A stretch of DNA of 64,000 bases, from positions 5,897,001 through 5,961,000 of the forward strand of contig NZ_CP059322.2 in the NCBI RefSeq assembly GCF_013694245.2. Direction: 5' to 3'. A program made the position numbers and the translations under genes. Under the pieces are notes generated by a model, which was not told the origin of the DNA, did no database searches, and saw nothing but the letters and a program-made list of their open reading frames with translations. Source of the stretch: Micromonospora ferruginea (GTDB taxonomy: Bacteria; Actinomycetota; Actinomycetes; Mycobacteriales; Micromonosporaceae). This document shows positions 1 through 64,000 of this stretch, piece after piece (positions within the stretch are counted from its first letter, which is position 1; every line of letters begins with the position of its first letter).

Positions 1-1182
1 GCGCAGCGCCGGGTCGGGCAGCGGCACGGTGATCCGCAGCGCCAGCAGGTCCGGGCCGCGCAACGCCGGATCCACCGCCTCCGGCCGCCCGGTGGTGCAG
101 ACCACCGCCACCCCGGCGCGCAGGATCTCGTCGACCACCTGCCGGAACACGGTGGCCAGCGGGCCCGGCTCGTCGGCCGGGGCGAGCGCCTCCACGTCGG
201 TGACCAGCAGCACGGCGGGCCCGCCGGCGCGTACCGCGGTGGCCGCCTCGCGTAGCCGCCGGGCCGCCGCGTCGTTGGCCAGCGCGGCCAGCTCCGGCGC
301 CCAGAGCGGGCGGACCGACGCGCCGACGCGGGCGGCGACCGCGCGCACCAACGACGACTTGCCCGAGCCGGCCGGACCCTCGACCAGCACGCCCAGCGAA
401 ACCGTGGTGCCGAGCCGGCCCAGCACCTCCCGGTGGTGGAAGCCCAGGTCCAGCAGCTCGGTCAGCTCCTCGGCCTGGGCGCGCAGCCCGGGCAGCTCGT
501 CCACGTCGGGCGCGTCCTCCGGGCGCCCGGACCGGAGTTGCTCGTCGGCCGGATGAGTCGTGCCGGCCGAGCGGTCGGCCGCCCCCGGAGGGGCGGAGCC
601 GTGGGTGGCGGCGCCGTGCTCCCAGCCCACCACCGTGTCCATGGTGACCAGTGCGCCGGTGGCCGGCTCCGCCGAGACCACGGTCAGCAGGGTGCTCGTC
701 CAGGCGTACCCGACGGAACTGGCGAGACTGCGCCGCGCGGCCTCGACCAGGCCGCGCACGGCGGCGTCCGGGAGCACGTCCTGCGGCAGCAGCGAGACGT
801 CGTCGCCGGCGGTGACCACCTTGCCGAGCAGCGCGAGCCGCAGCATCTCCGGCGGAACCGCGGCGGTCACCGCCACCGGCCCGCTCAACGTGACCCGGGT
901 CGCCGCGACGCACCGCAGCGGACTCACCGTGACCTGGCCGCCGGCTCGCAGGCCGAGGTTGCCGAGCAGCAGGTCGTCGGCGTGGAGCAGGAGGCTGCTG
1001 GTGCCCGGGTCGGCGGCCGCCGCGATGCCGGCGGTGACCCGCCGGCCGCTCAGCCGCACCGGGTCGCCCGGGCGCAGCGCCAGCGCGGTCAGCACCTCGG
1101 GGTGCAGGCGTACGACGCCGCGGCGGGCGTCCAGCGCGGCCGGCCGCAGGCTCGCGGTCAGGGTCAGATCGGGTTCCGCCAC
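1..1182 (-). CDS. CDC48/VCP-like AAA ATPase, 3' end cut by window edge
   Basis: The 394 visible residues begin at a GTG (positions 1182-1180) and run off the window. The first ~150 residues resemble the double-psi beta-barrel N-domain of CDC48-type ATPases (a region on proteins that 'go high in Arg/Leu/Val with LRPGDPVRL'). An acidic linker follows, then an AAA module with Walker A GPAGSGKSS and a region VLLVTDVEAL where the second acidic residue of Walker B is missing. The sensor-like stretch TTGRPEAVDPALRG follows. Family members are ATP-driven unfoldases or remodelling factors in the cytoplasm. A second AAA domain would lie outside the window. The degenerate Walker B suggests this first module may hydrolyse ATP poorly. 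The family call is by pattern recognition. Confidence 0.75.
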   Translation of the reverse strand, partial: MAEPDLTLTASLRPAALDARRGVVRLHPEVLTALALRPGDPVRLSGRRVTAGIAAAADPGTSSLLLHADDLLLGNLGLRAGGQVTVSPLRCVAATRVTLSGPVAVTAAVPPEMLRLALLGKVVTAGDDVSLLPQDVLPDAAVRGLVEAARRSLASSVGYAWTSTLLTVVSAEPATGALVTMDTVVGWEHGAATHGSAPPGAADRSAGTTHPADEQLRSGRPEDAPDVDELPGLRAQAEELTELLDLGFHHREVLGRLGTTVSLGVLVEGPAGSGKSSLVRAVAARVGASVRPLWAPELAALANDAAARRLREAATAVRAGGPAVLLVTDVEALAPADEPGPLATVFRQVVDEILRAGVAVVCTTGRPEAVDPALRGPDLLALRITVPLPDPALR

Positions 1183-1221
1183 CCGCCGACAGTAGCCGCC
1201 GGGTCCACCCGCCGCCCCGCG

Positions 1222-1740
1222 TCAGCGCGGGCCCGGGTCCTCCAGCAGCGACGGGTCGCGGCGGATCATCTCGGCGAGCCGGGCCGCCGGATCCGACTCC
1301 AGCGGGTCGTGGCCGGGCGCGGCCACCGTCTTGACCGACATCGGCCAGGCCGGCGGCGGCGTCGGCGCGGGCACCGGACCCACCGTCACCTCCGGGCCCG
1401 CCCAGGAGACCCGCAGCGGGTACCCCTGATCGCCCAGCTCCACCCGCAGCGTCACGGCGAGCCCGGGGTGCTCGGCGACCACCCGCCGGACCGCCTCGGC
1501 GACCTCCTCGACCGGGTCCCGGCGCGGGGGCACCCCGGCACCGGGCAGCGGGACGCCGCCCCGCAGCCGGTACGCGCCGTGTCCCGCCCGGCGCTCCGCC
1601 GGCTGGACCCGGTCCGGGCCGTCGACCGGCGTCTCCCGGTCGACCTCCCCGACCGGTTCGCCGGGCAGCGGCACCCGGCGGCGCTGCGCCTCCTCGCGCC
1701 GCGCCAGCCGGGCCAGTGTCTCGTCCAGATCACCTCGCAT
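1222..1740 (-). CDS. Hypothetical protein downstream of the sensor operon
   Basis: A 172-residue protein without a recognised domain. The start is the ATG at 1740 behind a GAGGGGGT stretch. It is rich in Arg, Pro and charged residues in the first half (repeated Arg-Glu/Arg-Arg near residues 10-25). A better ordered segment lies in the middle (EEVAEAVRRVVAEHPG, then LRVELGDQGYPLRVSW), and a Pro-rich linker precedes an acidic C-terminus. There is no signal peptide or membrane segment. It lies 44 bp beyond the GTPase gene of the roadblock operon and 39 bp before the AAA ATPase, on the same strand, so it may be cotranscribed with both. No function can be assigned from sequence. Confidence 0.6.
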   Translation of the reverse strand: MRGDLDETLARLARREEAQRRRVPLPGEPVGEVDRETPVDGPDRVQPAERRAGHGAYRLRGGVPLPGAGVPPRRDPVEEVAEAVRRVVAEHPGLAVTLRVELGDQGYPLRVSWAGPEVTVGPVPAPTPPPAWPMSVKTVAAPGHDPLESDPAARLAEMIRRDPSLLEDPGPR

Positions 1741-1784
1741 CGCGTCCACCCCCTCGCAGATCACGGACCGAACCGACGGGCGGT

Positions 1785-2546
1785 TCAGCGTTCCCGGGCC
1801 CGGGTCGCCCGGTCCAGCGCCCGATCGAGGACGACCAGCAGGGCGTCCCGTACGGAGAGCCGGTCCCGGGCGTCGAACTGCACCAGCGGCACGTGCTCGG
1901 CGATCGCCAGCGCCCACCGGATCGACGGCAGATCCAGGGCCAGCCGCCCGTCGAAGGCGTTGACGCCCACGGCGAACGGCAGCCCGGCCCGCTCGAAGAA
2001 GTCGATCGCCGGGTAGCAGTCGTCGAGCCGGGCGCTGTCCACCACCACCAGCGCGCCGAGCGCGCCCCGGGCCAGGTCGTCCCACATGAAGCCGAATCGG
2101 GCCTGGCCGGGCGTGCCGAAGAGGTAGAGCTTCAGGCTGCGGTCGATGGTGACGCAGCCGAAATCCATCGCCACCGTGGTGGTGGTCTTCCCGGCCACCC
2201 CACCGGGGTCGTCGACGCCGATCCCGGCGGTGGTCATCTCCGCCTCGGTGGTCAGCGGCGCGATCTCCGAGATCGCGCCGACCGTGGTGGTCTTGCCGAC
2301 GCCGAAGCCGCCGGCGATCAGGATCTTCACCGGGATCGGCGGGCGGGGCGCGGGCACCCGGCTGACGATCGGGGCGGGTTCCCCGGGCCCGCTCGGCGGC
2401 CGGTACGGCAACGGCGGACCGGCCGGCGGGGGCGGCGTGGCCCGGCCGATCAGCGGGGCCGGGTTGCCGTAGCGGGCGGGGGCGCTGTTCGCGGCCGGCC
2501 CGGCCTGGCCGGCCGCCCGCCATTCAGGAGATCGCACGAAGTCCAT
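1785..2546 (-). CDS. Conservon-type small GTPase (CvnD-like, MglA-related)
   Basis: A 253-residue ATP/GTP-binding protein of the family that closes actinobacterial conservons. A Pro-rich N-terminal extension of about 70 residues precedes the P-loop GGFGVGKTT. The other G motifs are FGTPGQ (switch II, DxxG variant) and VGVNAFDG in place of NKxD. The ATG at 2546 overlaps the end of the DUF742 gene by 23 bp; an in-frame TTG lies directly upstream. In characterised conservons the GTPase works at the membrane with the histidine kinase, roadblock and DUF742 proteins encoded beside it, resembling a G-protein-coupled relay. That role is inferred here from operon structure. The signal sensed is unknown. 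Confidence 0.9.
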   Translation of the reverse strand: MDFVRSPEWRAAGQAGPAANSAPARYGNPAPLIGRATPPPPAGPPLPYRPPSGPGEPAPIVSRVPAPRPPIPVKILIAGGFGVGKTTTVGAISEIAPLTTEAEMTTAGIGVDDPGGVAGKTTTTVAMDFGCVTIDRSLKLYLFGTPGQARFGFMWDDLARGALGALVVVDSARLDDCYPAIDFFERAGLPFAVGVNAFDGRLALDLPSIRWALAIAEHVPLVQFDARDRLSVRDALLVVLDRALDRATRARER

Positions 2547-2973
2547 CAATCACTCGCAGGATGAGGTCCGGATCGAGGGCGTCGTCGACGTCCGCGACGT
2601 GCACGTCGAGGTGGCCGGCGGCGCGCAGGTCGCCGACCAGCACCCGGGTCACCCCGAACTGCATCCGGGTCCGGGCGGAGATCTCGGCGACCGACACCGG
2701 CTCGGCGCAGATCGCGACGATCGTGGCCAGTTCCGGTGCCAGCCGCGCGGTCACCGCCCACGAGCCGCTGCCGGGACGGGCGGTCACCTGGGTCTCCAGG
2801 CCGATCGACGGGTCGCCTTCCACCCGTCCGGCGGTGAGCACGAACGGGCGTGGGCCGGGCGGCTCCCCGCCGCCGTCGTCCGCCGCCGGGGCCGGGGTGG
2901 ACGCGCGCAGGAAGGGGCGGATCCGGATGCCGGGTTCCGGCTCCGGGTCCCCACCGGCGGCCCCCGGGATCAT
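2524..2973 (-). CDS. DUF742 protein (CvnC-like)
   Basis: A 149-residue DUF742 protein. The conserved part starts near residue 41 with PRPFVLTAGR, the usual family signature, and continues into a winged-helix-like region (LAPELATIVAICAEPVSVAEISARTR, here split for length as LAPELATIVAIC then AEPVSVAEISARTR). The C-terminus LILRVIDGLRAIS is also typical. The ATG at 2973 overlaps the roadblock stop codon by 4 bp (ATGA), which indicates translational coupling. DUF742 proteins accompany roadblock and GTPase proteins in conservons and may act as DNA-binding or adaptor components; which applies here cannot be told from sequence. Confidence 0.9.
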   Translation of the reverse strand: MIPGAAGGDPEPEPGIRIRPFLRASTPAPAADDGGGEPPGPRPFVLTAGRVEGDPSIGLETQVTARPGSGSWAVTARLAPELATIVAICAEPVSVAEISARTRMQFGVTRVLVGDLRAAGHLDVHVADVDDALDPDLILRVIDGLRAIS

Positions 2974-3434
2974 TGCTGGACGGCGTTCTTCAGTTCGGCG
3001 ATCAGGCGGGGGCTCAGGGCACCGCCGGCGCGGCCGGCGAAGAGCGTCATCTCGTACGCCACGGTGCCCAGGTTGGCTGAGCGGTCGGCGACCACGCCGA
3101 GGACCGAGCCGCTGCTGATCGCGCTGATCAGCAGGTAGCCCTCGGCCATGTCGACGATCACCCGGTTGAGGCCGCCCAGCGCGTACCAGCTCGCGGCGCC
3201 ACCGGCGAGGCTGGTCATGCCGGAGACCACGGCGGCGAGCCGTTCCGCGTTGGACCGGTCCTTGATCGCGGACATGGCCATCAGCAGCCCGTCCGAGGAG
3301 ACCGCGATGGCCTCCATCACCCCGGCGGTGCTCGAGGTGAACGAGTCGAGCAGCCAGTTGAAGGTGCGCGCCTCGGGGCTGAGGTCGCCGGTGGTGCTCT
3401 GTTCGACGTTGTCGTGCAGGAACGGGCTGGTCAC
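2970..3434 (-). CDS. Roadblock/LC7 domain protein (CvnB-like)
   Basis: A 154-residue roadblock/LC7 protein. The core begins near residue 25 (FNWLLDSFTSSTAGVMEAIA) and contains the conserved SSDGLLMAMS strand-turn and the C-terminal helix region VAYEMTLFAG. Family members bind and regulate the partner GTPase, probably as dimers. The GTG start at 3434 overlaps the TGA of the upstream histidine kinase by 4 bp (GTGA), and the stop overlaps the DUF742 start by 4 bp. It is therefore translated as part of a tight kinase-roadblock-DUF742-GTPase unit. The start overlap is also the best evidence for which reading frame ends the kinase gene. Confidence 0.92.
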   Translation of the reverse strand: MTSPFLHDNVEQSTTGDLSPEARTFNWLLDSFTSSTAGVMEAIAVSSDGLLMAMSAIKDRSNAERLAAVVSGMTSLAGGAASWYALGGLNRVIVDMAEGYLLISAISSGSVLGVVADRSANLGTVAYEMTLFAGRAGGALSPRLIAELKNAVQQ

Positions 3435-6380
3435 CGTGATGGATCCTCTTCGTAGCGGCGGTCGGGACTGACTTCGCGCAGCGCACGGGCGACGCCCGCC
3501 TCGAACTCGGTGATGAGGTTGCGGACCTCGACGGGGTCACCGGGGTCGGAGCTGGTGGGGGGCGCGGGCGGCACCGGGGAGACGGACAGGTTCGCGCCGG
3601 GCACCCGCCGGCTGAGCCGGGGCCGTTCCGGTGTCGGTTCGGCCGGGGTGACGTCGTCCTCGGCTCGGCGTACCCCGTCCTGGAACGCCTCCACCAGGGC
3701 GCGGACCGTGGCCGGGTCGTCGGGGACGCCGATCAGCGGCCCGATCACCGGCCCGGCCGGCGCGGACGGTGGGCCGGCCGGCAGGTTCGCGCCCGGCACC
3801 CGCTTGCGGATCGGGCGGGTCCCGGCCGGTCCGGCCGGCGCGCCGACCGGTCCGGGGAGGCGGGCCGGGCGGCCGGCGGGAAGCCGGCGGGCGGCGTCGA
3901 CCGCGGCGCGCCGGCTGGCGGGGTCGGGCCGGCGGGCGCGCGGCGGACCGGCGCGGCGGGGGCCGCCGAGTGGCCCGGGCCGGCGGGGGCCGCCGGGTGG
4001 CCCGGGCCGGTGGGCGTCGCGGGGTGGCCCGGGCCGGTGGGTGCCGAGTGGGCCGGCGTCGGGCGGGCCGGCGTCGGGCGGGTGGGCAGCGGGGCGACGG
4101 CGGGGCCGGTCGTCGGCCCGGCGGCCGGGGAGCGGCCGGTGCCGGGCCGACGACCGGTGTCGGCGGAGTGGTGCCCGCGGGACGCGCCGACGGGCCGGCG
4201 GGAGGCGTGGTGGGCGACCCGGCCGCGGGCGGCCAGGCGGGCGGCGGGCCGCCGGTGGGGAAGCGGAGGTCCTCGGCCGGCGGCGTGTCGACGGCCGGCG
4301 CCGCCGCCGCAACGGGCGAGACGTCGCCCGGCTCCGGCTCGTCGGCCTGGCTGCCGAACGCGTTCCACGAGTCGCCGACGGAGATGCTGCGGGTGGCCCG
4401 GCTCAGCAGTTCGGCGTCGAAGCCGGTGGGCTCGGCGGTGACCGGCGGCGCGGCGAGCGCGTGCTCCGTCGGTTCCGGTCGCCGCTCGACCGCCGGCACG
4501 GCAGCCCGCGCCACGGGCGCCCCCACCGGTTCCGGTCGCCGGATCACCAGCGAGCCGGTCGGGATCTCCACGGCGGCGGTGACGCCGCCACCAAGCGTCG
4601 CCGACAGCCGCACGTTCCAGCCGTGCCGGCGGGCCAGCCGGCCCACCACGAACAGCCCCAGCACCTCGGTCGGGGCGAGGTCGAGCCGCTCCCGCCGGGT
4701 CAGCCGGGAGTTCTCCTCGGCGAGCCGCTCCGCGGTCAGGCCGATGCCGTGGTCCACCACGATCAGCCGGGCGCCGGCGTCGGTCAGCTCGCCGGCCACC
4801 ACCACCCGGGTGTGCGGCGGGGAGAACGAGGTGGCGTTCTCCATCAGCTCGGCCAACGCCAGCACCAGGTCGCCGGCGATCGCGGGCGCGGCCGAGACGC
4901 CGGGCGGGACCTGCACGTCGACCCGGGTGTAGTCCTCGATCTCGCCGAGCGCGAGCCGGACCACGTCGGCCAGCGGCACCGGCGCCACGTGCCCGTCCGA
5001 GCCGGTGGCGCCGGAGAGCACCACCAGGCTCCCGGCGTTGCGGCGCAGCCGGCTGGAGATGTGGTCGAGCCGGTAGAGGTGCTCCAGCCGGCCCGGGTCG
5101 GCCTCCTGCCGCTCCAACCGGTCGATCAGCGCGATCTGGCGGCCGACCAGGTTCTGCGTACGGCGGCCGACGTGACCGAACATCTGCGCCACGTTGCGCC
5201 GGCCGGCGACCTGCCGCTCGACCAGCCGCCCGGCGGTGTGCTGCACCCGGTCGAAGGCGCGGGCCAGGTCGCCGATCTCGTCCCGGGCGCCGACGTCCAC
5301 CGGGTCGAGGCGTACCGGCGGCACCGACTCGGTCTCGTCGTCGGCCACCCGGGTCAGCTCCGCCTCGGTGACCCGGGCGATGCGCTCGGCGGAGCGGGTG
5401 AGCCGGCTCAGCGGCCGGGACACGGTCCGGGCCACCGTCATGCTGAGCAGCACGACCAGGAACAGGATCACGGCCGCCGCGCCGGCGACCAGCCAGGCCG
5501 CGGTGAGCGCGTTCCGCTCCTCGGTCCGGGTCTCCGCGATGACGTCCGCGACGACCTTCTTCTCCACGAACTGGCCCAGCGTGATCATCGAGCGGACCGA
5601 GGGGAAGAGCGCGTCCAGCGGCACCGGGGCGATCGCGCCGACCGGGTCCCGGACGCTGTCCTGGAGGAAGGTCGGGCTGGTCCGGGCCGCCACCGCCGCG
5701 TCGTCCAGCAGGGCCAGCTTGAGCTGCTCCGGCGTGATCAGCCGGCGGAACCGCCGGTTGTCCACGTTGAGCGCCGAGATGCAGGCGATGTACGAGCCGG
5801 CCACCCGCTGGTCGCCGGTCGCCCGGACCAGCACGATCTGGGTGGAGCACGAACTCAACGCCTCGTCGGTACGCAGCAGCGCGTCCAGCGCCAGCACCTG
5901 CCGGCCGGCCGAGGTCTTCGTGTCCACCTGGAACGGCAGCCGCAGCGCGTCGATCAGGGCGGTGTCGACCGCGGCGAACGTGGTGAGGATCTGCTGCGGC
6001 GTGGCCCGCCCGGCGAGCGTCGCGGTGCGGACGTCGGCCAGCCGGCGTACCCCGTCGAGGGCCTCGCGGACCGGCGCCGGCAGCGACTCGGCGCGCAGGT
6101 CGGCGATCCGGTCGTCGACGGTGGCGGACTTCTGGATCAGCTCGGTGCGGTTGACCCGACCGAGCAGCAGCCCGACGGAGAGCAGGCGCTCCTGCTGGAG
6201 GTCCTGGACCAGGCTGCCGATCCGACTGGCGACCCGGACCGTCTCGGCGGTGTCGGCGGCCCGCTGCGCGGCGGCCACCCGGTCGATGACCACCGGCACG
6301 GCCAACCCGACCATGCTGAGCAGCGGGATGATGACCAGCAGGGCGAGTTTGCCCCGGATCCGCAACCTAGCGAGCAGCAT
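3431..6380 (-). CDS. NIT-domain sensor histidine kinase (CvnA-like), apparent frameshift near 3' end
   Basis: This is the sensor kinase of the conservon. From the ATG at 6380 it has TM1 (residues 13-33), a nitrate/nitrite-sensor-type helical domain (about 50-290), TM2 (294-316), HAMP (317-392), a His region with LDHISSRLRRN (His440), and an HATPase domain (500-608) with N-box ELMENATSFSPP and DHGIGL. A long Pro/Ala-rich tail follows. The kinase frame continues to a stop at 3537, but its last ~200 codons look non-coding (Arg/Pro-rich). The expected family C-terminus (RVPGANL twice, then EFEAGVARAL) lies in another frame. That frame ends at 3431 and overlaps the roadblock start. One net frame change between about 4150 and 3900 is needed. 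It may be an assembly error in the GC-rich repeat or a real mutation that truncates only the tail. Confidence 0.82.
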
Positions 6381-7515
6381 CGAACGGCCTCCACCGCTCG
6401 GCCTCGGCGCCCGCGCCGACCCCGACGGGTCGACGGTCGGCGTCGCGGGCGGTGGCCGGTGGGTCCGGGCGGACCGCCGGGGGCAGCGCGGCGTCGGTCG
6501 CCGGGCGCGTCCGGGCGGCCTGGCGCCGGAACAGGGTCAGGGCCAGTCCGATGAGCAGCGCGATCGCCACCCCGGCCGCGACCCGGGCCAGCAGCCGGTC
6601 CCGGTCGAACGAGTCCAGCCGCTTCTCCAGCAGCCGGTCGAGCTGGTCGAGGATGACGGTCCGGAGCTGCTTGGCGGCGGCCTGGGCGGTGATCCCGGCG
6701 GCGGTGAGCTGGTTGGGGTTCGGCGCGGCCTGGCCGCCACCGGCGGCGGTGAACGCTTCGAGGGAGCGCTGGTAGGCGTCCAGCGGGGTGAGCACGTTCG
6801 CGCCCAGGTCGGTGCTCTCCGAGCTGTCCACCGCCGCGCGCAGGTCGGCGACCAGGTCGTTGGCCGGCCCGAACGCGGCGGCGCGCAGCTCGGCCAGTTC
6901 GAGGCCGGTCCTGGCGCGCTGGGCGGCGGGTCGGGTGGGGGCCAGCCGGACCAGGTCGGCGAGCCGGGCGGCCAGCACCGTGGCGGTGGGCAGGTCCCCG
7001 CTGATGCCGTCCTGGAGGAAGAACGAGTCAGGCTCCGGGTCGCGGATCAGGCCGGAACTCTCCCGTACCTTCCGGTAGAGCGCGAGCAGCAGGTCGTTGG
7101 CCTCGCCGTACGCCACGTAGGCGGCCTCCGGGTCGGCGAGCCCCCGGTCCGGCAGACCCTCCAGCTTCGCCCGCAGCCCGGCCCACCGCTCGTGGCTGCG
7201 CAGCTCGTCGCCGACCGCGTCGTCCACCTGTGCCACCTGCTCGATGGCGGCGTTCAGCGCGGTGCGGGAGACCGGCGCCCCGGCGACGGCGGTGGACTGG
7301 GCCTCGACCAGCGCGTCGGTGACCGGCCCCAGGGCGCGCAGGTAGCGGACGCCGAGGCGTTCCCGGCTGGCCAGGTCGTGGTCGTCCGAGGTGTTCCCCT
7401 CGGCGACCGCGAAGAGCAGGCCGAGCGGGGCGACCAGCGCCAGCGCCAGCAGCAGGGGCAGGACGCGGCCCGGTACGGAGGGCCGCCGACGGACCCGCGG
7501 CGCGGGAACGGTCAT
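6367..7515 (-). CDS. Membrane-anchored sensor-like protein without output domain
   Basis: A 382-residue protein with one N-terminal membrane segment (about residues 14-34) and one near the C-terminus (VAAGVAIALLIGLALTLF, about 320-337). About 280 mostly helical residues lie between them, presumably outside the membrane. The stretch DPEPDSFFLQDGISGDLP resembles the extracytoplasmic helical-bundle sensors found in some chemoreceptors and kinases. There is no HAMP, kinase or methyl-accepting domain. The ATG at 7515 has a good ribosome site (AGGAG, 8 nt upstream). Its stop lies inside the kinase gene (14-bp overlap), so the two are coupled. I infer a receptor or co-receptor partner of that kinase; no family name can be given with certainty. 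Confidence 0.75.
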   Translation of the reverse strand: MTVPAPRVRRRPSVPGRVLPLLLALALVAPLGLLFAVAEGNTSDDHDLASRERLGVRYLRALGPVTDALVEAQSTAVAGAPVSRTALNAAIEQVAQVDDAVGDELRSHERWAGLRAKLEGLPDRGLADPEAAYVAYGEANDLLLALYRKVRESSGLIRDPEPDSFFLQDGISGDLPTATVLAARLADLVRLAPTRPAAQRARTGLELAELRAAAFGPANDLVADLRAAVDSSESTDLGANVLTPLDAYQRSLEAFTAAGGGQAAPNPNQLTAAGITAQAAAKQLRTVILDQLDRLLEKRLDSFDRDRLLARVAAGVAIALLIGLALTLFRRQAARTRPATDAALPPAVRPDPPATARDADRRPVGVGAGAEAERWRPFDAAR

Positions 7516-7888
7516 GGTCTGTCTCCTCCGGCGACGGCGGGGCGGTCGGTGCGCGGGAGGTCGCCGTCCGCAGTCCCGTCCACCGGACCGGAAAATTAGC
7601 CGAACGGGGCGCGGGTGGAGCCGTGGTCGTGGAGTCGGCTTCACGTCAGTTCGTCCGGGGTCACCGATAGTCGATAAAGAGGACACTCAGCGTCCGATTG
7701 CACCGTCGAGACGCGGCATCAACGGTAATTTGCGGCTGTAGATGTGAATTCACGTGATCCGAATACATGTCGCTGGGATGCTCTGGACCTTCTGCGGACG
7801 ACGGGCGGCACACACCGAACGGTGCAACCGGACGGACGTACGGCGGATCTCAGGGAACGCTCAGCCGGAGCGCCGTACCGTGTGCCGC
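7516..7888. other. Divergent intergenic region
   Basis: This 373-bp region separates the sensor operon (minus) from the hydrolase-ABC gene (plus) and should hold both promoters. It is locally less GC-rich around 7660-7760. A perfect 10-bp palindrome, GTGAATTCAC, is at 7744-7753. It could be an operator, but its regulator cannot be named. I see no clear terminator or RNA gene. Confidence 0.4.
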
Positions 7889-10753
7889 ATGAGATCACCC
7901 GTGGCGCGGGTCCGGCGCGCCCTCGCCGGCCACCCGCGCCGGATCGTCGCCGCCGCAGTGGTGGTCGTCCTGGTCGCCGCCGCGCTGCTCTGGGCGGTCC
8001 GGCCGCAGGGCGCGGACTTCCGGACCGAGTCGGCGGTGGTGAACGTCCGCTCCGGGCCCGACGGCGACGAGCCGGTCGACCTGGACACCACGCTCTACCT
8101 GCCGGCCGACGCCTCCGAGACCGACCGGGTGCCGGCGGTGCTGCTCGCGCACGGCTTCGGCGGCACCAAGGAGTCGGTACGCGCCGACGCGGAGGACCTC
8201 GTCGCCCGCGGCTACGCGGTGCTCACCTGGACCGCCCGTGGCTTCGGCCGCAGCGGCGGCCAGATCCACCTGGACAACCCCGACTACGAGGTGCGCGACG
8301 CGCAACGCCTGCTGGACCGGCTCGCCGCCCGCCCGGACATCCGCCTCGACTCGGCCGGCGACCCGCGCGTCGGCGTGGTCGGCGGCTCGTACGGCGGCGG
8401 CCTGGCCCTGCTGCTGGCCGCGCAGGACCCCCGGGTCGACGCGATCGTCCCGATGATCACCTGGAACGACCTGTCCCGCGCCTTCCTGCCGGAGAGCACC
8501 GGCAAGGCGCCGACCGAGGGCGTGTTCAAGAAGGGCTGGGCCGGCATCTTCTTCGGCGGGGGCGGCAACGCCGGCTCCGGCCCGGCCGGACTCTCCGGCG
8601 CCACCGCCGCCGTACCCGAGGGCGCACCCGCCTCGGCCGGTCCGGCGAGCCCGCAGCCGGGCGCCGGTCCGGGCAGCGGCTCCGGCCGGGCGCCCGGTGG
8701 CGCCGCCGACCCGTCCTGCGGCCGGTTCGCCGCCGACGTCTGCGCCGCGTACCTGCGCATCGCCACCACCGGCCGGGCCGACGCCGCCGCGGTCGAGCTG
8801 CTGCGCCGCTCGTCGCCGGCCGGCGTGCTCGACCGGATCAAGGCGCCCACCCTGCTGGTGCAGGGCGAGGCGGACACGCTCTTCCCGCTCACCGAGGCGG
8901 ACGCTAACGCACGCGGCATCGCCGCCGCCGGCACCCCGGTGCGGGTCGCCTGGTTCACCGGCGGCCACGACGGCGGCGCCGGGCCGACGTCCGACTCCGA
9001 CCGGGTGAAGTTCCTGACCGCGCAGTGGCTCGACCACTACGTCAAGGGCGAGGGGGCGGCGCCGGGCGACACCTTCACGTTCTCCCGGATCGCCGGGTTC
9101 GACGCGCTCGACCGCGGCCTGGTGGCCACCGGCTACCGCACCGACGACTACCCGGGCGTGACCGGGCAGCAGCGCCGCGACGTGGCGCTGACCGGCCCGG
9201 CGCAGCCGGTCGCGGTGCCGCCGAACGGCAACCCGGCGGCGATCTCCGCGATCCCGTTCGCCGGGGCGCTCGGCTCGCTGCTGGACGGCGTGGCCGGCGA
9301 CATCCCCGGCCAGCACGCCCTCTTCGAGTCGGCGCCGCTGGACGAGCCGGTCGACGTGGTGGGCGCACCGACCGTGCGGATCCGGGCCGCCTCGAAGACC
9401 GGTGAGGCGGTGCTCTTCGTCAAGCTCTACGACGTCGACCCGCAGGGCGCGTCGACGCTGCCGGACGGCCTGGTCGCGCCGGTGCGGCTGACCGGCCTGC
9501 CGGCCGGCCTCGACGCCGCGACGCCGGTGACCGTCACACTGCCGGCGATCGTCCGGCGGGTCGAGGCCGGGCACCGGTTGCGGCTCGTGGTGGCGACGTC
9601 GGACCAGGCGTACGCGACGCCCGCCGAGCCGGCGGTGCACACCGTGGCGCTCGGCGACGGCCCGGTGGTGCTGCCCACCGTGGACGCCGCGCCGATCCCC
9701 ACCTCGGCCGCGATCTGGCGCTGGGTGCTGGCCGGCCTGCTCGCCGCGATCGTGGCCGGGCTGGTCGTGGTGGTGCTGCTCACCCGCCACCGGCACCGCC
9801 GCCAGGACCGCTCGGTGCACCCGGAGTACGCGGGCGTCCCGCTCGCCGTGCGCAACCTGCGCAAGGAGTACGCGGACGGCTTCGTGGCCGTCTCCGACGT
9901 CGACTTCGAGGTGCACCCCGGTCAGGTGGTGGGCCTGCTCGGGCCGAACGGCGCCGGCAAGACCACCACACTGCGGGTGCTGATGGGGCTGACCCAGCCG
10001 ACGGCCGGGGAGATCTACGTGTTCGGGCACCGGCTGGTGCCCGGCTCGCCGGTGCTCTCCCGGATCGGCGCGCTGGTCGAGGGGCCGGGCTTCCTGCCGC
10101 ACCTGTCCGGGCTGGACAACCTGAAGGCGTACTGGCGGGCCACCGGGCGGCCGTGGGAGGACGCGCACTTCGACGAGGCGCTGGAGATCGCCGGCCTGGG
10201 CGACTCGGTGCACCGGCGGACGAAGAAGTACAGCCACGGCATGCGGCAGCGGCTCGCCATCGCCCAGGCCATGCTCGGCCTGCCCGAGCTGCTGGTGCTC
10301 GACGAGCCGACGGACGGGCTCGACCCGCCGCAGATCGCCGAGATGCGCCGGGTGCTCCAGCGCTACGCCACGGACGGCCGGGCGGTGCTGGTCTCCAGTC
10401 ACCTGCTGGCCGAGGTGGAGCAGACCTGCACCCACGCGGTGGTGGTCAACAAGGGGCGGATCGTGGCGTCCGGCCCGGTCGAGGAGATCGTCGGCGAGTC
10501 GCCGAGCGTGCTGTTCGAGGTGAGCGACCCGGACGCGGCGCGGTCGGTGCTGGACCGGCTCGGCGGCGTACGGGTGCTGCCCGACGACGACGGGGCGCTG
10601 GTGGTCGACACCAACGGCACCGCCCGCAGCGAGGTGGTGGCCGAACTGGTCCGGGCCGGCATCGGGGTGGACCGGGTGGTGCCCCGGCGTCGCCTGGAGG
10701 ACGCGTTCCTCGCCCTGGTCGGCGAGAACTCTCGGGGAAGCGGTGACCGGTGA
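7889..10753 (+). CDS. Alpha/beta hydrolase (X-Pro peptidase S15/CocE-like) fused to ABC transporter ATPase
   Basis: A 954-residue fusion. TM1 (about 18-37) is followed by an S15/CocE-type alpha/beta hydrolase with nucleophile motif GGSYGG (Ser167), likely Asp329 (GEADTLFP) and His360 (TGGHDGG). A beta-rich domain of the X-Pro peptidase C-terminal type spans about 400-590. TM2 is about 609-631. A full ABC ATPase runs from 650: Walker A GPNGAGKTT (685-693), signature YSHGMRQR (781-788), Walker B LLVLDEPTDG (801-810), H-loop SSHLL. The two membrane segments place the hydrolase outside and the ATPase inside. The start ATG at 7889 is chosen because it opens directly into the signal-anchor; an in-frame upstream extension lacks coding character. 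It overlaps the permease gene, so the pair forms an exporter whose substrate may be processed at the surface. The substrate is unknown. Confidence 0.88.
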   Translation: MRSPVARVRRALAGHPRRIVAAAVVVVLVAAALLWAVRPQGADFRTESAVVNVRSGPDGDEPVDLDTTLYLPADASETDRVPAVLLAHGFGGTKESVRADAEDLVARGYAVLTWTARGFGRSGGQIHLDNPDYEVRDAQRLLDRLAARPDIRLDSAGDPRVGVVGGSYGGGLALLLAAQDPRVDAIVPMITWNDLSRAFLPESTGKAPTEGVFKKGWAGIFFGGGGNAGSGPAGLSGATAAVPEGAPASAGPASPQPGAGPGSGSGRAPGGAADPSCGRFAADVCAAYLRIATTGRADAAAVELLRRSSPAGVLDRIKAPTLLVQGEADTLFPLTEADANARGIAAAGTPVRVAWFTGGHDGGAGPTSDSDRVKFLTAQWLDHYVKGEGAAPGDTFTFSRIAGFDALDRGLVATGYRTDDYPGVTGQQRRDVALTGPAQPVAVPPNGNPAAISAIPFAGALGSLLDGVAGDIPGQHALFESAPLDEPVDVVGAPTVRIRAASKTGEAVLFVKLYDVDPQGASTLPDGLVAPVRLTGLPAGLDAATPVTVTLPAIVRRVEAGHRLRLVVATSDQAYATPAEPAVHTVALGDGPVVLPTVDAAPIPTSAAIWRWVLAGLLAAIVAGLVVVVLLTRHRHRRQDRSVHPEYAGVPLAVRNLRKEYADGFVAVSDVDFEVHPGQVVGLLGPNGAGKTTTLRVLMGLTQPTAGEIYVFGHRLVPGSPVLSRIGALVEGPGFLPHLSGLDNLKAYWRATGRPWEDAHFDEALEIAGLGDSVHRRTKKYSHGMRQRLAIAQAMLGLPELLVLDEPTDGLDPPQIAEMRRVLQRYATDGRAVLVSSHLLAEVEQTCTHAVVVNKGRIVASGPVEEIVGESPSVLFEVSDPDAARSVLDRLGGVRVLPDDDGALVVDTNGTARSEVVAELVRAGIGVDRVVPRRRLEDAFLALVGENSRGSGDR

Positions 10754-11637
10754 TGGTGGACTCTCAGGTGGCGCCGAAAGGCAGTGGCGGGGCGGCGGCC
10801 GGCTACCGGCCGTCGGCCACGATGCCGTTCGGGGCGGAGTTCCGGCGGCAGGCGTCGCGCCGGCGTACCCAGTTGGCGCTGGGGTTCATGGTGCTGCTGC
10901 CGTTGATCATCCTGGTGGCGTTCCAGTTCGACTCCTCAGACGACGACGGCGGCGGGCGAGGCGAGTTCGCCAGCCTGGCCGACCTGGCCACGTCGGGCGG
11001 GCTCAACTTCACCCTGTTCTCCATCCTGGTGTCGGCGTCGTTCCTGCTGGTCGTGGTGGTGGCGCTGTTCTGCGGTGACACGGTGGCCAGCGAGGCGAGC
11101 TGGGGCAGCCTGCGCTACCTGCTGGCCGTGCCGGTGCCCCGGGCCCGGCTGCTGGCGGTGAAGCTGGTGGTCGCACTGGCGTACTCCGGCCTGGCGCTGC
11201 TGCTGTTGGCGGGCACCGCGCTGGTCGCCGGCACGCTGCGCTACGGCTGGAAGCCGCTGAGCAGCCAGGTCTCCGCCGAGCTGGCCCCGGCGGACGGGCT
11301 GCTGCGGCTGCTCGGGGTGCTCGGCTACCTGGCGGTGGTGCTGCTGGTGGTGGCCGGGTTGGCGTTCCTGCTGTCGGTGACCACGGACGCCGCGCTCGGG
11401 GCGGTCGGCGGGGCGGTGCTGCTCTGGATCCTGTCCAGCATCCTCGACCAGATCACCGCGCTGGGCGGGCTGCGCAACCTGCTGCCGACCCATTACAGCA
11501 GCGCGTGGCTGGGGCTGCTGTCGTCGCCGATGCAGACCGACGACGTGGTCAAGGGCGCGATTTCGGCGGTCGTCTACGCCACGCTGTTCTGGTCGCTCGC
11601 CTTCTGGCGCTTCACCCGCAAGGACATCACCAGCTGA
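10750..11637 (+). CDS. ABC-2 type transporter permease
   Basis: A 295-residue permease with six predicted membrane segments. The first is near residues 43-60 (LALGFMVLLPLIILVAF), followed by an extracytoplasmic Asp/Gly-rich loop (SSDDDGGG). The motif DTVASEASWGSLRYLLAVPVPR, split here as DTVASEASWG and SLRYLLAVPVPR, is typical of ABC-2 export permeases. The GTG at 10750 overlaps the upstream stop by 4 bp (GTGA); an ATG at 10753 is the alternative. It partners the hydrolase-ABC fusion, giving a two-gene exporter that probably works as a dimer. It is followed directly by a copy of the dispersed 3'-end repeat. Confidence 0.88.
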   Translation: MMVDSQVAPKGSGGAAAGYRPSATMPFGAEFRRQASRRRTQLALGFMVLLPLIILVAFQFDSSDDDGGGRGEFASLADLATSGGLNFTLFSILVSASFLLVVVVALFCGDTVASEASWGSLRYLLAVPVPRARLLAVKLVVALAYSGLALLLLAGTALVAGTLRYGWKPLSSQVSAELAPADGLLRLLGVLGYLAVVLLVVAGLAFLLSVTTDAALGAVGGAVLLWILSSILDQITALGGLRNLLPTHYSSAWLGLLSSPMQTDDVVKGAISAVVYATLFWSLAFWRFTRKDITS

Positions 11638-11640
11638 GCA

Positions 11641-11700
11641 TGAAAGGCGGGGCCCCCGCTTAACGCCTCCGGTAGAGGAGGGGGCCCCGCTTAACACCTC
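11641..11700 (+). repeat. Dispersed 3'-end repeat, copy A
   Basis: First of five copies. The unit opens with TGAAAGG, then has GGGGCCCC-type palindrome plus CTTAACGCC, a spacer GGTAGAGGAG, and a second GGGGCCCC plus GCTTAAC. Here GCGGGGCCCCC can pair with GGGGGCCCCGC to give an 11-bp hairpin. It begins 4 bp after the permease stop and is in that gene's orientation. Confidence 0.85.
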
Positions 11701-11711
11701 GCGCCCATATC

Positions 11712-11727
11712 ATGGGAGCGTTCCCAT
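11712..11727. promoter_or_regulatory. LacI/CebR-type operator
   Basis: ATGGGAGCGTTCCCAT is an imperfect palindrome. It differs by one base from the Streptomyces CebR box TGGGAGCGCTCCCA, a LacI-family site known from cellobiose utilisation. It lies 90 bp before the DoxX gene. No sugar gene or LacI regulator is in the window, so the assignment is by site similarity only. Confidence 0.55.
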
Positions 11728-11749
11728 GTACTCGTCCCGCCAGCAAGGA

Positions 11750-11765
11750 ATTGATTAACTTCAAT
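11750..11765. promoter_or_regulatory. AT-rich inverted repeat, possible operator
   Basis: ATTGA-N6-TCAAT in an otherwise GC-rich upstream region, 52 bp before the DoxX start. The form suits a MarR-type or similar dimeric regulator, but nothing in the sequence names one. Confidence 0.3.
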
Positions 11766-11817
11766 CTCTGTAGCGACCATCCTGGACGTCGTCCGATATC
11801 CGTCCAGGAGGTTTCCC

Positions 11818-12372
11818 ATGGTCCCGGCGCAGCTGAACGGTCCCGTGCAGTCCCTGTTCCGCATCGTCATCGGCGCGCTCTTCGTGTGCCACGGCGCGGC
11901 GTCGATCTTCGGTGTCTTCGGTGGGAACCCGGCCACCGGTGGGGCCGTACCGGCCGGCACCTGGCCCGGCTGGTGGGCCGCGCTGATCCAGCTCGTCTGC
12001 GGCGCCCTGGTGCTCGTCGGGCTGTTCACCCGGCCGGCCGCGCTGCTCGCCTCCGGCTCGATGGCGTACGCGTACTTCGTGGTGCACCAGCCGCACGGCC
12101 TGCTGCCGATCGGCAACGGCGGTGAGCTGGCCGCGATCTTCTGCTGGTCGTTCCTGCTGGTCGCGGTGCTCGGCCCCGGCCCGTGGGCGCTCGACGCCCT
12201 GCTGGCCCGCCGCCGTCCCGCCGCCCCCGTCGAGACCCCGTCGGCCCCCGCGCGTCCGTCCCCGCCTGAACCGGCGAGATCGTGGTACGGGATCGCCCCC
12301 GAGGGGCGGTCCCGTACCACGATTTTCAGCGGCACGACGGCTGCGGCGGGCGGTGGGGTCAGAGCGGGTTGA
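11818..12372 (+). CDS. DoxX family membrane protein
   Basis: A 184-residue protein with four membrane segments in the first ~125 residues. Typical DoxX features are LFRIVIGALFVCHG at the N-terminus and the second-helix region ALIQLVCGALVLVGLFTRPAALLAS, here split as ALIQLVCGALVL and VGLFTRPAALLAS. DoxX proteins are small inner-membrane proteins; some associate with thiol redox or superoxide detoxification complexes. The ATG at 11818 follows a strong AGGAGG. The last ~60 residues are a Pro/Ala-rich tail, and the frame reads through a 21-bp hairpin before stopping inside the end of the convergent lipoprotein gene. The tail is probably not part of the ancestral protein. Confidence 0.85.
   Translation: MVPAQLNGPVQSLFRIVIGALFVCHGAASIFGVFGGNPATGGAVPAGTWPGWWAALIQLVCGALVLVGLFTRPAALLASGSMAYAYFVVHQPHGLLPIGNGGELAAIFCWSFLLVAVLGPGPWALDALLARRRPAAPVETPSAPARPSPPEPARSWYGIAPEGRSRTTIFSGTTAAAGGGVRAG
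12279..12323 (+). terminator. Hairpin with T-tract inside the DoxX reading frame
   Basis: A 21-bp stem (12279-12299 with 12303-12323, one G-U pair) closes a 3-nt loop and is followed by ATTTTC. It has the form of an intrinsic terminator on the plus strand. It lies within the open frame of the DoxX gene and just past the stop of the convergent lipoprotein gene. Confidence 0.7.
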
Positions 12373-13003
12373 CCGGGGTGGTGGCCGTCGAGGGTGGGGC
12401 GTCCGGCACGGCTGGTTGCGTGGTGGGAGAGGCGGGGAGGCGCTTCCAGACGCTCAGGCCGAGGCGGCCGGTGTTGCCGAGGTCGATCGGTCCGTCCAGG
12501 GTGACCGGTTGCGACGGGCGTCCGGCCTGCGGCGCGACGTCGAGCTGCCGGCCCTCGGTGGCCGCCACGGTCGAGTCGGTGACCGTGTTGCGCCAGAGCA
12601 GCGTGGCGCCGGCCCGTTCGCCGGGGAGCAGCACGATCCGGGTGGGCGGGGCGTCGAAGCCGGAGGTGATCCCGGCGGCGCCCGGGACGGTGTGGACCGT
12701 GATCGGGTCCCCGTCCGCGTCCCGCAGGCGCACCGCCGGATAGCCGCGCAGCTCGTACGGCTGGTTGCCGCAGTTGACCAGGTCCAGGCCCATGGCCCGC
12801 AGCCCCATCGCGGCGCTGACCCCGGTCTCGGCGATCCGGACGCCGTCCGGGGGGCAGGTCGTCGGGCCGGGCGGTGTGGATTCGTGCTGGCCCGGCCGCG
12901 GGACGGGGCCGGACGGCGGGTCGACCGGTGCCGGTGCCCGGGTGCAGGCCGCCAGGAGCGTCAGTGCCGCGAGGAGGCCGGTCCCGGCTGCCGCGTTGCG
13001 CAT
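12359..13003 (-). CDS. DUF4232-type lipoprotein
   Basis: A 214-residue exported lipoprotein. The signal peptide (about 1-18) ends in the lipobox LLAAC (Cys19). A Pro-rich linker follows, then a DUF4232-like beta domain from about residue 48 (CPPDGVRIAETG ... MGLRAMGLDLVNCGNQPYEL, with two Cys that could pair). Later motifs ERAGATLLWRN and a C-terminal Thr/Pro tail fit the family. The function of DUF4232 proteins is unknown; they are surface lipoproteins common in actinomycetes. The start at ATG 13003 is set by the signal peptide. Its stop overlaps the DoxX gene end by 14 bp. Confidence 0.8.
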   Translation of the reverse strand: MRNAAAGTGLLAALTLLAACTRAPAPVDPPSGPVPRPGQHESTPPGPTTCPPDGVRIAETGVSAAMGLRAMGLDLVNCGNQPYELRGYPAVRLRDADGDPITVHTVPGAAGITSGFDAPPTRIVLLPGERAGATLLWRNTVTDSTVAATEGRQLDVAPQAGRPSQPVTLDGPIDLGNTGRLGLSVWKRLPASPTTQPAVPDAPPSTATTPVNPL

Positions 13004-13010
13004 CCGGTGA

Positions 13011-13166
13011 TCATGCCACCGTCCCGGGTGCGGCGAGGACCGCGTCGAGCAACCCGGGACAGGTGCGGTCCAGTTCGTCGCGGCGCAGCCGGACGTAGCG
13101 GCTGGTGCCGACGACCCGGGTGCGGGTGGGGCCGGCCTCGCGCAGCACCTTGAAGTGGTGCCAGCG
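13011..13166 (-). pseudogene. ArsR-family regulator, 5'-truncated remnant
   Basis: About 50 codons encode the recognition helix and C-terminus of an ArsR-type winged-helix regulator: HHFKVLREAG, then TSRYVRLRRDELD and PGLLDAVLA, with strong GC3 bias. The frame is closed upstream by a stop at about 13179, and the N-terminal half of the domain is absent. It is too short to be a working regulator. The upstream boundary meets a plus-strand fragment near 13166, which suggests a deletion joined two unrelated gene ends. Confidence 0.65.
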
Positions 13167-13258
13167 CGGTGGCCGACCTCACCGGCCTCCGGCACGCGCC
13201 GGCCGCCGTCGTCGACCGCCCGGCGGTGGTGGAACCGGTCGCCGTGGTCGGCCGTTGA
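13166..13258 (+). pseudogene. Possible 3' fragment of an unidentified gene
   Basis: Thirty codons ending in TGA (13256-13258) have near-complete GC3 bias and a plausible protein composition (LTGLRHAPAAVV then DRPAVVEPVAVVGR). No start codon with a ribosome site is present and no family is recognised. It abuts the truncated ArsR fragment on the other strand. It could also be chance in GC-rich DNA. Confidence 0.3.
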
Positions 13259-13332
13259 GCCGGCCCACTGCGTGGGATCCCGGGGTGGCGACGACGTGAG
13301 CGGCGCATAGACTCGACGGCACAACTGCATAC

Positions 13333-13462
13333 CTCATCCAGAGGGGCTGAGGGATACGGCCCGACGACGCCCCGGCAACCACCCGCACGCTCGACGCCGA
13401 GCGCCCTGCGGGCAGGTGCCAATTCCGTCCCCGCCGCACCCGGCGATGCGGGGAAAGATGAG
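13333..13462 (+). promoter_or_regulatory. SAM-I (S-box) riboswitch upstream of thrC
   Basis: The segment matches the SAM-I consensus in order: P1 left arm CTCATC (13333-13338), AGAGG, CTGAGGGA, GGCCC, CCGGCAACC, a variable hairpin, GGTGCCAATTCC, and the P1 right arm GATGAG (13457-13462). The right arm runs into the Shine-Dalgarno GAGAGGA (13460-13466), 10 nt before the thrC start. Ligand-stabilised P1 would therefore hide the ribosome site, pointing to translational control by SAM. Confidence 0.93.
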
Positions 13463-13476
13463 AGGAACTCCTCGAC

Positions 13477-14766
13477 ATGACGTCGACGCTTCCCGCCGTC
13501 TCCGGCATCGACACCACCCGCAGCCCGGCCCGCGCCCTGGTCTGTCGCGCCTGTTCGGCGCGTTATCCGCTGGCCGCCCAGCACGCCTGCTACGAGTGTT
13601 TCGGCCCGCTGGAGGTCGACTACGACATCGCCGCGCTGGCCACCGTCACCCGGGAGCAGATCGAGGCCGGCCCGAACAGCATCTGGCGTTACGCCGCCCT
13701 GCTCCCGGCCGGTCAGGATCCGGCCACCCGGGTCACCCTCGACCCGGGGCTGACCCCGCTGGTCGCCGCCGGAAATCTCGCCGCCGAGCTGGGCCTCACC
13801 GGCCCGCTCTGGGTCAAGGACGACAGCGCCAACCCCACCCACTCGTTCAAGGACCGGGTGGTGTCGGTGGCGCTGACCGCCGCCCGGGCGCTCGGTTTCA
13901 CCCGCTACGCCTGCGCGTCCACCGGCAACCTGGCCAACTCGGTCGCCGCGCACGCCGCGCGCGCCGGCGTGCCGTCGGTGGTCTTCATCCCCAGCGACCT
14001 GGAGCAGGGCAAGGTCGTCACCACCGCGGTCTACGGCGGCGACCTGGTCGCCATCGACGGCTCGTACGACGACGTGAACCGGCTCTGCGGGGAGCTGGTG
14101 GAGACCGACGAGTTCGAGGACACCGCCTTCGTCAACGTCAACGTCCGGCCGTTCTACGCCGAGGGCTCCAAGACGCTCGGCTACGAGGTGGCCGAGCAGT
14201 TGGGCTGGCGGATCCCGGCCCAGGTGGTGATCCCGATGGCCAGCGGCGAACTGCTCACCAAGATCGACAAGGCGTTCACCGAGCTGGTCGAGATCGGGCT
14301 GGTGGAGGCGCCGGCCGGCGGCTGGAAGGTGTTCGGCGCCCAGTCCGCCGGGTGCAACCCGATCGCCACCGCGCTGCACGACGAGCGCGACACCATCGTC
14401 CCGGTCAAGCCCACCGGCATCGCCAAGTCGCTGAACATCGGCGACCCGGCCGCCGGCGTCTACGCGCTGGAGGCGGTCCGCCGTACCGGCGGCTGGATGG
14501 AGTACGCCGACGACGACGAGATCCGCGCCGGCATCCGGCTGCTGGCCCGGACCACGGGCGTGTTCGCGGAAACGGCGGGCGGCGTGACGGTGGCGGTCCT
14601 GCGGAAGCTGGTGGAGTCCGGCCGCCTCGACCCTACGGCGGAGACGGTGGTCTTCAACACCGGCGAGGGCCTGAAGACCCTCGACGCGGTGGCCGCCACC
14701 GCCGGCCCCACCCACCGCATCAAGCCCAACCTCCGAGCCGCCCGAGACGCCGGCCTCCTCTCCTAA
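13477..14766 (+). CDS. thrC: Threonine synthase
   Basis: A 429-residue PLP enzyme that converts O-phosphohomoserine to threonine. The Schiff-base lysine is Lys125 in NPTHSFKDR. CASTGNLANS binds the PLP phosphate region and ETAGGVTVAVLRKL is the typical C-terminal motif. An N-terminal four-Cys pair (Cys23, 26, 38, 41) looks like a zinc ribbon, as in many actinobacterial threonine synthases. It stands alone, away from hom and thrB, under a SAM-I riboswitch. The logic fits competition between threonine and methionine branches for phosphohomoserine, although SAM repression of thrC is unusual since SAM is normally an activator of the plant enzyme. The start is fixed by the riboswitch-linked ribosome site. 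Confidence 0.96.
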   Translation: MTSTLPAVSGIDTTRSPARALVCRACSARYPLAAQHACYECFGPLEVDYDIAALATVTREQIEAGPNSIWRYAALLPAGQDPATRVTLDPGLTPLVAAGNLAAELGLTGPLWVKDDSANPTHSFKDRVVSVALTAARALGFTRYACASTGNLANSVAAHAARAGVPSVVFIPSDLEQGKVVTTAVYGGDLVAIDGSYDDVNRLCGELVETDEFEDTAFVNVNVRPFYAEGSKTLGYEVAEQLGWRIPAQVVIPMASGELLTKIDKAFTELVEIGLVEAPAGGWKVFGAQSAGCNPIATALHDERDTIVPVKPTGIAKSLNIGDPAAGVYALEAVRRTGGWMEYADDDEIRAGIRLLARTTGVFAETAGGVTVAVLRKLVESGRLDPTAETVVFNTGEGLKTLDAVAATAGPTHRIKPNLRAARDAGLLS

Positions 14767-14802
14767 CCCCCTCCCGCCCCTCTCCCTCACCCGCCCCACC
14801 TG

Positions 14803-14876
14803 CGTCGATCTTGCACTTTCTGCCCCGGCGAAGGGGTGAATCGCCCTTACGTGGGGCCGAAAGTGCAAGATCGACG
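14803..14876. repeat. Palindromic intergenic element, CGATCTTG family, copy 1
   Basis: Perfect 18-bp arms (14803-14820 and 14859-14876; arms CGTCGATCTTGCACTTTC) enclose a 38-bp loop. A C-rich tract lies on the left (from 14766) and a G-rich tract on the right (to about 14935), which extend the symmetry. A second element with the same CGATCTTG ends is at 41009-41078. Confidence 0.8.
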
Positions 14877-15143
14877 AAGGGGGCGGGTGGGGTGGGGAGA
14901 CGGGGGTGGGGGCGGGGGTGACGGGGGGACTGCGGGGAGTGGCAGAAAACCACCGCCAAGGACTTGACGGCAGGAACCGGACGGCGCAAGATGCTCGGTG
15001 CGGGAGGGCATCCGCCGGAGACTTTTCTAAGTTTTGCGACCCAACGCCGGAGGCGTTGTGCGGACGTCCCTCCCGACCAACCTCGCGCAGGGCCAGCGGA
15101 AAACCGCTGGCCCTGTCGCCGTTTCCGGCCCAGGCTCACCGTC
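14877..15143. other. Intergenic region with two small hairpins
   Basis: A G-rich tract continues to about 14940. Next come a less GC-rich stretch, a hairpin CAACGCC-GGA-GGCGTTG (15042-15058), and a stronger one with 12-bp arms CAGGGCCAGCGG and loop AAAA (15088-15115). The latter ends 28 bp before the GNAT start. They could be a leader structure or a small RNA; no known riboswitch pattern fits. Confidence 0.4.
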
Positions 15144-16163
15144 ATGGGCCTGACCGTCACTCCGCTGGATCCCGCCGACCCGTCGACGCTCGACGCGGCG
15201 TACCGGATCGACTGCGCGGCCCGCGCCGTGGACGAGCCGGACCTGCCACCGACCTGCCGACGGCGGTTCGAGGCGCTGCTGCGGCACCCGATGCCCGGGG
15301 TCGACGGGCGCTGGGCCGTCGCCCGCCTCGACGGGGAGCCGGTCGGTTGGCTCCGGCTGCACCTACACACGCTGGAGAACACCGAGAACGCCAGCGTCGA
15401 GCTGGTGGTGGACCCGGCCCACCGGCGCCGCGGGATCGGGCGTGCGCTGCACGAGCACGGCCTGCGGCTGCTCCGCGCGCACGGCGGCAAGCGGCTGGTC
15501 GGTTCCACCACCGCCGCGCTGCCCGGCGAGGAGGACCGGGAGTTCCCGGGAGCGGCGTTCGCCGTCGCCATGGGCGCGAAGGCGGCGAACGCCGACGTGC
15601 GCCGACGGCTCGACCTGGCCACGCTCGACCGGCCCCGGCTGGACGCGCTGCACGCCGACGCCCGCGCGGCGGCCACCGGCTACCGCACCGTGCACTGGCG
15701 CGACCACGTGCCCGACGACCACGTCTCCGACGTCGCGCACCTGGAGGGCCGGCTGCTGCTCGACGCGCCGATGGGTGAGCTGGCGTGGGAGCGGCAGCGG
15801 ATGGACGCGGAACGCAAGCGGGGCGTGGAGCGGGCGCTCGACGCGCGGGGCGTGCGCCGCTACAACACCGGTGCGGTGCACGAGGCGTCCGGCCGGTTGG
15901 TCGGCTGGAGCCAGCTCAGCCTCAACGCGAGCAGCACCGACCACGCGTGGCAGCAGATCACCATCGTCGACCCCGGCCACCGCGGCCACCGGCTCGGCCT
16001 GCTCTGCAAGGCCGCCAACCTGGGGTACGCGCTGGCGCACGAACCCGCGCTGCGGATCGTGGACACCTGGAACGCCGCCGCCAACACCCCGATGATCGCT
16101 ATCAACGAGCAGCTCGGCTTCCGCCCGGCCGCCGGTCACGTCGACTGGCAGTTGACGATCTGA
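15144..16163 (+). CDS. Tandem GNAT-domain acetyltransferase
   Basis: A 339-residue protein with two GNAT folds. The N-terminal acetyl-CoA motif is ELVVDPAHRRRGIGRAL (about residues 91-107). The C-terminal half has TIVDPGHRGHRLG and then WNAAANTPMIAINEQLGF, the typical motif A and B regions. Such tandem proteins resemble mycothiol-synthase-like and antibiotic-modifying acetyltransferases, but mshD itself is elsewhere in the window, so this is another substrate class. The ATG at 15144 starts the conserved domain; longer in-frame extension upstream would cover the hairpin leader and is unlikely. Confidence 0.85.
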   Translation: MGLTVTPLDPADPSTLDAAYRIDCAARAVDEPDLPPTCRRRFEALLRHPMPGVDGRWAVARLDGEPVGWLRLHLHTLENTENASVELVVDPAHRRRGIGRALHEHGLRLLRAHGGKRLVGSTTAALPGEEDREFPGAAFAVAMGAKAANADVRRRLDLATLDRPRLDALHADARAAATGYRTVHWRDHVPDDHVSDVAHLEGRLLLDAPMGELAWERQRMDAERKRGVERALDARGVRRYNTGAVHEASGRLVGWSQLSLNASSTDHAWQQITIVDPGHRGHRLGLLCKAANLGYALAHEPALRIVDTWNAAANTPMIAINEQLGFRPAAGHVDWQLTI

Positions 16164-16215
16164 GTTGTGACACGCCCCTACTGATCTGGTGCCTTCCTGT
16201 TGCATGATGGCGGGC

Positions 16216-17889
16216 ATGACGGAGACCCCGCACCCCCTGTACGACAGGCACGCCGAGACCCTCGACCGGGCGCTGACCGCCATCACGGAGCGCGGGTACT
16301 GGTCCGCCTATCCCGAGTCGCCCAGCCCCCGGGTATACGGCGAGACCGCCGCCGCCGACGGCAAGGCCGCCTTCGAGGCGTACCTGGGCGGCGACTTCCC
16401 GCTCGACCAGGCCGGCGACGGCAGCACGGTCGCCACCGAGGCCAGCCCGTTCGGGGTGGCGCTGGACGTGCGCTACCCGCACGCCGACGCCGACCAGCTC
16501 GTGTCCGCCGCCTCGGCCGCGCTGCCGGCCTGGCGCGACGCCGGCCCGAAGGCCCGCGCCGGGGTGTGCCTGGAGATCCTCGACCGCCTCCACAAGAACA
16601 TCTTCGAGCTGGCCAACGCGGTGCAGTTCACCAGCGGGCAGGCGTTCGTGATGGCGTTCCAGGCCGGCGGCGCGCACGCGCTGGACCGGGCGCTGGAGGC
16701 GGTCGCCTACGCGTACGCGGAGATGACCCGGCACCCGGGGACGGCCGGCTGGGAGAAGGCCGCCGGCAAGGGCGACCCGCTGCGGATGACCAAGACGTTC
16801 CACGTGGTGCCGCGCGGGGTGGCCCTGGTCGTCGGCTGCAACACGTTCCCGACCTGGAACTCGTACCCCGGGTTGTTCGCCTCGCTGGTCACCGGCAACC
16901 CGGTGGTGGTGAAGCCGCACCCGCGTGCCGTGCTGCCGCTGGCGATCACCGTGAAGTACGCCCGCCAGGTGCTCGCCGAGGCCGGCTTCGACCCGAACCT
17001 GGTGCAGCTCGCCCCGGAGGCGGCCGGCGAGAAGCTCGCCTCGACGCTGGCCCTGCACCCGGCCGTGAAGATCGTCGACTTCACCGGTTCCACCGAGTAC
17101 GGCGACTGGCTGGAGGCGAACGCCCGGCAGGCCGCCGTCTACACCGAGAAGGCCGGCCTGAACACGGTGGTCATCGACTCCACCGACGACTTCGCCGGGC
17201 TCTGCCGCAACCTGGGCTTCACGCTCACGCTCTACAGCGGCCAGATGTGCACCACGTCGCAGAACCTGCTGATCCCCCGCGACGGCATCGACACCGACCA
17301 GGGGCACAAGAGCTTCGACGAGGTGGCCGCCGGGATCGCCGGCGCGGTCGCCAAGCTGACCGCCGACCCGGCCCGGGGCGTGGAGCTGACCGGCGCGATC
17401 GTCAACGACGGGGTGCTGGAGCGCCTGGACGAGGTGACCAAGGTCGGCGAGCCGGTGCTGGAGTCCCGCACCGTCGAGCACCCGTCCTTCCCGGGCGCCG
17501 TGGTGCGGACGCCGACGGTGGTCAAGCTGGACGCCGGCGACGCCGCGACCTACGGGCGGGAGTGGTTCGGGCCGATCTCGTTCGCCATCGCGACCGACTC
17601 GACCGAGCACAGCCTGCGGGTGCTGCGCGAGACGGTGGGGGAGAAGGGCGCGCTGACCGCCGCCGTCTACTCCACCGACGAGGCGGTGCTGGACGCGGCC
17701 GAGGCGGCGGCGGTCGACGCCGGGGTGCACCTGTCCTGCAACCTGACCGGCGGCGTGTTCGTCAACCAGTCGGCGGCGTTCTCCGACTTCCACGGCTCGG
17801 GCGCGAACGCCGCGGCGAACTCCGCACTGACCGACGGCGCGTACGTGGCGAACCGCTTCCGCATCGTCCAGTCACGCCGCCACGCGTGA
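16216..17889 (+). CDS. paaN: Phenylacetic acid degradation protein PaaN (aldehyde dehydrogenase family)
   Basis: A 557-residue member of the aldehyde dehydrogenase superfamily matching the single-domain PaaN type. Features include RGVALVVGCNTFPTWNSYPG, FTGSTEYGDWLE, and the active-site cysteine in SGQMCTTSQN. The motif NLTGGVFVNQSAAFSDFHGSG is near the end. PaaN oxidises ring-opened phenylacetyl-CoA aldehyde intermediates. No other paa gene is nearby, so it may serve another aldehyde pathway. Several ATG codons lie at 16204, 16207 and 16216; the last is chosen because the conserved N-terminus begins there, but the ribosome site is weak. Its stop codon forms the first bases of repeat copy B. 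Confidence 0.9.
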   Translation: MTETPHPLYDRHAETLDRALTAITERGYWSAYPESPSPRVYGETAAADGKAAFEAYLGGDFPLDQAGDGSTVATEASPFGVALDVRYPHADADQLVSAASAALPAWRDAGPKARAGVCLEILDRLHKNIFELANAVQFTSGQAFVMAFQAGGAHALDRALEAVAYAYAEMTRHPGTAGWEKAAGKGDPLRMTKTFHVVPRGVALVVGCNTFPTWNSYPGLFASLVTGNPVVVKPHPRAVLPLAITVKYARQVLAEAGFDPNLVQLAPEAAGEKLASTLALHPAVKIVDFTGSTEYGDWLEANARQAAVYTEKAGLNTVVIDSTDDFAGLCRNLGFTLTLYSGQMCTTSQNLLIPRDGIDTDQGHKSFDEVAAGIAGAVAKLTADPARGVELTGAIVNDGVLERLDEVTKVGEPVLESRTVEHPSFPGAVVRTPTVVKLDAGDAATYGREWFGPISFAIATDSTEHSLRVLRETVGEKGALTAAVYSTDEAVLDAAEAAAVDAGVHLSCNLTGGVFVNQSAAFSDFHGSGANAAANSALTDGAYVANRFRIVQSRRHA

Positions 17890-17945
17890 AAGGCGGGGCC
17901 CCTTCTTAACGCATTCGGTAGAGGAGGGGCCCCCTTTTAACAACC
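17887..17945 (+). repeat. Dispersed 3'-end repeat, copy B
   Basis: Opens with TGAAAGG, where TGA is the paaN stop codon. GGGGCCCC-TTCTTAACGC, spacer GGTAGAGGA, then GGGGCCCCC-TTTTAACAAC. The second half ends in a T-run, making this copy the most terminator-like. Same strand as paaN. Confidence 0.85.
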
Positions 17946-17950
17946 CGCGC

Positions 17951-18466
17951 TCAGGCCGGGCGGCGCATCTGGAGTTCGCGCAGGGCGGGGATGCGCGGGT
18001 GGCCCACGCGTACCCCGGTGTCGGTGAAGCCCAGCTTCTGGTAGGCCCGGAAGGCGCGGTCGTTGCCGACCACCACCTCCATCATCAGCTCCGGCCGACC
18101 GCAGGCGCGCGACCAGGCCGCCACCGCGTCCACCAGCGCGGCGAGCAGCCCGCTGCCCCGCCGGTCCGGCGTCACGTAGACCGCGTACACGAGCGTCAGC
18201 CCCGGCTCGTCCGGTGCGACCGTGCCGCCGGCGTGCCCGACCAGGCGACCGCCCGGGTCGGCGACGAACTGGGCGGTGTGGTCGCCGCGGGAGACCGCCG
18301 CCACCCGCGCCGCGAAGTCCGCGTGCGGCCGGGCGGCGGCCTCGGCGACGGTCTCCAGGAAGGCCAGCGGGGCGTCGGCGAGCATCTCCAACCGGAGCGC
18401 CCGCATCCGGGCGGCGTCGTCGGGACGGATCCGGCGGACCGTGGTCGGGGTGGGCGCGCTGGTCAT
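17951..18466 (-). CDS. GNAT family N-acetyltransferase
   Basis: A 171-residue single-domain GNAT protein. Motif A is VYAVYVTPDRRGSGLLAALV, and motif B contains VVVGNDRAFRAYQKLGFTDTG, split as VVVGNDRAFRAY and QKLGFTDTG. It probably acetylates a small molecule or protein N-terminus; the substrate is unknown. The start at ATG 18466 is chosen because the upstream in-frame extension lacks domain similarity. It converges with paaN, with repeat copy B between them. Confidence 0.85.
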   Translation of the reverse strand: MTSAPTPTTVRRIRPDDAARMRALRLEMLADAPLAFLETVAEAAARPHADFAARVAAVSRGDHTAQFVADPGGRLVGHAGGTVAPDEPGLTLVYAVYVTPDRRGSGLLAALVDAVAAWSRACGRPELMMEVVVGNDRAFRAYQKLGFTDTGVRVGHPRIPALRELQMRRPA

Positions 18467-18688
18467 GCCGCATGCATACCGGACCGGTGCGGAACCGCGC
18501 CTCAGCGGGGCCGTGGAGCGCCGAATTATGCCCGTTTTGTGGTCGTGCGCGGTCGTCACGCCTCGTGTAGCGTGCGATTTCGGTCACCGTATTCAGCGGC
18601 CGTCGCCGATGGCTCGCACCGGTGCCGCCGGTGCCGGTCCGCCGGTCCCCGGGTCTTGGAACGCCGCGCAGAGTGAGGGAAGTGCACC

Positions 18689-18892
18689 GTGGCACAGGGC
18701 ACCGTGAAGTGGTTCAACGCCGAAAAGGGCTACGGCTTCATCGCCGTCGACGGCGGGCAGGACGTCTTCGTCCACTTCTCCGCGATCGAGATGGACGGCT
18801 ACAAGGCGCTGGACGACGGCCAGCGGGTCGAGTTCGAGATCGCCCAGGGCCAGAAGGGTCCGCAGGCCGAGCGGGTCCGCGTCATCGCCTGA
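18689..18892 (+). CDS. Cold shock protein (CspA family)
   Basis: A 67-residue single cold-shock domain, the standard length. RNP1 is KGYGFI and RNP2 is VFVHF, both intact with aromatic RNA-binding residues. The GTG start follows GAGGGAAG. Such proteins bind single-stranded RNA and DNA and melt mRNA structure. The 220-bp upstream region is relatively long and may form a structured 5' leader, as is common for csp genes, but I see no definite element. Confidence 0.95.
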
Positions 18893-19001
18893 TCCCTCGG
18901 CGGTCGCGACACGCGGCCGAGCCACCCGACCGGTGCTGCGCCCCGGTCCCGGACCGTGGAAGATCATGAGCCGTTCCAGCCGTCGTCGCTGAGGAGGGCC
19001 C

Positions 19002-20495
19002 ATGTCCGAGCCGCCCCCGCCGGGTTCCGCCGAACCGGTGCCCCCGGTCGATCCGATCCGGCCCGCGTCGCCGGCCGCCGGGCCGCCGCCGCAGCGGTCG
19101 GGCCCGTCCGGACCGCCGACGTCCGCGGCCGGGCAGCCGGCCGTCGACCCGTGGGCCGCCGCCGGCCCGTCCGACTCCGAGCCGGACATTCCACCGCCGG
19201 GGTACGCGGCTCCGCCCGGCTCCCCCTGGGCCGGCTCCACCCCGGACGCCTCCCCGCAGCCCGGCTGGCCGGCACAGCCTGGTGGCCCGGACCAGTCGGC
19301 GGGCACCCCGCCTGGCTGGCCGGCGCAGCAGGGCACCCCGCCTGGGTGGTCCGCGCCGCAGGGCACCCCGCCTGGCGGGCTGGCGCCGCAGGGCACGCCG
19401 TCCGGCTGGGCCGCGCCGCAGGGCACCCCGCCTGGCGGGCCGGCGCAGCAGGGCATGCCGTCCGGCTGGCCCGCGCCGCAGGGCACCCCGCCTGGCTGGC
19501 CGGCACAGCCGGGTACCCCGTCCGGCTGGGCCGCGCCGGACGCCGGGGGGAACTGGGCCGCGGGCGGCCCCGCGTACCCCGGTCATCCGATGCCGGGCGC
19601 GACCTATCCCGCGCTGCCGGTGCCCGGCGGCCCGCCCGGCTGGTATCCGGGCCTCGTCCCGAACGATCCGCTGGTCACCCTGCCGCACGAGGGTGTCGGG
19701 GGCTGGTTCGCGCGGTGCGTGGGCGCGGTGCGACGGGGCTGGCGGCAGCTTCTGCCGATCATGCTGCTCACCCAGGTCGTCCCGGCGGCGGTGATCTCCG
19801 TCCTCTCGCTCTTCCTCGTCCCGTCCGAGCCGATGGGCACCGGCCCGGACGGCGCGCCGGTGCTGCCGGACGGCTATCTGGAGCAGATGCTGGCGTTCTA
19901 CGGCGTGGTCCTGCTCGCCGCGCTGGTCTTCAGTCCGCTCCAGGCCCTCGGCTGGGGCGCGGGCACGTGGGTGGTGGCCCGCCAGGCGGCCGGGGAGCCG
20001 GCGGGGGTCGGCGGCGCGCTCCGGTACGGACTGCGTCGCGCGCTCGGTCTCTGGGGCTGGACGATCGTCGTCTCGCTGCTGATCACCGTCGGCGCCTGTC
20101 TCTGCCTGCTGCCCGGCATCTACGCCGGGTTCGCGGTCGCGCTGTTCGGGCCGGTCCACCTGTTCGAGCGGCAGGATCCTCTCGGGCGGGCCTGGCGGAT
20201 GTTCCATCGGCGCTTCGGCATGGTGCTGGGCCGGGTGGCGCTGGTCGTGTGCGCGCTGCTCGCGGTGAGCGTGCTGGACTTCGTGGTGGGCCTGGTGAGC
20301 AGCGCCGTGTTCGGCACCGATCCGACGGCCGCGCCGGGCACCGCGGCCGGTGCGGTGACGCTGGCGCTGATCGGGACCGTGCTGGCCACGCCGGCCTACG
20401 TCGCGCAGCTCGTCGGGTTGGTCGTCGCGTACGCCGAACAGCGGGCCCAGGAAGGCCCGGTGAACGCGGCCCGGCTGGCCGCGGAACTCGGCTGA
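19002..20495 (+). CDS. Polytopic membrane protein with proline-rich repeat N-terminus
   Basis: A 497-residue protein. Residues 1-225 are Pro/Gly-rich, Trp-containing and likely disordered, with eight 10-residue repeats (GTPPGWPAPQ type) at residues 101-180. The C-terminal half has about five or six membrane helices, including LLPIMLLTQVVPAAVISVLSLFL (split: LLPIMLLTQVVPAAV, ISVLSLFL), WTIVVSLLITVGACLCLLPG and a glycerophosphodiesterase-membrane-domain-like pattern. The conserved 'GIYAGFAVALFGPVHLFER' stretch fits DUF-type membrane proteins of this kind. The ATG follows GAGGAGG. The function is unknown; the cytoplasmic repeats may serve multivalent protein interaction. Confidence 0.82.
   Translation: MSEPPPPGSAEPVPPVDPIRPASPAAGPPPQRSGPSGPPTSAAGQPAVDPWAAAGPSDSEPDIPPPGYAAPPGSPWAGSTPDASPQPGWPAQPGGPDQSAGTPPGWPAQQGTPPGWSAPQGTPPGGLAPQGTPSGWAAPQGTPPGGPAQQGMPSGWPAPQGTPPGWPAQPGTPSGWAAPDAGGNWAAGGPAYPGHPMPGATYPALPVPGGPPGWYPGLVPNDPLVTLPHEGVGGWFARCVGAVRRGWRQLLPIMLLTQVVPAAVISVLSLFLVPSEPMGTGPDGAPVLPDGYLEQMLAFYGVVLLAALVFSPLQALGWGAGTWVVARQAAGEPAGVGGALRYGLRRALGLWGWTIVVSLLITVGACLCLLPGIYAGFAVALFGPVHLFERQDPLGRAWRMFHRRFGMVLGRVALVVCALLAVSVLDFVVGLVSSAVFGTDPTAAPGTAAGAVTLALIGTVLATPAYVAQLVGLVVAYAEQRAQEGPVNAARLAAELG
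19302..19541 (+). repeat. 30-bp coding tandem repeat, 8 units
   Basis: Eight in-frame 30-bp units encode GTPPGWPAQQ-like decapeptides. Variation is confined to a few positions (P/S at 4, W/G at 6, P/S/L/A at 7). High DNA identity suggests recent expansion or gene conversion and makes length polymorphism between strains likely. Confidence 0.9.
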
Positions 20496-20509
20496 GCGGC
20501 GCTGTCGTG

Positions 20510-20536
20510 CTTGCACTCGGCTAGGGAGAGTGCTAA
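20510..20536 (+). promoter_or_regulatory. CIRCE operator 1
   Basis: CTTGCACTC-N9-GAGTGCTAA, matching the HrcA-binding CIRCE inverted repeat with two mismatches in the left arm. It lies 234 bp upstream of groEL. Confidence 0.88.
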
Positions 20537-22393
<1,857 letters not shown>

Positions 22394-22417
22394 GTCCAGC
22401 CCCATCCAGCACGCCGA

Positions 22418-22453
22418 GAAGGGGGCGGGCCGCGTCTGCGGTCCGCCCCCTTC
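22418..22453. terminator. Bidirectional terminator hairpin after groEL
   Basis: A 16-bp stem (22418-22433 with 22438-22453; one G-U pair) and 4-nt loop lie between groEL and the convergent small gene. There is no long T-tract, as is usual in GC-rich actinomycetes. Confidence 0.8.
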
Positions 22454-22464
22454 CGTGTGTCGTC

Positions 22465-22665
22465 TCAGGTGGGCAGCGGGCGTTGGTTGCGCCGCTTGTG
22501 CGCCCGGTCGTACGGCGGCACCAGCCGTCTCGGCTCGTCCACCGGTTGCCGGGGCTCCTCCTCGGGTGGCTGGTCGGCGGCGGCCTGCTCGGCGTCGCCG
22601 AGGTCGAGCCGGTCGGCGGGCAGTTCCCGGGCCGGTTCGTGGGTCCGTTCGTCTTCCGTGGGCAT
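22465..22665 (-). CDS. Small acidic/charged hypothetical protein
   Basis: A 66-residue protein, highly charged and Pro-rich, with no membrane segment or known motif. The ATG at 22665 has an excellent AGGAGG site 7 nt upstream, and it lies in a logical slot between groEL's terminator and the GNAT gene. The C-terminus is basic (HKRRNQRPLPT). It is likely real but unstructured; function unknown. Confidence 0.65.
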   Translation of the reverse strand: MPTEDERTHEPARELPADRLDLGDAEQAAADQPPEEEPRQPVDEPRRLVPPYDRAHKRRNQRPLPT

Positions 22666-22727
22666 GCGCCGCCTCCTCTGTGCCTCGACGGTAGGTGCCG
22701 GTCGATCACCGTGGAGGGGGAATGGCG

Positions 22728-23648
22728 TTATGCCCGTTTGATGCCCTTCCGGTAGAGGAAGAAGACGCGCTCGATCCGGGCGCCGGCCGCGCCGGAGTAG
22801 AACGGCACCGGCCCCACCCAGCCGATCTGCGCCGCGGTGATCCCGGCCGCCGCCTGGTCCCGCAGGCAGCGCCGCAGCAGCACCCCGCCGATCCCGGAGC
22901 CCTCGGCCGCCGGGGCGGTGCCCATCGGCCCGAACCAGCTCGGCCGCGCCGACCCGTACGCGGCGAAGCCGAGGATCTCACCGTCCCGCTCGGCCAGGTG
23001 GGTGCCCGCGTCCGGGCGGCCCACCGAGCCGGCCAGCTCACCGTCCCAGGTGCCGCCGAACACCGAGCGGGCGAACGCGCTCAGCGCCGGCAGGTCCGCC
23101 GGCTCGGCCCGGCGTACCGTCACGCCCCCGGCGGCCAGCCGCCGCTCGGCCGCCTCGGTCGGGCGCAGCGCCGGCGACCCCTCGGTCAGCGCGGCGGTCA
23201 TGTTCCAGGCCGTCCGGTCCTGCCGGAAGCCGAGCCGCAGCGCGGCGCACACCGCCGGGGTGTAGCGGACGTCGATGCCCGGCCACGCGTAGTGCGGCGG
23301 GTTCCCGGCCAGCAGCAGCTCGGACGCGCCGAGCGCGGCCAGCCGCGCCTCCGCCCCGGCCAGCAGCGCCGTGCCGACGCCCCGGCGGCGCTCCGCCGGC
23401 GCCACCGCGATCAGGTCGACGTGGCCGCGCTCCGGATCGGTCGCCGACAGCGACCCGAGCAGGACCCCGAGCAGCGTGCCGTCGCGGACCGCGCCGAGCC
23501 GCAGCACCGGGCGGTCGGCCGCCGCCCGGTCGGCCAGCGTGGCCACCACGGCCGGCGCCTCGGCCGCGTCCTCCGGCAGGTCCAGCGCCCGCCGGCACAG
23601 GTCGACGACCTCGGGCAGCCGGTCCGGACCCAGCTCGATGATCTCCAT
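22728..23648 (-). CDS. Tandem GNAT-domain acetyltransferase
   Basis: A 306-residue protein with two GNAT domains. The N-terminal motif A is VDLIAVAPAERRRGVGTALL; the C-terminal one is AEGSGIGGVLLRRCLRD with AAYGSARPSWFGPMG before it. The pattern recalls the acetyltransferases that act on peptidoglycan precursors or mycothiol-like substrates, but no substrate can be set. The ATG at 23648 starts the first beta strand directly. It lies 33 bp downstream of the S8 protease gene on the same strand and may share its transcript. Confidence 0.85.
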   Translation of the reverse strand: MEIIELGPDRLPEVVDLCRRALDLPEDAAEAPAVVATLADRAAADRPVLRLGAVRDGTLLGVLLGSLSATDPERGHVDLIAVAPAERRRGVGTALLAGAEARLAALGASELLLAGNPPHYAWPGIDVRYTPAVCAALRLGFRQDRTAWNMTAALTEGSPALRPTEAAERRLAAGGVTVRRAEPADLPALSAFARSVFGGTWDGELAGSVGRPDAGTHLAERDGEILGFAAYGSARPSWFGPMGTAPAAEGSGIGGVLLRRCLRDQAAAGITAAQIGWVGPVPFYSGAAGARIERVFFLYRKGIKRA

Positions 23649-23681
23649 GAGCGCCGACGCTAGGCCATCCGGGCAGGTTTG

Positions 23682-26111
23682 TTAACCGGCGCGGGCCGCC
23701 CGCACCGCCGCGTACGCGTCGACCAGGCCGGCGCCGACCAGGTCCCGGGTGGCGCCGCAGGTCGCGCCGGCCGGGACGGTGGCCGGGGTGGCGGTCTCGG
23801 TGAGGATCCGCCGGGTCCGGTCCAGGTCGCCGACCAGCGCCGGGTTCGCCGACCACATCAGCGCCACCACGCCCGCCACCTGCGGGGTGGCCATCGAGGT
23901 GCCGTCCAGGGTGGCGTACCCGCCGCCGGGGAACGCGGACGGCACCGCCGCGCCCGGGGCCACCAGGTCGGGCTTCGCGGCCGTCCCGGCCGGACCCCGG
24001 CTGGAGAACTCGGTGAGCTGGCGGGACCGGTCCACCGCGCCGACCGTGAGCACGTCCGGGTACGGCGCCGGCGGGTCGGCGATCGAGCCGCACGACGGGC
24101 CGGTGTTGCCGGCGGCGGCCACCACCAGGATGCCGGCGGCGGCCAGCGCGGCGGTCGCCGGGCGCAGCGCCCCCGGGTCGCAGCCCTCAAGCGGCGGGCA
24201 GCCCCACGAGTTGGTCAGCACGTCCGGCGCGCGTTGCGGCCGGCCGTCGGTCAGCGGGTTCCCGCCCGGCGGGAACGGGGCCAGCATGAACTGGAGACAG
24301 TCCAGGTAGCGGGCCGGGCTGCCGAGGTTGCGGTCCAGGTTGACGCAGCCGACCCAGCTCGCGCCGGGGGCCACCCCGATCCCGTCCCGCCCCACCGCGC
24401 TACCCAGCGTGTGGGTGCCGTGGCCGCCCCGGTCGGCCGGCGCGCGGCGGTGCTCCCACGGGTCGTACCAGGAGTCGTCGCCGCCCCGGAAGCCGCCGGC
24501 CAGCGCCGGGTGCCGCCCGTCCACGCCCGAGTCCGAGCTGCCCACCACCACGCCGGCTCCGGTCACGCCCAGCTCCGACCAGACCCGGTCCGCGCCGATC
24601 AGCGACACGTTCCAGGTCGGCCCGGTCGGCGTCGGGGTGTCGCCGCGGGCCGGCGGCGCCGCCGCGGGCAGCGGACGCGGCCGCTGGTCGACGAGCACCC
24701 GGGCCACCTCGGGGCGGCCGGACAGCCACGCCCGCACCGCCGGGCCGCCGTCCGTTTCGATCGCGTTGACCAGGTAGTAGGGCGTCGGGTGCAGGCGCAG
24801 CCGGGTCAGCGTGCGGCGCAGCTCGCCCTGCGTCCGGTCGGCGGTGGCGACCAACCGCCGGTAGACCTCGGCGGCCCGTGCGTCCCGTCCCGCCCGGCCC
24901 GGTGCGCCGGCCGGCAGGCCGCCCAGGTCGGCCTGCTCGCGCAGCACCACCAGCAGCCGCTCGCCGTACAGGCCCGGCTGGCCGGGGACCAGGTAGACCA
25001 CCGCCACGGCGGCGAGCAGCGCCCCGGCGGTCAGCCCGGCGACGCCCCGGCGGGGCGCGCGGGCGCGGGGGCGGGCGAGCAGCACGCCGTACCCGACGGC
25101 CAGCAGGACCGCGACGGCGAACGCGACGCCGGTGCCGACCGCGACCCAGAACGGCACGTCGCGGCTGGTGGCCAGCAGCAGCGTGATCTCCTCCGGGTCG
25201 GTCAGCGCCAGCGGTCCGGCCAGCGCCAGGGCGACCAGCCAGCGCACCGGCGCCGGCCCGGCCGGACGGCCGGCGTGCCGCGCCGCCACCTCCAGCGCGC
25301 CCAGCACGAAACCGAGCGGCGGCAGCAGGACCAGGCCCGGCAACTGCGCACCCGACTGCCCGGCGCCGGCCGCCAGCAGCGCCAGCGTGACGCCCGCGAC
25401 CAGGCCGCCGACCAGCACCAGCCGGGCCGGCCGGACCGCCGTGCCGGGCACGAGGCCGGCCCAGAACGCGGGTCCGAGCAGCACCCCGGCCAGCACCCCG
25501 AACGCGGCGGCGGCCAGCCCGGCGAGCACCGTCTCCAGCAGCCCGCCCAGCGCGCCCACCCAGAGCCAGGGCAGCAGGACCGCCAGCCCGGCGGCAGCCG
25601 CCAGCAGCGTCACCGCGCCGGGCCGCCGCCGGCCGCCGGCCGTCCCCGGCGTCGCGGCCGGCGCGACCACCGGGCCGGCCGCACGGCGGGTCGAGCGGGC
25701 CACGACGAGCGCGAGCAGCGCGGCGGTCGACGCCAGCGCGGCCAGATAGGCCTCGTGGTGCACCGGCGGCAGCGCCCGCAGCAGCGTCGCCGCGCCGAGC
25801 GCCACCGCGCCGCCGGTCCACGCCCGCCCGGCCGCCCGCACCGCCGGGGACCGCGGCAGCAGCGCCAACGCCAGCGCCGGCCCGCCCACCAGCAGCGCCG
25901 TGACCACGGCGACGAGCGGCCAGCCCGCCACCACCCGGTCCACCCCGGTCACCAGCACCACCTGGTCGACCAGCCAGCCGGTGACCTGGCCGGGCACGGT
26001 GACCAGCACCGCCCAGACGCCGGTCGCCACCGCCGCGACGACCGGCCACGGCCCGGTCTCGCGCGGCGGCTGGGGTACGGGAGCAGCGGGCGGGCCGGTC
26101 AGCATGGTCAT
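23682..26111 (-). CDS. Subtilisin (S8) family protease with polytopic N-terminal membrane domain
   Basis: A protein of about 809 residues. The first ~380 form some 10-11 membrane helices. A soluble region of about 110 residues (DARAAEVYRRLVATADRTQG onward) may act as a propeptide. Then comes a complete subtilisin domain with Asp (SSDSGVDG, about 527), His (GGHGTHT, about 564), oxyanion Asn (AAAGNTGPSCGS) and Ser (DGTSMATPQVAG, about 739). Cys pairs in the catalytic part suggest an extracytoplasmic location. Start choices are GTG 26114, ATG 26111 and ATG 26105; the middle is used. Membrane-embedded subtilases with this many helices are uncommon; the helices may anchor or regulate the protease. 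It is transcribed divergently from glpD, 53 bp away. Confidence 0.87.
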   Translation of the reverse strand: MTMLTGPPAAPVPQPPRETGPWPVVAAVATGVWAVLVTVPGQVTGWLVDQVVLVTGVDRVVAGWPLVAVVTALLVGGPALALALLPRSPAVRAAGRAWTGGAVALGAATLLRALPPVHHEAYLAALASTAALLALVVARSTRRAAGPVVAPAATPGTAGGRRRPGAVTLLAAAAGLAVLLPWLWVGALGGLLETVLAGLAAAAFGVLAGVLLGPAFWAGLVPGTAVRPARLVLVGGLVAGVTLALLAAGAGQSGAQLPGLVLLPPLGFVLGALEVAARHAGRPAGPAPVRWLVALALAGPLALTDPEEITLLLATSRDVPFWVAVGTGVAFAVAVLLAVGYGVLLARPRARAPRRGVAGLTAGALLAAVAVVYLVPGQPGLYGERLLVVLREQADLGGLPAGAPGRAGRDARAAEVYRRLVATADRTQGELRRTLTRLRLHPTPYYLVNAIETDGGPAVRAWLSGRPEVARVLVDQRPRPLPAAAPPARGDTPTPTGPTWNVSLIGADRVWSELGVTGAGVVVGSSDSGVDGRHPALAGGFRGGDDSWYDPWEHRRAPADRGGHGTHTLGSAVGRDGIGVAPGASWVGCVNLDRNLGSPARYLDCLQFMLAPFPPGGNPLTDGRPQRAPDVLTNSWGCPPLEGCDPGALRPATAALAAAGILVVAAAGNTGPSCGSIADPPAPYPDVLTVGAVDRSRQLTEFSSRGPAGTAAKPDLVAPGAAVPSAFPGGGYATLDGTSMATPQVAGVVALMWSANPALVGDLDRTRRILTETATPATVPAGATCGATRDLVGAGLVDAYAAVRAARAG

Positions 26112-26164
26112 CACGGTACGGCCGGGGCGTGTCGCCGTGGCGCGGGGACGGCTACCGTGGACCC

Positions 26165-27982
26165 GTGCGCGACCCCAACATGTCCCGATCCGCGGCCGGC
26201 CAGCTCTCCGCCGAGCGTCGCGCCGACGACCTGCGCCGGCTGCGCGCCGAACGGTTCGACGTGCTGATCATCGGGGGTGGGGTGACCGGCGCGGGCGCCG
26301 CGCTCGACGCCGCCTCCCGAGGGCTGAAGGTCGCCCTGGTCGAGGCGCGCGACTACGCCGCCGGCACGTCGAGCCGGTCCAGCAAGCTGATCCACGGCGG
26401 CCTGCGCTACCTGGAACAGTTGGAGTTCCACCTGGTCCACGAGGCGTTGACCGAACGCGGGCTGCTCGCCACCCGGCTCGCCCCGCACCTGGTCCGCCCG
26501 GTGCCGATCCTGGTGCCGCTGCCGGCCGAGGGCGGCGTACGCGACCTGCCCCGGCGGTTCCTCCGCCGCTCCTACTACGGCCTCGGCGTGGCCGCGTACG
26601 ACGTGTTCGCCGGGGTGTTCGGCGGCGGGCGCGGCATGCCGCTGCACCGGCACCTGACCCGCGAGGGCGCGCGCCGGATCTTCCCGAGCCTCCGGCCGGA
26701 CACGCTGGCCGGCGCGATCCGCTACTACGACGGCCAGGTCGACGACGCGCGCCTGGTGGTGACGCTGGCCCGCACCGCGGCCAGCCTCGGCGCGACCGTG
26801 GTCAACAGCGCCCGGGCGGTCGGCCTGATCCGCCAGGCCCGCGAGGTGACCGGCGTCCGGGTGCGTGACCTGGAGGCGCCGGCCGGCTCGCCGGACGCCG
26901 AGTTCGAGGTCCGCGCCCGCACCGTGATCGCCGCGACCGGCGTGTGGAGCGACGACATGTCGCGCATGCTCAACGACGTCGGGCTGCGCCCCGGCCTGCG
27001 CGTGCGGGCCTCGAAGGGCGTGCACCTCGTGGTGCCCCGGTCGGCGATCGTCGGCGAGACCGGCCTGATCCTGCGCACCGCGACGAGCGTCCTCTTCGTC
27101 ATCCCGTGGGGCGGGCACTGGATCATCGGGACCACCGACACCGACTGGCAGCTCGACCGGTCCCACCCGGCCGCCACCGCGCGCGACATCGACTACCTGC
27201 TGGAGCAGGTCAACACCGTGCTGGACCGGCCGTTGACCACCGCCGACATCGAGGGCGTCTACGCCGGGCTGCGCCCGCTGCTGTCCGGCGAGGCGGACTC
27301 CACCTCCAAGCTGTCCCGCGAGCACGCCGTGGTCGAGCCGATGCTCGGCCTGCTGCTGGTGGCCGGCGGGAAATACACCACCTACCGGGTGATGGCCGCC
27401 GACGTGGTCGACCACGCGGCGCACCGGCTCGGCCGGGCCCGCCCGTCGCGCACCGCCGACCTGCCGCTGCTCGGCGCCGACGGGTACGCCGCGATGTGGC
27501 GGGACCGGGCCGACCTGGCCCGCCGGCACGGGGTGCCGGTCGGGGTGGTCGAGCACCTGCTGGAGCGCTACGGCAACCTCACCCTCGACCTGCTCGCCCT
27601 GATCGAGGCCGACCCGCTGCTCGGCTCGCCGCTGGCCGGCGCGCCGGAATACCTCGCCGCCGAGGTGACGTACGCGGCCCGGGCCGAGGGCGCGTTGCAC
27701 GTGGAGGACGTGCTCACCCGGCGTACCCGGATCTCCATCGAGACCAGCCACCGCGGCCTGGAGTCGGCGGAGCACGCCGCGGAGCTGATGGGCGCGGTGC
27801 TCGGCTGGGACGCGGCGACCCGGGCCCGGGAGGTGGCCCACTACCGGGCGCGGGTCGAGGCCGAGCGGGAGTCGCAGCTCATGCCGGACGACATCGCCGC
27901 CGACGCGGCGCGGCTCGGCGCGCCCGACGTGCGCGGCTTCGCGGCCGACCGGAACACCGGACTGCCCACCTCGCCGCGCTGA
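26165..27982 (+). CDS. glpD: Glycerol-3-phosphate dehydrogenase, FAD-dependent
   Basis: A 605-residue flavoenzyme that oxidises sn-glycerol-3-phosphate to DHAP at the membrane and feeds electrons to quinone. The FAD Rossmann motif is VLIIGGGVTGAGAALDAASRG (split: VLIIGGGVTGAG, AALDAASRG). Substrate and FAD motifs RSSKLIHGGLRYLE and GGKYTTYR are present, as is a C-terminal domain with ETSHRGLESAEHAAELM. The GTG at 26165 is chosen from its typical N-terminus (RDPNMSRS); ATG 26180 is an alternative. No glpF or glpK is nearby. Confidence 0.95.
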   Translation: MRDPNMSRSAAGQLSAERRADDLRRLRAERFDVLIIGGGVTGAGAALDAASRGLKVALVEARDYAAGTSSRSSKLIHGGLRYLEQLEFHLVHEALTERGLLATRLAPHLVRPVPILVPLPAEGGVRDLPRRFLRRSYYGLGVAAYDVFAGVFGGGRGMPLHRHLTREGARRIFPSLRPDTLAGAIRYYDGQVDDARLVVTLARTAASLGATVVNSARAVGLIRQAREVTGVRVRDLEAPAGSPDAEFEVRARTVIAATGVWSDDMSRMLNDVGLRPGLRVRASKGVHLVVPRSAIVGETGLILRTATSVLFVIPWGGHWIIGTTDTDWQLDRSHPAATARDIDYLLEQVNTVLDRPLTTADIEGVYAGLRPLLSGEADSTSKLSREHAVVEPMLGLLLVAGGKYTTYRVMAADVVDHAAHRLGRARPSRTADLPLLGADGYAAMWRDRADLARRHGVPVGVVEHLLERYGNLTLDLLALIEADPLLGSPLAGAPEYLAAEVTYAARAEGALHVEDVLTRRTRISIETSHRGLESAEHAAELMGAVLGWDAATRAREVAHYRARVEAERESQLMPDDIAADAARLGAPDVRGFAADRNTGLPTSPR

Positions 27983-28051
27983 GGAAATAGCAGCCCCTAC
28001 CGTCCGCTCGGTGGGTAGTGCGCGCAACCTACGGAAGTGTAGGTTTCCCGC

Positions 28052-28561
28052 GTGGTTCGTCCATCCTCGACGCGCGTCCCCGCACTGTCCGCCGCCGTCC
28101 TGCTGGCGACCGCCCTGACCGGCTGCTCGGTCCTCGGCCGGGCCGAGAGCGCCACGACACCCGGTCAGCCGGGCTCGGCCACCCCGACACCGGCCGGGAA
28201 ACCGGTCACCCTGCTGCAACGACTCGGCGCGGACGGCAAGGTCCGCACGCTGGAGGTCGACCCGGCCGGGCGGTGGCAGTGCCGCGACTGCGCCGGTGAC
28301 GGCGTCGACGCGACCGGCGCGCTCAACCCGGAGCAGACCCAGCGGTTGCAGCGGATGCTCGCCGACCCGGCGCTGGTGCGGGAGACCGACGAGGCCCGGC
28401 GCTACCGGCAGCTCTGCATCGGCGCGCTGACCTCGTCGCTGCTCATCCCGCCGGAGCTGACCATCACCATCCAGGACTGCCCGGGTGAGCCGGCGCCCCC
28501 GGTGGCGTACGACGTGCTGCTGCTGCTCACCCAGGCCACCCCGGCCGAGGACAAGGGCTGA
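28052..28561 (+). CDS. Small secreted lipoprotein, hypothetical
   Basis: A 169-residue protein from a GTG start. The signal peptide ends in the lipobox ALTGC (about Cys25), with a Ser/Thr/Pro-rich linker after it. The mature part contains a Cys pair (WQCRDCAG) and two further Cys (LCIGAL, QDCPG), which suggest two disulfides in the cell wall space. No family was recognised with confidence. It ends 1 bp before the stop of the convergent flavoprotein gene, so the two transcripts overlap unless terminated within the genes. Confidence 0.8.
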   Translation: MVRPSSTRVPALSAAVLLATALTGCSVLGRAESATTPGQPGSATPTPAGKPVTLLQRLGADGKVRTLEVDPAGRWQCRDCAGDGVDATGALNPEQTQRLQRMLADPALVRETDEARRYRQLCIGALTSSLLIPPELTITIQDCPGEPAPPVAYDVLLLLTQATPAEDKG

Positions 28562-28562
28562 G

Positions 28563-29963
28563 TCAGATCACCTTGCCGGGGTTGAGCAACCCCGCCGGGT
28601 CCAGCGCGGCCTTGATCGCCTGGTGCACCCGGACGCCCACCGGGCCGATCTCCCGGGCCAGCCAGTCCCGCTTGAGCAGCCCGACGCCGTGCTCCCCGGT
28701 GCAGGTGCCGCCCAACTCCAGACCGAGCCGCATGATCTCGTCGAAGGCGCGCCGGCCCCGGTCCAGGCTCGCCGGGTCGGCCCGGTCGACGACGATGTTG
28801 GGGTGCATGTTGCCGTCGCCGGCGTGCCCGACCACGCCGATCGGCACGTCGCACGCCTCGGCGATCCGGGCCACCCCGTCGAGCAGTTCGGCGAGCCGGC
28901 CGCGCGGCACCGCCACGTCGTCGATGACCAGGCCGCCGTTGCCGCCGGGGAAGGTCTCGGCGGCGAACCGCTCCATCGCCGGGTGGGCCAGCCGCCGGGC
29001 CTGGAGCAGCGCTGCCGCCTCGGTGACGTCGGTGGCGGTCCAGACCTCGTCGGCCCCGGCCGCGCCGCACACCTCGGCGATGCGGGCCAGGTCGTCGGCG
29101 GCCCGGTCGCCGGTGTCCACGGCGGCCAGCAGCAGCGCCTGCGCGTCGGTGCGCAACCCCATCGGCCGGTACGCCTCGATCGCCCGCAGGTGCGTGCGGT
29201 CCAGCAGCTCCAGCAGGCTCGGGGTGAGGCCCCGCTCGGCGATCCCGGCCACCGCGCCGCCGGCCGCCGCCGTGGTGGGGAAGACCGCGACCAGGGTCAG
29301 CGACGCCTCGGGCGCGGGACGCAGCGCCACGGTCACCTCGGTGATCACGCCGAGCGTGCCCTCGGAGCCGACGAAGAGCCGGGTCAGGTCGTACCCGGCG
29401 ACGCCCTTGGCGGTGCGCCGGCCGGTGCGCAGCACCTCGCCGGAGGCGAGCACCACCTCCAGGCCGAGCACGTACTCGCTCGTCACGCCGTACTTGACGC
29501 AGCACATGCCGCCGGCGTTGGTGGCCACGTTGCCGCCGATCGTGGACGACTCCCAGGAGCCGGGGTCCGGCGGATACCAGAGCCCGCGCGCCCGCACCGC
29601 CTGCGCCAGCGCCGCATTGACCACGCCGGGCTGCACCACGGCGATCCGGCCGACCGGGTCGACCTCCACGATCCGGTCCATCGCCACCGTGCTCAGCACC
29701 ATCGCGCCGGCCACCGCGTTCGCCGCGCCGGCCAGCCCGGTCCGCGCCCCCTGCGGCACCACCGGCACCCCGTGCCGCCCGGCCGCGCGCACGGCGGCCA
29801 CCACCTGGGCGGTGTCGCGGGGACGGACCACCACCAGCGGGGTGCCCGAGGCGCACAGGTCCGCCTCGTCGCGCTCGTGACCGGCCAGCAGGTCCGGGTC
29901 GGTCAGCACGGCGGACTCGCCGAGCGTGGACCGCAGGTCGTCGAGGAGGGGATGGGCGGCCAT
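28563..29963 (-). CDS. FAD-binding oxidase (glycolate oxidase GlcD / D-lactate dehydrogenase type)
   Basis: A 466-residue flavoprotein with an FAD_binding_4 domain (VVVRPRDTAQVVAAVRAAG, PQGARTGLAGAANA, STIGGNVATNAGGMCCVKYG, RLFVGSEGTLGVITE) and an FAD-oxidase C-terminal domain. Conserved C-terminal motifs are GHAGDGNMHPNI and CTGEHGVGLLKRDW. Enzymes of this group oxidise glycolate, D-lactate or other 2-hydroxy acids; no GlcE or GlcF partner is present, which favours a single-subunit D-lactate dehydrogenase type. ATG 29963 is used; ATG 29996 would overlap the divergent DUF4031 start. Stop codons of this gene and the lipoprotein nearly touch. Confidence 0.9.
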   Translation of the reverse strand: MAAHPLLDDLRSTLGESAVLTDPDLLAGHERDEADLCASGTPLVVVRPRDTAQVVAAVRAAGRHGVPVVPQGARTGLAGAANAVAGAMVLSTVAMDRIVEVDPVGRIAVVQPGVVNAALAQAVRARGLWYPPDPGSWESSTIGGNVATNAGGMCCVKYGVTSEYVLGLEVVLASGEVLRTGRRTAKGVAGYDLTRLFVGSEGTLGVITEVTVALRPAPEASLTLVAVFPTTAAAGGAVAGIAERGLTPSLLELLDRTHLRAIEAYRPMGLRTDAQALLLAAVDTGDRAADDLARIAEVCGAAGADEVWTATDVTEAAALLQARRLAHPAMERFAAETFPGGNGGLVIDDVAVPRGRLAELLDGVARIAEACDVPIGVVGHAGDGNMHPNIVVDRADPASLDRGRRAFDEIMRLGLELGGTCTGEHGVGLLKRDWLAREIGPVGVRVHQAIKAALDPAGLLNPGKVI

Positions 29964-29994
29964 GCCGGGAAGGCTACGCGTACCGTCGGTCGTC

Positions 29995-30327
29995 ATGCTC
30001 TACCTGGACCCGCCCGCGGTGCCCTGGCGCGGCCGGCTCTGGTCGCACCTGATCAGCGACGTCTCGTACGCGGAGCTGCACGTCTTCGCCGAGATGCTCG
30101 GCGTGCCCCGGCGCGGCTTCGACCGGGACCACTACGACCTGCCCGCCGAGCGGTTCCCGGTGGCGGTCTGGCTGGGCGCCACGGTGGTCCCGCCCCGGGA
30201 GATCGTCCGCCGGCTGCACACCGCCGGCATGCGCCGCCCGAAGCGCCGAGGTTCAGGTGAGGCCGTCCAGCTCCCGGGTCAGGTTGGCGCGGGCGCGGTC
30301 CTCCCAGCGGGCGTGCGGCTCGGCTAG
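29995..30327 (+). CDS. DUF4031 domain protein
   Basis: A 110-residue protein. The DUF4031 core fills the first ~83 residues: LYLDPPAVPWRGRLWSHL, then DVSYAELHVFAEMLGVPRRGFDRDHYDLPA (split: DVSYAELHVFAEML, GVPRRGFDRDHYDLPA) and the ending LHTAGMRRPKRR. The remaining ~25 residues are antisense to the HD gene and have no family similarity, so an original stop may have been lost. Its function is unknown. The ATG at 29995 lies 31 bp from the divergent flavoprotein start. The 75-bp tail overlap with the HD gene is unusual. Confidence 0.78.
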   Translation: MLYLDPPAVPWRGRLWSHLISDVSYAELHVFAEMLGVPRRGFDRDHYDLPAERFPVAVWLGATVVPPREIVRRLHTAGMRRPKRRGSGEAVQLPGQVGAGAVLPAGVRLG

Positions 30328-30888
30328 CCGGTAGAGCGCCGGCAGGTCGAGCAGGTGCCGCAGCACGGCGGCCCGTCCGGCGCGGAAGTCCGGCTCGGGA
30401 ACGTGGGCGTACTCCCGGCGGATCGCGACGGCGTAGCGGTCGTAGTCGGCCGGCTCGGCCGCCAGCACGGCCAGGTCGGCGTCGCAGAGCAGCGCGCCGT
30501 CCGGGTCGTCCGGCCCGATGGCGTGGCCGGCGGTGAGCAGCACCAGCCGGCGTACCTCGTCGACCGGCGCGGCCGGCAGCCCGGCGGCGGTGAGCAGCGC
30601 CCCGGTCAGGTCGGCGCTGGCCCGCTCGTTGGCGTCGCCGCCGGCGCGCGGGTCGTAGACCGCGTCGTGGCCCCACGCCGCGAGCCGGACCAGGTCGGGG
30701 CGGCGGGCCCAACCGACGTACGCGTCGACCACGTCGAGCACCGCCCGCAGGTGGTCCACGGTGTGGTGGCGCCGGTGCGGCTCCCGCCACCCGGCCAGCA
30801 GCCGGTCCCCGGCCCGCCGTACGCCGTCCGGGTCGGTCGCGCCGGCCGCCCGCGCCGCCCGCTCCCACCGCGCCGTCAGCTCGTCCAT
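30253..30888 (-). CDS. HD-domain predicted metal-dependent phosphohydrolase
   Basis: A 211-residue protein of the COG4339-like HD superfamily. Motifs in order: YREPHRRHHTVDHL-type (here WREPHRRHHTVDHL, about residues 34-47), AAWGHDAVYDPRA (HD pair, about 70-82), ANERASAD, LLTAGHA, and LCDADLAVLAAEPADYDRYA with the final metal Asp. The complete metal set suggests catalytic activity on a phosphoester or nucleotide; the substrate is unknown. ATG at 30888. The 3' end overlaps the DUF4031 gene. Confidence 0.87.
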   Translation of the reverse strand: MDELTARWERAARAAGATDPDGVRRAGDRLLAGWREPHRRHHTVDHLRAVLDVVDAYVGWARRPDLVRLAAWGHDAVYDPRAGGDANERASADLTGALLTAAGLPAAPVDEVRRLVLLTAGHAIGPDDPDGALLCDADLAVLAAEPADYDRYAVAIRREYAHVPEPDFRAGRAAVLRHLLDLPALYRLAEPHARWEDRARANLTRELDGLT

Positions 30889-30957
30889 CCGGTGCAGTCT
30901 GCCCGATCCGGGCGCCGGGGCGAGGATTCACCCGGGGCGGGACGGGTAGTACCCGCC

Positions 30958-32199
30958 ATGGCCCGGGACCGACGACCGCCGCTCCTGCGGCGGATGACCT
31001 CGCGCGAGGGGCTGGCCGACCTGGACGGGCCGCGGATCGCCGCCGCCGTGGACGAGCTGCGCGACAAGGGCAAGGCCACCCTGCACGACCGGCTGCACCG
31101 GGTCCGCACCGCGTTCGGGCTGGCGTTGCAGGCCGGGCTCGCGGCCGGCCTGGCCTACCTGGTCTCGCACCGGCTGCTGCACAACCCGCAGCCGGTCTTC
31201 GCGCCGATCTCCGCGGTGGGCACGCTGGCCGCGTCGGTCGGGCAACGATTCCGGCGCACCGTCGAGCTGATCATCGGGGTGGCGGTCGGCGTCCTGGTCG
31301 GCGACGTGCTGATCTACTTCCTCGGCACCGGCGCCTGGCAGCTCGCGCTGGTGGTGACCTCGGCGATCCTGCTGACCATCTTCGCCGGGGCGAGCGTCGC
31401 CATCGTGATCCAGGCGGCGGCCACCGCGGTGCTGATCGTGACGCTCAGCCCGTCCACCCAGAACCTGGAGTTCCCGCGCTTCGTCGACGCGTTCCTCGGC
31501 GGCAGCATCGCGTTGATCGTCACCGCCCTGTTGCTGCCGCTCAACCCGCTACGGGTGATCAACCGGGCCGCCCGGCCGGCGCTGGACCTGCTCGCCGAAC
31601 AGCTCGACGCCTGCGCCGAGGCGCTGCGCAACCGGGACCGGGGCGCGGCCCAGCGGGCGCTGTTCCGGCTCCGGGAGAACAAGGAGGAGCTGGCCGCGCT
31701 CAGCGAGGCGATCGAGGGCGCCAAGGAGACCATCACCATCTCGCCGGCCCGCTGGCACCGGCGCAGCGAGCTGACCCACTACGCGGAGGCGGCCGAGCCG
31801 ATCGACCGGGCGATGCGCAACAGCGGCACGCTGATCCGCCGCTCGGTCACCATGATCGAGGACGAGGAGGAGATCCCCGAGCCGATGCCGGACGCGATCG
31901 CCCACCTCGCCGAGTCGGTACGCCTGCTCCGGCACGAGTTCGCCGCCGGGGAGGAGCCGCAGCAGGCCCGCGAACGGACGTTGCGCGCGGTCAGCGAGGC
32001 CAGCCGGGCGTACGCCGAGGGGGTGGGCTTCTCCGGCAGCGTGGTGATCGCGCAGGTGCGGACCGCCGCCAGCGACCTGATGGTGGCCTCCGGCATCGAG
32101 CAGGAGGAGGCGAACCGCCTGGTCCGCCAGGCGTTCCACGGCAACGACCAGCAGACCGACGAGGCGCCCCAAGCGCCCACCGCCCCGCCGGTCGGCTGA
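30958..32199 (+). CDS. FUSC family aromatic acid exporter-like membrane protein
   Basis: A 413-residue protein. The N-terminal ~40 residues are basic. Membrane helices occupy about residues 55-200 (GLALQAGLAAGLAYLVSHRL, VFAPISAVGTLAASVGQRFRRT, VTALLLPLNPLRVINRAARP), the FUSC half-unit. The C-terminal ~200 residues are a charged cytoplasmic helical domain. The conserved segment APISAVGTLAASVGQRFRR-T is typical. FUSC proteins export aromatic acids or similar organic anions; actinomycete single-unit forms are poorly characterised. The start is the ATG at 30958. Confidence 0.85.
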   Translation: MARDRRPPLLRRMTSREGLADLDGPRIAAAVDELRDKGKATLHDRLHRVRTAFGLALQAGLAAGLAYLVSHRLLHNPQPVFAPISAVGTLAASVGQRFRRTVELIIGVAVGVLVGDVLIYFLGTGAWQLALVVTSAILLTIFAGASVAIVIQAAATAVLIVTLSPSTQNLEFPRFVDAFLGGSIALIVTALLLPLNPLRVINRAARPALDLLAEQLDACAEALRNRDRGAAQRALFRLRENKEELAALSEAIEGAKETITISPARWHRRSELTHYAEAAEPIDRAMRNSGTLIRRSVTMIEDEEEIPEPMPDAIAHLAESVRLLRHEFAAGEEPQQARERTLRAVSEASRAYAEGVGFSGSVVIAQVRTAASDLMVASGIEQEEANRLVRQAFHGNDQQTDEAPQAPTAPPVG

Positions 32200-32209
32200 C
32201 CGTCGGCGG

Positions 32210-33472
32210 TCAACCGGGGAGGGTGGCCAGGGCGGTCAGGAGGGCGTCGACCTCACCGGCGGTGGTGCCCAGGCCGATGCTGGCGCGCAGCGCGGTCGGG
32301 GGCAGGTCGGTGCGGCCGGACCGGGCGGCGGCCTCGGTGAGCAGGCGGCGGGTCAGCGGGTGGGCGCAGAACAGGCCGTCCCGGACGCCGATCCGACGCC
32401 GGGCCAGGTGCGCGGCCACCTCGGCGGAGTCCCGCCCGGCCACCACGAAGCTGACGATGCCCACCCGGGGCGCGTCCGGGCCGAACGCGCGCAGCTCCAC
32501 CACGTCCGGCAGCGCGGCCAGGCCGGTGCGCAGCCGGGCCAGCAACGCCTGCTCCTCGGCGTGCAGCGCGGCCCGGTCCGCCGCGTCGAGCGCCGCGCCG
32601 ACCGCCGCGAGCGCCACCGCGCCGAGCAGGTTCGGGGTGCCGCCCTCGTGCCGGGCCGGTCCGGTCGTCCACCGGACGTCGTGGGTGGCCGCGCCGACGT
32701 GCGCGGTGGCGCCGCCGCCGGGCAGGTACGGCGGGGCCGCGTCCAGCCAGTCGGCGCGCCCGACCAGTACGCCCGCGCCGAACGGCGCGTACAGCTTGTG
32801 GCCGGAGAGCGCCACGTAGTCCAGGTCCGACGCGGTCACGTCGACCGGGGCGTGCGGGGCGAGCTGGGCGGCGTCCACCAGGATCCGCGCGCCGTACCGG
32901 TGGGCCACCCGGGCCAGCTCGGCCGCCGGCCAGCACTCGCCGGTCACATTGCTCGCCCCGGTGACGGCGACCAGCACCGGCAGGCCGGGCCGGGCGTCGC
33001 GGGCCAGCTCGCCCAGCGCCGCGTCGAGGGACCGGACCGCCCCGGCCGGGCTGTCCGGCACCGGCAGCCGCACCGAGCCGCGCGGCCAGGGCAGCAGGTT
33101 GGCGTGGTGCTCCCCGCCGAACGTGACCACCGTGGTGCCGGCCGGCAACGCCCGGGCCAGCAGGTTCACCGCGTCGGTGGTGTTCCGGGTGAAGATCACG
33201 TGGTCGGTGGGACGGGCGCCGAGGAAGTCCCCGACCGCCTGCCGGGCCCGCTCGTAGGCGAGCGTGCAGCGCCGCGACAGCGCGCCCGCGCCGCGGTGCA
33301 CGCTCGCGTACCAGGGCAGCAGTTCGGCCACCGCGTCCGCCGCGGCCCGCGCGCACGGCGCGCTGGCGGCGTGGTCCAGGTTGATCTCACCCGGTACGCC
33401 GAGCACGCCGAGCGGGTCCGGCCGGGCCGGCACGGGCAGCGTGGGCAGGGCGGGTACGAGGGTGACGGTCAT
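32210..33472 (-). CDS. Class V aminotransferase, cysteine desulfurase-like, under SAM-IV control
   Basis: A 420-residue PLP enzyme. PLP lysine is in LSGHKLYAPFGAGVLVG (Lys after GH). Other features: LDHAASAPC at the N-terminus, HHANLLPW, VTGASNVTGECWPAAELA, and DAAQLAPH. This resembles SufS/CsdA-type desulfurases, though the usual active-site Cys loop is not clear. The SAM-IV riboswitch in its leader argues for a role in sulfur or methionine metabolism rather than bulk iron-sulfur assembly. The ATG at 33472 has a GGAGG site 7-8 nt upstream. It converges with the FUSC gene. Confidence 0.9.
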   Translation of the reverse strand: MTVTLVPALPTLPVPARPDPLGVLGVPGEINLDHAASAPCARAAADAVAELLPWYASVHRGAGALSRRCTLAYERARQAVGDFLGARPTDHVIFTRNTTDAVNLLARALPAGTTVVTFGGEHHANLLPWPRGSVRLPVPDSPAGAVRSLDAALGELARDARPGLPVLVAVTGASNVTGECWPAAELARVAHRYGARILVDAAQLAPHAPVDVTASDLDYVALSGHKLYAPFGAGVLVGRADWLDAAPPYLPGGGATAHVGAATHDVRWTTGPARHEGGTPNLLGAVALAAVGAALDAADRAALHAEEQALLARLRTGLAALPDVVELRAFGPDAPRVGIVSFVVAGRDSAEVAAHLARRRIGVRDGLFCAHPLTRRLLTEAAARSGRTDLPPTALRASIGLGTTAGEVDALLTALATLPG

Positions 33473-33527
33473 GGCGAAGCCTCCCGGGGCACCGGGACCC
33501 CGGGTGTGGGTGACGGGGTCCGCGCTT

Positions 33528-33637
33528 GCCCAGCACGCGTGGCGGCGCTGGGCCCGGTCATCACCCGGGGCACCCCACCGCGAACTGACGAGGGTTGCCG
33601 GCCAGCAAGCCGGGGCTTGACGCTGGCGCTCGTGACC
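33528..33637 (-). promoter_or_regulatory. SAM-IV riboswitch
   Basis: Read on the minus strand, the segment begins GGTCACGAGCGCCAGCG, followed by CAAGCCCCGGCTTGCTGG, CCGGCAACCC, GCGGTGGGGTGCCCCGGG, then TGATGACC, which closes P1 with GGTCA. A further stem (33528-33534 with 33547-33553) follows P1, as in SAM-IV. The next hairpin, with GGACCCCG arms (33495-33521), lies before the ribosome site and may be the expression platform. This is the actinomycete SAM-IV architecture by memory of its consensus. Confidence 0.9.
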
Positions 33638-33701
33638 TGTCCGGAGCATAGCCGTCGTGATGCGGCCGGAACAGTGGGGCGCGGGTGACTACGCTGACCG
33701 C

Positions 33702-35111
33702 ATGGCCGTCACCCCGCCCGGCGGAGCACTGCCGCCGCCGTCCGCGCCCGCCGTCCCGCCGCCCGGGGCGCCGTCGCCGCGGATGCCGCTGCGCCGGCTC
33801 GGCTGGCGGCGCTTCCTGGCGCTGGCCGGGGTGGTGCTGCTGATCGCGGCCGGCGCCCTGTTCATGGTGTTCACGCTGGGCGAGAGCCTGGGCGCCGAGG
33901 CGCTGCTGGTCGGCGTGATCGCGGCGATCCTGCCGGTGCCGGTGCTGGTGTCCTGCTTCCTCTGGCTCGACCGCTACGAGCCCGAGCCGCTGAAATACCT
34001 GATCTTCTGCTTCGCCTGGGGCGCCTTCGTCTCCACGGCCATCTCGCTGCTGGTCAACGAGACGGGCGCGCGGCTTTTCAAGGACTGGGGGCTGCCCGCC
34101 GCGCTGACCGCGGTGCTGGTCGCGCCGTTCATCGAGGAACTGACCAAGGCGGCCGGCCCGATCCTGCTGCTGATCTTCCGGCGCCGGGAGTTCTCCGGGG
34201 TCACCGACGGCCTGGTCTACTGCGGGCTCTCCGCGGTCGGCTTCGCCATGGTGGAGAACATCCTCTACCTGGGCGGCTACGGCTACCGCACCGGCGTCGA
34301 GGAGTACGGCCCGGCGACCGGCGCGCAGCAGGTGATCGCGATCTTCATCGTGCGGATCCTGCTGTTCGGCTTCGCCCACCCGCTGTTCACCTCGATGACC
34401 GGCGTCGGGCTGGGCGTCGCCGCGCGTACCGCCGACCGGCGGGTGCGGATCCTCGCCCCGCTCGCCGGCCTGCTGCTGGCCATGATGCTGCACGGCACCT
34501 GGAACCTGATCCCGTCGCTGGCGCAGATCACCGGGCAGCCGGTGATCGCGCTCTACGGCTACATCGGCGTGATGGTGCCGATCTTCTTCGGCATGGTGGG
34601 GCTGGCCGTCGGCCTGCGCGCCTGGGAGGGCCGGCTCACCGAGCGCACGCTGCCCGACTACGTCCGGGCGGGCTGGCTCACCCCACCCGAGGTGGCGGCG
34701 CTGGGCAGCCTGGGCCGGCGGCACGCGGCCCGCGCCTGGGCCCGCCGGGTGGCCGGCGACGGCGGGGTGAAGGCGATGCGCGGCTACCAGTTCGCCGCCA
34801 CCCGGCTGGCGCTGCTGCGCGACGGCATGCGCCGGGGGCTGGACCGCAAGCCCGCCGAGCGGGACCGGACGGCACGGGAGGAACGGGAGCTGCTGGACTC
34901 GATCGCCGCGTACCGGTCGTTCTTCGTCGGTCGGGACCCGCAGGCGCCGGTCGGGGTCTGGGACGGTCAGCGCTACCACCTGCGGTTCCCGGACGGGTCC
35001 CGGCGCACGGTCGAGGCGCCGGACGAGCCGGTGGTGCCGATCCCGGTGGTGCTGGCCCCGCCGCCCCCGCCGGTCGGTCACGCCCCGCACCCGTGGCACC
35101 CGCACGGCTGA
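33702..35111 (+). CDS. PrsW-family intramembrane glutamic protease
   Basis: A 469-residue protein. It has a Pro-rich N-terminal tail, about eight membrane helices, and the PrsW signature motifs: FIEELTKAAGP (paired Glu), GFAMVENILY, HPLFTSMTG and LHGTWN, each conserved among the PrsW/abortive-infection-type proteases. In Bacillus PrsW cleaves an anti-sigma factor in the membrane; here the target is unknown. The C-terminal ~140 residues are a charged cytoplasmic extension ending in a Pro/His tail (GHAPHPWHPHG), longer than in PrsW itself. The ATG at 33702 is used; no obvious ribosome site. No anti-sigma gene is adjacent. Confidence 0.9.
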   Translation: MAVTPPGGALPPPSAPAVPPPGAPSPRMPLRRLGWRRFLALAGVVLLIAAGALFMVFTLGESLGAEALLVGVIAAILPVPVLVSCFLWLDRYEPEPLKYLIFCFAWGAFVSTAISLLVNETGARLFKDWGLPAALTAVLVAPFIEELTKAAGPILLLIFRRREFSGVTDGLVYCGLSAVGFAMVENILYLGGYGYRTGVEEYGPATGAQQVIAIFIVRILLFGFAHPLFTSMTGVGLGVAARTADRRVRILAPLAGLLLAMMLHGTWNLIPSLAQITGQPVIALYGYIGVMVPIFFGMVGLAVGLRAWEGRLTERTLPDYVRAGWLTPPEVAALGSLGRRHAARAWARRVAGDGGVKAMRGYQFAATRLALLRDGMRRGLDRKPAERDRTAREERELLDSIAAYRSFFVGRDPQAPVGVWDGQRYHLRFPDGSRRTVEAPDEPVVPIPVVLAPPPPPVGHAPHPWHPHG

Positions 35112-35115
35112 GCGG

Positions 35116-35283
35116 TCAGGACATCAGGCCGGTGAGGAAGTCGCCGAGCCCCTGGGCGATGGCCATCAGCGCTGCGCCGATGCCCCGGAAAAGCTGCGCC
35201 GCGCCGTCCGGCCGGAACGCCATGAAGTAGATCAGGAACGCGAGGAACCCCCAGGCGAGAATCCTCTTGATCACGATCGGCAT
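35116..35283 (-). CDS. Small single-helix membrane protein
   Basis: A 55-residue protein with a hydrophobic segment near residues 8-22 (ILAWGFLAFLIYFMAF) and a second amphipathic or hydrophobic stretch (IGAALMAIAQGLGDFLTGLM). The ATG at 35283 has a strong GGAGG site. It ends 5 bp from the convergent PrsW stop. No function is known; small proteins with this pattern are common and conserved in related actinomycetes (inference). Confidence 0.7.
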   Translation of the reverse strand: MPIVIKRILAWGFLAFLIYFMAFRPDGAAQLFRGIGAALMAIAQGLGDFLTGLMS

Positions 35284-35363
35284 GGTCCCTCCCCAGGGCG
35301 CGCTGAGGTGCCTGGGCTTCCCGCCCGGCAGCGCCGCAAACGGCGCCGGCGCGGGGGCGGCCG

Positions 35364-35711
35364 TCAGAGGTAGAGCCCGGTCGAGCCGGTCTCGCTGCTC
35401 TCCACCCGCTCCGCCGCCACCGCGTGCACGTCGCGCTCGCGCAGCAGCACGTACGCCCGGCCGTGCAGCTCGACCTCGGAGCGGTCGTCCGGGTCGAAGA
35501 GCACCCGGTCCCCGGCGACGATCGAGCGGACGTGCGGCCCGACGCCCACCGCGGTGGCCCAGGCCAGGCGCTTGCCGACCGCCGCGGTCGCCGGGATCAC
35601 GATGCCGGCGGTGGAGCGGCGTTCCCCCTCGGCGCCCTCGGTACGCACCAGCACGCGGTCGTGCAGCAGGCGGATGGGCAGCCCGGTGTCGAGACTCTGG
35701 TCGGCGGTCAC
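35364..35711 (-). CDS. Divergent GroES-like co-chaperonin
   Basis: A 115-residue GroES-fold protein. Conserved elements are LPIRLLHDRVLVR at the N-terminus, a mobile-loop-like STAGIVIPATA, AVGVGPHV and GDRVLFDP. It is divergent from housekeeping GroES: the loop lacks the usual E-T-T and the C-terminal region is longer and different. It has no CIRCE site upstream and no adjacent groEL. It may be an alternative cap for the GroEL2 encoded at 20.8 kb or a paralogue with its own role. GTG start at 35711; ribosome site is weak. Confidence 0.85.
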   Translation of the reverse strand: MTADQSLDTGLPIRLLHDRVLVRTEGAEGERRSTAGIVIPATAAVGKRLAWATAVGVGPHVRSIVAGDRVLFDPDDRSEVELHGRAYVLLRERDVHAVAAERVESSETGSTGLYL

Positions 35712-35865
35712 GCGAAGACGCTACCGCGTGCCGCACGCCCGGTTCCGTCGTGGTTGCCGGGTGCGGCGACGGGGCAATGTGTGGCGGGACCGCCCTACGG
35801 TGGGGCGGTCGGACGTATTCTGTCCCCCCTGTGACGTGGGTGGACCAGCTTTGCGGGAGGTGCGC

Positions 35866-37164
35866 TTGAGCCGCTTCGAGCGGATGCGCGGACGGCTCCG
35901 CCGCGCGTACGAGTCGGGCCGTGAGTCGGCCCGCTCCGGCCGGGCCGACGCGGACGCGACGCCGGGGGAGACGGGGGTGGCCTCGCCCGCCGCGCCGGGC
36001 CCGGCGGCGTCGCCGGCGGCGACCGTGGTCGGCGCCCAGCCGCCGGCCGCGATGCACTCCTCGACGGTGAGCCGGGACGACACCGAGGTGCCGCACGCGC
36101 TGCGCATCGCCGCCGCGTGGTGCTGGCGGCTGATCGTGATCGGGATCGTCACCTGGGCCCTGCTCAAGATCGTCGGCACGATCAGCATCGTGATCATCCC
36201 GCTGACCGTCGCGATGCTGCTCTCGGCGCTGCTCGCCCCGGCGGTGGGCTGGCTGCTCAAGGCGCACTTCCCCCGTTCACTGGCGACCGGCGTGGTGCTG
36301 GTCGGCGGCCTCGCCGCGGTGATCGGCACGCTCACCCTCGTGGTCAACGAGTTCATCCAGGGCGTGCCGGAGCTGAGCGAGAAGTCCTCCCAGGGCGTGC
36401 GGCAGATCCAGGACTGGCTCAAGACCGGCCCGCTGCACCTGTCCGACAGTCAGCTCAACCGCTACATCGACGAGGCGCAGAACTGGATCAACGGCAACAC
36501 CGAGCGGTTCACCAGCGGCGCGCTCAGCACCGCCGCCACGCTGGCCGAGGTGCTCACCGGCACCGTCCTGGTGCTCTTCGCGACGTTCTTCTTCCTCCGC
36601 GACGGCAACAACATCTGGCGGTTCCTGGTCCGGCTGCTGCCGGTCGCCGCACGCTGGAAGGTCGACGACGCCGGCCGCGCCTCCTGGGCGACGCTCGGCG
36701 CCTACGTCCGGGCCACCGTGCTGGTCGCCTTCATCGACGCGGTGGGCATCGGCATCTTCCTGGTCATCTTCGACATCCCGTTCGCGTTCCCGCTGGCCGC
36801 GCTGGTCTTCCTGGGCGCGTTCATCCCGATCGTCGGCGCCACGCTCTCCGGCGTGGTGGCGGTGCTGGTGGCGCTGGTCGACAGCGGCCCGGTGACCGCC
36901 CTGATCATCCTCGGCGCGGTGATCGGCGTGCAGCAGGTCGAGGGGCACGTGCTCCAGCCGCTGATCATGGGCCGGGCGGTGGCCATCCACCCGCTCGCCG
37001 TGATCATCGGCATCGCCGCCGGCGTGGTGCTCGCCGGCATCGCCGGTGCGCTGGTCGCGGTGCCGCTGATCGCCGTGCTCAACACCGCGGTCCGGCGGCT
37101 CGCCGCGCGTACCGTGCCGGACACCCCGCCGGACGCGGTGGTGGTCGCCTCCCAGGCGCCCTGA
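35866..37164 (+). CDS. AI-2E family transporter (PerM/YdiK type)
   Basis: A 432-residue membrane protein. A charged N-terminal region of about 80 residues precedes seven or eight membrane helices. Family motifs are seen in FFFLRDGNNIWRFL, FLGAFIPIVGATLSGVVAVL and GVQQVEGHVLQPLIMGRAV. Members have been linked to autoinducer-2 export or Na+/H+ antiport; the function in actinomycetes is not settled. A TTG start at 35866 with GGGAGG 7 nt upstream is preferred; ATG 35884 is the alternative. It is followed by the convergent DinG-type helicase gene. Confidence 0.92.
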   Translation: MSRFERMRGRLRRAYESGRESARSGRADADATPGETGVASPAAPGPAASPAATVVGAQPPAAMHSSTVSRDDTEVPHALRIAAAWCWRLIVIGIVTWALLKIVGTISIVIIPLTVAMLLSALLAPAVGWLLKAHFPRSLATGVVLVGGLAAVIGTLTLVVNEFIQGVPELSEKSSQGVRQIQDWLKTGPLHLSDSQLNRYIDEAQNWINGNTERFTSGALSTAATLAEVLTGTVLVLFATFFFLRDGNNIWRFLVRLLPVAARWKVDDAGRASWATLGAYVRATVLVAFIDAVGIGIFLVIFDIPFAFPLAALVFLGAFIPIVGATLSGVVAVLVALVDSGPVTALIILGAVIGVQQVEGHVLQPLIMGRAVAIHPLAVIIGIAAGVVLAGIAGALVAVPLIAVLNTAVRRLAARTVPDTPPDAVVVASQAP

Positions 37165-37217
37165 CCCGCATCCGCTCCACCGACGCCCGCGTCACCCCGC
37201 CCGGGGAGGCGCGGGCG

Positions 37218-39359
37218 TCAGCTCTTGGCCAGCCGCTCCAGCGCGCCCCGGGCCACCTCGGGCCGGGTGGTGTACCAGAACGGGGGCAGCGAGCGCCGCA
37301 GGAACGGGCCGTAGCCGCGGGCCGTCTCCAGCCGCGAGTCGAGCACCGCCACCACCCCACGGTCACCGGTGGCCCGGATCAGCCGGCCGACGCCCTGAGC
37401 CAGCCGGACCGCCGCGATCGGCACGCTCACCGCCGCGAAACCGGACCCGCCGCCGGCGTCGACCGCGGCGGCCCGGGCCGCGGCCAGCGGCTCGTCGGGC
37501 CGGGGGAACGGCAGCCGGTCGATCACCACGAGCTGGCAGGCGTCGCCCGGCACGTCGACGCCCTGCCAGAGCGACATCACCCCGAACAGGCAGCTCTCCC
37601 GCTCCTGCCGGAAGCGGCGGACCAGCAGCGGCAACGCCTCCTCGCCCTGGAGCAGCACCGGCAGGTCGGTGCGCGCGCGGAGCAGCTCCGCCGCCTGCTG
37701 CGCGGCCCGCCGCGACGAGAAGAGCCCGAGGGTACGCCCACCGAGCGCGCCGACCAGCGCCAGCAGCTCCTCGCCGGCCGCCGTGGGCAGCCCGGAGACG
37801 CTGGGGCGGGGCAGGTGCGCGGCGACGTAGAGGATGCCCTGCCGGGCGTAGTCGAACGGGGAGCCGACGTCGAGCGACCGCCAGCCCGGCCCCTCGGTGG
37901 CCGGCACCGTGCCGACCGCCGCCCGGCTGCCCTCGGTGCTCGCCACCGGCGCCGGGCCGGTGCCCCGGCCGGCGGCGGCAGCGGTGGCCGCCGCGGCGGC
38001 GGCCGGCGACGGCGGGGCGGGCGGCGGCGCGTCCAGCCCGAGCGCCCGGGCCACCGTGTCGAAGCGCCCGCCCAGCGCCAGCGTGGCCGAGGTGGCGACC
38101 ACGGTGCGCTCGTCGTAGAGGTGGGTGGCGAGCGTGCCGGCCACCGACAGCGGCGCCACCACCAGCGCCCGGCGGCTGCCGTTCTCCGGCTTCTCCACCC
38201 AGGCGACGTCGTGGTCGCCCTCCTCCAGCAGCCGCTGGGCGGTGGTGGACAGCTCGTCCAGCACGGCCTTGGCCTGCTGCTTGCGGACCGGATCGGGGTC
38301 GTCCGCCTTCACGTCGCCGATCGTCTCCAGCGCGGCCCGGGTCGCCGAGTCGAGCAGCGTGCACGCCTCGCGCAGCGCGGGCGGCAGCCCGGCGGTGAGC
38401 CGGCCGGCCGGCGCCTCGGCCAACCCCACGGCCAGCGCGTCGCCGGCCTCGGTGAGCCGGTCGGCCAGGTCGGGGCGGAGCAGCGGCCGGGCCCGCCGGG
38501 TGGACCTGTCGATCAGCTCCGGCACCAGCTCGGCCTGGGCCGCCGAGGAGACCCGGTCGGCCAGCTCGTGCGCCTCGTCCACGACCAGCAGCCGGTGCGG
38601 CGGCACGATGTGCCGGCCGGCGAGCATGTCCACGGCGAGCAGGCTGTGGTTGGTGACCACCAGGTCGGCCTCGCGGGCGCGGGCGCGGGACGCCTCCGCG
38701 AAGCACTCCTGCCCGAACGGGCAGCGGGACGCGCCGACGCACTCCCGGGCCGGCATGGAGACGGTCCGCCAGACCTGGTCGTCGACGCCCGGGTCCAGCT
38801 CGTCGCGGTCACCGGTGGCGGTCTCCTCCGCCCAGTCGCGCAGCCGCTGCACCTGCTTGCCCAGCCGGCCCGCCTCGCCGAGCCACTTCGTGCCCCCGCC
38901 GGAGGAGGGCGCGTCGAAGAGGGCGTCGTCCGGCTCGTCCTCGACGGAGTTGTCCAGCCGGGCCAGGCACAGGTAGTGGTGGCGGCCCTTCAGCACGGCG
39001 AACGTGGGGCGGCGGCCGAGCACCGGCTCGACCGCGTCGGCCAGCCGGGGCAGGTCGTGGTCGACGAGCTGGGACTGCAACGCCAGGGTGGCGGTGGAGA
39101 TCACCACCGGGCCGTCCACGGTCAACGCCGGAGCCAGGTAGGCCAGCGACTTGCCGGTGCCGGTGCCGGCCTGCACCAGCAGGTGCTCGCCGGAGCCGAT
39201 GCTTCGCTCGATCGCCTCGGCCATCTGCTGCTGGCCGGGCCGGGTCGCGCCGCCGGGGACGGCGCCCACCGCGGCCGCCAGCAGCTCCCCGCCGCTCGGG
39301 CGGCCGCTCCGGCGCTTCTTCGGGACGGCGGTGCCGGTGGCGGTGCGGGACGGGCTCAC
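37218..39359 (-). CDS. DinG/XPD-like ATP-dependent DNA helicase
   Basis: A 713-residue superfamily 2 helicase. Walker A is AGTGTGKS (64-71), DEAH box is VVDEAHE (Asp261-His264), and helicase domain 2 has LWQGVDVPGD and GVGRLIRATGDRG. Four Cys (131, 207, 213, 219) are placed as the iron-sulfur ligands of the DinG/XPD/RAD3 group. An Ala-rich insertion lies near residues 450-485. It probably unwinds 5'-3' and helps resolve R-loops or damaged forks. GTG start at 39359. No SOS box was noticed upstream. Confidence 0.93.
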   Translation of the reverse strand: MSPSRTATGTAVPKKRRSGRPSGGELLAAAVGAVPGGATRPGQQQMAEAIERSIGSGEHLLVQAGTGTGKSLAYLAPALTVDGPVVISTATLALQSQLVDHDLPRLADAVEPVLGRRPTFAVLKGRHHYLCLARLDNSVEDEPDDALFDAPSSGGGTKWLGEAGRLGKQVQRLRDWAEETATGDRDELDPGVDDQVWRTVSMPARECVGASRCPFGQECFAEASRARAREADLVVTNHSLLAVDMLAGRHIVPPHRLLVVDEAHELADRVSSAAQAELVPELIDRSTRRARPLLRPDLADRLTEAGDALAVGLAEAPAGRLTAGLPPALREACTLLDSATRAALETIGDVKADDPDPVRKQQAKAVLDELSTTAQRLLEEGDHDVAWVEKPENGSRRALVVAPLSVAGTLATHLYDERTVVATSATLALGGRFDTVARALGLDAPPPAPPSPAAAAAATAAAAGRGTGPAPVASTEGSRAAVGTVPATEGPGWRSLDVGSPFDYARQGILYVAAHLPRPSVSGLPTAAGEELLALVGALGGRTLGLFSSRRAAQQAAELLRARTDLPVLLQGEEALPLLVRRFRQERESCLFGVMSLWQGVDVPGDACQLVVIDRLPFPRPDEPLAAARAAAVDAGGGSGFAAVSVPIAAVRLAQGVGRLIRATGDRGVVAVLDSRLETARGYGPFLRRSLPPFWYTTRPEVARGALERLAKS

Positions 39360-39482
39360 CGTGCGACCGTACCCGCCGGCACCGACGCCGGTCCGGCCGC
39401 TCCGGCGGCGTGGCGGCCGGCGGGTCGCGTCCGGTTACCTGCCGATCGCGTGGCGTGGCCGGAATCGGTTAGGGTGCCAGGC

Positions 39483-39989
39483 ATGCCGAGCGACGTGGTC
39501 CGCGTGATCTACCGCAAGTACGACGGCAGCGCCCACCGCGACTACCCGGCCCGCCGGCTCGCCGAGGACGACCTCGGCGTCTGGCTCGGCGTGCCGGCCG
39601 GCACCGAGTCGGTCTACCACGGCCGGCCCTCGGTCGAGCAGATCCCGTTCGTCCTGCTGGTGCCCCGGCACGGCTGGTGGACCGGCATGTTCAACCCGCC
39701 GCCGCGCACCAGCGAGGTCTACTGCGACATCGCCACCCCGGCCCGCTGGGAGGACGGCGAGACGGTGCACCTGGTCGACCTCGACCTGGACGTGGTCCGC
39801 CGGCGCGAGACCGGCCTCGTCGAGCTGCGCGACGAGGACGAGTTCGCCGACCACCGGGCCCGGTGGAACTACCCGGACGACCTCGTCGCCGAGGCCGAGG
39901 CGGCGGCCCGCTGGCTGCTCGGCGCGCTCGGCGACGGCAGCGAGCCGTTCGCCACCTCGTACCGGAAGTGGTTGGCCCTGGTGGTCTGA
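39483..39989 (+). CDS. DUF402 domain protein (possible nucleoside di/triphosphate phosphatase)
   Basis: A 168-residue DUF402 protein. Typical motifs are VRVIYRKYDGSAHRDYPAR, WWTGMFNPP, EVYCDIATPARW, VHLVDLDLDVV and EDEFADHRARWNYPDDLV. Conserved acidic residues in DLDLD and the final helix fit the family fold used by Staphylococcus Ntdp-type phosphatases and SC4828-like proteins. A role in nucleotide hydrolysis is inference. ATG at 39483. It is transcribed divergently from the helicase and converges on the sigma factor gene. Confidence 0.88.
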   Translation: MPSDVVRVIYRKYDGSAHRDYPARRLAEDDLGVWLGVPAGTESVYHGRPSVEQIPFVLLVPRHGWWTGMFNPPPRTSEVYCDIATPARWEDGETVHLVDLDLDVVRRRETGLVELRDEDEFADHRARWNYPDDLVAEAEAAARWLLGALGDGSEPFATSYRKWLALVV

Positions 39990-39996
39990 GCCGCGC

Positions 39997-40950
39997 TCAC
40001 CAGCGCGGCGGCCAGGCGGCGTCCGGGCCCAGCGGCGGCAGCTCGCCCACCTTCTCCGGGTTGAGCTGGTTGAACACGCCGGTGACCCGCCCCTCGTGCA
40101 CGGCGAACGAGGTGACCATCCGCATCGTCCGCCCGTCCGGCCAGGCCAGCTCCGCGTGCCAGCCCAGCGTCCCGTCCACCAGCACCGGCCGCACCCGCAG
40201 GCCGCCCCGCCGCCGGGCCTGGTCGAACAGGCCGAGGAGCAGGCGGGCGGCCGACTCGGCGCCGACCACCGGCCGGCGGGCCGCCGGGAAGTGACCGCCG
40301 GCGTCGCCGATCGACACCGCGTCCGGCGCGAGCACCCGGACGAGCTGCTCCAGCTCGCCGGACTCCACCGCAGCCACGAACGCGGTGAGCACCCGCCGTT
40401 GCTCGGCGAGGTCGGCGCTGTGCCGGGGCGTGTCCGGCCCGTGCGCCGCCCGGCGGGCCCGGGACGCGAGCTGCCGGGCCGCCTCCGGCGTCGTGCCGAG
40501 CACCTCGGCGACGTCGCCGAACGGCACCGCGAACACGTCGTGCAGCACGAACGCCACCCGCTGCTCCGGCGTCAGCCGCTCCAGCACCACCAGCAGTGCG
40601 GTGCCGAGCTGGTCGGCCCGCACCGCCCGCTCGGCCGGGTCGGGGGCGAACCCGTCCGCCGCCGGCAGGCCGGTCACCACCGGCTCCGGCAACCACTGAC
40701 CGGGGTACGCCTCGCGGCGCACCCGCGCCGAGCGGAGCACGTCCAGGCAGAGCCGCGAACAGGTGGTGGTCAACCAGCCGCGCAGGTCCCGGATGCGGGC
40801 GCGGTCGGCCGGGTCGGCCAGCGCGCCCGAGTAACGCAGCCAGGTCTCCTGCACGGCGTCCTCGGCCTCGCTCCGGCTGCCCAGCATCCGCTGCGCCACC
40901 GCCAGGAGGTGCCCGCGCTCCGCCTCGAACTCCCCCGCCAGCTCGTCCAC
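39997..40950 (-). CDS. ECF sigma factor with SnoaL-like C-terminal domain (SigJ/ECF41 type)
   Basis: A 317-residue sigma factor. Region 2 (about 5-75) contains RMLGSRSEAEDAVQETWLR; region 4 (about 120-175) contains LTPEQRVAFVLHDVF then VAEVLGTTPEAARQLASRARR. A C-terminal SnoaL-like domain of about 125 residues follows (LAPDAVSIGDAGG, the family's DxGG site). This fused domain controls activity in place of a separate anti-sigma. Partner genes usual for this group (oxidoreductase or decarboxylase) are missing here. The start is GTG 40950, since an upstream ATG is out of frame. Confidence 0.92.
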   Translation of the reverse strand: MDELAGEFEAERGHLLAVAQRMLGSRSEAEDAVQETWLRYSGALADPADRARIRDLRGWLTTTCSRLCLDVLRSARVRREAYPGQWLPEPVVTGLPAADGFAPDPAERAVRADQLGTALLVVLERLTPEQRVAFVLHDVFAVPFGDVAEVLGTTPEAARQLASRARRAAHGPDTPRHSADLAEQRRVLTAFVAAVESGELEQLVRVLAPDAVSIGDAGGHFPAARRPVVGAESAARLLLGLFDQARRRGGLRVRPVLVDGTLGWHAELAWPDGRTMRMVTSFAVHEGRVTGVFNQLNPEKVGELPPLGPDAAWPPRW

Positions 40951-41008
40951 CCGTTCATTCTCCCGCCCCCGCCCGAGCCCTCGCCCCCGCCGCCCCCGCC
41001 CTCCTCGC

Positions 41009-41078
41009 CGATCTTGGAGTTGTGGCGCCCATGATGTGGCTTGCGAGGCTTTTGCGAGGTGCCACAACTCCAAGATCG
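41009..41078. repeat. Palindromic intergenic element, CGATCTTG family, copy 2
   Basis: Perfect 18-bp arms (41009-41026 and 41061-41078; arm CGATCTTGGAGTTGTGGC) enclose a 34-bp loop. As in copy 1, a C-rich tract lies left (40960-41008) and a G-rich tract right (41080-41100). Outer eight bases are shared with copy 1, the inner part differs. Confidence 0.8.
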
Positions 41079-41155
41079 ACGGGGCGTGGGGGTGGGAAGC
41101 GGGCGTAACGGACGCGCGGTACCCATGATCGGGGCTGCGGGGTGAGGATCGGGGG

Positions 41156-42106
41156 ATGAGCGGCGTGGTGAGGCCCGAGGACGGGTCGATGCGGGAGTTG
41201 TTGCGGGTGGGACCGGGGCCGGTGGACCTGGCGGCGATCGACCCGCGCTCGACGCCGGGGCTGCCGAGGGCGGCCGGGCGCGGGTCGGCGCGCAAGGAGT
41301 GGGCCCGGAGCCAGGTCGAGCTGATCGGGGCCGAGCTGGGCCGGCAGCAGGAGATGCTGTACGCCGCCGCGCAGGTCGCCGCCGGCCCGGGCGGCGCCAC
41401 CAGCGCGCCCACCCAGGCCGGCGCGGCCCTGGCCGGAAACCGGCCGCGCCGGGTGCTGCTGGTGCTCCAGGCCATGGACTGTGGTGGGAAGGACGGCACG
41501 GTCAAGCGGGTGGCCGGCGCGATGAACCCGCTCGGGCTGCACATCCGCTCGTTCGGCCCGCCGACGAAGCAGGAGTTGCGGCACGACTTCCTGTGGCGGG
41601 TACGGCGGGCGCTGCCGCCCCCCGGCTACGTGGGCGTGTTCAACCGCTCGCACTACGAGGACGTGCTCATCGCCCGGGTGGAGGAGTTGGTGGACGAGGC
41701 CACCTGGCGGGCCCGCTACGAGATCATCAACGATTTCGAGCGGGAGCTGGCCGAGCAGGCGGTCACCGTGGTGAAGGTCATGCTGCACATCTCCCACGCC
41801 GAGCAGGGCGAGCGGCTGATGGAACGGCTCACCGACCCGACGAAGCACTGGAAGTACAACCCGAGCGATCTGGACACCCGGGCCCGATGGGACGAATACC
41901 AGGACGCGTACGCCGAGGCACTTCGGCGGTGCGGCACGGACGCCGCGCCCTGGTTCGTGGTGCCGGCGGACCGCAAGTGGTTCCGCGACTGGGCGGTGGC
42001 CCACCTGCTGCGGGAGACGTTCGACAGTTTGGATCTGGGGTATCCGGCTGCCGATTTCGACGTAGAACGGGAGCGTGCCCGGTTACGTGACCAGGGCTCA
42101 GAGTAG
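41156..42106 (+). CDS. Polyphosphate kinase 2 family protein
   Basis: A 316-residue PPK2 enzyme. The N-terminal ~95 residues are a variable arm. The kinase core has the Walker A form QAMDCGGKDGTVKRV (about 103-117), the lid region SFGPPTKQELRHDFLWRVRR, and VGVFNRSHYEDVLIARVEE. These enzymes transfer phosphate between polyphosphate and nucleotides; the 'HDFLWR' and 'FNRSHYEDV' pattern is like class III (AMP/ADP-using), which is not proven here. ATG at 41156. It lies just upstream of a PHO box and the phosphate transport genes, so it belongs to a phosphate-handling cluster. Confidence 0.92.
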   Translation: MSGVVRPEDGSMRELLRVGPGPVDLAAIDPRSTPGLPRAAGRGSARKEWARSQVELIGAELGRQQEMLYAAAQVAAGPGGATSAPTQAGAALAGNRPRRVLLVLQAMDCGGKDGTVKRVAGAMNPLGLHIRSFGPPTKQELRHDFLWRVRRALPPPGYVGVFNRSHYEDVLIARVEELVDEATWRARYEIINDFERELAEQAVTVVKVMLHISHAEQGERLMERLTDPTKHWKYNPSDLDTRARWDEYQDAYAEALRRCGTDAAPWFVVPADRKWFRDWAVAHLLRETFDSLDLGYPAADFDVERERARLRDQGSE

Positions 42107-42109
42107 TCA

Positions 42110-42142
42110 GGTGAACGGAAGGTGAACGAGCGGTGAATCGGC
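42110..42142 (+). promoter_or_regulatory. PHO box (PhoP direct repeats)
   Basis: Three consecutive 11-bp units begin GGTGAACG, GGTGAACG and GGTGAATC, the reverse-strand form of the Streptomyces PhoP repeat GTTCACC. They start 4 bp after the ppk2 stop and 147 bp before the DUF47-pit operon, the likely target. Confidence 0.85.
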
Positions 42143-42256
42143 TCTGACCAGGGGTGGGCCGGTCGATGCCCGGTTCGGCCGGGTCCCTAGCATGCCCAGA
42201 GCAGGTGCCCTCCGGGGCGACGGCCACCCTTCCACCGACACGACGAGGTCCGTGCT

Positions 42257-42883
42257 GTGAAGTTTTCCTTCCGTCCCACCGAGGGCGCCTTCTACGAGCT
42301 CTTCACCAGGGCCGCGCAGAACCTGGTGAAGGGGACCGACCTGCTCAACGAGCTGGGTCTGCCCGGCGCGGACGTGCAGTCGATCAGCGAGCGGCTGACC
42401 GAGGTCGAGCACGACAGCGACCAGATCACCCACGATCTCTACAAGAAGATCAACTCCACCTTCATCACGCCGTTCGACCGGGAGGACATCTACCGGCTGG
42501 GCTCGCTGCTCGACGACGTGATGGACCACCTGGAGGCGGTCGGCAACCTGCTCTACCTGTACGGCCTCACCAAGCTCCCGTCGCTCCCGCGCGAGCTGCA
42601 CGAGCTGGTCAACGTGCTCGACCAGCAGGCCAAGCTCACCGCCGAGGCCATGCCCCGGCTGAAGTCGATGAAGGATCTCGAGGACTACTGGATCGAGTGC
42701 AACCGGCTGGAGAACGACGGCGACCAGGCCTACCGGATGCTGCTCGTCCGCCTCTTCTCCGGTGAGTACGACGCGCTCACCGTGCTGAAGATGAAGGAGG
42801 TGGCCGACGAGCTGGAGGCCGCCTGCGACGCCTTCGAGCACGTGGCCAACACCGTCGAGACCATCGCGGTCAAGGAGTCCTGA
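42257..42883 (+). CDS. DUF47 (PhoU-like) phosphate transport regulator
   Basis: A 208-residue, all-helical DUF47/PhoU-domain protein. Conserved features are FYELFTRAAQNL, VEHDSDQITHDLYKKINSTFITPFDREDIY (split: VEHDSDQITHDLYKK, INSTFITPFDREDIY) and LENDGDQAYRMLL, with the E/D-rich metal site of the PhoU fold. It regulates the Pit transporter encoded directly downstream. GTG start at 42257, 4 bp before the pit GTG is approached: the two genes are 4 bp apart. A PHO box upstream indicates phosphate control. Confidence 0.93.
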   Translation: MKFSFRPTEGAFYELFTRAAQNLVKGTDLLNELGLPGADVQSISERLTEVEHDSDQITHDLYKKINSTFITPFDREDIYRLGSLLDDVMDHLEAVGNLLYLYGLTKLPSLPRELHELVNVLDQQAKLTAEAMPRLKSMKDLEDYWIECNRLENDGDQAYRMLLVRLFSGEYDALTVLKMKEVADELEAACDAFEHVANTVETIAVKES

Positions 42884-42887
42884 TCCT

Positions 42888-43892
42888 GTGAGCCCCGAAC
42901 TCATCGCCGTGCTGGCGGTGATCGCGGTCGCCATGGCGTTCGACTACACGAACGGCTTCCATGACGCGGCCAACGCGATCGCCACCAGCATCTCGACCCG
43001 GGCGTTGACACCCCGGATCGCCCTCGGCCTGGCCGCCGTCGGCAACTTCGTCGGCGCGCACTTCGGCGCCGGGGTCGCCAAGACCGTCGGCGACGGACTG
43101 GTCACGCTCCCGACCGGGGTGGAAAGCCTCGGCGTGGTCTTCGCCGGGGTGCTCGGCGCGATCGCCTGGAACCTCATCACCTGGTACTTCGGCCTGCCCT
43201 CGTCCTCCTCGCACGCCCTGTTCGGCGGCCTGGTCGGCGCCACGCTGTTCGCCGCCGACGGCATCGTCCAGTGGGGCAACATCGTGGAGAAGGTCCTCCT
43301 CCCGATGGTGCTCTCCCCGGTGGTCGGCCTGGTGCTCGGCTTCCTGGTGATGCTGGCGATCATGTGGCTGTTCCGCAAGGGCCAGCCGGGCAAGCTGAGC
43401 CGCGGCTTCCGCTGGGCGCAGACCGTGTCCGCCGCCGCCATGTCGGTCGGCCACGGCATGCAGGACGCCGCCAAGACCATGGGCATCATCGTGCTGGCGC
43501 TCTACACGGGCGGCTTCCAGGAGAGCAAGACGCACATCCCGGGCTGGGTGTTCTGGACCTCCGCGACGATGCTGGCGCTCGGCACGTACGCGGGCGGCTG
43601 GCGGATCATCCGGACGCTGGGCCGGAAGATCATCGACCTCGGCCCGGCGGAGGGCTTCGCCGCCGAGACCGTGGCCAGCGCGGTGCTCTACTTCAACGCC
43701 CTGGTGCTCAAGGCGCCGATCTCCACCACCCACACGATCACTTCGGCGATCATGGGGGTGGGCGCGACCAAACGGCTCTCCGCGGTCCGTTGGAACGTGG
43801 CCGGCAACATCGTGATCGCCTGGATCATCACGTTCCCGGCCGCCGCCGCGATCGCCTGCCTCGCGTACCTCCTGGTCCGCCCGCTGTTCTAG
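42888..43892 (+). CDS. Low-affinity inorganic phosphate transporter (Pit)
   Basis: A 334-residue PiT/PNaS permease. The duplicated family signature is seen as FDYTNGFHDAANAIATSIST and, in the second half, HGMQDAAKTMG. The central loop contains GLPSSSSHALFGGLVGA, and KAPISTTHTITSAIMGVGA is near the C-terminus. About nine helices. It carries metal-phosphate or H+/Na+-coupled phosphate across the membrane. GTG start at 42888, with its partner DUF47 upstream in the same operon. A strong hairpin follows. Confidence 0.95.
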   Translation: MSPELIAVLAVIAVAMAFDYTNGFHDAANAIATSISTRALTPRIALGLAAVGNFVGAHFGAGVAKTVGDGLVTLPTGVESLGVVFAGVLGAIAWNLITWYFGLPSSSSHALFGGLVGATLFAADGIVQWGNIVEKVLLPMVLSPVVGLVLGFLVMLAIMWLFRKGQPGKLSRGFRWAQTVSAAAMSVGHGMQDAAKTMGIIVLALYTGGFQESKTHIPGWVFWTSATMLALGTYAGGWRIIRTLGRKIIDLGPAEGFAAETVASAVLYFNALVLKAPISTTHTITSAIMGVGATKRLSAVRWNVAGNIVIAWIITFPAAAAIACLAYLLVRPLF

Positions 43893-43902
43893 GCCGCCGC
43901 GC

Positions 43903-43934
43903 GAGGGGTCTTCCGCCTCGGCGGGAGACCCCTC
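43903..43934. terminator. Convergent terminator hairpin
   Basis: A 14-bp stem (43903-43916 with 43921-43934; one G-U) and loop CTCG lie between pit and the convergent oxidoreductase, overlapping the latter's stop codon by two bases. It can act in both directions. Confidence 0.75.
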
Positions 43935-44901
43935 ACGCGTAGGAGACGCCGATCCGGGCCTTGATGTCGTCGATCAGCGTCATGATCTCCAGCGTGGCGG
44001 CGTGCGGCACCAGCGGGCTCTCGGTCAGCCCGGCCGCCAGGCAGCGCTGCACCTCGATCGCCTCGTACTGGTAACCGCCGCCGGTCATGTCCGCCGGGAT
44101 GGTCTCCGGTTCGCCGCCGGCCCGGTGCAGCACCGCGGACCCGGGCCGGAAGAACGGCTCGGGCAGGTCGATCCGGCCGGTGGTGCCGGTGATCGACGCG
44201 GTGATCGCGGTGGCGCCCACCATGCCGCAGCTCAGCGTCGCCACCGCGCCGGAGTCCCAGCCGAGCACGATGCCGGTGTTCTCGTCCACCGCCTCCGGGC
44301 TCAGCCTGGCCCACGCCTGCACGTGCTGCGGCGCGCCGAGCACCAGGTGGGCCAGGCTCAGCGGGTAGACGCCGAGGTCGAGCAGCGCGCCGCCGCCCAA
44401 CGCACGGTTGCGCATCCGGTGCTCGGGCGGGAACGGCCCGGCCGCCCCGAAGTCCGCCCGAACGTGGGTGACCTCCCCGATCGCGCCGTCGGAGATCAGC
44501 TCCAGTACCCGCAGGATCAGCGGGTTCGTCCGCATCCACATGGCCTCCATGAAGAAGAGCCCACGGGCGCGCGCGGTCTCCACCAGTTCGACCGTGGTGG
44601 GCAGGTCCAGCGTGCAGGGCTTCTCCACCAGCACGGCCTTGCCGCCGGCCAGGCAGGCGAGCGCCGCCTCGTGGTGCGCGGCGTGCGGCGTCGCCACGTA
44701 GATCGCGTCCAGGTCCGGGTCCGCCGCCAGTTCGGCCCAGGAGGCGTACGCCCGCGGCACGTCGTGCCGCCGCGCGAACTCCTCGGCGCTCTCCCGGGTG
44801 CGCGACCCCACCGCCACCAGCTCGGCGCCCGGCGCCAACCGCAGGTCGGCGGCGAAGCAGGCGGCGATGTGTCCGGTGGCCAGGATTCCCCAACGCGTCA
44901 T
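43933..44901 (-). CDS. Gfo/Idh/MocA family oxidoreductase
   Basis: A 322-residue NAD(P)-dependent oxidoreductase. The Rossmann N-terminus is WGILATGHIAACFA (G-x-G-x-x-A form), the conserved EKP motif is VLVEKPCTL (about residues 90-98), and the C-terminal fold has GGGALLDLGVYPLSLA (catalytic-site Asp/Tyr). Probable activity is on a sugar or cyclitol, or trans-dihydrodiol dehydrogenase-like; the substrate is unknown. ATG at 44901. It lies between phosphate transport and the pst genes but has no clear link to phosphate. Confidence 0.92.
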   Translation of the reverse strand: MTRWGILATGHIAACFAADLRLAPGAELVAVGSRTRESAEEFARRHDVPRAYASWAELAADPDLDAIYVATPHAAHHEAALACLAGGKAVLVEKPCTLDLPTTVELVETARARGLFFMEAMWMRTNPLILRVLELISDGAIGEVTHVRADFGAAGPFPPEHRMRNRALGGGALLDLGVYPLSLAHLVLGAPQHVQAWARLSPEAVDENTGIVLGWDSGAVATLSCGMVGATAITASITGTTGRIDLPEPFFRPGSAVLHRAGGEPETIPADMTGGGYQYEAIEVQRCLAAGLTESPLVPHAATLEIMTLIDDIKARIGVSYA

Positions 44902-45616
44902 GCCGGCACGCTATCCCGCCCGGTATCCAAGCCGGCAGGATGATCCACCGGTCGGGACGGACGTCAGTCCCCGGCCGGTGCCCCGGCGCGCTTCACGACA
45001 CCACGGGTGGCCGAAGGGCCGGTCCCGCCGCCCAGACGGTTCGCGCGCCTCCGGTGGTACTCGGCTCCCCGCGGCCCCGCGCGACGATAGCGGAGCGTGA
45101 AGGTTGCACAGCGTTATGGGCTCGGGCGGTCTCCAGGCCAACTCCCGCACTCATCGCTCGCTTACCGGACATAAAGGTCGGCCACCGGCTCGCAGCCCAA
45201 GTCCGCGTGGTTGCCTTTGCTCTGCAGCCCTTCGCGCAGCGGTCACCGTCGGTTGCCGCTGCGCGAAGGGCTGCAGAGCAAAGGCGGCGGGGGAGAGACC
45301 TGACCGGGAGGATTGCCGCCACGCAGGGTGACGGTCTGGGGTTGTCGCCGGGCGTTCCGCCGAGCAGGGCGGATCGGGGCGGGGCCGGGCAGGGCGGGGC
45401 GGATCGGGGCGAGCCGGGTCGGGTCGGGCGGAGAGGGCAGGGCGGATCGGGGCGGGCCAAGTCGGGCGGGGCGGTGCGGTGCGGGGCGAACTGGCAGGAC
45501 GTGCCGGAGTCGACGCGGGCGCCGCTGGCGGCCGCGGGGACGGCCGCCGACCGGGTCCGGTTGGGCGGCGGGATCCGGTCCGGTCGGCTCGCCCCACCGG
45601 AACTAGGCTCGGGCCC
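44902..45616. other. Long intergenic region with inverted repeat and G-rich repeats
   Basis: This 715-bp stretch has no gene I can support. It holds the perfect 30-bp inverted repeat at 45213-45285 and a low-complexity G-rich run (about 45350-45480) with GGCGGATCGGGGCG at three places. Open frames on either strand here are shadows of GC bias. It likely contains the promoters of the oxidoreductase (minus) and the NUDIX gene (plus). Confidence 0.6.
45213..45285. repeat. Perfect 30-bp inverted repeat
   Basis: Arms 45213-45242 and 45256-45285 are perfectly complementary over 30 bp with a 13-nt loop; the arms begin GCCTTTGCTCTGCAGCCC. This gives a very stable hairpin. It resembles a dispersed palindromic element; no transposase or target duplication was seen. 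Confidence 0.85.
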
Positions 45617-46444
45617 ATGACGATCGACGGCTTCGCCGCACCTCCCGCCCTGGTGGAGCACGCCCGCCGGTTCCACGCCGAGGGCAGCGCGCCCGCGGCG
45701 CCCCGGGTCGCCGCCACCGTGCTGCTGCTCCGGCCGGCCGGCGACGACTTCGAGGTCTACCTGATCCGGCGGGTGGCGGCGATGACGTTCGGCGGCATGT
45801 ACGCCTTCCCCGGCGGCGGCGTGGACCGGTCCGACTCGGAGACCCACCTCGGCTGGGCCGGGCCGGAGCCGGCGGCGTGGGGTGCGCGGTTCCGGCTCGA
45901 CCCGGCGGACGCGCAGGCGGTGGTCTGCGCCGCCGCCCGCGAAGTGTTCGAGGAGGCGGGCGTGCTGCTGGCCGGCCCGGACGCGGACACCGTGGTCGGC
46001 GACGTGAGCGGCGACGACTGGGAGGCGGCCCGGCAGGACCTGGTGGGTCGGCGTACCGGCTTCGCGGACCTGCTGGCTGGGCGCGGGCTTACGCTCCGGT
46101 CGGACCTGCTGCTGCCGTGGACCCGGTGGATCACGCCGGAGTTCGAGCCGCGCCGCTTCGACACGTACTTCTTCGTCGCCCTGCTGCCCGAGGGGCAGCG
46201 GACCCGCGACGTCTCCGGCGAGGCCGACCACACGCTGTGGCTGCGGCCGGCGGACGCGCTGGCCCGGGCGGAGGCCGGGGAGTTGACCATGCTGCCGCCG
46301 ACCATGGTCACGCTCGCCGAGGTCGCCGCCGCCGGTGACCTCGCGGGCGTGGCCCGCGCGGCGGCGGAGCGAGACCCGGGTACGCCGATCCTGCCGCACA
46401 TCGAGGACCTGGACGGCGCCGAGCCGCGGTTCGTGCTGCGCTGA
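45617..46444 (+). CDS. NUDIX hydrolase
   Basis: A 275-residue NUDIX protein. The box is split: MYAFPGGGVD is followed by a ~40-residue insertion, then AAAREVFEEAGVLLAG with the REVFEEAG core (about 110-117), as in the human NUDT19/CoA-type subgroup. The family hydrolyses nucleoside diphosphates linked to another group; the substrate here may be a CoA derivative (inference). ATG at 45617. It converges with pstB, with repeat copy C between them. Confidence 0.9.
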   Translation: MTIDGFAAPPALVEHARRFHAEGSAPAAPRVAATVLLLRPAGDDFEVYLIRRVAAMTFGGMYAFPGGGVDRSDSETHLGWAGPEPAAWGARFRLDPADAQAVVCAAAREVFEEAGVLLAGPDADTVVGDVSGDDWEAARQDLVGRRTGFADLLAGRGLTLRSDLLLPWTRWITPEFEPRRFDTYFFVALLPEGQRTRDVSGEADHTLWLRPADALARAEAGELTMLPPTMVTLAEVAAAGDLAGVARAAAERDPGTPILPHIEDLDGAEPRFVLR

Positions 46445-46448
46445 GCGC

Positions 46449-46509
46449 AGATGTTAAGCGGGGCCCCTTCCTCTACAGGATGCGTTAACCGGGGGCCCCG
46501 CCTTACACC
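46449..46509 (-). repeat. Dispersed 3'-end repeat, copy C
   Basis: Read on the minus strand it opens TAAGGCGGGGCCCC, then CGGTTAACGCATCC, TGTAGAGGAAGGGGCCCC and GCTTAACATC. It follows the pstB stop by only a few bases and is in pstB's orientation, although it lies between convergent genes. Confidence 0.85.
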
Positions 46510-47286
46510 TCAGCCGAAGCGGCCGGTGATGTAGTCCTCGGTCTTCTTCCGGGTGGGGTTGCTGAAGATCTTTTGGGTGTTGTCGTACTCGATCAGCCGG
46601 CCCGGGTCGCCGGTCTTCTCGATCGAGAAGAACGCGGTCCGGTCGGACACCCGCGCGGCCTGCTGCATGTTGTGCGTGACGATGATGATGGTGAACTTGT
46701 CCTTGAGCTGGAACATCAGGTCCTCGATGGCCAGCGTGGAGATCGGGTCCAGGGCCGAGCACGGCTCGTCCATCAGCACCACCTGCGGCTCGACCGCGAT
46801 GGTGCGGGCGATGCACAGCCGCTGCTGCTGACCGCCGGAGAGGCCGGCGCCGGGCTTGCCGAGGCGGTCCTTCACCTCGTCCCACAGGTTCGCCGAGCGG
46901 AGCGCCTTCTCGGCCGCCTCCTCCAGGATCGACTTGCGCCGCACCCCGTTGAGCCGCAGCCCGGCCACCACGTTCTCGAAGATGCTCATGGTGGGGAACG
47001 GGTTCGGCCGCTGGAACACCATGCCGATCATCCGGCGGACCGCGGTGACGTCCACGTCGCGGTCGTAGATGTCCTGCCCGTCGATGGTCAGGTTGCCCTC
47101 GACCCGGGCGCCGGGCAGCACCTCGTGCATCCGGTTGATCGACCGCAGGAACGTCGACTTGCCGCAGCCGGACGGCCCGATCAGGGCGGTCACGGTCTTC
47201 GGCTCGACGGTCAGGTTGATGTTCTCGATCGCCTTGAACCCGCCGTAGTAGGCGGTCACGTTTGCGGCTTCGACACGCTTGGCCAT
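46510..47286 (-). CDS. pstB: Phosphate ABC transporter ATPase PstB
   Basis: A 258-residue ABC ATPase at the standard PstB length. Walker [10 protein letters not shown] (37-45), Q-loop [11 protein letters not shown], signature LSGGQQQR (149-156), Walker [14 protein letters not shown], His switch [12 protein letters not shown]. It energises high-affinity phosphate uptake. The GGAGG ribosome site lies ahead of the ATG at 47286. It is the last gene of pstSCAB, 20 bp after pstA. Confidence 0.98.
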
Positions 47287-47306
47287 GGTGGCGGTACCTC
47301 CGGGGT

Positions 47307-48395
47307 TCATCGGCCGAGCCGGTTTCGACGGGCCAGCAGCTTCGCCGCCACGGTCAGCACGAGGACCAGGGCGACCAGGGTCAGCGCCGCGGTCCACGCC
47401 CGCGCCGGGGAGTACTTCGACGCCTCGCCGGCCTGCTGGTAGACGAAGAGGGCCAGTGACGACTGGTTGTTCTCGAACGGGTTGAAGTTGATCGCCGCGC
47501 CGCCACCGGCGACGAGCAGCACCGGCGCGGTCTCGCCGGCGGCCCGCGCGACCGCGAGCATGATGCCGGTGACGATGCCGGGCAGCGCGGTCGGCAGCAC
47601 CACCCGCAGGATGGTCTTCCACTTCGGTACGCCGAGCGCGTACGCGCCCTCGCGCAGTGGCGCCGGCACCAGCCGGAGCATCTCCTCGGTGGAGCGGACC
47701 ACGGTGGGCAGCATGAGCACGCTCAACGCCAGCGCGGCGGCGAAGCCGGAGAAGCTCGGCCGGCCGTCGTTGAACCAGGGCGAGACGATCAGCACCCAGA
47801 AGGCCAGCACGAACAGGCCGGTGACGATCGACGGGATGCCGGTCATCACGTCCACGAAGAAGCGGATGGCGAACGCGAACCGGCCGCGGCCGTACTCGAC
47901 GATGTAGATCGCGCAGAGCACGCCGAGCGGCACGGTGATCAGCGCGGCGATGCCGACCTGCTCCAGCGTGCCGATGATCGCGTGGTAGGCGCCGCCGTTG
48001 GCGTCCCGCGCCCCGATGTTGTTCATCGAGGTGCCGAAGAAGTTGGCGTCCAGCCGCTCGGAGCCCTTGCTCACCAGCGTCCAGACCACCGACGCGAGCG
48101 GCAGCACGGCCAGCACGAAGGCGGAGTGGATCAGCGCGCTCCAGATCCGGTTGCGGGCCGACCGGCGGCCCTCCACCGCGTTCGCCGCGGCGAAGAGGCC
48201 GACCAGGTAGAGCAGCACGCCGAGCACCACGACCAGGACCGGACCGCCGATGCCGGCGCCGTAGACCAGGCCGGTGGCGAGCAGCAGCGCCGCGACGGCG
48301 ACGGCCGGTGCGGCGTACGCGGGGAGCCGCCGGGCCCGCAGCGTGGCCGGCTGGGCCGGCGGGCGCGGGCGACGGGTGGGAAGAGTGGTGGTCAT
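47307..48395 (-). CDS. pstA: Phosphate ABC transporter permease PstA
   Basis: A 362-residue permease. An N-terminal region with two extra hydrophobic segments (about 26-70) precedes the six-helix core. The core contains [20 protein letters not shown] (with the Arg/Glu-poor substrate path) and the EAA-type loop [20 protein letters not shown], then [15 protein letters not shown]. The ATG overlaps the pstC stop by one base (TGATG), showing coupling. Confidence 0.96.
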
Positions 48396-49480
48396 CAGGC
48401 AGCCGACTCCGTGAACTCGCGCCGCCGGTAGATGATCGCCCGAGCGGTGATGTTGACGATCAGCGTGATCGCGAAGAGGACCAGACCGGAGGCGATCAGC
48501 GCGCCCCGGCCGGTGTCGTTCGCCTCGGCGAACCGGTTGGCGATGTTGGCGGCGATCGAGTTGCCGCCGCTCTGAAGGATGTTGAACGAGATGGCGTACG
48601 TCGAGCCGAGGGTCAGCGCGAGCGCGATGGTCTCGCCGAGCGCCCGGCCCAGGCCCAGCATCACCGCGGCGATGACGCCCGGCCGGCCGTACGGCAGGAC
48701 CGCGGTGCGGATCATCTCCCAGCGGGTGGCGCCGAGCGCGAGCGCGGCCTCCTCGTTGGCGGTCGGGGTCTGCCGGAACACCTCGCGGGAGAGCGAGGTG
48801 ACGATCGGCAGCACCATGATCGCCAGCACCACGGAGCCGAGCAGGATCGAGCTGCCGTACGGGCCGTCGCCGAAGATCGGGATCCAGCCGAAGTACGTGT
48901 GCAGCCAGGCGGAGAGGTCGGCGACCGGGCCGGCGAAGTAGTCGCGGCCCCAGAGGCCGAAGACCACGCTCGGCACGGCGGCCAGCAGGTCGATCAGGAA
49001 GCCCAGGCTGTTGCCGAGCCGCCGCGGGGCGTAGTGCGACAGGTAGAGGGCGATGCCCAGCGCGACGGGCACCGCCATCAGGAGCGCCAGCAGCGAACTC
49101 AGGACCGTGCCGAAGGCGAGCGCGCCGATGCCGAACTTCGGCGGGTTGTCGTTCGGGAACCAGCCCTCGAAGGTCCAGAACGACTCGGTGTTGGCCCGCA
49201 GCGCCGGTACGGCCTTGGCGATCAGGAAGATCGCGATGGCCGCGATGATGACCAGCACGGTGCTGCCGGCGGCCAGGGTCAGGCCGTGGAACGCCCGTTC
49301 CGCGCCGAAGGCGCGGGCGCGCGGAAGGCCGCCGCCCCCGCCGAGGTCGCCGCCGGGGCGGCCAGGGTTTCCGGAGCGCTCGGCCACACGCGCCGAGGCA
49401 CCGGCGGGCCGCTCGTGGCTCGTGGCCACGGGGGTCCCGCCGGTGCCGGCGTGCGCCGAGCGGTGAGGGGTGTCACCCAT
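48395..49480 (-). CDS. pstC: Phosphate ABC transporter permease PstC
   Basis: A 361-residue permease. The first ~65 residues are a cytoplasmic Gly/Ala-rich extension; helices follow from about 68. Core motifs are [17 protein letters not shown] and the cytoplasmic loop [21 protein letters not shown] with [14 protein letters not shown]. It pairs with PstA to form the membrane channel. The ATG at 49480 has only a weak ribosome site, 41 bp from pstS. Confidence 0.96.
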
Positions 49481-49521
49481 CTGCTCGCTCGCTTCGCGTT
49501 GAGGAGGTGTCGTTCAGGGCG

Positions 49522-50625
49522 TCAGGCGAGGCTCTTGACGGCGGCCTCGACCTTGGTGCGGACGGCGTCCGGCAGCGGGGCGTAGCCCAGCTCGGCCAGC
49601 TCCTGCTGGCCCTCCGTGCTGGCGGCGTGGCCGAGCAGGCCCTTGACCAGCGGCAGCTTGTCGGCGGCGAGGCCCTTGCTGCAGACGATCTCGTAGGTCG
49701 CCAGGACGATCGGGTAGGCCCCGGCCTCCTTGGTGTTGTAGTCGATCGACATCTTGAGGTCGTTGCCCTGGCCCTCGAACTTGGCCCCGGCGATGGTCTT
49801 GCCGGCCGAGTCGCCGGTCAGCTCGACGAACTCGCCTGCGCCGTTCTTGATCTTGGCCATCTTCAGGCCCGAGTTCTCGGCGTACGACAGCTCGACGTAG
49901 CTGATGGTGCCCTCGGTGCTCTTCACCTTGCTGGCCACGCCGTCGGACTTGGCCGCGCCGACGCCGCCCGGAGCCTTCCACGCCTTGGCGTTGCCGAAGG
50001 TCCAGTCCGCCTCGGCGGTCTTGGAGAGGTACTTGGTGAAGTTGTCGGTGGTGCCCGACTCGTCGGAGCGGTGCACCGCCTGGATCGCGGCCGACGGCAG
50101 CTTGGCGTCCGGGTTGTCGGCCTTGATCGCCGCGTCGTCCCACTTGGTCACCTTGCCGGCGAAGATCTTCGCCAGGGTGGCCGGGCTGAACTGGAGGTTG
50201 TCCGCGCCGCCGACGTTGTAGACGACCGCGACCGGGCCGATCACCATCGGCAGGTTGAGGGCCTGGCCGCCGGCGCACTTGGCGTCGGCCTGCGGCTGCT
50301 CCTCCGGCTTGAGCGCGGAGTCGGAGCCGGCGAAGTCGGCGGTGCCGGCGATGAACGCCTGGATGCCGGCGCCGGAGCCGCTCGGCTCGTAGTTGATCGT
50401 GGTGCCCGCGCACTTCTGCTGGTAGGCCTTGATCCACTCGGCCATGGCGTTCTTCTGCGCGGAGGAGCCCTGCGCGTTCAGCGTGCCCTTGCCGCAGTCG
50501 ACGGCGGCGGCGGAACCGGAGGCGGACCCGCCGGCCGGCTCGTTGTTGTCCGAGCCGCAGGCGCTGAGACCGAGAACCGCGGTAAGAGCGAGACAGGCGA
50601 TGGCGCCGTGCCGCTGGAGCTTCAC
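49522..50625 (-). CDS. pstS: Phosphate-binding lipoprotein PstS
   Basis: A 367-residue lipoprotein. Signal peptide and lipobox LGLSAC (Cys23). Phosphate-binding motifs include QGSSAQKNAMAEW, EPSGSGAGIQAFIAGTADFAGSDSAL (split: EPSGSGAGIQAF, IAGTADFAGSDSAL) and HRSDESGTTDNFTKYL. The mature protein binds phosphate outside the membrane and delivers it to PstCA. It is preceded by a four-unit PHO box and is the first gene of the operon. Confidence 0.98.
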   Translation of the reverse strand: MKLQRHGAIACLALTAVLGLSACGSDNNEPAGGSASGSAAAVDCGKGTLNAQGSSAQKNAMAEWIKAYQQKCAGTTINYEPSGSGAGIQAFIAGTADFAGSDSALKPEEQPQADAKCAGGQALNLPMVIGPVAVVYNVGGADNLQFSPATLAKIFAGKVTKWDDAAIKADNPDAKLPSAAIQAVHRSDESGTTDNFTKYLSKTAEADWTFGNAKAWKAPGGVGAAKSDGVASKVKSTEGTISYVELSYAENSGLKMAKIKNGAGEFVELTGDSAGKTIAGAKFEGQGNDLKMSIDYNTKEAGAYPIVLATYEIVCSKGLAADKLPLVKGLLGHAASTEGQQELAELGYAPLPDAVRTKVEAAVKSLA

Positions 50626-50712
50626 TTCAGGGGTTTCCCTTCACGTCTTTGGTCAGGTCGCCCGGGGTTGCCGGGGGCCGGCGCTGACCGGCTTGACGTG
50701 AAAGTTAGGAGG

Positions 50713-50756
50713 GCCAGGTGGACGGTTCGCCGGTCGGAAGTGAACGGGGGATGAAC
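50713..50756 (-). promoter_or_regulatory. PHO box upstream of pstS
   Basis: Read on the minus strand, 11-bp units begin GTTCATC, GTTCACT, ACCGGCG (weak) and GTCCACC. They match the PhoP direct-repeat consensus GTTCACC with two strong and two weaker units, 88 bp before the pstS start. This marks pstSCAB as a member of the PhoP regulon. Confidence 0.85.
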
Positions 50757-50857
50757 ACGTCCGGCCGGCGGGATGGCCGTGGGCTGAGGAGGGCCTGTCC
50801 ATTTCGTGAACTGGCGACCCGTCCGCGCCCCCGAGGGCGTTTTCTCCGCGCCGCCGC

Positions 50858-51811
50858 TCAGCCGCGCTGGTAGTTGACGTGCGCGGACCAGCGGGCGAAG
50901 CCGAGCCGCTCGTAGAGCGCGACCGCGCCGGTGTTGCTCTCGTCGACGTAGAGCATCACCCGGTCCAGCCCGCGCCGGTCGCGCAGGTGGGCCAGGCCGG
51001 CGGCGGTGAGCGCCCGGCCGAGCCCGCCGCGGTGCGCGGACGGGTCGACGCCGAGCACGTAGACCTCGCCGATCCGGGCCGACCCCTGCCGCTCGTGCAC
51101 CTTGGTCCAGTGGAAGCCGAGCAGCCGGCCGGTGGCGGAGTCCGTCGCGAGCAGGAAGCCGGCCGGGTCGAACCACGGCTCGGCGAACCGTACGCGCAGG
51201 TCGTCGAGCGTCCACCGGCCCTGCTCGGGGTGCTGGGCGAACGCCGCGTTGTTGACCGCCAGCCAGGCCTCGTCGTCCTCCCCCGGGCGGAACGCGCGCA
51301 GCTCCACACCCTCCGGCAGGGCCGGCGCGGGCACCGCCCCGGTCAGCGGCCGGCGGAGCTGCCAGAGCACCCGGGCCCGGGTGAAGCCGAGGTCGACCGC
51401 GAGCGCGGCGGCGGACGGGTGGTCGCCGTGCGCCCAGGCGCGCAGCGGTCCCGGCGTGGCCGCCAGTACGCCCCGGGCCAGCGCCCGGCCGGTGCCCCGC
51501 CGCCGGTACGCCGGGTGCACCACCAGCTCCACGCCGACGCCCTCGGTCGGCGCGGTGGTGTCCAGGTGCGCGTATCCGGTCAGGGTGCCGTCGGCGCCGC
51601 GGGCGGTGAGGTGCACGGCCGGGGCCTCGGGGTCGCGCAGCCGCAGCAGCACGTGCTCGTCCAGCGGGTCGGCGCCGTCGGCGTCGCCGGCCGTCCGGGC
51701 CAGCGCCAGCACCTCCGCCACCTCGGGCGCGGCCAGCCGGTCGGCGGGTGTCACCCGGTCGCCGGGAACGGATGCGTCGGGTCCGCCACTCGTCGGCTCG
51801 GTGCTGCTCAT
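50858..51811 (-). CDS. mshD: Mycothiol synthase
   Basis: A 317-residue tandem GNAT protein that acetylates Cys-GlcN-Ins, the last step of mycothiol synthesis. N-terminal acetyl-CoA motif VELVVHPAYRRRGTGRAL; C-terminal catalytic domain with GFHWTKVHERQG, GEVYVLGVDPSAHRGGLGRAL and LYVDESNTGAVALYERLGF, all MshD hallmarks. ATG 51811 is chosen; a GTG at 51820 is possible. Mycothiol production confirms an actinomycete. Confidence 0.96.
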   Translation of the reverse strand: MSSTEPTSGGPDASVPGDRVTPADRLAAPEVAEVLALARTAGDADGADPLDEHVLLRLRDPEAPAVHLTARGADGTLTGYAHLDTTAPTEGVGVELVVHPAYRRRGTGRALARGVLAATPGPLRAWAHGDHPSAAALAVDLGFTRARVLWQLRRPLTGAVPAPALPEGVELRAFRPGEDDEAWLAVNNAAFAQHPEQGRWTLDDLRVRFAEPWFDPAGFLLATDSATGRLLGFHWTKVHERQGSARIGEVYVLGVDPSAHRGGLGRALTAAGLAHLRDRRGLDRVMLYVDESNTGAVALYERLGFARWSAHVNYQRG

Positions 51812-51878
51812 GCCCGTCACGGTAGTGGCCGGTGGGCCGTGGTTCGCGGCGGAGCGGCGCGGTGGGCGGTGGCGCTCG

Positions 51879-52715
51879 TCACGCGGCGCCGGTGGGCAGC
51901 GGCTCCAGCTCGAAGCGGGCCAGCAGTTCGGGCAGCAGCCGCTGCAACGCGGCGACCGTGCCGGAGCGGTCCCCGCCCGCGTCGTGCATCAGCACGATCG
52001 CGCCCGGCCCGGTCTGGGTACGGACGGTCGTCTCGATGGCGGTGGCGCCCGGCGTCTTCCAGTCCGACGGGTCGACGCTCCAGTGCAGCGGGGTGAGGCC
52101 CAGCGCCGTGCAGGTGGACATCACCTGAGGTGTCCAGGCGCCGCCCGGCTGCCGGTAGTAGGCGATCCGGGCGGTCGGCGCGGCGGCCAGGATCGCGTCG
52201 TTGGTGCGTGTCAGGTCGGCCCGGATCGTGTCCGGGGTGCGCTTGCCGAGGTTGACGTCGTGCTTCCAGGAGTGGTTGCACAGGGTGTGCCCCTCGGCCG
52301 CGATGGATCGCACCAGGTCCGGGTAGCTCTCGGCGTTCTCGCCGACGACGCAGAACGTGGCCTTCACGCCGTACTGGCTCAGCAGGGCGAGCACCTGCGG
52401 CGTCCACCGGGGGTCGGGGCCGTCGTCGAAGGTCAGCGCGACCCGGGCGGACCCGGTGCTCACGTGCGCGCCGTACGGGCCGTCGCCGTCGGCCGGGTAC
52501 GGCGCGGCGTCCGGGGCCGCGTCCGCGCTCGGCGTGCCGGGCTCGTCGCTCGGCGGCTGGTCGCCGTAGCGCGGGCCGTAGGCCGAGGTGGTCGCGCCGG
52601 CGGTGGACGGTTGGCGTTCGGGCACCAGGCTGTGGCCCAGCGCGTACGCGGAGGCCAGCAGCCCGGCGAGCACCGCGGTCACGACCGTCACCGCCTTCAG
52701 CGTCGAGCCGGACAT
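51879..52715 (-). CDS. Polysaccharide deacetylase (CE4/NodB)
   Basis: A 278-residue protein. An N-terminal membrane anchor or signal (about 8-28) and a disordered Pro/Asp-rich linker precede the NodB domain. Catalytic motifs: TFDDGPD (Asp97, Asp98), HSWKH (His148, His152 zinc ligands), RQPGG and LMHDAGGDRS. It would act outside the membrane, removing N-acetyl groups from peptidoglycan or another glycan. ATG at 52715. Same strand as mshD (67 bp gap) and possibly cotranscribed. Confidence 0.92.
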   Translation of the reverse strand: MSGSTLKAVTVVTAVLAGLLASAYALGHSLVPERQPSTAGATTSAYGPRYGDQPPSDEPGTPSADAAPDAAPYPADGDGPYGAHVSTGSARVALTFDDGPDPRWTPQVLALLSQYGVKATFCVVGENAESYPDLVRSIAAEGHTLCNHSWKHDVNLGKRTPDTIRADLTRTNDAILAAAPTARIAYYRQPGGAWTPQVMSTCTALGLTPLHWSVDPSDWKTPGATAIETTVRTQTGPGAIVLMHDAGGDRSGTVAALQRLLPELLARFELEPLPTGAA

Positions 52716-52860
52716 CAGTGGTACCGGCCGTTCGCCGCCCCCGTGGTCAGCATGCGCACCGTTGGCCCCCCTCAGCCCTGACGAATCCGGCAGTCAGGAT
52801 ATGGGCGGCGAGAGTGGCAAATGGGGCATATAGGAAAAGTGCCCCCGAGTGGGGGTGGGG

Positions 52861-53574
52861 TCAGACCGGCAGCGGGGCGGGCTCCGACTCCGGCAGCGAG
52901 CGCGACGGCGGCACGACGAACTTGTAGCCGACCTGGCGGACCGTGCCGATCATCGACTCGTACTCCGAGCCGAGCTTGGCGCGCAGCCGCCGGACGTGCA
53001 CGTCCACCGTGCGGGTGCCGCCGAAGTAGTCGTAGCCCCAGACCTCGCGCAGCAACTGGTCCCGGGTGAAGACCCGGCCCGGGTGCTGGGCGAGGAACTT
53101 CAACAGCTCGAACTCCTTGTAGGTCAGGTCGAGCGGCCGGCCCTTGAGCTTCGCGGCGTAGGTGTCCGGGTCGATGTTCAGCTCACCGGCCCGGATCGAG
53201 CCGCCGGCGCCGGCCACGGAGTTGCTCAGCCGGCCGACCGCCAGGCGCAGGCGGGCCTCCACCTCGGCCGGACCGGCCGCGGCGAGGATGACGTCGTCCA
53301 CGCCCCAGTCGGCGTTCAGCGCGATCAGGCCGGCCTCGGTCACCACCGCGACCAGCGGCACGCCGAGCCCGGTGGCGTGCAGCATCCGGCAGGTGGCCCG
53401 CGCCTCGCTCAACTCGGAGCGGGCGTCCACCAGGACGGCGTCCGGGGTCGGGCCGGAAACCAGGGTGCGCACGTCGCGAGGCGCGGTGCGCACCGAGTGT
53501 GGCAGCAGGTCGAGTGCCGGCAGCACCGCCGACGGCTCACCCGCCCGTGCGGTCACGAGCAGCAGGAGCTCCAC
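52861..53574 (-). CDS. glnR: GlnR-type orphan response regulator (nitrogen)
   Basis: A 237-residue OmpR-family regulator. The N-terminal domain is atypical: only Asp50 ([11 protein letters not shown]) of the usual acidic pocket is clear, as in GlnR, where phosphorylation is thought absent. The C-terminal winged helix is very strongly GlnR-like: [59 protein letters not shown]. GlnR controls nitrogen assimilation genes. The GTG at 53574 has GGAGG five bases upstream, preferred over GTG 53580. It follows the mshD neighbourhood, as in Streptomyces. Confidence 0.93.
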
Positions 53575-53767
53575 GATCACCTCCGTCCCGGCGGCCCTTC
53601 GGCCGCGCGCGACCAGCGGCACACCCGGTGAGGGCGGCGCTGTGAACTTGCGTGGGTCCCGGCGTCGCTGACGGGCGGGGTAACGGGTTGAGCGTAACGG
53701 ATGGTCCGGCCGTCACCTTCGCGCCTTTTCCCGTTTGCCCTTTCTGCCCTCGAACGCGGCGCAGGTT

Positions 53768-53783
53768 TTAACGTTGCCGAAAC
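53768..53783. promoter_or_regulatory. Candidate GlnR half-box
   Basis: TTAAC-N6-GAAAC fits the GlnR half-site gTnAc-n6-GaAAc with one mismatch. It lies between divergent glnR and the membrane protein gene. Only one half-box is visible, so the call is weak. Confidence 0.3.
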
Positions 53784-53825
53784 CGTGACCTCCGCCGAGC
53801 CGCCCGGGTCTGGCACGATCGGGGC

Positions 53826-54877
53826 GTGTTTCCCTCCACCTCGCGCGACTCCGGTCGTGAACCGTGGGCCGACGACCCGTCCACCGGGCCGTCCGGCCCC
53901 GCCCGTGGCTACCCGCCCGCCCCCGCACCGGGCCGGCCGAGGAGGAGCCGGCGGAGCGGCGTGAGCGCAAGGGCCCCCGCCGGCTCCGCAAGGGCGGCCC
54001 CGGGCGGCGCTCCGACGACGACGCCGACGAGTCGCCCGAGGAGGAGACCCCGCCGGTGGAGTTCCGCCGGCCGCTGGCGCTGACCGTGGCCGGTTTCGCC
54101 GCGCTGCTCGGCACCGGCCTGGTGCTCGGGGCGCAGACCGCCGGCCCGGGGCACCGGCTGCCGTTCGCCGTCATCATCTTCGGCGTCCAGATGCTCTACG
54201 TGCTCGCCTGGACGATGGCCATGCGCCCGCCCGCACTGCTCGTGGTCGCGCTGGTCAGCGCCGGCGCCGCGGCGCTCGCGGACGTCGCCGCCGTGCAGTC
54301 GGACGTCGCCGGCCTCGCCCCGCTCGGATACGCCGCGGTCGCCGGGCTCGTGCTCGGCGTGCTCGGGCAGCTCGTCCGCCGGGTGGACCGGGTCCGGGTG
54401 ACCGACTCGCTGGGCGGGACCCTGCTCATCGTGGTGGGGGTGGTCGCGTTCGCCTCGCTGATCGTGCTCAGCCGGATCCCCAAGGGCACCCAGGCGATCA
54501 CGGTCTGCCTCACCGCCGCCGGGGTGGCCCTGCTGGTGGCGCGGCTGACCGACGCGGTGGCGCCGTGGCCCCGGCTCGCCCCGCAGGTGCCCCGCGGCGC
54601 GGCCGGCGTGGTAGTGGGCGCCATGCTCGGCACGCTGACCAGCGCCGTGCTCGGCAGCTACCTGGTCGGCTTCACCCCGACCAGCGCCGCGCTGGTCGGC
54701 GTGGTCACCGCGGCCACCGCCGTGCTGGCCGACCTCGCCGTCGGGTACGCCGAGGCGGGCCGGCTGATGGCCGGTGAGGCGCCGACCATGTGGGTGGCCC
54801 GGCACATGCAGGGGCCGCTCGGCGGCTTCGCGCTCGCCGCGCCCGCCGCGTACGCGATGTGCGTGCTCTTCCTCTGA
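53826..54877 (+). CDS. Polytopic membrane protein, hypothetical; apparent frameshift near N-terminus
   Basis: The body of about 310 codons (from about 53945) encodes a charged N-terminal part (EEEPAERRERKGPRRLRKGG) and about eight membrane helices, such as LALTVAGFAALLGTGLVLGA and AAGVVVGAMLGTLTSAVLG. The likely true start is GTG 53826, whose frame begins FPSTSRDSGREPWADDP. It must shift by one base near 53930-53945 to enter the main frame. In the main frame the corresponding upstream codons look non-coding. This is probably a one-base deletion or sequence error. No family is named; function unknown. Confidence 0.7.
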
Positions 54878-54959
54878 ACGCCCGGTTGGCGAAGTCTCGC
54901 CCCGGGTAAGTACGGTGGCGCCGCGAGACGCGGTGACGGTGGCGAGGACTGGAGGCGGC

Positions 54960-55742
54960 GTGGCAGAGGCGTACCCGGCGGAGGGCCGGCCCCGTCGCCG
55001 GGGTCGGAAGGTGCTGATCGGTTTCGTCGTCCTGCTGCTGGTGCTCGGCGGGCTGCTGGTCGTCGCCGACCGGGTGGCCGCCGGCGTCGCCGAGCGGGCC
55101 ATCGCCGACCAGGTGCGGCAGGAGTTGGCCAAGCAGGACGCGCAGTCCGCCGCGCCCAAGGTCGAGGTGGGCGGTTTCCCGTTCCTCAACCAGGTGCTGG
55201 CCGGCCGGTACGAGCGCATCTCGATCCAGCTCACCGACGTGAAGGGCAACGTGCAGGGCGGCGCGGTCGACGTGCCCAGGCTGGACGTGGACGCCCGCAA
55301 CGTGACCGCGTCGCTGGACACGCTCCGCTCCGGCCGGGGCGACGTGGTGGCCCAGACCGTCGACGGGCGGGGCACCGTCACCTACGACAGCCTGGCGAAG
55401 CTGATCGAGCGGCCCGGCCTGAAGCTCGGCGAGCGCAACGGCAAGCTGGCGGTGACCGCGCCGGTGGACATCCTCGGCGTCAAGCTCACCGTCAACGGCA
55501 CCGCCGACCTGACGGTGGCCGGCGGCAAGGTGGCGCTGCGGTTCAACGACCTCACCGCCGAGGGCCTGCCCAACGTGGCGCTGGCGCGCACGCTGCTGGC
55601 CAACTACGCCAAGAGCATCTCGATCGACGTGCCGCTGCCGGAGCTGCCGTTCCAGCTCAACCTGCGCACGGTGGAGCCGAAGCCGGAGGGCCTGGTGGTC
55701 ACCGCGGACGCCAAGGACGTCCCGATCAACTCCGCCGGCTGA
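54960..55742 (+). CDS. DUF2993 (LmeA-like) lipid-binding exported protein
   Basis: A 260-residue protein with one N-terminal membrane anchor (VLIGFVVLLLVLGGLLVVA, about residues 17-35). The rest is an extracytoplasmic DUF2993 domain: VEVGGFPFLNQVLAGRYERI, NVTASLDTL, VTAPVDILGVKLTVNG, LPFQLNLRTVEPKPEGLVV. Mycobacterial LmeA binds phospholipids and supports mannan or lipomannan synthesis at the membrane; that role is inferred here. GTG start with GGAGG 4-5 nt upstream. Confidence 0.88.
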   Translation: MAEAYPAEGRPRRRGRKVLIGFVVLLLVLGGLLVVADRVAAGVAERAIADQVRQELAKQDAQSAAPKVEVGGFPFLNQVLAGRYERISIQLTDVKGNVQGGAVDVPRLDVDARNVTASLDTLRSGRGDVVAQTVDGRGTVTYDSLAKLIERPGLKLGERNGKLAVTAPVDILGVKLTVNGTADLTVAGGKVALRFNDLTAEGLPNVALARTLLANYAKSISIDVPLPELPFQLNLRTVEPKPEGLVVTADAKDVPINSAG

Positions 55743-55808
55743 TCTCGCATCTCGCATGCTGGTCGGGCCGGTGCCCACATGCCGGTCCGGCTGGTAGTGT
55801 CCCACCCC

Positions 55809-55886
55809 ATGGGGACCCTCCTCACCAAACGGCGCGCGGTCGACCTGTGCCGCGTGGCCACCTGCCTGTGTCGCCCCGTCATCTGA
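55809..55886 (+). CDS. Cysteine-rich leader peptide upstream of sulfurtransferase operon
   Basis: A 25-codon ORF beginning MGTLLTKRRAVDLC with Cys at positions 14, 19 and 21 and ending CRPVI. Peptides of nearly this sequence lie ahead of sulfur genes in many actinomycetes; mycobacterial poly-Cys leaders mediate cysteine-responsive attenuation. The 193-nt region between its stop and the sulfurtransferase start contains possible alternative hairpins. It is too short for most gene finders. Confidence 0.85.
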   Translation: MGTLLTKRRAVDLCRVATCLCRPVI

Positions 55887-56079
55887 CGGCGGGGCTGTCT
55901 CCGGCCGCCTGAGCGGCCACGGCACCAAGGGTCCGTAACCCCCCTCAACGCCCGGCAGCGGCGCCGTCGCACGTACCCGTGATCCGTTCCTAGCTCTGGG
56001 TCCCGCGCGTGGTGCGACAGCCACCGACTTCGATCTCCGCGCGCAGGCTCACCACCCATCCTCACCAGGGAGTGATCTG

Positions 56080-56928
56080 ATGAGTCGCGACACCGCACTC
56101 GTCTCGGCCGAGTGGGCCGAGAAGAACCTCGACGCCCCGGGCGTCGTCTTCGTCGAGGTCGACGAGGACACCTCGGCCTACGACACCGGCCACCTGGCCG
56201 GCGCGATCAAGCTCGACTGGAAGACCGACCTCCAGGACCAGGTCCGCCGGGACTTCGTCAACCAGCAGCAGTTCGCCGCGCTGCTCTCCGAGCGGGGCAT
56301 CGCCAACGACGACACCGTCGTCCTCTACGGCGGCAACAACAACTGGTTCGCCGCGTACGCGTACTGGTACTTCAAGCTCTACGGCCACCGCGACGTGAAG
56401 CTGCTCGACGGTGGCCGCAAGAAGTGGGAGCTGGACGCCCGTCCGCTGGTCAAGGACGCGGTGACCCGCCCGGCGACGCAGTACGTCGCGCAGGCGCCGG
56501 ACACCTCGATCCGCGCGTTCCGCGACGAGGTGGTCGACGCCATCGGCACCAGGAACCTGGTCGACGTGCGCAGCCCCGACGAGTACGCGGGCCGGCTGCT
56601 CGCCCCGGCCCACCTCCCGCAGGAGCAGGCGCAGCGGGCCGGGCACGTGCCGACCGCGATCAGCGTGCCGTGGTCCAAGGCGGCCAACGAGGACGGCACG
56701 TTCAAGTCCGACGACGAGCTGCGCAAGATCTACGCCGCCGCCGGGCTGGACGACGGCAAGGAAACCATCGCCTACTGCCGGATCGGCGAGCGCTCGTCGC
56801 ACACCTGGTTCGTGCTCCAGGAGCTGCTCGGGCACCGGAACGTGAAGAACTACGACGGATCCTGGACCGAGTACGGCTCGCTGGTCGGTGTGCCGGTGGC
56901 CCTCGGCGACGAGCCCGGGGAGGCGTGA
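56080..56928 (+). CDS. Thiosulfate/3-mercaptopyruvate sulfurtransferase (CysA2/SseA type)
   Basis: A 282-residue protein with two rhodanese domains. The N-terminal domain is inactive but structured; the C-terminal one carries the active-site Cys233 in the loop CRIGERS. Features: YDTGHLAGAIKLDW, LDGGRKKWELDARPL, LVDVRSPDEYAG, GHVPTAISVPWSKA, YCRIGERSSHTWF. It transfers sulfane sulfur from thiosulfate or mercaptopyruvate. It is cotranscribed with the SseC gene and preceded by a Cys-rich leader, so its level should follow cysteine supply. Confidence 0.95.
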   Translation: MSRDTALVSAEWAEKNLDAPGVVFVEVDEDTSAYDTGHLAGAIKLDWKTDLQDQVRRDFVNQQQFAALLSERGIANDDTVVLYGGNNNWFAAYAYWYFKLYGHRDVKLLDGGRKKWELDARPLVKDAVTRPATQYVAQAPDTSIRAFRDEVVDAIGTRNLVDVRSPDEYAGRLLAPAHLPQEQAQRAGHVPTAISVPWSKAANEDGTFKSDDELRKIYAAAGLDDGKETIAYCRIGERSSHTWFVLQELLGHRNVKNYDGSWTEYGSLVGVPVALGDEPGEA

Positions 56929-56930
56929 CC

Positions 56931-57263
56931 ATGACCGCTCCGACCGCTTCGACCGCTGCCGGCTGCGCCGCGCCGGACCAGTCCGCCCCGCTCCCGGCCA
57001 GCCTGGACCTGGAGAAGGAAACCGTCATCACCGGCCAGGTGCTCGCCGAGTCCGGCGAGGCCGTGCCCGGCGCGTACGTCCGGCTGCTCGACTCGACCGG
57101 TGAGTTCACCGCCGAGGTGGTGACGTCCCCGACCGGCCAGTTCCGGTTCTTCGCCGCGCCGGGCTCGTGGACGCTGCGGGCGCTCTCCCGGCACGGCAAC
57201 GGCGACACCGCGGTGACCGCCGCCCGTGGCATCAACGAGGTCACCGTCACCGTGAAGGCGTAA
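56931..57263 (+). CDS. SseC-like DUF1416 protein
   Basis: A 110-residue DUF1416 protein. The second half has an immunoglobulin-like beta fold: GQVLAESGEAVPGAYVRLLD, SPTGQFRFFAAPGSWTLRAL. An N-terminal CAAP motif (Cys12) is conserved. It is the partner of CysA2-type sulfurtransferases (cysA2-sseC pair in mycobacteria); it lies 2 bp after the sulfurtransferase stop. It may present or receive sulfur in thiocarboxylate or sulfide metabolism; the exact role is unknown. Its stop codon starts repeat copy D. Confidence 0.92.
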   Translation: MTAPTASTAAGCAAPDQSAPLPASLDLEKETVITGQVLAESGEAVPGAYVRLLDSTGEFTAEVVTSPTGQFRFFAAPGSWTLRALSRHGNGDTAVTAARGINEVTVTVKA

Positions 57264-57317
57264 GGAAGGGCCCCCGGTTAACGCCTTCTGCATAGGAGGG
57301 GGCCCCGCTTAACAACG
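57262..57317 (+). repeat. Dispersed 3'-end repeat, copy D
   Basis: Opens with TAAGGAAGGGCCCC, the TAA being the sseC stop. Then CGGTTAACGCCTTC, TGCATAGGAGGGGGCCCC and GCTTAACAAC. Same strand as sseC. The spacer departs most from the consensus of the five (GCATAGGAG for GTAGAGGAG). Confidence 0.85.
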
Positions 57318-57468
57318 CGCATCGGCTCGGGCCGGTCGCCCCGCCCAGGGGTGGCCGGCCCGAGCCGTTTCCGGACGTGCAGCCGCCCGGATGGTCCGCC
57401 CGCTCGACACGGCGGCCCGCGTGCCGGGTCGTGCCGGGCGGGTCGCCGGAGCGTGACACCATGACGCG

Positions 57469-58317
57469 GTGAGTGCCGTCCAGCCGGGGTACGCCCCGCC
57501 GTCCCGTCCCGACCAGCAGGCGACCGGCCGGCACCGGCAGCGTTGGCTGGTGGTCGTCACGGTGGTGTGGGCCGTGCTACTCGCCGGGTTGACCTGGTGG
57601 TCGGTGCGCCACGATCCGCCCACCGTCAAGGAGCAGCGCTCGCTGGACCGGGCCGGCCCGGTGGTGGACCGCGCGATCGGTGAGCTGAGCGCCGCGATCG
57701 GGGCGGCCGGGGTGCCGGCGCTGCTGCCCGACCGGTTGGCGCGGGACTGCCGGGTGACCCCGCTGGAACGGGGTGCGGACCTGGAACGTGGCATCGAGGT
57801 GGCGATCGCCGGTGACGACGCCCGCGCCGTGCTGCGCCAGGTGGCCGACCGGCTGCCGGCCCGGTGGCGGGCGGGCGTCTCGACGTACGACGGCGAGCCG
57901 CTGCTGCGCGCGGACGCCGGCGATTTCGTGGCGGTCGAGGGCCGGCCCGGCGGGCCCGGGCGGGTGTTGCTGACCGCCGCCACCGGCTGCCGTCCGCTCG
58001 GTGCGGGCTACCGGCCGCCGGCCGCCGACGCCGCGGCGGAGTCCGCCGCGCTGGCGCGCGTGTTGGACCGCTGGGGCGGCGCGACCGGGGCGGTGCAGGT
58101 GCTGACCGCGCCCTGCCCCGGCGGGGGGACCGCCCGGACCGCCCGGGGCGAGGCCGCCGCGCCGGCCGACGAGCGGCTGGGCCCGGCGTTCGGCGCGGGC
58201 GCCGCGCCGGTGGTGGACTCCGTCGACCGGTACGCCCGGGAGGGTGACCCGGCGGTGCTGGCGGAGCGGGCCGGCGAGCGGGTCCGGGTCGCGGTGACCA
58301 CCGGCTGCCGGTCCTGA
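57469..58317 (+). CDS. Membrane-anchored hypothetical protein
   Basis: A 282-residue protein with one N-terminal membrane helix (WLVVVTVVWAVLLAGLTWW, about residues 26-44). The rest is extracytoplasmic, Ala/Arg-rich, with about four Cys, some in pairs (DCRVTPL, TGCRPLG, APCPGGG, TGCRS). No family was recognised. GTG start at 57469. It converges on the debranching enzyme gene with 13 bp between the stops. Confidence 0.72.
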   Translation: MSAVQPGYAPPSRPDQQATGRHRQRWLVVVTVVWAVLLAGLTWWSVRHDPPTVKEQRSLDRAGPVVDRAIGELSAAIGAAGVPALLPDRLARDCRVTPLERGADLERGIEVAIAGDDARAVLRQVADRLPARWRAGVSTYDGEPLLRADAGDFVAVEGRPGGPGRVLLTAATGCRPLGAGYRPPAADAAAESAALARVLDRWGGATGAVQVLTAPCPGGGTARTARGEAAAPADERLGPAFGAGAAPVVDSVDRYAREGDPAVLAERAGERVRVAVTTGCRS

Positions 58318-58330
58318 TCCGGCGCAGGTC

Positions 58331-60385
58331 TCAGGCCCGGCGGTTCTCGTCGTCGGGGGTGCGGCTGCGGCCCAGCGCGTCCACCCGGCCCCACCGGCCC
58401 GGGATGTCGAGCAGCTCCACCCGGCCCATCCCGGGCGGCACCGCCGGGTCGATGATCAGGTGCTCGCCCTGCGGCTCCAGCCCCAGCATCACCCGCAGCA
58501 GCAGCAGTGGCGTGCCGGCGGACCAGGCCTGCGGGCTGCACGCGGTCGGATACTGCACCGGGTAGTCGGTGAGGCCGCGTTCGTAGCCGGCGAACGCCTC
58601 CGGAAGCCGCCCGTCGAAGTAGCGGGAGGCGCTGAGCATCGCGTCGCAGATCTGGCCGGCCTCCTCCCGGAAGCCGTACCGCCACAGGCCCCACGCGATG
58701 ATCGAGTTGTCGAACGGCCAGACCGTGCCGACGTGGTAGCCGATCGGGTTGTAGCGGCCCTGGTCGTCGGCGAGGGTCCGGACGCCCCAGCCGGAGAAGA
58801 GGCGCGGCCCGAGCAGGTGCGCGGCGACGGCCGGCGCGCGGGACTCGTCGACGATGCCGCTCCACAGCAGGTGGCCGATGTTGGAGGTGAGCGCGTCCAC
58901 GTGCCGCCCCTGCGGGTCCAGGGCCAGCGCGTAGTACTCCCGTTCCGGGATCCAGAAGTCGCGGTTGAACCGCTCCTTCAGCGCCGCCGCCTCGCGTTCC
59001 AGCTTGTCCGCGTACGCCGGGTCGCCCCACAGCTCGCGGGCCATCCGGGCGCCGCGCCGCTTGGCGTCGTACGCGTACCCCTGTAGTTCGCAGGTGGCCC
59101 GGGGGAACGGCGGCAGCCGGCCGTCGCGGTAGGAGATGGCGTCCGGGGAGTCCTTCCAGCACTGGTTCGGCAGCCCGGTCTCCGGGTTGCGGGTCATGTA
59201 CCAGACGTAGCCGGTGCCGAGCAGGTCGCCGTAGGTGTCGAGCCAGGCCAGCGCCGCCCGGGTCTCCTGTTCGAGTTGGCGGACCAGCGTCGAGTCCCCG
59301 GTCCACCGCTCGTACTCGTCGAGCAGGATCACGAAGAGCGCGGTGGTGTCGGCCGCGCCGTAGTACGGCGAGTGCGGCTGTTCCTCGAAGCCGGCGGTCT
59401 CGCCGTACCGCAGCTCGTGCAGGATCTTGCCGGGTTCCTCGTCCCGGAAGTCGTCGATCCGTCCGCCCTGCAACCCGGCCAGCATGAGGATGGTCGGCTG
59501 GATCATCTCGGGCAGGAACGGCAGGATCTGCAGCGAGGTGAAGATGCTGTCCCGGCCGAACAGCGTCATGAACCAGGGCAGGCCGGCGGCGACCAGGCGT
59601 ACGCCGAGCGTGATCGACTCGTACCGGAGGGCGGCCAGGTCGGTGAGGCTGCGCCGGTACGCCCCGGCGAGCGGCTCGCAGTCGCAGCCCAGCTTGGGCG
59701 CGTGCTCGACCAGCGCGTTCTGCTCCGCCTCGATGGCCGCCACCGAGCGGTGCCCGCCCAGCGGCAGGGTGGCCCGGATGTCCTCGCCGCGCGCCCCGTA
59801 GATCACGGTGGCGACGTGCAGCCGGGTGGTCCATTCGCCGTGCGCCGGGATACGGATCCGGAACGTCATCCCGTTCTCGTCGACCTCGGCCGGGGCGGTG
59901 CTGCTGATCCGCGCCTCCCGGTGGAAGCCCTGCCGGCGGTAGGTGAGCCGGAGGCCGTTCTCCTCCACCGTGGGCGTGGTGCTGCCCTTCTTCTCCCGCC
60001 GGTGCTTGATCTCGAAGAGGTCGGCGAAGTCGGAGCCGATGTCGAGCCGGAGGTGGAACTCCTTCTCCTGCTCGGCGTGGTTGAGCAGGGTCAGTTCCTC
60101 GTCGAAGCTGCCGCCGATCGAGCGGCTGCGGATCACCGAGACGTCCGCGTCCAGGTAGTGCGTCGGTTCGCCGGGGACCATGAAGAACCGGGTCTTGTAG
60201 GAGAGCGCGTCGTCGATGGAGAGCGCGTGCAGCAGTTGCCCGCCGAGGGAGAGGATCCAGGTGGAGAGGAACCGGGTGTCGAAGGAGAACAGCCCGGTGG
60301 GGAAGTCGTACGACGGCTCGATGTTGCCGCGCCGGTCGCTGACCAGGAAGGTGTTGCCGTCGAGGATGCTGACCCGTTCCTTCAC
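58331..60385 (-). CDS. Glycogen debranching enzyme / amylo-alpha-1,6-glucosidase-like
   Basis: A 684-residue protein. Residues 1-230 form the bacterial GDE N-terminal beta domain (SILDGNTFLVSDRRGNIEP, GLFSFDTRFLSTW). Residues about 280-660 form an (alpha/alpha)6 barrel with WFMTLFGRDSIFTSLQILPFLP, YYGAADTTALFVILLDEYERWTGD (split: YYGAADTTALF, VILLDEYERWTGD) and IGYHVGTVWPFDNSIIAWGL. Catalytic acid residues are likely the Asp of FGRDS and a later Glu. Related enzymes debranch glycogen or act on trehalose-linked glucans. The GTG start overlaps the stop of the SCP2 gene by 4 bp. Confidence 0.92.
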   Translation of the reverse strand: MKERVSILDGNTFLVSDRRGNIEPSYDFPTGLFSFDTRFLSTWILSLGGQLLHALSIDDALSYKTRFFMVPGEPTHYLDADVSVIRSRSIGGSFDEELTLLNHAEQEKEFHLRLDIGSDFADLFEIKHRREKKGSTTPTVEENGLRLTYRRQGFHREARISSTAPAEVDENGMTFRIRIPAHGEWTTRLHVATVIYGARGEDIRATLPLGGHRSVAAIEAEQNALVEHAPKLGCDCEPLAGAYRRSLTDLAALRYESITLGVRLVAAGLPWFMTLFGRDSIFTSLQILPFLPEMIQPTILMLAGLQGGRIDDFRDEEPGKILHELRYGETAGFEEQPHSPYYGAADTTALFVILLDEYERWTGDSTLVRQLEQETRAALAWLDTYGDLLGTGYVWYMTRNPETGLPNQCWKDSPDAISYRDGRLPPFPRATCELQGYAYDAKRRGARMARELWGDPAYADKLEREAAALKERFNRDFWIPEREYYALALDPQGRHVDALTSNIGHLLWSGIVDESRAPAVAAHLLGPRLFSGWGVRTLADDQGRYNPIGYHVGTVWPFDNSIIAWGLWRYGFREEAGQICDAMLSASRYFDGRLPEAFAGYERGLTDYPVQYPTACSPQAWSAGTPLLLLRVMLGLEPQGEHLIIDPAVPPGMGRVELLDIPGRWGRVDALGRSRTPDDENRRA

Positions 60386-60765
60386 GCCGACCGCCGGACG
60401 TGTTCGCGGGCGGTCTCCCTCGGGTCCCGGGCTCCGGGCGGGTCGGGCAGGAAGCGGCGCAGCGCCAGGAACAGCACCACGTGCCCGCCGAAGGTGGCCT
60501 CGTTGCGCAGCACCGCCGACAGCGCGGCCTCGCGGCCGGTGACCAGCCCTTCGAAGAGCGGGGTGCCGATGGTCAGCACGGCGTCCGCCGGACGCTCCTC
60601 CTGCCGGCTCACCCGGGCCGACCCGGGCGCCAACGCCACGTACCAGTGTTCGGTGTGGTTGCCGTCGGTCAGGTCGATCTGGAGGGTGCCGCTGATCGGG
60701 CTGCGCAACAGGGCGGGAGCGCGGGCCGGCAGGGATGCGAAGAACCGTTCGATCGCCTCACTCAC
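60382..60765 (-). CDS. SCP2 sterol-binding-like domain protein
   Basis: A 127-residue SCP2-type lipid-binding fold. Family elements are GTLQIDLTDGNHTEHWYVAL, ADAVLTIGTPLFEGLVTGRE and a hydrophobic helix GGHVVLFLALRRFLP. SCP2-like proteins bind hydrophobic ligands such as acyl chains or sterols. It overlaps the debranching enzyme start by 4 bp (GTGA) and is therefore coupled to it, an unexpected pairing. GTG start at 60765; no strong ribosome site. Confidence 0.85.
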   Translation of the reverse strand: MSEAIERFFASLPARAPALLRSPISGTLQIDLTDGNHTEHWYVALAPGSARVSRQEERPADAVLTIGTPLFEGLVTGREAALSAVLRNEATFGGHVVLFLALRRFLPDPPGARDPRETAREHVRRSA

Positions 60766-60844
60766 ATCCGAATGGTAGGCGCAGACCCGGCATATCGGGT
60801 CAGGAACGGCGCACCGGTCAGAATGGACATCCCGCTTGGCGGGG

Positions 60845-61207
60845 TCAGTAGACCAGGGCCTGGGCGCCCTCGGCCATCGCCTCCTCGACGAAGACCGCCG
60901 CCCCGGCGATCCGGACGCCCGGAATCACGTCGTCCGGGCCGATGTCCCGCCGGGCCGCGCACTGGGTGCAGGCGGTCACCCGGCCGGTGGTCAGGATCAC
61001 GTGCAGCAGCTCGCCCAGCGGCGCCGAGTGCGGCAGCTCGAACGACTCCGCCCGGCCGGGCAGCGCGAACCAGGTGGACTCCCCGGTCAGCCAGAGCGAC
61101 ACGTCCACCCCGGCGGCGGCCGCGGTAGCGGCGACGGTGAACGCCTGGGCGCAGCGTTCCGGGGCGTCCGCCCCGGCGGTGGCCTTGACGACGAGAGTGC
61201 GCGTCAT
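60845..61207 (-). CDS. DsrE family protein
   Basis: A 120-residue DsrE/TusD-like protein. Two Cys (CTQCAARR, near residues 80-83) lie where sulfur-relay Cys are found, and the N-terminal strand pattern (TLVVKATAGADAPERCAQAF) fits. It may take part in sulfur transfer or redox sensing. ATG at 61207 is used. It lies between the SCP2 gene (minus) and a divergent small gene; no partner (TusE or rhodanese) is adjacent, though the sulfurtransferase is 4 kb away. Confidence 0.85.
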   Translation of the reverse strand: MTRTLVVKATAGADAPERCAQAFTVAATAAAAGVDVSLWLTGESTWFALPGRAESFELPHSAPLGELLHVILTTGRVTACTQCAARRDIGPDDVIPGVRIAGAAVFVEEAMAEGAQALVY

Positions 61208-61230
61208 GCCGCCAGCATAGGATGGCCCGG

Positions 61231-61335
61231 ATGGTTACCGAGATCGGGTTCGTCAGCCTGCTGGTCGCCGGCCTGGGCGCGCTCGCCGGTGGCCTGGTCT
61301 ATGTCGCCGTGCGAATCGCAAGAGGTAAGTGGTGA
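61231..61335 (+). CDS. Small single-helix membrane protein (34 aa)
   Basis: A 34-residue ORF with one membrane helix (IGFVSLLVAGLGALAGGLVY) and a short basic tail (RIARGKW). ATG 61231; an in-frame ATG at 61222 adds three residues. It ends 5 bp before the nitrobindin start, so the two are probably cotranscribed. Its helix composition and slot between genes argue it is real, but no homologue is known to me. Confidence 0.6.
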   Translation: MVTEIGFVSLLVAGLGALAGGLVYVAVRIARGKW

Positions 61336-61339
61336 ACCC

Positions 61340-61927
61340 GTGAGTGAGAATCCGCTCCAGCCGCCGTGGCTGAACGCGCCCCCGGTCGAGGAGTACCCGT
61401 ACGAGGAGAGCCACGACCTGCGCGTCGGCCCGAAGCTGCACCCCAGCCTGGACGGGCTGCTGCCGTACGTCGGGGTGTGGCGCGGCCGGGGCCGGGGCGG
61501 CTTCCCCACGATCGAGGACTTCGACTTCGCGCAGGAGATCCGGATCAGCCACGACGGCCGCCCGTTCCTGCTCTACGAGTCGCGGGCCTGGATCCTCGAC
61601 GAGCAGAGCCGCCCGGTCCGCCCGGCCGGCCGCGAGGTGGGCTGGTGGCGTCCGGTGCTGGACGGCGAGCGGGTCACCGACGAGATCGAGGCGCTGATGA
61701 GCGTGCCGACCGGCGTGATGGAGCTGCACATCGGCAAGCGCAAGGGCACCCAGATCGAGTTCTCCACCGACGCGGTCGTCCGCACCGCCACGGCCAAGGA
61801 GGTCACGGCCGGCGCCCGCCTGTTCGGCATCGTCGAGGGCGCCCTGCTCTACGCGCAGGAGATGGCCGCCATGGGTCACCCGCTCAGCCCGCACCTCTCC
61901 GCCCGCCTGGTCCGGGTGGCCGGCTGA
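61340..61927 (+). CDS. Nitrobindin-like heme-binding protein (FABP-like fold)
   Basis: A 195-residue protein. The nitrobindin signature GVWRGRGRGGFP (GxWxGxGxG) is at about 44-55. The central beta-barrel region and the C-terminal MGHPLSPHLSARLVR, whose His should be the heme ligand, complete the family pattern. Nitrobindins bind ferric heme and can isomerise peroxynitrite to nitrate. GTG start at 61340, right after the 34-aa ORF. A Fur-family gene follows. Confidence 0.92.
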   Translation: MSENPLQPPWLNAPPVEEYPYEESHDLRVGPKLHPSLDGLLPYVGVWRGRGRGGFPTIEDFDFAQEIRISHDGRPFLLYESRAWILDEQSRPVRPAGREVGWWRPVLDGERVTDEIEALMSVPTGVMELHIGKRKGTQIEFSTDAVVRTATAKEVTAGARLFGIVEGALLYAQEMAAMGHPLSPHLSARLVRVAG

Positions 61928-61963
61928 TTCGGAGCGGCGCGGCGGCCGAACTATGATCGGAGG

Positions 61964-62395
61964 GTGTCCGAATCCTCCCTCGCGGAACTGCTCCGCTCGC
62001 GCGGGCTGCGGCTGACGGCGCAGCGGCAGCTCGTCCTGCGGGCCGTCCTGGAGCTGGGGCACGCCACCCCGGAGCAGGTGCACACGGCGGTCCGTGAGGT
62101 CGCGGCCGGGGTCAACATCACCACCATCTACCGCACGCTGGAGCTGCTGGAACGGCTCGGCCTGGTCACCCACACCCACCTGTCGCACGGCTCGCCGACC
62201 TACCACGCGGCCGGCGAGCACCAGCACGTGCACCTGGTGTGCCGGGAGTGCGGGGCGATCGACGAGATCTCTCCGGAGATGCTCCGGCCGCTCGCCGACC
62301 AGCTCGCCGAGCAGCGTGGCTTCCAGGTCGACATCGGGCACGTGGCGCTCTTCGGGGTCTGCGGCCGGTGCGCACAGAACGGGGAACCCACATGA
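61964..62395 (+). CDS. Fur family metal-dependent repressor
   Basis: A 143-residue Fur protein. Winged helix with LTAQRQLVLRAVLEL and recognition helix TTIYRTLELLERLGL. Metal sites: HQHVHLVCRECG (His cluster, Cys93, Cys96) and CGRC (about 133-136), the structural zinc site. It could be a Fur, Zur or PerR-like sensor; sequence alone does not decide. GTG start at 61964. It overlaps ygfZ by 4 bp (ATGA), a common actinobacterial pair. Confidence 0.95.
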   Translation: MSESSLAELLRSRGLRLTAQRQLVLRAVLELGHATPEQVHTAVREVAAGVNITTIYRTLELLERLGLVTHTHLSHGSPTYHAAGEHQHVHLVCRECGAIDEISPEMLRPLADQLAEQRGFQVDIGHVALFGVCGRCAQNGEPT

Positions 62396-63501
62396 TCGAC
62401 ATCGCCGGCGCGGTGACCACCGACGCCATCGACGAGCAGACCCGGGACCAGCCCGAGCCGGCCCACCGGGCGGCCGGGGTCGCCCCGGTGGCCGCGCACT
62501 ACGGCGACCCGATGCGCGAACAGCGCGTCCTGGCCACCGGTGTGGGCCTGGTCGACCGGTCGCACCGGGGCGTGGTCGCGGTGCCCGGCGAGGAGCGGAT
62601 CGGCTGGCTGCACACGCTGACCAGCCAGCACCTGGCCGGCCTGGCCCCGTGGCAGGGCACCGAGCTGCTGGTGCTCTCGCCGAACGGGCACGTGGAGCAG
62701 CACGCGCTGGTCGCCGAGGACGGCGAGACCACCTGGCTGGACACCGAGCCGGGGATGACCGCCGGCCTTCTGTCATACCTGGAGAAGATGCGCTTCTTCA
62801 GCAAGGTCGACACGCGCGACGCCACCGCCGGGCACGCGCTGCTGTCGCTGGTCGGGCCGGAGGCCGCCGGCGCGCTCGCCACGCTCGGCGTCGCCGAGCT
62901 TGCCGCACCCGACCTGGTCGGGGTGCCGGGCCCGAAGTTCCGCTCCGGCGAGCTGCCCGCGCGGCCCTCCGTGGTGTACGACGTCGCGCCGCTGCCGTCC
63001 GGCGGCTGGGCCCGACGGGTGGCGCTCGGCGTCGACCTGCTGGTGCCCCGCCCGACCATGGCCGAGGTGGTGGAGCGGCTGCGCGACGCGGGCGTGCCGG
63101 TGGCCGGGCTGTGGGCGTACGAGGCGATGCGGGTGGCCGCCCGCCGGGCCCGGGCCGGGGTGGACACCGACCACCGGACCATTCCCGCCGAGGTGGACCT
63201 GATCGCCCCGGCCGTGCACCTGGACAAGGGGTGTTACCGGGGGCAGGAGACGGTGGCCCGGGTGCACAACCTGGGCCGGCCGCCGCGCCGGCTCGCGCTG
63301 CTGCACCTGGACGGCATCGCCAGCGACCAGCCGCCGGCCGCCGGTACGCCGGTGACGCTGGACGGCCGGACGGTCGGGTTCGTCGGCACCGCGGTGCACC
63401 ACTACGAGCTGGGTCAGATCGCGCTCGCCGTGCTGAAGCGCAACGTCCCCGACGACGCCCGCCTGATGGTGGGCGACAGCGCCGCCGCCATCGACAGTTA
63501 A
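62392..63501 (+). CDS. ygfZ: Folate-binding iron-sulfur cluster assembly protein YgfZ
   Basis: A 369-residue aminomethyltransferase-fold protein. The YgfZ signature KGCYRGQE is at about 280-287. Other motifs are LVDRSHRGVVAVPGEERIGWL, LLVLSPNGHVEQHAL and DHRTIPAEVDLIAP. YgfZ uses tetrahydrofolate to help repair or assemble iron-sulfur clusters in some enzymes. It overlaps the Fur gene and shares its transcript, linking metal regulation with cluster maintenance. Its stop codon starts repeat copy E. Confidence 0.94.
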   Translation: MIDIAGAVTTDAIDEQTRDQPEPAHRAAGVAPVAAHYGDPMREQRVLATGVGLVDRSHRGVVAVPGEERIGWLHTLTSQHLAGLAPWQGTELLVLSPNGHVEQHALVAEDGETTWLDTEPGMTAGLLSYLEKMRFFSKVDTRDATAGHALLSLVGPEAAGALATLGVAELAAPDLVGVPGPKFRSGELPARPSVVYDVAPLPSGGWARRVALGVDLLVPRPTMAEVVERLRDAGVPVAGLWAYEAMRVAARRARAGVDTDHRTIPAEVDLIAPAVHLDKGCYRGQETVARVHNLGRPPRRLALLHLDGIASDQPPAAGTPVTLDGRTVGFVGTAVHHYELGQIALAVLKRNVPDDARLMVGDSAAAIDS

Positions 63502-63556
63502 GGAAGGGCCCCTTCTTAACGCCTTTGGTAGAGGAAGGGCCCCCGCTTAACACCTT
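63499..63556 (+). repeat. Dispersed 3'-end repeat, copy E
   Basis: Opens with TAAGGAAGGGCCCC, the TAA being the ygfZ stop. Then TTCTTAACGCCTTT, GGTAGAGGAAGGGCCCCC and GCTTAACACC. Same strand as ygfZ. The arms GGGCCCCTTC and GAAGGGCCC keep pairing, with a change relative to copy A. Confidence 0.85.
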
Positions 63557-63593
63557 TCGAGGCGGCGCCAGCGGGCGGTCTAGGATCCGGGGC

Positions 63594-64000
63594 ATGACGA
63601 CAGGGACGTTGATCACGGTTGCCCCCACCGGCGCGGAGTCGGCCAAGGCGGAGGTGCCGGCGCTGCCGGTGACGCTCGACGAGTTGCTGCTGACCGCCAA
63701 GGAGTGCGAGGCGCTCGGCGCGGCCGTGATCCACGTCCACATCCGCGACGACGAGGCGCGGCCCACGCTCGACCAGGGGCGGCTGCGGGAGACCGTGACG
63801 GCGCTGCGGGAGAGCACCGACCTGATCGTGCAGCTCTCCTCCGGCGGCGCGGTGACCGACCCGGAGGCGCACCGGCTCGCGGTGCTCGACGCCGCGCCGG
63901 ACATGGCCTCCTGCACCATGGGCACGGTCAACTTCGGTGACGACGTGTTCCTCAACCGCTGGGAGTTCATCGTCGACCTGCACACCCGGATGCAGGAGCG
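63594..64000 (+). CDS. BKACE family enzyme (DUF849), 3' end cut by window edge
   Basis: The first 135 residues of a beta-keto acid cleavage enzyme. The N-terminal VAPTGAESAKAEVPALP is typical, and the zinc-binding His-x-His is in AAVIHVHIRDDEARPTL. The next motif, TDLIVQLSSGG, and MASCTMGTVNFGDDVFLN fit the family's TIM barrel. BKACE enzymes condense acetyl-CoA with beta-keto acids to give acetoacetate and a CoA ester; substrate class cannot be told. ATG at 63594, 38 bp after repeat copy E. Confidence 0.9.
   Translation, partial: MTTGTLITVAPTGAESAKAEVPALPVTLDELLLTAKECEALGAAVIHVHIRDDEARPTLDQGRLRETVTALRESTDLIVQLSSGGAVTDPEAHRLAVLDAAPDMASCTMGTVNFGDDVFLNRWEFIVDLHTRMQE

Follow-up and report, generated by a model that had tools for sequence, protein, structure and literature searches.

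The window, that is the whole 64,000-nucleotide stretch of Micromonospora ferruginea DNA analysed here, carries on its minus strand a conservon (actinobacterial G protein system, AGPS) preceded by a gene, designated P1, for a stand-alone membrane sensor protein. The features of the locus, in the direction of reading, were:

6367-7515, minus strand: P1, stand-alone two-TM sensor protein without output domain (ATG at 7515, 382 amino acids)
7405-7461, minus strand: P1 TM helix 1, residues 19-37 (Kyte-Doolittle hydropathy; helix 18-77 in the model)
6595-7404, minus strand: P1 ectodomain, residues 38-307, with a NIT fold according to the model
6538-6594, minus strand: P1 TM helix 2, residues 308-326, with a tail of some 55 residues after it (hydropathy, model)
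6388-6395, minus strand: Shine-Dalgarno-like GGTGGAGG of the kinase, within the last codons of P1
6367-6380, minus strand: 14-bp overlap of the P1 end and the kinase start (sequence, locus comparison)
3431-6380, minus strand: CvnA-type kinase with NIT, HAMP and HATPase_c (ATG at 6380)
2970-3434, minus strand: CvnB-type roadblock/LC7 protein (PF03259)
2524-2970, minus strand: CvnC-type DUF742 protein (PF05331; start site approximate)
1785-2549, minus strand: CvnD-type GTPase (PF03029; start site approximate)
1222-1740, minus strand: small uncharacterised ORF 3' of the GTPase, a possible sixth operon member (similar stretch elsewhere)

The genes downstream of P1 showed the conservon gene order cvnA-D: histidine kinase-like protein, roadblock, DUF742 and GTPase. 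This order had been proposed in an earlier note on this DNA and was confirmed by the Pfam matches, including PF08376 (NIT) in the kinase (E 1.3e-11). In the 40 loci spanning about 12 kb (L032-L071), the kinase was followed by roadblock and DUF742 genes in all 40 and by a GTPase gene in 39 (not found in L055). The kinase of the window showed, relative to locus L072, a one-base indel in the C run of a Pro/Ala linker, which shifted the conserved C-terminus to another frame (the mechanical ORF was 3537-6380). A C-terminal LPxR motif is described as a CvnA feature in PMC4316618; the kinase C-terminus in the other frame (RLSRRVPGANL, IRKRVPGANL) was similar to it, with no exact LPxR. Eleven kinase matches were found in the window's own genome, eight of them below 1e-40, P1's neighbour included. 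The small ORF at 1222-1740 had no Pfam match, and a similar stretch was found in 64 of the 89 loci whose sequence runs 700 bases or more past the GTPase gene (its position after the GTPase being given for 4).

P1 had been described as a two-TM protein with a helical extracytoplasmic domain and no signalling domain, and this description held: hydropathy gave the two TM helices, the AlphaFold model was all-helical (mean pLDDT 84.5, disordered tail from about residue 340), and no Pfam or NCBIfam family matched P1 at E ≤ 1. PF00015, the MCP signalling domain, was among the families absent, and the P1 ORF stops after TM helix 2 and the short tail, its stop codon ending at 6367 (minus strand). No PDB sequence matched P1 at E ≤ 5. 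In a 48-member P1 alignment (A1), no Pfam family was found in more than two members; 16 families were matched by any member at E ≤ 0.1, and neither P450 nor GAF was among them. A 64-member alignment (A3) gave one NCBIfam family, matched by a single member, and a PDB sequence search with A1 gave two weak, unrelated matches. In 141 loci, the window's own included, P1 was predicted to have two TM segments in 127, three in 12, one in 1 and four in 1; the mean charge in the 127 two-TM proteins fits an N-in, ectodomain-out, C-in topology. Twenty-four columns, including M1 and A380, were invariant among 64 P1 sequences, and an S-x-L-x-x-D-P-x-x-D motif was spotted by eye in the ectodomain. Conservation in the 141 loci ruled out a chance ORF.

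The P1 model matched the NIT domain of NasR (PDB 4akk) with Z 21.6 over 252 residues (rmsd 3.1; next row 13.2), and the model of the kinase ectodomain matched the same domain with Z 25.1 over 260 residues (next row 9.7). The helix layout was similar in the two predicted models. Judging from these models, the P1 ectodomain has a NIT fold, with NasR NIT as the closest solved structure among the matches listed, and shares this one fold with the kinase ectodomain. The TorS, PilJ and PcaY_PP rows (Z 11 to 13) were set aside as background for helical bundles. Foldseek alone returned no match to the P1 model with E ≤ 0.001: its top rows were TolC-like (TM about 0.2), and 4akk appeared with E 0.042 and probability 1.0. 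No PF08376 match was found in P1 at E ≤ 1, nor was this family listed for any of the 48 A1 members at E ≤ 0.1. P1 was also rejected as a detectable sequence relative of the kinase NIT domain, the profile comparison giving a probability of 0.4% with only a TM stretch aligned. The nitrate-binding motif of NIT, G/Q-x-x-R in helix 1, is described in PMC8199190. In the kinase, Q62 and R65 were invariant. Across P1 residues 38-77, neither A1 nor A3 had an arginine reaching 90% conservation; a 12-sequence alignment (A2) had R51 and R60, nearer the membrane than the place expected for a NasR-like arginine, which we take to be about residue 72, an approximate equivalence resting partly on the residue numbering of the nitrate-binding arginines of NasR. 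P1 thus resembles NasR NIT in its predicted fold but differs in having no Pfam NIT match and no conserved NasR-like helix-1 arginine at the expected place, in being membrane-anchored, and in carrying no ANTAR output.

The earlier note had likened P1 to chemoreceptor sensors. By sequence this was correct: the P1 profile (18-332) aligned over its whole length with the sensor regions of methyl-accepting chemotaxis proteins (MCPs) from Azohydromonas (L141, E 2.8e-25) and Ideonella (L144, E 3.4e-16; both E-values computed for a small local sequence set). By fold, the closeness to NasR NIT among the matches listed was not anticipated there. The same TM-ectodomain-TM module was also found, homologous over its full length, in a GGDEF-EAL protein (L157) and in hybrid histidine kinases (L188, L189); all these relatives bear output domains of their own, whereas P1 has none.

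In a draw of 250 genomes of the family, P1 was found in 181, the kinase in 177 and both in 176 (P1 E ≤ 1e-3, kinase E ≤ 1e-100; lists compared by hand), and five genomes of the same genus lacked both at these cut-offs. Five genomes had P1 only: in G038, G118 and G133 it lay directly upstream of a lower-scoring kinase, and G002 and G005, which are fragmented assemblies, had P1 matches together with only weaker kinase matches. A single P1 was found in the window's own genome at E ≤ 1; this single copy rests on the P1 search, the flank check of the kinase paralogues covering the upstream gene only partly where a match began mid-protein. Phylum-wide, P1 was found in 3 of 296 genomes (that of the window, another of the same genus, and one where it is part of a GGDEF-EAL fusion), and in the class-mate genus g50 in 2 of 392, both fused into larger kinases. 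P1 therefore appears nearly confined to one family (Micromonospora and relatives), as far as searches with a single protein can tell, since these may miss remote relatives. Two Streptomyces linear plasmids also carried the P1-kinase unit, with the 14-bp overlap as annotated in L142 and, if the homologous start is taken, in L143, whose record starts the kinase further in. Every stand-alone P1 whose neighbourhood was read (the 141 loci plus L159, L160, L161 and L164) adjoined a conservon-type kinase, so that wide occurrence away from conservons, which would have spoken against a dedicated partner, was not seen. On these genome comparisons, P1 seems almost always to be inherited together with the adjoining kinase.

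All 141 loci, counting that of the window, had P1 immediately upstream of the kinase gene, in agreement with the proposal of a sensor gene without output that is dedicated to a single conservon kinase. The overlap was 14 bp in 121 loci, as first reported for the window (kinase ATG at 6380, P1 end at 6367), and 11 bp in 20, with start codons picked by similarity; the 141 loci are not independent, because some species were fetched twice. Upstream of the kinase start, 133 of the 141 loci had a duplex energy of -6 kcal/mol or lower, compared with 103 of 385 control positions; this energy test replaced a loose pattern count of such ribosome-binding sites (77 of 141). Because the two genes overlap, their translation is probably coupled, as we infer, though the kinase, having its own ribosome-binding site, could also be translated without P1. 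A conserved motif at the P1 C-terminus was rejected as a protein motif, being probably due largely to the overlap and the kinase ribosome-binding site.

Typical conservons begin with the kinase, as the earlier note had said and in line with PMC13343842 (Fig. 1). P1 loci share the NIT-HAMP-HATPase kinase, roadblock, DUF742 and GTPase order of the CvnA-D systems described there and in PMC8510531, but differ in the extra membrane sensor gene that precedes and overlaps the kinase gene. PMC13343842 describes two accessories, CvnE (P450) and CvnF (GAF), as encoded downstream and overwhelmingly with kinases without a sensory domain, and reports that CvnF8 stimulates the ATPase activity and autophosphorylation of CvnA8, the proteins being in purified form. 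P1 resembles them as a conservon accessory gene with a proposed sensory input to the kinase, but is membrane-embedded, extracytoplasmic, encoded upstream (141 of 141 loci), without P450 or GAF, of predicted NIT fold and beside a NIT-bearing kinase (Z 25.1). On gene position, domain content and the NIT domain of the partner kinase, it was rejected as a CvnE/CvnF-type accessory and belongs to another class. Searches of the open-licence PMC literature found no conservon described as having a membrane accessory encoded upstream. Sensory inputs of conservons are called largely unexplored in PMC13343842, whose survey searched the surroundings of cvnA for the CvnE and CvnF groups of proteins, so that another accessory class would go uncounted.

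We consider it reasonably likely that P1 is a dedicated extracytoplasmic co-receptor acting on the NIT domain of the kinase. On this view P1 is a sensor module standing on its own, whose counterparts in other proteins are joined to outputs for chemotaxis, cyclic-di-GMP or histidine-kinase signalling. Since it has no output, it most likely acts laterally, with its ectodomain and TM helices packed against the NIT domain and TM helices of the kinase; a signal on P1 would change kinase activity and, through it, the roadblock/DUF742/GTPase switch. Contact between P1 and the kinase, ligand sensing and the direction of regulation are all what we infer as most likely. A more specific form, in which the receptor is a two-chain assembly, one NIT subunit being the kinase and the other a NIT-fold protein without output, reading two signals before the GTPase is set, is possible but tentative. 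In principle a second sensor is not needed, because the kinase has its own NIT domain.

Coevolution was rejected as proof of contact. Over 120 loci (effective number 64), the mutual information of the P1-kinase pair was not significant, 3 of 40 swapped-pairing nulls reaching the real value; 161 of the top 200 pairs fell on NIT columns (NIT being 223 of the 328 kinase columns), and the top pairs joined P1 236/241 with kinase 84/215/223/226. Over 96 loci the distance matrices of P1 and NIT gave a partial r of 0.775, but when unrelated neighbours served as controls the value was 0.355 (63 loci) and 0.363 (46 loci), matched by an unrelated neighbouring gene with NIT (0.378 and 0.317 respectively). 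In 123 of 144 loci the nearest neighbour by P1 was also one of the three nearest by the kinase (the P1 ORF of L161 was wrongly picked).

The alternative that survives best, though unlikely, is that P1 senses no ligand and is a constitutive brake or assembly partner, keeping the kinase NIT/TM dimer in one state or being required for its folding. The gene overlap suggests that P1 and the kinase are made in fixed proportion, and the lack of a conserved NasR-like arginine at the expected place in helix 1 would fit; however, P1 keeps a full ectodomain, S-x-L-x-x-D-P-x-x-D motif included, in common with output-bearing receptors, and in genome G023 the kinase is retained although no P1 precedes it, which means that P1 is not strictly required. 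TorS is a docking receptor for the solute-binding protein TorT, and P1 might in the same way dock a periplasmic-type solute-binding protein and relay to the kinase. This is doubtful: the TorS-TorT structure did appear in the fold search (Z 12.9 over 121 residues), but a Z near 13 is helical-bundle background by the tool's own note, and the Peripla_BP_6 substrate-binding protein gene found directly after the GTPase on both Streptomyces plasmids occurred in none of 142 other loci, of which L001-L031 (31 loci, 1.5-kb flanks) were too short to reach it. It is quite improbable that P1, co-expressed with the conservon, acts via another partner, for example through its C-terminal tail or the divergent S15-peptidase/ABC transporter gene: this gene adjoined the unit in 107 of 141 loci but was not found in the other 34, where P1 and the kinase were still together, and the tail, disordered in the model, was variable except near its end, where the kinase start signals overlap. 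That P1 is mainly a leader cistron setting kinase translation, its protein mattering little, is suggested by the gene overlap and embedded ribosome-binding site but is very hard to credit, given a whole folded receptor domain conserved across genera (the 24 invariant columns) with its fold kept in the model.

If the two-chain receptor is true, conservons would have a third accessory class, against the published pattern of accessories with sensor-less kinases, and the shared fold match suggests a possible geometry, a NIT-on-NIT packing of the predicted models. Signal reception by conservon kinases is poorly understood, and the P1-kinase pair makes it possible to ask, with two genes, what signal the kinase reads and by which of the two chains. 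The pair is compact and widespread in the Micromonosporaceae, a family known for antibiotics.

P1, a stand-alone sensor protein, was encoded directly ahead of the CvnA-type kinase of a conservon, with the following features in the window:

6367-7515, minus strand: P1, 382 aa (from the sequence)
3431-6380, minus strand, start at 6380: kinase with NIT (E 1.3e-11), HAMP and HATPase_c domains (Pfam)
2970-3434, minus strand: roadblock gene, after the kinase (clear Pfam match)
2524-2970, minus strand: DUF742 gene (clear Pfam match)
1785-2549, minus strand: GTPase gene (clear Pfam match)

The 14 bp overlap between the 3' end of P1 (6367) and the start of the NIT-kinase (6380), described in the earlier note, was present, and the Pfam matches bore out the order proposed there for the downstream genes (kinase, roadblock, DUF742, GTPase). 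Its description of P1 as a two-transmembrane protein lacking a signalling domain also held: hydropathy gave two segments (residues 19-37 and 308-326), no output domain was present, and there was no Pfam or NCBIfam match at E ≤ 1, nor any match among PDB sequences at E ≤ 5. Two segments were counted in 127 of the 141 P1 loci compared (own included), three in 12, one in 1 and four in 1; the mean charge of the 127 two-segment proteins (positive before the first segment and after the second, slightly negative after the first) fits an ectodomain outside.

Other features of the locus were observed. Relative to L072, a close relative in which the frame is open, the kinase frame (3431-6380, minus) differed by one inserted or deleted base within a run of C in the Pro/Ala-rich linker, so that its conserved C-terminus, with RVPGANL repeats and the stretch overlapping the start of the roadblock gene, lay in another frame; this is either a sequencing error or a real frameshift. 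A small uncharacterised ORF after the GTPase (1222-1740, minus; no Pfam match) had a similar stretch in 64 of the 89 loci with room there (tblastn, E ≤ 0.01; a position immediately behind the GTPase was established for 4 of these 64) and is possibly a sixth operon member. The divergent neighbour (7889-11637, plus) combined S15-peptidase and ABC ATPase domains in one protein and was followed by an ABC-2 permease gene; of the 141 loci, 107 had this divergent gene no more than 1.5 kb upstream of P1, and it was not found in the other 34.

The AlphaFold model of P1 (64-sequence alignment; mean pLDDT 84.5, pTM 0.76) had eight helices and a tail disordered from about residue 340. Its best structural alignment was to NasR (PDB 4akk; Z 21.6, rmsd 3.1, 252 residues; next row 13.2), residues 32-302 aligning on 9-287 of the 4akk chain, a stretch corresponding by residue numbers to the NIT domain (excerpts of PMC7496416). 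Foldseek also gave 4akk (E 0.042, probability 1.0), with no row at E ≤ 0.001. As a positive control, kinase residues 1-400 were modelled (pLDDT 84.7); the best match was again 4akk (Z 25.1, 260 residues; next row 9.7), and the helix layout was similar in both models. When the profile of P1 was compared with that of the NIT region of the kinase, no similarity emerged past a transmembrane stretch, and none of 48 P1 proteins had NIT as a Pfam match. Since structural match and absence of profile or Pfam similarity coincide, P1 is, as modelled, a NIT fold in a far-diverged sequence family. The nitrate motif is G-x-x-R, with Q in place of G in NasR (excerpts of PMC8199190), and the invariant Q62 and R65 of the kinase fit this pattern. 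No Arg was conserved at 90% or more within P1 residues 38-77 in the 48- or 64-sequence alignments (R51 and R60 were listed as conserved in that of 12 sequences), and nitrate binding in the NasR manner would not be expected of P1.

The 48-sequence P1 profile also matched output-bearing proteins over the transmembrane-ectodomain-transmembrane length (E 1e-35 to 3e-16, from small local sets): chemoreceptors of Azohydromonas (L141; signalling domain in Pfam) and Ideonella (L144; by record annotation), two hybrid histidine kinases (L188, L189), and a GGDEF-EAL protein whose genome belongs to a different family within the phylum (L157; output domains recognised by eye). P1 is thus a stand-alone version of the receptor half of this recurrent module. 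An S-x-L-x-x-D-P-x-x-D-like motif was seen by eye in the sensor module of all five, and no Pfam model above its cut-off covered the sensor part of L141 or L188; this module is perhaps an undescribed sensory domain family.

The named records closest to P1 were from Micromonospora, which together with the same-genus hits suggests that genus for the window. The window's genome contained one P1 (E ≤ 1); its kinase matches numbered 11, of which 8, this kinase among them, fell below 1e-40. Among 250 family genomes, P1 (E ≤ 1e-3) was found in 181 and the kinase (E ≤ 1e-100) in 177: both in 176, P1 only in 5, kinase only in 1 and neither in 68 (lists compared by hand), five same-genus genomes lacking both at these cut-offs. 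In three of the P1-only genomes (G038, G118, G133), P1 sat immediately before a kinase that scored lower, and the other two (G002, G005) were fragmented assemblies. In G023, no P1 was found in the region upstream of the kinase; this locus (L158; kinase identity 51%, upstream frame cyclopropane-fatty-acid-synthase-like by eye) offers a natural P1-less comparison. P1 lay directly upstream of the kinase in 141/141 loci, the overlap being 14 bp for 121 loci and 11 bp for the remaining 20 with start codons picked by similarity (the public record of L143 places the kinase start further in, with no overlap). These loci comprised 70 family-genome neighbourhoods drawn from the 181 genomes (30 best hits, own included, and 40 mostly from other genera), 69 from named records (Micromonospora, Plantactinospora, Dactylosporangium, Asanoa, Actinoplanes and related records) and two Streptomyces plasmids; they were not independent, some species being in both sets, and L001, which duplicates the position of L002, was excluded beforehand, as were the chemoreceptor loci L141 and L144. 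Among the loci spanning about 12 kb (L032-L071), all 40 had the roadblock and DUF742 genes after the kinase, and 39 also had the GTPase. P1 matches occurred in 3 of 296 genomes of a phylum sample (the window's, one congener and the GGDEF-EAL fusion), and a plasmid-P1 query matched 2 of 392 in a class-mate genus (g50, probably Streptomyces), both as parts of larger kinases. By these single-protein queries, which may miss remote relatives, stand-alone P1 is rare outside the family.

The region before the kinase start, inside P1, paired with the 16S tail at a mean energy of -8.5 (-6 kcal/mol or lower in 133 of 141), against -4.6 for ATG/GTG codons lying within P1 in the frame of the kinase and used as controls (103 of 385); P1's own start reached this value in 138 of 141. 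These embedded signals probably dictate in large part the conserved P1 end (e.g. RWRPFDAAR, RRERSGALR), the rest of the tail being variable. Together with the overlap, the embedded site suggests that kinase translation may be coupled to P1; having a site of its own, the kinase could also be initiated independently.

Because P1 lacks an intracellular output, its gene immediately precedes that of the kinase and its predicted fold is that of the kinase's sensor, the simplest reading is that P1 would be a co-receptor packing against the NIT/transmembrane helices of the kinase. Partial correlation between P1 and NIT in a distance-matrix test was 0.775 (96 loci); with unrelated-neighbour controls it was 0.355 (63 loci) and 0.363 (46 loci), against 0.378 and 0.317 for the unrelated neighbour gene and NIT. 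For P1-kinase mutual information, 3 of 40 swapped sets came up to the value of the real pairing, which is not significant; these coevolution results argue neither for nor against contact. The observation of the earlier note, a sensor gene attached to a conservon kinase, is confirmed; its co-receptor interpretation is supported in part, contact being proposed from layout and fold.

The complete five-gene unit is present on two linear plasmids of Streptomyces, a case of horizontal transfer and a possible ligand clue. Directly after the GTPase, both encoded a substrate-binding protein of the branched-chain amino acid type (L142, 12205-13443, with Peripla_BP_6; L143, 12204-13442). This protein was not seen in any of 142 further loci (L001-L031 being too short to tell). 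TorT delivers ligand to TorS; by analogy, the plasmid protein could deliver ligand to the P1-bearing unit.

Accessory classes CvnE (P450) and CvnF (GAF), encoded after the core genes, go overwhelmingly with kinases lacking a sensory domain, and CvnF8 binds and stimulates CvnA8, according to excerpts of a survey that sought these protein groups near cvnA (PMC13343842, 2026). P1, in contrast, is upstream, membrane-embedded, NIT-folded in its model and paired with a kinase that has a NIT domain; it belongs to neither class, and no P1-like accessory was found described in the open-licence PMC literature. P1 may act as an accessory sensor, and the P1-kinase unit offers a testable mechanism.

Follow-up and report, generated by a model that had tools for sequence, protein, structure and literature searches.

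A SAM-I riboswitch in Micromonospora ferruginea precedes a probable metM-type homocysteine synthase gene outside the canonical threonine synthase clade

A SAM-I riboswitch in front of a gene that reads as threonine synthase raises the question of what such a control would regulate. The initial annotation of the window, by which we mean the whole analyzed stretch of 64,000 nt from Micromonospora ferruginea, described a complete SAM-I aptamer upstream of thrC, stressed that thrC is not a methionine gene, and pointed to a paradox: by turning off thrC, abundant SAM would drive phosphohomoserine toward methionine. The resolution of this paradox depends on the identity of the regulated gene, on the probable direction of control, and on the remaining methionine pathway of the same organism.

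The window originates from a complete genome of 6.70 Mb, in which Rfam identifies a single SAM-I riboswitch, the one considered here. The aptamer is indeed complete. The match to RF00162 covers model positions 1-108 of 108; its 69.1 bits exceed the gathering score of 44.4 (E 4.7e-14, calculated over the whole window), and the conserved SAM-I core is present (GCAACC, GGTGCCAA, and GATGA). The right arm of P1, GATGAG, had been described as directly joined to the Shine-Dalgarno sequence; the contact is real, and the two elements in fact overlap rather than merely abut, since in GATGAGAGGA the final AG of P1 is the first AG of AGAGGA (Table 1). Folding of 180 nt of the leader gave P1-P4 as the minimum-energy structure, whereas a slightly different segment folded otherwise. 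In one minimum-energy fold, a local GAGG/CCTC hairpin covers the ribosome site; this hairpin is missing from some relatives and was set aside as a candidate regulatory element.

Table 1. Positions of the riboswitches, associated genes, and their elements within the window.
Feature	Position	Strand	Basis or remark
SAM-I (S-box) riboswitch aptamer, P1-P4	13331..13464	+	Rfam RF00162
P1 5' arm, CTCATC	13333..13338	+	Sequence and RF00162 alignment
P1 3' arm, GATGAG, overlapping the ribosome site	13457..13462	+	Sequence and RF00162 alignment; equal geometry in Micromonosporaceae
Probable Shine-Dalgarno sequence, AGAGGA (core GAGG/AGGA)	13461..13466	+	Sequence; 10-11 nt 5' of ATG
metM-type gene, 429 aa, ThrC-family PLP enzyme	13477..14766	+	Profile, tree, alignment, neighbourhood
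N-terminal cysteine cluster of MetM (C23, C26, C38, C41), probable zinc ribbon	13543..13599	+	Missing in the canonical ThrC set
Lys125 of the SFKDR motif, common to ThrC	13849..13851	+	Alignment
SAM-IV, the second SAM riboswitch of the window	33517..33637	-	Rfam RF00634, 96.6 bits, E 2.2e-16
SufS-family cysteine desulfurase-like gene behind SAM-IV	32210..33472	-	TIGR01979, 247.7 bits, below the cut-off of 475.1

The protein encoded downstream of the aptamer matches the ThrC family profile TIGR00260 with 239 bits, which is above the thrC cut-off; automatic annotation would label the gene thrC, but it is not the canonical threonine synthase gene of this genome. Three full-length ThrC-like genes were found in the genome. 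One of them (L003) is the canonical thrC, located directly after the homoserine dehydrogenase gene hom, a place that the window gene does not occupy. In comparison with ThrC from M. tuberculosis, the L003 product scores 458 bits and the window protein 164 bits. The window protein is approximately 60% identical to metO-linked homologues in other actinomycetes and 34% identical to the ThrC of its own genome, and its closest named relatives, up to 98% identical, belong to Micromonospora. In the maximum-likelihood tree, canonical ThrC proteins form a clade of their own (99/98), and the carrier-linked genes group with the window gene in a second clade (100/98). The third ThrC-like gene (L002:1489-2652, + strand; 387 aa, NF006050, 583.9 bits), separated from the cysO cluster by some 15 kb, has a very long branch in the tree and is placed with little certainty. 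No riboswitch was found at either L002 or L003, and both were ruled out as riboswitch targets.

The alignment of the shared domain revealed 24 fixed substitutions relative to canonical ThrC, several of them around the PLP loops, whereas the lysine of the SFKDR motif, which we take to be the PLP-binding residue of the ThrC fold, is common to both. Outside Micromonosporaceae, a sulfur-carrier gene lies immediately downstream of metM in 27 of the 28 loci; the encoded carriers are small ThiS-type proteins, typically ending in AVAGG. This gene order is that of the published MetM/MetO system, in which MetM and thiocarboxylated MetO reportedly convert O-phosphohomoserine to homocysteine. Judging from the tree, sequence identity, and carrier linkage, the window gene is most likely a metM orthologue encoding an O-phosphohomoserine-dependent homocysteine synthase. 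The description of this locus as a riboswitch-controlled threonine synthase gene, and not a methionine gene, thus has to be revised, given that the genome encodes canonical ThrC elsewhere, next to hom and with no riboswitch upstream.

The proposed survey for SAM-I riboswitches linked to this thrC-like gene across Micromonosporaceae bore out the association. The leader was detected by pattern in all loci with readable upstream sequence (79/79), and Rfam confirmed it in 14/14 further loci of the family, as well as in 27 of the 28 loci from outside it. In Micromonosporaceae, P1 continues into the ribosome site, which reads GAGAGGA or GAGAAGGAG and lies shortly 5' of the ATG. The Shine-Dalgarno sequence AGAGGA is kept in this family, whereas L086, L212, L213, and L216 instead have AAGGAG right after P1. 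Among 26 diverse metM leaders, the covariation score of P1 and P2 was 0.261, compared with 0.110 for shuffled alignments; none of the 500 shuffles reached the observed value, and slid alignments gave at most 0.128. Compensatory two-sided changes were observed in seven P1/P2 pairs, with both sides of P1 pairs 3 and 4 altered in 8 and 10 of the 26 sequences, respectively. P1 covariation extends across the phylum, and the change of pairs on both sides indicates that the switch-bearing helix is maintained as a helix. The aptamers of four distant metM leaders (L111, L115, L117, and L126) match SAM-I as well; they are 87-100 nt long and apparently lack the normal P4.

The distance between P1 and the ATG in the window is 14 nt, which leaves no space for a terminator, and no terminator-like site was found on the + strand. 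This geometry makes translational OFF control likely, in agreement with the initial expectation that SAM lowers translation. A folding calculation that compared forced P1 with the free ensemble gave a mean unpaired value of the ribosome site of 0.35 and 0.41, respectively, with no clear change in accessibility. Given this short gap, we consider it very unlikely that the riboswitch acts here by transcription termination instead of translation, a mechanism for which distant relatives provide an argument: in these, the aptamer lies farther from metM, and terminator-like hairpins can occur in between (L113:1461-1481 and L122:1440-1464). The two arrangements suggest OFF control via two kinds of expression platform on one aptamer-gene pair.

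A separate strong ThrC match was found in 13 of the 14 MetM-bearing genomes searched (the window genome and 12 of the other 13). With a separate ThrC retained, a threonine role of MetM is not needed. A bifunctional enzyme that yields threonine as well as homocysteine, with the methionine share under SAM feedback, is likewise very unlikely in our view. Mixed activity has been described for a homologue (PMC12172450). A genome that is 99% complete (G274) also speaks for bifunctionality, as it contains a MetM-type gene (L111) with a riboswitch and a carrier and no canonical ThrC match; a bifunctional enzyme or an assembly gap is possible in this case, and some members of the clade may do both jobs.

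MetX and MetA provide the usual routes of homoserine activation. Neither enzyme was found in the genome (the best MetX match has 21 bits against a cut-off of 500), and MetM acting on O-phosphohomoserine would fill this gap. MetM and MetX occur together in 36 of the 396 genomes, which is moderately fewer than expected (odds ratio 0.46, p 0.0007, with kinship ignored), and a missing acyltransferase is thus not strictly defining for MetM. The genome contains four full-length relatives in the cystathionine/methionine PLP family; L088 matches the cystathionine gamma-synthase model above the cut-off, and L091 matches cystathionine gamma-lyase. The former match would allow homocysteine to be formed via a cystathionine gamma-synthase route, leaving the window gene accessory. 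We rate this route no higher than bifunctionality, since there is neither MetX nor MetA to supply acyl-homoserine, and no acyl-homoserine substrate for L088 or L091 is obvious in the genome; in addition, L088 adjoins L004, a putative cystathionine beta-synthase gene whose product is distantly related to the ThrC fold, which would suggest reverse transsulfuration. Least probable of all is that the window gene encodes a true second threonine synthase, with SAM repressing threonine synthesis for an unexplained reason: the ThrC family score above the curated cut-off and the in vitro threonine synthase activity of a cyanobacterial homologue, which is 51.6% identical to S. albulus MetM and whose main activities were those of a threonine synthase and deaminase (PMC12172450), stand against a separately present canonical hom-thrC, a clade linked to metO and preceded by SAM riboswitches throughout the phylum, and the 24 fixed substitutions, several of them around the PLP loops.

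We therefore hold it highly probable that the SAM-I riboswitch provides end-product feedback on MetM-dependent homocysteine synthesis, with SAM acting as an OFF signal via P1 and CysO as the probable sulfur donor; we infer the direction of control, its translational mechanism, and the role of CysO. MetM would take O-phosphohomoserine, an intermediate common with threonine synthesis, and add sulfur to produce homocysteine. When SAM is plentiful, the aptamer would close and P1 would form through GATGAG, blocking the overlapping ribosome site; less MetM would then be made, and phosphohomoserine would be left for the canonical ThrC, which is not riboswitch-controlled. When SAM is low, P1 would open and MetM would be translated. 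The supposed paradox stems from the thrC annotation and does not arise under this feedback, as SAM would repress the methionine branch itself, at the point where it has a metabolite in common with threonine synthesis.

The source of sulfur is the point at which Micromonosporaceae deviate from the published two-gene unit, which is incomplete in this family: no MetO-like gene was found near metM at 109 Micromonosporaceae loci (flanks of 1.5 to 6 kb, shorter at contig ends). Adjacency of metO is a trait of the two-gene unit and not of the enzyme. The sole close carrier in the window genome is CysO, encoded beside cysM and a mec-type gene (the mec-cysO-cysM cluster); besides it, the search of the genome for ThiS-family proteins found only ThiS and MoaD. 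A single close carrier was likewise found in genome G204. In one family (f4, taken as Streptomyces), all 11 genomes possess two close carriers, one located beside metM and the second, away from metM, matching CysO at 66-75%. As the only close carrier here, CysO may donate sulfur to MetM and CysM alike. The missing metO raises the question of whether cysteine and methionine synthesis share a carrier, and we give roughly even chances to a scenario in which Micromonosporaceae MetM lost MetO and shares CysO with CysM, while SAM sets the methionine share of sulfur via the riboswitch and perhaps also via SAM-IV. If true, one thiocarboxylated protein would split sulfur between cysteine and methionine.

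CysO of the window genome (L005:1429-1773, - strand) carries 23 residues beyond the expected C-terminal GG (AFGFAAAAAIASHAVSVRTAAVR). Such extensions vary in length in related genomes, and several of them include AFGFAAAAA. Given the residues past GG, CysO may require C-terminal cleavage, which the mec-type protease encoded beside it could perform. The SAM-IV riboswitch and the cysteine desulfurase-like gene form a unit (32210-33637, - strand) approximately 19 kb from metM, and this gene is a possible sulfur supplier for the carrier/MetM pathway.

According to the description of Hasebe 2024 (AEM 90:e01247-24) given in PMC12172450, the Streptomyces enzyme MetM synthesizes homocysteine, and in S. 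albulus a SAM riboswitch lies upstream of metM. With this pairing already reported in Streptomyces, the window system would be ordinary end-product feedback of a known type. No earlier description of the riboswitch-metM pairing in actinomycetes was found in PMC3766115, PMC12452182, and PMC13257386. A thrC label behind a SAM riboswitch most likely denotes metM, and such mislabels probably recur in many actinomycete genomes, for which the SAM riboswitch is a useful marker separating MetM from threonine synthase.

With canonical ThrC (PDB 2d1f) the window protein shares the fold family and the PLP lysine motif, whereas it differs in its score of only 164 bits, in the extra N-terminal cysteine domain, and in the location of its gene away from hom. 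In S. lividans TK24, a SAM (RF00162) leader precedes SLIV_16930-SLIV_16925, filed under threonine biosynthesis, and a SAM-IV riboswitch precedes a cysteine desulfurase gene (PMC8079986). The window has an equal riboswitch class before a gene of the same label, as well as the SAM-IV and cysteine desulfurase pairing, but apparently a single gene behind SAM-I, in contrast to the two-gene transcript of S. lividans. The met operon of Xanthomonas campestris, as outlined in PMC7270179, is similar in that SAM-I acts mainly on the translation of methionine genes; it differs in the regulated gene and also senses initiator tRNA. Another close parallel is metM-metO of S. albulus, which, as far as its description extends, shares with the window a ThrC-like enzyme, an upstream SAM riboswitch, and O-phosphohomoserine as the expected substrate, and which would belong to an orthologous clade, judging from carrier linkage. 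The difference lies in the carrier: metO adjoins metM in S. albulus, whereas Micromonosporaceae have no adjacent metO, and the window genome has no close carrier other than CysO.
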